Of a stretch of DNA of 14,691 nucleotides, positions 1-14,691 are shown piece by piece. This stretch comes from Clostridia bacterium. Lineage in GTDB: Bacteria > Bacillota_A > Clostridia > Christensenellales > Borkfalkiaceae. The stretch spans positions 1 through 14,691 of the forward strand of contig JAFQBR010000099.1 in NCBI GenBank assembly GCA_017399665.1, written 5' to 3'. How positions within the stretch are numbered: the stretch's first letter is position 1; the number at the start of each line of letters is the position of its first letter. The notes under the pieces are model-generated. The model saw nothing but the letters and a program-made list of their open reading frames with translations. It made no database searches and was not told the origin of the DNA. A program made the position numbers and the translations under genes.

Positions 1-1295
1 ATTTCTTCTTCTGTTATCTCTTTGCCTGTCTTTTTAGCTTTAATGTAAGTAATAAGCTTTTTAGTAAAGAAAAGCGCGTAGTGAACGGCAAGACCTACTA
101 TTATTGCAACTACTAAATCAAAAACGACTGTTAAAACAAAGGTAAGCACCAATACGCATATATCGGCAGGGGATTTCTCTTTAATTACGTGAATAAACTC
201 GCGCCATTCACTCATGTTATATGCAACCATGAATAATATTGCCGCAATAACAGGCATTGGAATAAGTGAGGCGTAGGGCATTAGCAATAATAAAATAAGC
301 AGTAAAACTATTGCGTGAACTATACCGGAAATTGGGCTTCTGCCACCGTTTCTTACGTTCGCTGCCGTTCTTGCAATAGCGCCCGTTGCAGGTATTCCGC
401 CAAATAGCCCTGAGCATATATTGCCAAGACCAAGAGCTATAAGCTCTGTGTTTGGGTTGTGCTTATCGTCAATCATTCTATCCGATACTACGCAAGAAAG
501 AAGTGACTCTATTCCCGCAAGTAAAGCGATAGTAAACGCGCTGGGTATAAGCTCTAAAACTGTATCTAAATTAATAGTAGGAAAGTTGAATTTTGGTAAA
601 TCAGATGAAATAGAGTATAAATTACCAATGGTCGTAACGTCAATTTGGCTAAGTAAAACAACTATTGTTCCTGCAAGCACGGCAATTAGCGAGCCCGGGA
701 TTTTTTTAGAAACCTTTGGCCATAAAATAAGTATTGCAAGCGCAAACGCGCCAACACCAAGCGCCCACCAATTTATAGTTGCAATATTTTCTATAACAGC
801 CATAAACTTTTCGCTTGTTTCTATTGGGGAAGTTCCTGCAGGATATGTAAGCCCTAAAAAGTCCTTTATTTGTCCAACTAGAATGGTTATTGCTATACCA
901 GATGTAAAGCCTATCGTTATGCTTTTTGGTATAAATCTAATTAACCCGCCAACTCTAAAAAGCCCAAGCAAAATAAGTATTAAGCCGGCTAGCAAAGTGG
1001 CAATAACAAGCCCCTCTATTTGGTAATCTAAAACAATCCCCGCAACTATGGTTGCAAATGCCGCAGTAGGGCCTGAAATGTTAACCTTACTTCCGCCAAG
1101 AAGTGAAATAACAAACCCCGCTACAATGGCGGTATAAAGCCCTTGTTCGGGAGATACGCCTGATGCGATTGCCAGCGCGATTGAAAGTGGCAAAGCAATT
1201 ATTGCAACAATTAAACCTGCAATAATATCGTTTATAAATTGTTTTTTGCTGTAAGATTTAAAAAGGGTAAAAATCTTGGGTTGAAATATCTTCAT
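1..1295 (-). CDS. SulP-family inorganic anion permease (3' part outside window)
   Basis: Secondary transporter of the SulP/SLC26 family, which move sulfate, bicarbonate or related anions across the inner membrane. My reverse-strand translation gives 431 residues with no stop before the window edge. Residues about 24-90 carry the family's conserved N-terminal region (GLIVAIIALPLSIALAIASG, then SPEQGLYTAIVAG, then SGPTAAF). Many hydrophobic segments follow, up to a last one ending near residue 415. The final visible residues are charged (KKTGKEITEEE), where the linker to the C-terminal STAS domain is expected, so that domain, if present, lies outside the window. ATG at 1295 is chosen because AAGGA precedes it by about five bases. 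The ATG at 1300 is out of frame and hits a stop at once. A sigma-A promoter lies directly upstream. The substrate cannot be told from sequence; sulfate or bicarbonate are both plausible. Confidence 0.9.
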   Translation of the reverse strand, partial: MKIFQPKIFTLFKSYSKKQFINDIIAGLIVAIIALPLSIALAIASGVSPEQGLYTAIVAGFVISLLGGSKVNISGPTAAFATIVAGIVLDYQIEGLVIATLLAGLILILLGLFRVGGLIRFIPKSITIGFTSGIAITILVGQIKDFLGLTYPAGTSPIETSEKFMAVIENIATINWWALGVGAFALAILILWPKVSKKIPGSLIAVLAGTIVVLLSQIDVTTIGNLYSISSDLPKFNFPTINLDTVLELIPSAFTIALLAGIESLLSCVVSDRMIDDKHNPNTELIALGLGNICSGLFGGIPATGAIARTAANVRNGGRSPISGIVHAIVLLLILLLLMPYASLIPMPVIAAILFMVAYNMSEWREFIHVIKEKSPADICVLVLTFVLTVVFDLVVAIIVGLAVHYALFFTKKLITYIKAKKTGKEITEEE

Positions 1296-1322
1296 AGCAT
1301 TCCTTCTTTTGTTGATGAAAAG

Positions 1323-1351
1323 ATTATACTTTGTTTGCAAAATAATTTCAA
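1323..1351 (-). promoter_or_regulatory. Sigma-A promoter of the SulP gene
   Basis: On the minus strand, TTGAAA (1351-1346), a 17-bp spacer and a consensus TATAAT (1328-1323). Expected transcription start is near 1316, giving a leader of about 20 nt that contains the AAGGA ribosome binding site. Confidence 0.75.
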
Positions 1352-1442
1352 GTAAAATTTTTACTATTATCTATTTTTTTATTATAAAATTTTGTTATTA
1401 ACTCAGTATCGAAAATCAAACTAAATTTTATATATTATTAAT

Positions 1443-1468
1443 GTAAACAAATAATATGATTTGTTTAC
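1443..1468. repeat. Perfect inverted repeat, possible operator or hairpin
   Basis: Arms GTAAACAAAT (1443-1452) and ATTTGTTTAC (1459-1468) are exact reverse complements around a 6-nt centre. It lies 28 bp upstream of the -35 of the sigma operon and is followed by a short T-run. It could be a regulator site or a weak hairpin; nothing identifies the partner. Confidence 0.5.
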
Positions 1469-1496
1469 TTTTTTAATAAATAAATTAAATTTTAAC

Positions 1497-1525
1497 TTGA
1501 AAAAAGTAAGTTTTGGCGGTATAAT
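1497..1525 (+). promoter_or_regulatory. Sigma-A promoter of the sigma-factor operon
   Basis: TTGAAA (1497-1502), 17-bp spacer, TATAAT (1520-1525). It would supply basal transcription starting near 1532, upstream of the ECF-like promoter. Confidence 0.75.
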
Positions 1526-1545
1526 ATGTGCAGAAAAAAATTTTT

Positions 1546-1572
1546 CCAATAAAACTCTAATTTTATTCGTTT
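1546..1572 (+). promoter_or_regulatory. Candidate ECF-sigma promoter, copy 1 (autoregulatory)
   Basis: Box CCAAT (1546-1550, within CCAATAAAA) and box CGTTT (1568-1572, within ATTCGTTTAAT) are 17 bp apart. The same two boxes at exactly the same distance occur upstream of the lipoprotein gene at 3701-3727. The geometry matches the 16-17 bp spacing of ECF -35/-10 elements. The -10 CGTTT resembles the CGT-type -10s of Bacillus ECF promoters, while the -35 departs from the common AAC core. Assignment to the adjacent sigma factor is inference. Confidence 0.55.
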
Positions 1573-1591
1573 AATTAGTGCAGGGGAGATT

Positions 1592-2113
1592 ATGGAAAGA
1601 AAAAGATTAGATGATTTACTTGTAAAAATAGCAAGTGGCGATAATAACGCCTTTGCTGAATTTTATCAAAAGACGTTAAAAGGAGTATACGTCTTTGCTT
1701 ATTCCTATTTAAAGGAAAAAACGGCAACGGAAGATTTAGTGCAAGAGGCGTATATTCAAATAAAATTAAAGGCGCATACCTATAAATCGGGCACAAATCC
1801 CAAAGGGTGGTTTTTACAAATCGTTAAAAATATGTGCATAGACGAAATTAGAAAAAGAAACCGCTCCGAAAGTTTGTTTGCAGACGGCGACCAGCTTGAA
1901 AAGGTTGTAGCAAGCCCCTTTGAAGAAAATTCTGCAATGCGTTTTTTATTAGATAAGCTTACAGATGAAGAAAAAGAGATTGTTCTTTTACATATTTACT
2001 GGGGCTATAAACATAAGGAAATTGCAAAAATGCTTAATATTCCCTTAGGAACTGCGCTTTGGAAATACAACGGCGCAATAAAAAAACTAAAAACTTATAA
2101 GGAGGATTTATGA
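1592..2113 (+). CDS. ECF-type RNA polymerase sigma factor
   Basis: A 173-residue protein with the two-domain architecture of ECF sigma factors, which direct RNA polymerase to a small stress or envelope regulon. Region sigma-2 spans about residues 15-90 and includes the core-binding/-10 segment with DLVQEAY (48-54), followed by PKGWFLQIVKNMCIDEIRKR. Region sigma-4 spans about 114-170, with LTDEEKEIVLLHIYWGYKHKEIAKMLNIP forming the helix-turn-helix. The last helix reads GTALWKYNGAIKKLK instead of the common GTVKSR pattern. There is no sigma-3 domain, so it is not a SigI protein, although its partner looks RsgI-like. AGGGGAG lies just before ATG 1592. The stop overlaps the next start by 4 nt (ATGA), a sign of translational coupling with the anti-sigma gene. 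It has a sigma-A promoter plus a likely self-recognised promoter. Confidence 0.9.
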   Translation: MERKRLDDLLVKIASGDNNAFAEFYQKTLKGVYVFAYSYLKEKTATEDLVQEAYIQIKLKAHTYKSGTNPKGWFLQIVKNMCIDEIRKRNRSESLFADGDQLEKVVASPFEENSAMRFLLDKLTDEEKEIVLLHIYWGYKHKEIAKMLNIPLGTALWKYNGAIKKLKTYKEDL

Positions 2114-3405
2114 GAGCGAAAAAGTTTTTTAAAAAACTGAATAGCGAGCTAGACGGCGTTTTACCTGCAATGTCAGAAAAAGTTAAAAGCGCACCCATTC
2201 CCCCTTGCGAAAGTCAAAGTGAAATTGAAGAAAATACCAAAAAGCCCTTTAATATTTTTGAGTTTTTTACTTTAAAAAGAGTTTGCGCTTTTGCTTCTGC
2301 ATTAGTAATACTTATGGTTGGTATTATGGGAAGCATAGCTCTTTTCGGTGGCGCAAAGGTAAGTGATAGGGCGGTTGTTACTATTGATATAAATCCCTCT
2401 TTTGAACTTGTTTTAGACGAAGATATGAAGGTGGAAAAGGTTACAAGCACAAATACAGACGGCGATATGCTTTTAAAATCGCAGGGCTTTGCGGATACGC
2501 TTATTGGACTAGAACTTAAAGAGGTAACCTTAATAATTGCAAATAAAGCAACCGAATATGGCTTTATAGATTACCGCAAAGACGGAACAAACGGCGAATA
2601 TAATCAAATTAAAGTAAATGTTTCAGGTAATACTGAAAAATTACCTAAAGATTTACTTTCTGGCGTTAATCAGCACTTAACGCAAAGCTTTATGCAAGAG
2701 GGTATATTCCTTTTTGTTGACTGCGTTCAAACGACAGTAAATGACTTTAACACTCTTTTACAAACAGCGCAAGAAAAAGCTCAATACTACGGCGAGGGCA
2801 TCAAAAACGCAGGGGCAGAGATGACTGCATATTGCGAAGAATTAGTTTTAGATTATACAACTAGCTTGCTTTTATATACTGTTGAAAAGTATAAACTTGT
2901 TAGCGAAATCACGCAGATAAACGAGCAAATTAAAGAAGATCAAAGTAATATTTTAGGCTTAGACTATTGGACTTATTTTGGCGACAGTGAACAAATAGCT
3001 GGCTTAAAAGCGGAAATGAGCATCAAGCTTGAAGATTTATATCAAAAATTTAATATTGATGCGCGTACGAGTACGAGTGGAGTAGCTTTTTACCTAGTTA
3101 GTGGCGCGCTTGAAAATTTTGACCTTGCTTCTGCTGAAGAAGTTTTAAAAACCGGCGTAACCGTGGCATTTTTTGAAAGCGAGTTAATGGATAATCTTAT
3201 ACTTACTTCCATGGATTCAATAATATCAACAGTTATTGAATTTTATTCTCAAATAGTTATGGGAATGATGGAAAATATCACCCAAACGGTGAACGAAATT
3301 ATAAGCAGTACGGAAGAAATAAGAGCTCAATTGTTCACTCATGAAAAACTAGATAGTATTTCACAAGAAGAATATCAGGCCTTTTTAACGTCAATCGGAA
3401 AGTAA
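2110..3405 (+). CDS. Membrane protein with RsgI-like sensor domain, probable anti-sigma factor
   Basis: A 431-residue single-pass membrane protein, likely the anti-sigma factor for the overlapping sigma gene. Residues 1-57 are cytoplasmic, charged, and show no zinc-finger Cys/His cluster. One membrane helix lies at about 58-80. Directly outside it is a domain starting AVVTIDINPSFELVLDEDMK (about 88-107), which matches the juxtamembrane domain of RsgI anti-sigma proteins (typical pattern: SIDxNPSxEl..n...v). In RsgI the Asn-Pro bond of this motif is a known autoproteolysis site; here it is N95-P96. Residues about 185-431 are predicted mostly helical, with no recognisable binding module, unlike clostridial RsgI proteins that end in carbohydrate-binding domains. 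Translation is coupled to the sigma gene; AAGGAGG sits inside the sigma C-terminus at the right distance. The anti-sigma role rests on gene order and the RsgI-like domain; the cytoplasmic segment itself was not recognised. Confidence 0.75.
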   Translation: MRAKKFFKKLNSELDGVLPAMSEKVKSAPIPPCESQSEIEENTKKPFNIFEFFTLKRVCAFASALVILMVGIMGSIALFGGAKVSDRAVVTIDINPSFELVLDEDMKVEKVTSTNTDGDMLLKSQGFADTLIGLELKEVTLIIANKATEYGFIDYRKDGTNGEYNQIKVNVSGNTEKLPKDLLSGVNQHLTQSFMQEGIFLFVDCVQTTVNDFNTLLQTAQEKAQYYGEGIKNAGAEMTAYCEELVLDYTTSLLLYTVEKYKLVSEITQINEQIKEDQSNILGLDYWTYFGDSEQIAGLKAEMSIKLEDLYQKFNIDARTSTSGVAFYLVSGALENFDLASAEEVLKTGVTVAFFESELMDNLILTSMDSIISTVIEFYSQIVMGMMENITQTVNEIISSTEEIRAQLFTHEKLDSISQEEYQAFLTSIGK

Positions 3406-3461
3406 ATAAAAGATTGGTGTAATAAAAAGACCTAAAAATAATAGGTAAAAATAAAAAATAA

Positions 3462-3674
3462 GGCGATGTCACAAACAATGGTTGATTTTTTTAAGAGATA
3501 AAATTACTTTAGTTAAAAGCTAAAATAAGTTTTAGATGCGAGTAAGAGGCGGCATTTGTAAATTTTTGCAAGGAAGCGTACTTGCCGTACGTTGGAATTG
3601 TAAAAATTTGCAAATAACAAACTATTACGAAGTATATAAAACTTATTTTATCAACCGTTTGTTGTGACAGAGCC
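3462..3674. mobile_element. MITE-like palindromic element, non-coding
   Basis: The terminal 24 bp at each end are imperfect inverted repeats (3462-3485 against 3651-3674, 19 of 24 matching, sharing GGC, TGTCACAA and GGTTGA). Nested inside are perfect 14-bp arms (TAAAATAAGTTTTA at 3521-3534, complement at 3637-3650), then 18-bp arms with two mismatches (3554-3571 and 3598-3615), then a CGTAC/GTACG core hairpin (3577-3591). Both ends are flanked by AATAA (3457-3461 and 3675-3679), a possible 5-bp target duplication, or 7 of 8 bp if read as 8-bp. In this AT-rich DNA that evidence is weak. It contains no open reading frame of note, so it would need a transposase supplied elsewhere. The outer GGCTCTGTCACAA end loosely resembles ISL3-type termini; that family link is a guess. 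Confidence 0.65.
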
Positions 3675-3700
3675 AATAATAAAAAAAATTTTAAAAATTA

Positions 3701-3727
3701 CCAATAAAATTAAAATCTCATTCGTTT
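3701..3727 (+). promoter_or_regulatory. Candidate ECF-sigma promoter, copy 2 (lipoprotein gene)
   Basis: CCAAT (3701-3705, within CCAATAAAA) and CGTTT (3723-3727, within ATTCGTTTAAT) repeat the boxes found before the sigma gene with identical 17-bp spacing, although the DNA between the boxes differs. No convincing sigma-A promoter is seen nearer the gene, so expression probably depends on this element. Confidence 0.55.
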
Positions 3728-3759
3728 AATAAGCGAAAAAAAACTTAAGGAGTAAAACT

Positions 3760-5259
3760 ATGAAAAAACAATTACTAAAACTTTTAGCACTCACATCAGC
3801 TGTGGTTATAGCTTTCCCCTTATTTGCTTCTTGCTCAAAGGATGAAGAGCCTCAGGTTAAAGCTGTATCACACGTATCACTTGACATCAACCCCTCTTTA
3901 TCTTTTTCTTTAGATGAAGAAAACAAGGTAATCTCTGTTCATGCGTCTAACGAAGATGCACAAATCATGCTTTACGGCGAACATTTAGAAGGTTTAACTC
4001 TTGACGTAGCTTTAGAAAAAGTGGCTCAGCTTTCACTTGAATTAGACTATTTAAACGTAGATAATCACGGTATCAACGTAAGCGTTAGCGGTAATATTGG
4101 CGAGGCAGAGGTTGTTGGCAAGGTTGAAGGCGCATTCGATAAAGAAAGCGGTTCTTTAGACGTTAACGTTTCTGCAGACGGAACGTTTAGTGATTTAAGA
4201 ATGCTAGAATCTATAAAAGCAAACTTTAGCGCAAACGTAGACGTTCAAAATCTTACTGTTAATGAATACAAATTAATCGCTGAAGCTCAGGCTGTAGACG
4301 GAACTTTATCTGTTGAAGAAGCGGTTAAAATGAAAACAGAAGAGCTTATCAAGATTATCTCTGACGGAGCAAAAGAAATTGAACCTTATGCAACCAAAGC
4401 ATATAACGCAGCAGTTGCAGTTGCAGAAAGAGCATATAAAGAGCTTAAAGGTCAGCTTATCGATACAATGTGGCTTGAACCTTACGTAAAAGATATGGCA
4501 AGCGCAGCTTTATCAGGTAAAAGAAAGTACCTTATCAATAACGGCGCTTTATACAATATGTATGCAGCATCTTCAAGAGTAATGGGCGTTGCTATCGACT
4601 CTATCGAAAAGGCTATTGAAATTGCGAACAACACTCAAGTTCCTACTGCAACTATAGATAAAATTGCCGTAGCACTTGCTCTTACTGAAGAACAAAAAGC
4701 AGCTTTCGTTGCAGAAGTTACAGTAGACGGTAAAATCACTCTTGCATCAATCGAAGCATATCTTACAAGATGGCTTAAAAACTTAACTAGCGAACAAAGA
4801 GCTCAGATGAAAGCTACAGTTCAAGCTTTAATTAGTGACGTTCAAGCGTTTGCTCTTACTATAGATAGCGCAATTGCAGAAGAATACAAGAAAGCACTTG
4901 AAAAACTTGCAACCGATTTAAACGACGCTATTCCTAGTGAATTAAAGAGTTTAGCAGGCTCTTACTTAGGCGAATTTGAAAAGCTTATTAATAATATTTT
5001 AACGGCAGTAAACGATAAAGAACCTTTAGTTGCTGCAAAAGAGGTTAAGGTAAGCTTTGATGATGGCGCAGAAATGTTTATGAAACTTATGAGAGCAGAA
5101 CTTACTGAAGAAGACCTTGCAAGCGTAGAAAGCAAAATAGCTCTTGTAAACGATACTTTAGCTACTTACGAAAAGAACTTTGCAGATGCTAAGGCAAAAG
5201 CTGAAGCAGACGCTAAGGCTTGGCTTGAAAGCGCAAGAGCAGCAAGAACTCAAGCTTAA
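3760..5259 (+). CDS. Lipoprotein with RsgI-like domain, probable target of the sigma factor
   Basis: A 499-residue predicted lipoprotein anchored on the outer face of the membrane. Residues 1-24 form a type II signal peptide (basic KK start, hydrophobic core) ending in lipobox FAS-C25. Residues about 37-115 (SHVSLDINPSLSFSLDEENK onward) match the RsgI-like domain of the preceding membrane protein, including the DINPS motif (N44-P45), LDEE/LDED, and a closing VSVSGN/VNVSGN. The remaining ~380 residues are Ala/Glu/Lys-rich and probably helical, ending in a coiled-coil-like tail (AKAKAEADAKAWLESARAA); no known domain was recognised there. ATG 3760 has AAGGAG seven bases upstream. It is followed by a bidirectional terminator. 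Codon choice is markedly different from the sigma and anti-sigma genes (many ATC, GAC, AAC), as in strongly expressed genes. Function unknown; it could be a decoy, structural envelope protein or co-sensor. Confidence 0.75.
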   Translation: MKKQLLKLLALTSAVVIAFPLFASCSKDEEPQVKAVSHVSLDINPSLSFSLDEENKVISVHASNEDAQIMLYGEHLEGLTLDVALEKVAQLSLELDYLNVDNHGINVSVSGNIGEAEVVGKVEGAFDKESGSLDVNVSADGTFSDLRMLESIKANFSANVDVQNLTVNEYKLIAEAQAVDGTLSVEEAVKMKTEELIKIISDGAKEIEPYATKAYNAAVAVAERAYKELKGQLIDTMWLEPYVKDMASAALSGKRKYLINNGALYNMYAASSRVMGVAIDSIEKAIEIANNTQVPTATIDKIAVALALTEEQKAAFVAEVTVDGKITLASIEAYLTRWLKNLTSEQRAQMKATVQALISDVQAFALTIDSAIAEEYKKALEKLATDLNDAIPSELKSLAGSYLGEFEKLINNILTAVNDKEPLVAAKEVKVSFDDGAEMFMKLMRAELTEEDLASVESKIALVNDTLATYEKNFADAKAKAEADAKAWLESARAARTQA

Positions 5260-5363
5260 TATAACTAATATAACTTTAAATTACCAATATATAATTTGCG
5301 TTGCAGATAACATTTTTTATTCTCCCCCTCCTTTTAGTTATCAGTTAGCGCAAATTGAAAAAC

Positions 5364-5393
5364 AAAATGCGCGGATTTAAATCCGCGCATTTT
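5364..5393. terminator. Bidirectional terminator between convergent genes
   Basis: A perfect 30-bp palindrome whose core is ATGCGCGGATTT/AAATCCGCGCAT, flanked by A-rich and T-rich ends (AAAA...TTTTT). It can terminate the lipoprotein transcript rightwards and the carbamoyltransferase-like transcript leftwards. Confidence 0.85.
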
Positions 5394-5411
5394 TATGCTT
5401 TATATAAATTG

Positions 5412-6326
5412 TTATTCTTTAACGTTGCCAATCGAAAGTGCTAAAATTGCTTTAAGTATAGGCATAGCGTTTGCTGCTTGTTCGTAAATTAAGGTGTTGG
5501 GGTAGTTAAGCGTTTCTTCAGAAATATCTACGCCACGGTTAATGGGCATTGAGTGAAGAAGTAGTGCTTCTTTATTAGCAAAACGGAAATAACGGTCTGT
5601 AAATAAAAACTCTTTATCAAATTCGTGGTCCATAATAAAGATAATATCAGCACCGCGAACACCGTCTTCAATTTGATCAAATACGTCAACGAAACCAAAT
5701 TGGTTGCAGTAGGTTAAAATTTCTGCAGGTGGCTCGTGTCCGTCTGGGCAAACGATAGAAATATCAAGTCCGCATTTAACTGCACCGGCAATTAAAGAGT
5801 AGTCGCCGTTGCCAACGTCGCCAATTATTGCCATTTTTAAACCGCGTAATTTGCCCTTGTTTTCCCAAATTGTAAGAAGGGCAGCTAGTGACTGGCAGGG
5901 GCTTGTTCTGCCGTTAGCGTTAATTACGGGCATGCAAGAATAGTTTTCCAAAATTTCTGCGTCGTGTAAAAATTCGGTATCAACAACTACTGCAGAAACG
6001 CCGTAATTTTTAACAATAGTAGTAGTGTCTGGATCTTTTAATTCTTCAGCAATTTTTGCACCCGGTAAAGATACCGTTATGGGCATACCGCCAAGCTCGT
6101 TAACGGCAATTTGAAAGCCAATTAAAGAACGTACGTAAGCAGGCTTTGTAAGTAGGGCAACGTATTTGCCGTTTAGCCAATTCATTCTTTCGCGCACCGT
6201 TTGCTTTTGTTTTATTTCTTTTGCAAAATGTAATATTTCAAAAATATCTTCAGTTGCGGTATTTTGCAAAGTGATAATCATTTTATTATTTAGTTTTCTT
6301 TTGGGAGTATAACCGTTTAAGTTCAT
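5412..6326 (-). CDS. Divergent aspartate/ornithine carbamoyltransferase family protein
   Basis: A 304-residue protein of usual family length with the two-domain ATCase/OTCase fold. The N-terminal carbamoyl-phosphate domain covers about residues 16-155 and the second-substrate domain about 160-300 (nucleotide-fold-like LRGLKMAIIGDVGNGDYSLIAGA, 160-182). Conserved family marks are PCQSLAALLTIWE (143-155), LLHSMPINRG (256-265, usual HCLPxxRG) and YEQAANAM (281-288). The usual STRTR carbamoyl-phosphate loop is replaced by KPAYVRSLIGF (61-71), and the His that precedes P-x-Q in working enzymes is Ser142. The ornithine SMG loop is not seen. Activity as a normal carbamoyltransferase is therefore doubtful; it may use another substrate or be regulatory. 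ATG 6326 has AAAGGAGAG upstream. It stands alone, with no pyrimidine or arginine genes beside it. Confidence 0.8.
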   Translation of the reverse strand: MNLNGYTPKRKLNNKMIITLQNTATEDIFEILHFAKEIKQKQTVRERMNWLNGKYVALLTKPAYVRSLIGFQIAVNELGGMPITVSLPGAKIAEELKDPDTTTIVKNYGVSAVVVDTEFLHDAEILENYSCMPVINANGRTSPCQSLAALLTIWENKGKLRGLKMAIIGDVGNGDYSLIAGAVKCGLDISIVCPDGHEPPAEILTYCNQFGFVDVFDQIEDGVRGADIIFIMDHEFDKEFLFTDRYFRFANKEALLLHSMPINRGVDISEETLNYPNTLIYEQAANAMPILKAILALSIGNVKE

Positions 6327-6369
6327 AAATCTCTCCTTTAAAGTCGCTTTTATGCTTGCAAAAATTTGT

Positions 6370-6418
6370 AAACATCTATTTCGTATACTTACATTATAAC
6401 AAAAAAAATTAGATGTTT
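6370..6418. repeat. Inverted repeat bracketing the carbamoyltransferase-like promoter
   Basis: AAACATCTA (6370-6378) and TAGATGTTT (6410-6418) are perfect complements. The right arm overlaps the -35 and the left arm lies just past the expected start site, an arrangement suited to a repressor bound at both arms. The regulator is unknown; the sequence is not an evident ARG or PyrR box. Confidence 0.45.
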
Positions 6419-6421
6419 CAA
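6393..6421 (-). promoter_or_regulatory. Sigma-A promoter of the carbamoyltransferase-like gene
   Basis: On the minus strand, TTGAAA (6421-6416), 17-bp spacer, TATAAT (6398-6393). Start site is expected near 6386, giving a leader of about 60 nt. Confidence 0.8.
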
Positions 6422-6539
6422 TCTTTTTTTATAAAAATAAGGTAAATTTCTCATAATTAAGTAAAGAGTTTTATAATTCTTGTTTTTTATGCGTTTATTT
6501 TGATTTTTAATTATGTGCGAATTGACTAAATCAATTTTA

Positions 6540-6611
6540 CATTTTTTAACAGTATTAAAAGAGTTTTGTTGTGGTTTTAGTTGGTATAAGTGTAAAAAGT
6601 GTTAAAAAATG
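6540..6611. repeat. Perfect 12-bp inverted repeat with 48-nt spacer
   Basis: CATTTTTTAACA (6540-6551) and TGTTAAAAAATG (6600-6611) are exact reverse complements. They lie in the middle of the divergent region, about 100-170 bp upstream of the ABC ATPase promoter. The arms are AT-rich, so chance is possible. Confidence 0.4.
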
Positions 6612-6711
6612 CAATGCTGCTTATAGAAAAGTACAGTTTTTGTTAATCTCTTTATAAATTTTATTGTGCAATATGAACAAAACAAAATGCGCAAATTATA
6701 CACATTGCCTA

Positions 6712-6740
6712 TTGCAAAATTTTATTAAATATGTTAAAAT
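6712..6740 (+). promoter_or_regulatory. Promoter of the ABC ATPase gene (extended -10)
   Basis: TTGCAA (6712-6717), 17-bp spacer, TAAAAT (6735-6740) preceded by TGT, an extended -10 (TGN). A TATAAT at 6740-6745 is an overlapping alternative but lacks a well-placed -35. Confidence 0.55.
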
Positions 6741-6785
6741 ATAATCAAATGTAAAACTTACGTTTATTATTTGGAGGAAAATTGT

Positions 6786-8111
6786 ATGGCTAGTTTACTA
6801 CTAAAGGATATCTACAAAGTATATCAAAGTGGCGTTACCGCTGTTACTGACTTTACTTTAGATATCGAAGACAAAGAATTTATCGTATTCGTAGGTCCTT
6901 CCGGTTGCGGTAAATCAACCACTCTTCGTATGATTGCAGGTCTTGAAGAAATCACAGACGGTGAACTTTATATCGACGGCAAACTTATGAATGACGTTCA
7001 ACCTAAAGACAGAGATATCGCAATGGTTTTCCAAAACTATGCGTTATATCCCCACATGACTGTTTACGATAACATGGCTTTCGGTCTTAAACTTAGAAAA
7101 ATGCCTAAGCCTGAAATCGACGCAAGAGTTAAAGAAGCTGCAAGAATTTTAGGTCTTGAAATCTATTTACAAAGAAAGCCCAAAGCTTTATCAGGCGGTC
7201 AAAAACAAAGGGTTGCATTAGGTAGAGCTATCGTTCGTGAACCTAAGGTATTCTTACTTGACGAACCTCTTTCAAACCTAGATGCTAAGCTTCGTGCTCA
7301 AATGAGAACGGAAATCACAAAGCTTCACCACCGTCTTGCTACGACCTTTATTTACGTTACGCACGACCAAGTAGAAGCTATGACCATGGGTACAAGAATC
7401 GTTGTTATGAAAGACGGTTTCATTCAACAGGTTGACGCTCCCCAAAAATTATACGATTATCCCGCAAACAAATTCGTTGCAGGCTTCATCGGTACACCTC
7501 AAATGAACTTCTTTGATGCTGTTTTAACCGGTACACCTGATAACGTTTGCGTTGAATTCGAAGGTAACAAAATCGTTCTTCCCAAAGCAAAGGCAGATAC
7601 TATTATCGATCTAGACCAATACCTCAACACCGGCAAGCCCGTTACGTTTGGTGTTCGTCCTGAAGATATGCATGATGATGAAGCTTTCATTTCTTCTTCA
7701 CCTGAAACTGTTGTTAAGGTTGTTGTAGACGTAGTTGAAAAACTAGGTGCAGAAACTCAACTTTACTGCGTATTCGATAACGGTCAAACTGAAGATAGCG
7801 AACAAATTAAGAGCTTAGTAGATAGCGAAAAACAAATGATCGCTCGCGTTGACTCTAGAACTAAAACAGAAAGAGGTCAAAGAATTGCTCTTGCTATCGA
7901 CGCTATGCATTCACACTTATTCGATAAGGAAACTGAACTTACCATTTTAGAAGGCGAAGGTACTAAGGCTTACGTTCCCGTAAAAGAACTTGAAAGACAA
8001 GCTGAACGTGCAGCTAATGCAGAAGCTGAAGCAGCTGTTGAAAAAGAACCTATTAAAATACCTTTATTCCCTCAAAAAAAGGAAAAGAAAAATAAAGAAG
8101 AAGAAAAATAA
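6786..8111 (+). CDS. ABC transporter ATPase, MsmX/UgpC (sugar importer) type
   Basis: Cytoplasmic ATPase that powers carbohydrate ABC importers. Over 441 residues it shows Walker [10 protein letters not shown] (37-45), Q-loop Gln83, signature LSGGQKQR (135-142), Walker B VFLLDEP (155-161), D-loop SNLD (163-166), switch His193, and a C-terminal regulatory TOBE/MalK-like region with FGVRPEDMH. Start ATG 6786 is preferred over an in-frame TTG at 6771 because GGAGG (6773-6777) lies eight bases before the ATG and overlaps the TTG. No permease or binding-protein genes flank it, which fits the MsmX habit of one ATPase serving several sugar importers. A charged tail of about 49 residues (393-441, Ala/Glu-rich then Lys/Glu-rich) extends beyond the usual ~370-residue family length. 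Codon choice is biased (ATC, GGT, CGT), suggesting high expression. A strong terminator follows. Confidence 0.92.
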
Positions 8112-8124
8112 TCTTTAAAAATAA

Positions 8125-8156
8125 AAACTGACTTCACAATGAAGTCAGTTTTTTTT
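8125..8156 (+). terminator. Rho-independent terminator of the ABC ATPase gene
   Basis: Stem AAACTGACTTC (8125-8135) / GAAGTCAGTTT (8141-8151), 5-nt loop ACAAT, then a T-run to 8156. It lies 13 nt after the stop codon. Confidence 0.9.
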
Positions 8157-8260
8157 ATACTTTTTTAAAGTTGTTTTAAAAGTAAATCTTTGTTTTGCTT
8201 TTGTACAAAACTTATTTTGTTAACTTTTTAAGCTAACTTTTACAACTAAACAAAAGCGTT

Positions 8261-8296
8261 AAAGTGCCGATAATCGACTTATACAGGCACTTTTTT
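8261..8296. terminator. Terminator-like hairpin with conserved loop, copy 1
   Basis: Stem AAAGTGCC (8261-8268) / GGCACTTT (8286-8293), 17-nt loop GATAATCGACTTATACA, and a plus-strand T-run 8291-8296. It lies just past the ClC stop on the minus strand (8303), where its T-run is shorter. The loop matches the hairpin at 11850-11886 at 15 of 16 positions although the stems differ. The ABC gene already has its own terminator, so the plus-strand use of this one is unclear. About 100 nt of hairpin-rich DNA before it (palindrome TTTTGTACAAAA at 8199-8210) might belong to a small RNA, but no promoter was found. Confidence 0.65.
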
Positions 8297-8302
8297 ATTT
8301 TT

Positions 8303-9901
8303 TTATTCTTCTTTCCACTCACTTTCGCTAAATTCTTGTTTTCCAAGTATAGCGGAAATTTCTTCTTTTGTTTGAGAATGATTAAAGGTAGAATATCTTA
8401 CGTGAAGTTTGTCGCCTGGATACATATTTTTTTCGCCATGCTCGTCAATTTCGGGGCGAGTATCAGAGCGTTTAATTGAAAGCACGAAAAAGTTGTTTGG
8501 CCAAAGAATATCTCTTATTTGTTTACCAACGGCAAAAGAGTTTTCTTGAACGGTAAGAACTGTATCAACAAGCTGACGTTCTTTATTTTCGTTTTCCTCT
8601 TCAACTCTGAATTCCATAATTTCATCGTTTACAGATTTTGGGCAGAATATTTCAGAAATAATATAAGAAACAATTGCAACTATAGCCACGGAAAGCACGT
8701 TTGTAAATAAAAATAATGCTTCAAACGCAAATACCATTGCTGTAATCGGGGTTTTAGTTGCACCTGAAATGCAAGCGGTCATTCCTAGTAAAATTATTAC
8801 TTGATAATAGCTTTCGTTAAGCCCTAGTATGATTAAAATCTTAGCAATCGATGCAGAAATTAATGCACCAAAAGCAAGTGTTGGTATAAAAGTACCCCCT
8901 GTAATCCCTGCGCTCGTTCCTGCAGAGGTTAGCAAAAAGCGAACTAAAAGTATTATTAAAAGTAAGTAAATAGGTTGACTTTTATCTGTTAAAAGATGTT
9001 CTATTAAGTGGTGGCCCGTTCCAATAAATTCTTGCGAAATAAGGCCAAATATGACGGTGCATAAAAAGATTAAAAGAATAGATAAGGTTTTCTTGAAAGC
9101 GGTGGTGCTAACAACTATCTTTTTTCTTATAAATTTAATAAGTTTTGTAAACGCAACGGTAAAAAATCCAATAATTAAGCCTATTACAACGGGAATATAT
9201 AAATCACTTATTTCAAGTACAATTGGGGCAAGGGATTTAAATAAATTGGGATCTATACCTAAAAGATTAGAAAAAATATGCGAAGCGATAATTGCAAAAG
9301 ACACGGTTGCGCCAGATACCATAAGTAGCATTGGTGAAAGTCGGTGATGCGCTTCCTCTAGTGCAAGCATTATGCCAGAAATCGGTGCGTTAGTAGCAAC
9401 TGCAAAGCCTGCGCTTGCGCCACCTGTCATTATATATCTTTTCCACGCTTTATTTTTTTTGCCCAGCGTTTCAACAACACCGCAACCGATTGCAGAGCCA
9501 GAAAGTACGGAAGGTCCTTCGTTGCCAAGCGGTGTTCCAATTAAAAAGGTTAGTAGCGAACCGATAATTACGCCAGTTAACGTTCTAAGCCATTTAAATG
9601 TTACAAGCCCTCTTAAAAAAGCAATGGCGTTTGCAATTCCGCCCCCTTTTGCATCTGGGGTAAGCTTATTAAAAAGCCTGTTAACGGCAGTAATAATAAT
9701 ACAAAATGGTACGGCTAATAGCGCATAAATTAAATTATTACGCAAAAAAGAGTATATTTGTTGCGAATAACTAATAATTTTAGTTGCAACGTATCTATAC
9801 CCAACAACAAGCGCTCCCGTTAACGTGCCCGTAATAAAGCTAAAAAGTAAAACGGGAATTATTATGTTTTTAAAATAGACGCTAAAAATACCTTTCTTCA
9901 T
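8303..9901 (-). CDS. ClC-family chloride/proton antiporter with TrkA-C domain
   Basis: Polytopic membrane protein of 532 residues exchanging Cl- for H+. Diagnostic motifs are GGGIANA (86-92, the GSGIP position), GNEGP (126-130) with gating Glu128, GGTFIP (335-340) with following LAFGA, and LALEEAHH (179-186). The last keeps the Glu pair containing the proton-pathway Glu of E. coli ClcA (E203), which favours an antiporter over a channel. Residues about 440-505 form a TrkA-C (RCK_C) domain (VGKQIRDILWPNNFFVLSIKR...MYPGDKLHVR), a cytosolic ligand-sensing module seen in other Firmicute ClC proteins. Start ATG 9901 (or ATG 9910) is uncertain because neither has a clear Shine-Dalgarno. The upstream in-frame TTG at 9937 lies before the expected transcription start (~9933) and is rejected. 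Confidence 0.9.
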   Translation of the reverse strand: MKKGIFSVYFKNIIIPVLLFSFITGTLTGALVVGYRYVATKIISYSQQIYSFLRNNLIYALLAVPFCIIITAVNRLFNKLTPDAKGGGIANAIAFLRGLVTFKWLRTLTGVIIGSLLTFLIGTPLGNEGPSVLSGSAIGCGVVETLGKKNKAWKRYIMTGGASAGFAVATNAPISGIMLALEEAHHRLSPMLLMVSGATVSFAIIASHIFSNLLGIDPNLFKSLAPIVLEISDLYIPVVIGLIIGFFTVAFTKLIKFIRKKIVVSTTAFKKTLSILLIFLCTVIFGLISQEFIGTGHHLIEHLLTDKSQPIYLLLIILLVRFLLTSAGTSAGITGGTFIPTLAFGALISASIAKILIILGLNESYYQVIILLGMTACISGATKTPITAMVFAFEALFLFTNVLSVAIVAIVSYIISEIFCPKSVNDEIMEFRVEEENENKERQLVDTVLTVQENSFAVGKQIRDILWPNNFFVLSIKRSDTRPEIDEHGEKNMYPGDKLHVRYSTFNHSQTKEEISAILGKQEFSESEWKEE

Positions 9902-9939
9902 AATTACCATGTAAGCAAAATAATGTATTAACGGCAAAA

Positions 9940-9969
9940 ATTATACCATAAAATGGGGCAGTAAATCAA
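9940..9969 (-). promoter_or_regulatory. Sigma-A promoter of the ClC gene
   Basis: On the minus strand, TTGATT (9969-9964), 18-bp spacer, TATAAT (9945-9940). Expected start near 9933 leaves a leader of only 22-32 nt. Confidence 0.6.
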
Positions 9970-9998
9970 GCAAATACAAAAAGTAGATAAAAAAATGC

Positions 9999-10026
9999 AA
10001 AAAAAAGCACAACCAAGTGGTTGTGC
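9999..10026 (-). terminator. Terminator of spoVG
   Basis: Minus-strand stem GCACAACC (10026-10019) / GGTTGTGC (10014-10007), 4-nt loop, then eight T residues (10006-9999). It begins 13 nt after the spoVG stop and lies upstream of the ClC promoter. Confidence 0.85.
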
Positions 10027-10039
10027 ATAAGTTTGTTAT

Positions 10040-10309
10040 TTATGCTTGAGCGTTAATTTCTTTTTGGTAAGCGTTCATAATTGCTTCCTGAACTTGAGCT
10101 CTTGCTTCAGCATTAATTGGGTGAGCAATATCCTTGTGCTCGTTTTCGCCAAATTTTCTTGAAGGCATAGCAATAAAATAACCGTTAGCACCGTCTACAA
10201 TCTTAATATCATGTACAACAAATGCGCCGTCAATAGTGATAGATGCGACAGCCTTTAATGGACTGTCTTCCTTAGTGATAAGTCTAATTCTTACGTCAGT
10301 AATGTTCAT
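10040..10309 (-). CDS. spoVG: SpoVG family nucleic-acid-binding regulator
   Basis: An 89-residue protein matching SpoVG along its whole length: MNITDVRIRLITKEDSPLKA, then VASITIDGAFVVHDIKIVDG, then NGYFIAMPSRK and DIAHPINAEAR. Known SpoVG proteins bind DNA or RNA and affect septation, sporulation, capsule or virulence in Bacillota. ATG 10309 has GGGAGA just upstream. It is transcribed alone from a sigma-A promoter, divergently from murC, and ends in a strong terminator. No sigma-H type promoter, which drives spoVG in B. subtilis, was seen. Its presence supports a Bacillota host but does not by itself prove sporulation. Confidence 0.95.
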   Translation of the reverse strand: MNITDVRIRLITKEDSPLKAVASITIDGAFVVHDIKIVDGANGYFIAMPSRKFGENEHKDIAHPINAEARAQVQEAIMNAYQKEINAQA

Positions 10310-10353
10310 ATTATTCTCCCTAATAAATTGTGCTTAATTTATTTTCTAATAAT

Positions 10354-10382
10354 ATAATACTATAAATTGTGTACAATTTCAA
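10354..10382 (-). promoter_or_regulatory. Sigma-A promoter of spoVG, overlapped by a palindrome
   Basis: On the minus strand, TTGAAA (10382-10377), 17-bp spacer, TATTAT (10359-10354). A palindrome with arms AAATTGT (10364-10370) and ACAATTT (10373-10379) covers the spacer and part of the -35, a plausible operator position. Confidence 0.6.
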
Positions 10383-10467
10383 TAAAAAATAAGGGCAAGT
10401 TAAAAAATAATTGAATTTTTTTCAATTTTCTTGTGGAAAATATGCAAAATAGTGCATATATTACAAT

Positions 10468-11805
10468 ATGAATATGAATTTTTTGAGAAAAAATAAAAAT
10501 TTTTCTGTGTTTTTTGTTGGAATTGGCGGGATAAGCATGAGCGCCCTTGCATTGTATTTACATAATTTAGGTTTTAAAGTTAGCGGTTATGACAAGGTGG
10601 AAAGTACAGTTACTAATAACTTAAAAAGGTATGGTATTTCAATAAATACAAAAGGCGATTTAGAAGGGTGCGATATTGCTGTTTTATCTTCTGCGATTAG
10701 CGAAAGTGATGATTTAGTAAAAAAGTTGAAACAATTAAATAAAACCTGTATTTTGCGTTCAGAGCTTTTAAACGAAATTGCCAACACCTTTCAATATAAA
10801 GTAGGTGTTGCTGGAACGCACGGTAAAACGACTACAACTGCAATGATTGCCCACGTTCTAAAAAAAGCGAATAAAAATTTTAGCGCCCATATTGGCGGAA
10901 TTGATAAAGACTTTGGAAATATGGCGTGCTTTGGAAAAGAGATTTTTTTAAGTGAAGTGTGTGAATATAAAAAAAATATTTCTAAGTTTGACTGTGATTT
11001 GGCTCTTTTATTAAACGCAGATGACGATCATCTAGAAAGCTATGGTAAATTAAGTGAGTTGCATAAAGAATTTTCTGCTTTCTTAATGCGCTCAAAAATC
11101 AACGTTTTACCTTACGAGCAAAAAGAGCTTGGTAATAAAAATAGTATTACTTTTTCACTTAAAAACAGCAATGCAGACTTCTTTGCAAGCAATATAAGAA
11201 TAGGCGATAAAAATATTGAATGTACCGTTAACAGCGCTATAGGGGCACTTTTTGATGTAAAAATTAACAGTTTGCTAGAACACGACGTAGAAAATGCCAT
11301 TGCAAGCGTTGCTGTTTGTAAGGCGCTTAAAATAGAAAATGAATATATAAAAAAAGGTCTTGAGGATTTTAATGGAATAAAACGTAGAAACGAAATTATG
11401 GCAACAATTTACGGTTGTGATATTTATGCTGATTATGCTCATCATCCAAAACAAATTGAGGCAACGGTAGAAATGCTTGCAAAAAAATATAAAAAATTTG
11501 CTATTTTATTTCAGTCGCACACTTATTCAAGAACGGCAACTCTTTTTAAAGGCTTTATAAAAAGTTTAAGTGCGGTTGAAAACTTGTTTATATTTGATAC
11601 TTATGCTGCGCGCGAAAAATACTATTATAACGGAAGTGGTAAAAGACTGTTTGAAAATTTAAAAGGGGCAGTTTATTTAGGTGATAGAGTAAATGCAAAA
11701 AGCTTATTTCCAAATGCTTGCAAAAAGTTTGACTGTATTGCAGTTATTGGTGCAGGGGATTTGTATGACGTTATAGAAGAGTGTATAGCGGTAAATAATT
11801 ATTAA
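10468..11805 (+). CDS. murC: UDP-N-acetylmuramate--L-alanine ligase
   Basis: Cytoplasmic Mur ligase adding the first L-Ala to UDP-MurNAc in peptidoglycan synthesis, with ATP. The 445 residues show the three Mur domains: N-terminal UDP-binding VGIGGISMSALA (17-28), ATP loop GTHGKTTTT (116-124), SEVCEY (162-167), NADDDHLESY (183-192), DYAHHP (322-327) and FQSHTYSRT (348-356). The VxGIGGxxMSxLA start and HxYSRT are typical of MurC rather than MurD/E/F. It is not beside other mur or fts genes. No Shine-Dalgarno precedes ATG 10468 (upstream TATTACAAT). A TATATT at 10457-10462 could serve as -10 and make the mRNA nearly leaderless, but no good -35 was found. ATG 10474 is an alternative start. Confidence 0.93.
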   Translation: MNMNFLRKNKNFSVFFVGIGGISMSALALYLHNLGFKVSGYDKVESTVTNNLKRYGISINTKGDLEGCDIAVLSSAISESDDLVKKLKQLNKTCILRSELLNEIANTFQYKVGVAGTHGKTTTTAMIAHVLKKANKNFSAHIGGIDKDFGNMACFGKEIFLSEVCEYKKNISKFDCDLALLLNADDDHLESYGKLSELHKEFSAFLMRSKINVLPYEQKELGNKNSITFSLKNSNADFFASNIRIGDKNIECTVNSAIGALFDVKINSLLEHDVENAIASVAVCKALKIENEYIKKGLEDFNGIKRRNEIMATIYGCDIYADYAHHPKQIEATVEMLAKKYKKFAILFQSHTYSRTATLFKGFIKSLSAVENLFIFDTYAAREKYYYNGSGKRLFENLKGAVYLGDRVNAKSLFPNACKKFDCIAVIGAGDLYDVIEECIAVNNY

Positions 11806-11849
11806 TTTTAGTTATAAATAATAGATTTAATTAATATTTTAAATAAAAT

Positions 11850-11886
11850 AAAAAGTTGCGATAATCGACCTATACCGCAACTTTTT
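11850..11886. terminator. Bidirectional terminator with conserved loop, copy 2
   Basis: Stem AAAAAGTTGCG (11850-11860) / CGCAACTTTTT (11876-11886) with a 15-nt loop ATAATCGACCTATAC. T-runs exist in both directions, so it can end murC (plus) and ung (minus, stop at 11895). Together with the closing G the loop repeats the copy at 8269-8284 except for one T/C change. Confidence 0.8.
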
Positions 11887-11894
11887 GCTATTTA

Positions 11895-12566
11895 TTAATC
11901 GTTTAAGTCCCAATTTATGGGGGTAATAGAATTAGCAGTTAGAAATTTATTAGCTTTTGAAAAATGCTTACAACCAAAGAAACCGCCGTATGCAGAAAGG
12001 GGGCTTGGATGTACGCTTTCTAAAACTAAATGTTTTGTTGTATCTATAAATTGTTTTTTGCTTCGTGCATTTGCGCCCCAAAGTAAAAACACCATTGGCT
12101 TTTCACGTTTTGCAAGAAGTTTTATAACCTCGTCTGTAAATTCTTGCCAGCCACACTTGCTGTGTGAGTTTGCCTGACCTTGTCTTACAGTTAGCGTTGT
12201 ATTAAGAAGCATTACACCTTGCTTTGCCCATTTTGTAAGATTTCCGCTTTTACTTGGCGTGATACCTAAGTCGTTTTGAATTTCTTTATAGATATTAACG
12301 AGTGATGGGGGAGGTTGAACTCCATCTTGCACCGAAAAACATAACCCGTGTGCTTGCCCTTCGCCATGATAGGGATCTTGCCCAATAATTACTACTTTAA
12401 CGTCAGCGTAAGGTGTGTAGCGAAAAGCGTTAAAAATATCCTTCATAGGGGGATAAATAATGCGTGATGAATATTCGCTTTTTAAAAATTCGCGAATGCG
12501 CTTGTAAAGCTCGCTTTGAATAAGTGGGGCAAGAACGCTGTCCCAATCATTGCCGATTTGTAACAT
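11895..12566 (-). CDS. ung: Uracil-DNA glycosylase (family 1)
   Basis: Base-excision repair enzyme removing uracil from DNA. The 223 residues match the usual family-1 length. Motifs are GQDPYHG (62-68) with catalytic Asp64, HGLCFSV (73-79), NTTLTV (122-127) with uracil-reading Asn122, and HPSPLSA (186-192) with His186 in the Leu-insertion loop. ATG 12566 is chosen because GGAGAAGG stands just upstream and the protein then begins like other Ung proteins; an in-frame ATG 26 codons earlier adds a non-homologous Lys/Phe-rich stretch. It lies 151 bp downstream of the radical SAM gene on the same strand, so cotranscription is possible. A weak TTGAAG-N17-TATTTT in the gap could be its own promoter. 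Confidence 0.95.
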   Translation of the reverse strand: MLQIGNDWDSVLAPLIQSELYKRIREFLKSEYSSRIIYPPMKDIFNAFRYTPYADVKVVIIGQDPYHGEGQAHGLCFSVQDGVQPPPSLVNIYKEIQNDLGITPSKSGNLTKWAKQGVMLLNTTLTVRQGQANSHSKCGWQEFTDEVIKLLAKREKPMVFLLWGANARSKKQFIDTTKHLVLESVHPSPLSAYGGFFGCKHFSKANKFLTANSITPINWDLND

Positions 12567-12717
12567 AACCTTCTCCTGTGTGGTTGATTTGCGAATAAAA
12601 AACAGTTTAAAACAAAAAATAAGTTTATGAAAAATTTGCTTCAAAAAATTAAAGAAATGTCTAATAAAAGCCCTAACGTATGTAAAAAATTGTGCAAAAA
12701 GTACGCAAATAGACTTA

Positions 12718-13581
12718 TTAATAATCCCACTTGGGAATAAATTTAGTGCTTGAAGAGTTGCGTTCTTGGATTAAGCAGTTTGTAATTTTTGCTTCAAAAA
12801 GATGGTTAACAACTCTCTCGTATTCTCCCTTTGTTATAGGCCTTTTAAGTTCTGGGAAATTATCGATTTCGCCAAATGGGGTGTACTGCGCCATAACTGA
12901 AAAATATGCGCCGTTTTTTATATTTTCTTTCACCCAATCAATAATTTGAAAGCTGTCTTTAACGGCTAGCGGTAAAACTAAATGGCGTATGCAAACGCCT
13001 TGCTTCATAAGCCCGTTTTCAACCACCGCCTGTTTGCTTTCCATCATAAAATTTATGGCTTTAGAAGCTACTTCAAAATAGTGATTAGTGCGCGTATAGC
13101 GCGATGAAATGGCATTTGAATAAAATTTCAAGTCGGGCAAATATACGTCTGTAAAGCTGTTTGCAATTTCTAAAGTTGCAATATTTTCGTAGCCGTGCGT
13201 GTTATAAACAACGGGTATTTTTGGCTTGTAAATTTGCATAGCTTTGGCAATTTGTTTTACAAAATGTGAAGGATTAACAAGGTTGATGTTGTGCGCGCCC
13301 ATATCCTCAAGCTCTTTAAAAATTTTTGCAAGCTCTTCTAGTGTGATTTCTTTGCCAACGGTAGAACGTGAAAGCTCGTAATTTTGGCAGAACACACATT
13401 TTAAAGGACACCCTGTAAAAAACACAGTTCCGCTTCCATTTGTACCGCTAATAAAGGGCTCTTCAAAGGGATGCAGGTAATATTTAGCAATTCTCATGCT
13501 GTTTTTTTCGCCACAAATGCCAACGTGTAAATTTCTATCAACAGAGCAAAGATTTGGGCAAAGAGTACACTTTTCTTCCAT
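12718..13581 (-). CDS. PflX-like radical SAM protein (COG1313 type)
   Basis: A 287-residue cytoplasmic radical SAM enzyme related to pyruvate formate-lyase activating proteins. The SAM-cleaving cluster is CPLKCVFC (C58, C62, C65; Cx3Cx2C). A second Cys group lies at the N-terminus (C5, C8, C12, C23; CTLCPNLC...GICGE), a pattern of PflX/COG1313 proteins that may bind an extra Fe-S cluster. Later landmarks are VNPSHF, VVYNTHGYE, DVYLPDLKFY, RHLVLP and FSVMAQYTP, typical of this group. The substrate is unknown and no glycyl-radical enzyme gene is adjacent, so 'pyruvate formate-lyase activating enzyme' would be over-annotation. The start ATG 13581 has only a weak AGGT upstream. It is transcribed from a near-consensus promoter at 13654-13682. 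Confidence 0.88.
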   Translation of the reverse strand: MEEKCTLCPNLCSVDRNLHVGICGEKNSMRIAKYYLHPFEEPFISGTNGSGTVFFTGCPLKCVFCQNYELSRSTVGKEITLEELAKIFKELEDMGAHNINLVNPSHFVKQIAKAMQIYKPKIPVVYNTHGYENIATLEIANSFTDVYLPDLKFYSNAISSRYTRTNHYFEVASKAINFMMESKQAVVENGLMKQGVCIRHLVLPLAVKDSFQIIDWVKENIKNGAYFSVMAQYTPFGEIDNFPELKRPITKGEYERVVNHLFEAKITNCLIQERNSSSTKFIPKWDY

Positions 13582-13653
13582 TTTGTTTACCTAAAAAGCA
13601 CTAACTAATGCTTAATTTTTATAAAAAATAAAACTTTTTGTTAAACTAGTTTA

Positions 13654-13682
13654 ATTTTATCATAAACCCTTTTGTAAGTCAA
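13654..13682 (-). promoter_or_regulatory. Sigma-A promoter of the radical SAM gene
   Basis: On the minus strand, TTGACT (13682-13677), 17-bp spacer, TAAAAT (13659-13654). Expected start near 13647, inside the palindrome TTAAACTAGTTTAA. Confidence 0.7.
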
Positions 13683-13799
13683 GTGGCGCTTGTTTGAATT
13701 TTTACTTTTGTTGGTCCGCTTAGTTAATTGTAAAAAAGCGTTATTTTTTTGTATGCGCGCGCGATTAAATATTATATAATAAATATTTTGCAATAAACG

Positions 13800-13828
13800 T
13801 TGACAAAACGGCATAAATGGTATATAAT
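13800..13828 (+). promoter_or_regulatory. Consensus sigma-A promoter of metK
   Basis: TTGACA (13800-13805), 17-bp spacer, TATAAT (13823-13828): a perfect match to the sigma-A consensus and the strongest promoter in the window. Confidence 0.9.
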
Positions 13829-13891
13829 AGTTCGGTCAAGCTAAAAAGTTTAACGTAAAATCAAAAAATAATTACAAAAGGAAATATAAAA

Positions 13892-14691
13892 ATGAGAAAG
13901 TTTTTTACAAGCGAAAGCGTAACTGAAGGGCATCCCGATAAAATTTGCGATCAGATTTCAGACGCTGTTTTAGACGCCATACTTGAAAAAGACGAAAACG
14001 CAAGGGTTGCTTGCGAATGTATTGCAACAACCGGCTTAGTATTGGTAACTGGCGAAATTACTACTGACTGCTATGTTGATATCGCTCACGTTGCAAGAGA
14101 AACTATAAGAGAAATAGGATATGATAGAGCAAAATATGGTTTTGACTGTGATACTTGTTCAGTTCTTACTGCAATCAAGGAACAAAGCGCAGATATCGCG
14201 CTTGGCGTTAACAACTCTGTTGAGCACCGTGAAAGCGGTGAAATAGCTGATAAAATCGGCGCAGGCGATCAAGGCTTAATGTTTGGTTATGCAACGGATG
14301 AAACAGAAGAGTATATGCCGCTTCCCATAACGCTTGCTCATAAGCTTGCAAGAAAGTTAACGGAAGTTAGAAAGCAGGGCTTAGTTGACTATTTAAGACC
14401 TGACGGCAAATCACAAGTGACTGTTGAATACGAGGGAAGAACTCCCGTTCGTATTGACGCGGTAGTTATTTCTACTCAGCATTCTGAAAGCGTTACAACA
14501 GAAAAACTTCGTGAAGATATTAAAAAGCTTGTTATAGACAGTACTATTCCTGCAAATTTAGTTGACGAAAATACGAAGTATTTTATCAACCCCACCGGCA
14601 GATTTGAAATTGGCGGACCTCACGGCGATAGCGGTCTTACAGGTAGAAAGATTATAGTTGATACATACGGTGGCTACGCACGTCACGGTGG
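13892..14691 (+). CDS. metK: S-adenosylmethionine synthetase (3' part outside window)
   Basis: Makes S-adenosylmethionine from methionine and ATP in the cytoplasm. The 266 visible residues correspond to about the first two thirds of the ~395-residue enzyme. Motifs are [20 protein letters not shown] (6-25), [12 protein letters not shown] (the adenine-binding region), STQH, and the phosphate-binding [21 protein letters not shown], which runs nearly to the window edge. AAAGGA lies nine bases before ATG 13892. It has a consensus promoter and a short leader without a riboswitch, so expression is probably constitutive and strong. Confidence 0.97.

Follow-up and report, generated by a model that had tools for sequence, protein, structure and literature searches.

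Pairs of an ECF sigma factor and a membrane anti-sigma factor are known from the SigW-RsiW and RpoE-RseA types. The locus described here resembles them in its two-domain sigma factor, overlapping partner gene, predicted autoregulation and likely regulated intramembrane proteolysis; it differs in that the cytoplasmic part of the partner is short, zinc-free and devoid of a Pfam anti-sigma domain, and in that the first cut is predicted to be self-made within the RsgI_M domain, instead of being made by a site-1 protease. With the SigI-RsgI systems of Bacillus subtilis and Clostridium thermocellum it shares RsgI_M and an Asn-Pro site outside one transmembrane helix, adjacent sigma and anti-sigma genes, and an expected autoregulation. 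However, the sigma factor here is an ECF protein with sigma4, the cytoplasmic end of its partner has no RsgI_N, a lipoprotein with RsgI_M is a second predicted target, and the promoter-like element reads CCAATAAA-N15-GTTTAAT, whereas SigI promoters are described as A-tract/CGWA (PMC10575876). The sigE-cseA genes of Streptomyces also place an extracytoplasmic lipoprotein beside an ECF sigma gene but, as that system is outlined in PMC6767563, there is no anti-sigma factor, a two-component system is required for sigE, and sigma-E does not target the sigE promoter. No earlier description of a set of ECF, RsgI_M membrane protein and lipoprotein genes was found.

The window analyzed is a 14,691-nt stretch of DNA from a Clostridia bacterium (GCA_017399665.1, contig JAFQBR010000099.1), of which the region 1592–5259 is considered here. 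Three open reading frames, all on the forward strand, were confirmed, encoding an ECF sigma factor of 173 aa (1592–2113), a single-pass membrane protein of 431 aa that is the anti-sigma candidate (2110–3405), and a lipoprotein of 499 aa (3760–5259). The 3′ end of the sigma gene overlaps the start of the membrane protein gene by 4 nt. In our interpretation, these genes probably constitute an autoregulated ECF sigma/anti-sigma circuit, in which an RsgI of the SigI type has been rewired and whose dedicated output may be the lipoprotein. What is chiefly new is a promoter-like sequence element common to the sigma and lipoprotein genes.

The sigma protein matched Sigma70_r2 (48.7 bits) and Sigma70_r4_2 (33.4 bits), each above the Pfam cut-off, as was Sigma70_r4, and TIGR02937 with 80.8 bits against a cut-off of 42.9. 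Its length and its composition of sigma2 and sigma4 only are those of the ECF class (about 170–200 aa); where SigI has a SigI-specific C-terminal domain after sigma2, this protein carries Sigma70_r4_2 and r4. The membrane protein consists of a cytoplasmic part (residues ∼1–57), a transmembrane helix (∼58–79), RsgI_M and a helical C-terminal part, in a structure model that is weak (mean pLDDT 64, and <60 in the cytoplasmic part). RsgI_M (PF23750) spans residues 88–208 (2371–2733, forward strand; 57.5 bits, cut-off 25.3), and the domain resembled B. subtilis RsgI (8t9n) in Foldseek (E 4.1e-05, TMt 0.78). The original prediction of an ECF sigma factor joined to an RsgI-like protein, instead of SigI, is thus borne out by matches above cut-off on both sides. 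So is the claim that the cytoplasmic part lacks the zinc finger common among ECF anti-sigma factors, as that signature was not found in residues 1–57, which contain one Cys and no His. At E ≤ 1, RsgI_M was the only domain matched by the membrane protein in Pfam, with no other anti-sigma domain and no match to RsgI_N (PF12791).

The lipoprotein begins with a signal peptide ending in a lipobox-like LFAS-C25, read from the sequence and a simple pattern match, with a less usual Phe at −3; Cys25 was invariant across 28 aligned lipoproteins. RsgI_M follows at residues 37–136 (3868–4167, forward strand; 60.5 bits, cut-off 25.3), and then a helical part of ∼360 residues. As had been proposed, the lipoprotein carries the same domain as the membrane protein: the two copies are 33% identical over 85 residues and match each other profile to profile with a probability of 98.9% over 119 columns, and both match the RsgI middle domain. 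Outside RsgI_M, no notable likeness was found between the C-terminal parts of the two proteins in sequence or profile–profile comparisons. Each copy contains a predicted self-cleavage bond, Asn95-Pro96 in the membrane protein (2392–2397, forward strand) and Asn44-Pro45 in the lipoprotein (3889–3894, forward strand), the latter between model strands 37–42 and 46–51. These sites align with solved RsgI chains that start at that Pro position, and Asn-Pro was conserved in every one of the 24 ECF-partner membrane proteins aligned. The shared domain had been taken for a sensor, a description that does not hold; RsgI_M is described as the self-cleaving transduction domain of RsgI proteins of the SigI type, and not as a ligand sensor (PMC12203970).

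The element CCAATAAA-N15-GTTTAAT lies 5′ of both the sigma and the lipoprotein genes, and recurs in relatives. On the forward strand of the window it occurs without mismatches as the predicted ECF promoters P1 (1546–1575, ending 16 nt 5′ of the sigma start codon) and P2 (3701–3730, ending 29 nt 5′ of the lipoprotein start codon). Its −10 core, CGTT, agrees with the X-G-T-Y given for ECF promoters in PMC10575876. When a matrix of the element was scored leaving out one locus at a time, with the threshold at the 1% background level, sites above threshold preceded 24 sigma and 28 lipoprotein genes in the 39 loci with both, against one of 42 ECF-partner membrane genes and one of 35 SigI-partner genes. 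The remaining 15 sigma and 11 lipoprotein genes of these 39 loci had upstream regions that fell below threshold. So did 14 of 21 lipoprotein genes on loci that lack a sigma gene, and all 12 sigma genes on loci that lack a lipoprotein. In 22 loci, paired sites were closer within a locus than across loci (3.7 vs. 6.3 mismatches; P 5e-5 by permutation).

In a search of nine chosen site-bearing genomes allowing ≤1 mismatch, 16 of 19 sites preceded a sigma or lipoprotein gene, while the reversed pattern, used as control, gave 5 sites. The nine include a genome in which the two genes are on different contigs; in G075, the sigma operon and an unlinked lipoprotein gene each have a site. When a looser pattern was run on 61 genomes from the family, only 10 of 20 sites lay at the sigma and lipoprotein genes; the control likewise gave 10. 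Because the lipoprotein gene is preceded by the element of the sigma gene's own promoter, it too is predicted to be a target of this sigma factor. On the count of 16 in 19 sites, the circuit appears nearly closed, the sigma factor activating itself, the lock and the lipoprotein.

Other elements were also present. A sigma-70-type site (TTGAAA-17-TATAAT, 11/12 match; 1497–1525, forward strand) 5′ of the sigma gene is a candidate basal promoter, although such sites as a class were no more frequent in the region than by chance (14 vs. 11.7 in shuffles). The same is true of terminator-like hairpins (3 vs. 3.1 in shuffles), one of which, with 13 pairs, is at 5364–5393 (both strands scored). Between the membrane protein and lipoprotein genes there is a palindromic element of 213 bp with 25-nt inverted ends (3462–3674, no strand assigned). 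In the local synteny of the window locus and its relative L026, the corresponding gap is 354 bp in the window and 130 bp in L026, too small for this element, which we do not consider part of the circuit.

The neighborhood expected for the three genes is conserved in relatives: ECF and lipoprotein genes occurred together in 39 of 108 typed loci, 30 of which also encode an RsgI_M membrane protein. Among the relatives with the set is a cultivated one, Peloplasma aerotolerans M4Ah (L065). All 30 ECF partners scanned had sigma2 and sigma4 (r2 and r4_2), while the ORFs upstream of RsgI_M proteins without an ECF were SigI in 34 of 34 scanned. RsgI_N was found in 17 of 17 scanned SigI partners vs. 0 of 24 scanned ECF partners. 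A site-2 protease was present in 20 of 20 genomes, but its presence is uninformative because the controls were equally positive (14/14). In eight loci (seven from Acholeplasmataceae and one from an unclassified Mycoplasmatota), the membrane partner had no RsgI_M match, and the lipoprotein with RsgI_M and the common element were still kept.

These eight loci bear on the function of the lipoprotein. It could be a decoy or feedback element, absorbing the stimulus or binding the membrane protein through the common domain and so turning the circuit off. RsgI_M in both proteins and the same element before both genes would suit this role, and CseA of the Streptomyces sigE operon is a precedent, its loss being described as raising sigE promoter activity (PMC6767563). 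However, the C-terminal parts of the window proteins were not alike in the comparisons made, and a homotypic decoy is weakened because loci whose partner lacks RsgI_M keep both lipoprotein and element; we consider the decoy rather doubtful. RseB works together with RseA, and the lipoprotein might likewise be an upstream sensor acting with the membrane protein. The persistent co-occurrence of ECF and lipoprotein genes agrees with this, as does an ECF-partner membrane protein (L016) with a lipoprotein-like stretch past RsgI_M (33% over 180 residues), but the lipoprotein gene was absent from 12 of 51 ECF loci (short pieces, two of them, L023 and L053, with weak sigma scores), and the cleavage site found in both proteins would be superfluous for a pure co-sensor, making this role unlikely. 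Conservation favors an effector over a decoy or co-sensor, since the lipoprotein is kept where the lock has no RsgI_M.

The element itself might be the binding site of a different regulator governing both genes, as the support for a promoter comes from sequence and a sigma-70-type site is also found 5′ of the sigma gene. This is very improbable given the constant 15 nt between its two blocks, the −10 core suited to ECF sigma factors, the tendency of the −10 variants (GTTTAAT, GTATA, and GTTGAAT) to agree inside one locus, and the position of the sites, 46 of 52 above threshold in loci with both genes beginning 33–97 nt before the assigned start codon. That an ordinary SigI-RsgI pair has been misread, as the presence of RsgI_M could suggest, is scarcely conceivable for a sigma factor with sigma4 and a partner without RsgI_N.

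Gene overlap and conserved pairing suggest that, in the rewired circuit that we favor, the membrane protein would hold the ECF sigma factor through its short, zinc-free cytoplasmic part. By homology to RsgI, the extracellular RsgI_M would be cut at Asn95-Pro96, with the pieces staying together non-covalently until an envelope signal separates them, whereupon a site-2 protease would cut the stub and release the sigma factor. Judging from the shared element, its conservation and its genome-wide rarity, the freed sigma factor would then drive transcription from P1, for its own operon, and from P2, for the lipoprotein gene. With about even chances, the lipid-anchored surface lipoprotein would be the dedicated output, and the same stress could cause its large helical part, located behind its own Asn-Pro, to be shed; feedback onto the circuit may exist besides. 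A tentative extension, to which we give somewhat less than an even chance, is an ECF regulon that is nearly closed, has two promoters and, in Clostridia, has a self-cleaving, sheddable surface lipoprotein as its sole dedicated output, lock and output being built on the same self-cutting domain; it would be shared with Acholeplasmataceae, where an exported subtilase would have joined it.

If this is true, the self-cleaving RsgI module is portable and can serve an ECF sigma factor once its cytoplasmic end is exchanged, and RsgI_M can be part of a lipoprotein that has no sigma factor to hold. The regulon is small, making the question testable with two reporters. The Acholeplasmataceae, in which the set is also present, belong to the Mollicutes, which as a class are described as having no cell wall (PMC5668537). 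This presence points to a signal from the membrane or a surface protein rather than from peptidoglycan and, if the two-promoter reading is true, the circuit would respond to envelope stress with no requirement for a cell wall as its target.

The set consists of a gene for a two-domain ECF sigma factor (positions 1592–2113), a gene for a membrane protein, the candidate anti-sigma factor (2110–3405), which shares its first 4 nt with the end of the sigma gene, and a lipoprotein gene (3760–5259). The original prediction that the last two proteins share an RsgI-type domain was borne out, as both matched Pfam RsgI_M (PF23750), the self-cleaving transduction domain of RsgI: the membrane protein over residues 88–208 (57.5 bits) and the lipoprotein over residues 37–136 (60.5 bits; cut-off 25.3). 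In the membrane protein, the roughly 57 cytoplasmic residues include one cysteine and no histidine. The large helical part of the lipoprotein showed no likeness to the membrane protein in the comparisons made. A 213-bp palindromic element at 3462–3674, with 25-nt inverted ends (80% complementary), looks from its sequence like a small mobile element, and AATAA can be read on either side of it. Its end-to-end pattern had no exact match among 207 loci, and the corresponding gap of the nearest relative is too short to accommodate it.

This nearest relative found, locus L026 of a Clostridiales MAG, has the gene order and flanks of the window, with identities of 39% for SulP, 65% for sigma, 39% for the membrane protein (the least conserved of the three-gene set), 62% for the lipoprotein, 76% for the carbamoyltransferase, and 95% for the MalK-type ATPase. 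Further loci were the best 80 of 269 from a profile scan of genome contigs with a mixed RsgI_M alignment, and 29 extra regions from RsgI_M-bearing genomes among 61 in the family to which G001, the source genome of L026, belongs; an RsgI_M match was present in 25 of these 61. After removal of two duplicate contigs, 108 loci, window included, were typed by HMM. An ECF-type sigma gene was present on 51, and on 39 of these also a lipoprotein with RsgI_M (39 of 108 is not readable as a rate for any taxon). Because loci were picked by a lipoprotein-like or RsgI_M match, never by the sigma gene, sigma adjacency was unselected. The membrane protein carries RsgI_M in 30 of the 39 loci; eight have a single-TM middle gene without a match even at E ≤ 1, and one (L015) runs out at the locus edge. 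Those eight are seven Acholeplasmataceae loci, assigned by record title or, for L065, by taxonomy, and one unclassified Mycoplasmatota locus (L077). Sigma, membrane protein, lipoprotein is the commonest order, the lipoprotein coming first in a minority (L017, L020, L030, L032, L126, L129, L132, and L133). The expected conservation of the three-gene neighbourhood in relatives was found. In a phylum-wide draw, RsgI_M-type matches occurred in 118 of 249 genomes; among the matches listed, only G001 had a full-length lipoprotein.

PMC6056542 gives sigma4 as a difference between SigI and ECF factors, and this was applied here as a test. Beside membrane RsgI_M proteins without an ECF partner, all 34 upstream ORFs scanned matched SigI models (36 were listed; the two beside the L017 and L020 genes, treated as lipoprotein-like, were left out, and for L062 none lay upstream within range). 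Sigma2 and sigma4_2 were found in all 30 ECF partners scanned (of 51). RsgI_N (PF12791), the sigma-binding cytoplasmic end, was present in all 17 scanned of the 35 SigI-partner proteins and in none of the 24 scanned of the 42 ECF-partner membrane proteins; RsgI_M was present in 17/17 and 23/24, respectively. The transduction domain is retained, and the sigma-binding end varies with the sigma. In a tree of 132 RsgI_M domains (112 columns, many forks unresolved, groups not clean clades), lipoprotein, ECF-partner, and SigI-partner domains are separated by 8 changes, against 60.7 in shuffles. The domain of the lipoprotein therefore looks like a sister line of long standing rather than a local copy of recent origin. 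One ECF-partner membrane protein (L016, 5782–7386) has an ectodomain that is lipoprotein-like beyond RsgI_M (33% over 180 residues). Among the RsgI_M proteins P0031–P0039, mostly of about 462 aa and several on large contigs, two were read and had a differing cytoplasmic N-terminus.

The pattern CCAATAAA-N15-GTTTAAT occurs without mismatch at 1546–1575 and 3701–3730, the predicted ECF promoters P1 and P2 before the sigma and lipoprotein genes. Six other places in the window match with three mismatches each (eight in total versus 2.7 in shuffles; at least eight in 1 of 200). A matrix was built from 39 sites of 26 loci, with the tested locus always excluded, and its threshold was set so that 1% of 1083 other upstream regions exceeded it. 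In this test, not fully independent since the training set includes related species, the threshold was exceeded on loci with both genes by 24/39 sigma and 28/39 lipoprotein upstream regions, and elsewhere by 7/21 lipoprotein genes whose locus has no sigma gene, 0/12 sigma genes without a lipoprotein, 1/42 ECF-partner membrane genes, and 1/35 SigI-partner genes. The two sites within a locus differ by 3.7 letters on average, versus 6.3 between loci (22 loci, P 5e-5), a resemblance that also holds in a reduced set of 14. In L130, the best stretches before both genes have TGCGATAAAA in place of CCAATAAA and fall below threshold, hinting at a shifted −35 preference. Six Oscillospiraceae-type loci (L039, L040, L059, L067, L071, and L076) combine an ECF gene with an RsgI_M membrane protein and have no lipoprotein gene within the locus; 33 nt upstream of their sigma gene stands a similar, though distinct, element (about CAATATT-N15-GTTATATA). 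PepSY domains were seen in 6 of the 24 ECF-partner proteins scanned, on loci of this type.

Across the 2.1 Mb of G001, the pattern had two exact matches, upstream of the sigma gene and of the lipoprotein gene (control, 0); looser forms each gave one extra site (controls, 2 and 1). Nine genomes, picked for having the element at their loci, held 19 sites with at most one mismatch (reversed control, 5), 16 of them preceding sigma or lipoprotein genes; two of the remaining three lie within opposite-strand ORFs and one before a glycoside-hydrolase-like gene (G074). In G075, where the sigma operon lies on contig C38 and the lipoprotein gene on C44, some 53 kb in from the nearer end of the latter contig, both are preceded by a site, and no further sites were found in that genome (one control match). 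A looser pattern gave 20 sites in 12 of the 61 family genomes and 10 control matches, with 10 of the 20 at a sigma or lipoprotein gene. Outside element-bearing genomes, the pattern is at chance level.

Eight Mollicutes-side genomes had 29 matches to a variant, CCAATAA-N15..17-GTATA, versus 13 in the reversed control, and 13 of the 29 precede a sigma or lipoprotein gene belonging to the set. In G062, G063, G064, and G065, the variant stands upstream of a related subtilase that has a hydrophobic stretch at its N-terminus (L178, L180, L196, and L197; Peptidase_S8, 160–192 bits, plus a Flg_new repeat) and is at least 488 aa long, the locus end cutting the gene. This subtilase could be a site-1 protease where the anti-sigma candidate is without RsgI_M, or an effector. 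The variant also precedes a second RsgI_M lipoprotein in G065 (L205, 599–1477, minus strand; 293 aa, 75.9 bits) and a DUF2202 lipoprotein-like protein in G066; the other 10 matches are likely due to chance.

In the literature searched (including PMC12203970, PMC10575876, PMC6056542, PMC4711584, PMC12234377, PMC8103513, PMC12484212, PMC5138195, and PMC6767563), no description was found of an RsgI_M protein partnered with an ECF factor or of an RsgI_M lipoprotein. The parts are already known; the combination and the two-promoter circuit seem undescribed in that literature.

With the gene order, the domains, the partner swap, the conservation of the sites, and a shared element that is rare in the carrier genomes established, a likely mode of working can be proposed. 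The short cytoplasmic part of the membrane protein would bind the sigma factor, self-cleavage would leave two pieces that an envelope signal separates, and site-2 proteolysis, by a protease that is ubiquitous, would be followed by transcription from P1 and P2. The lipoprotein might instead feed back on the circuit. We favour the role of main output, because the lipoprotein is the second target throughout, because it is retained where the membrane protein is without RsgI_M, and because its large helical part is dissimilar to the membrane protein of the window.
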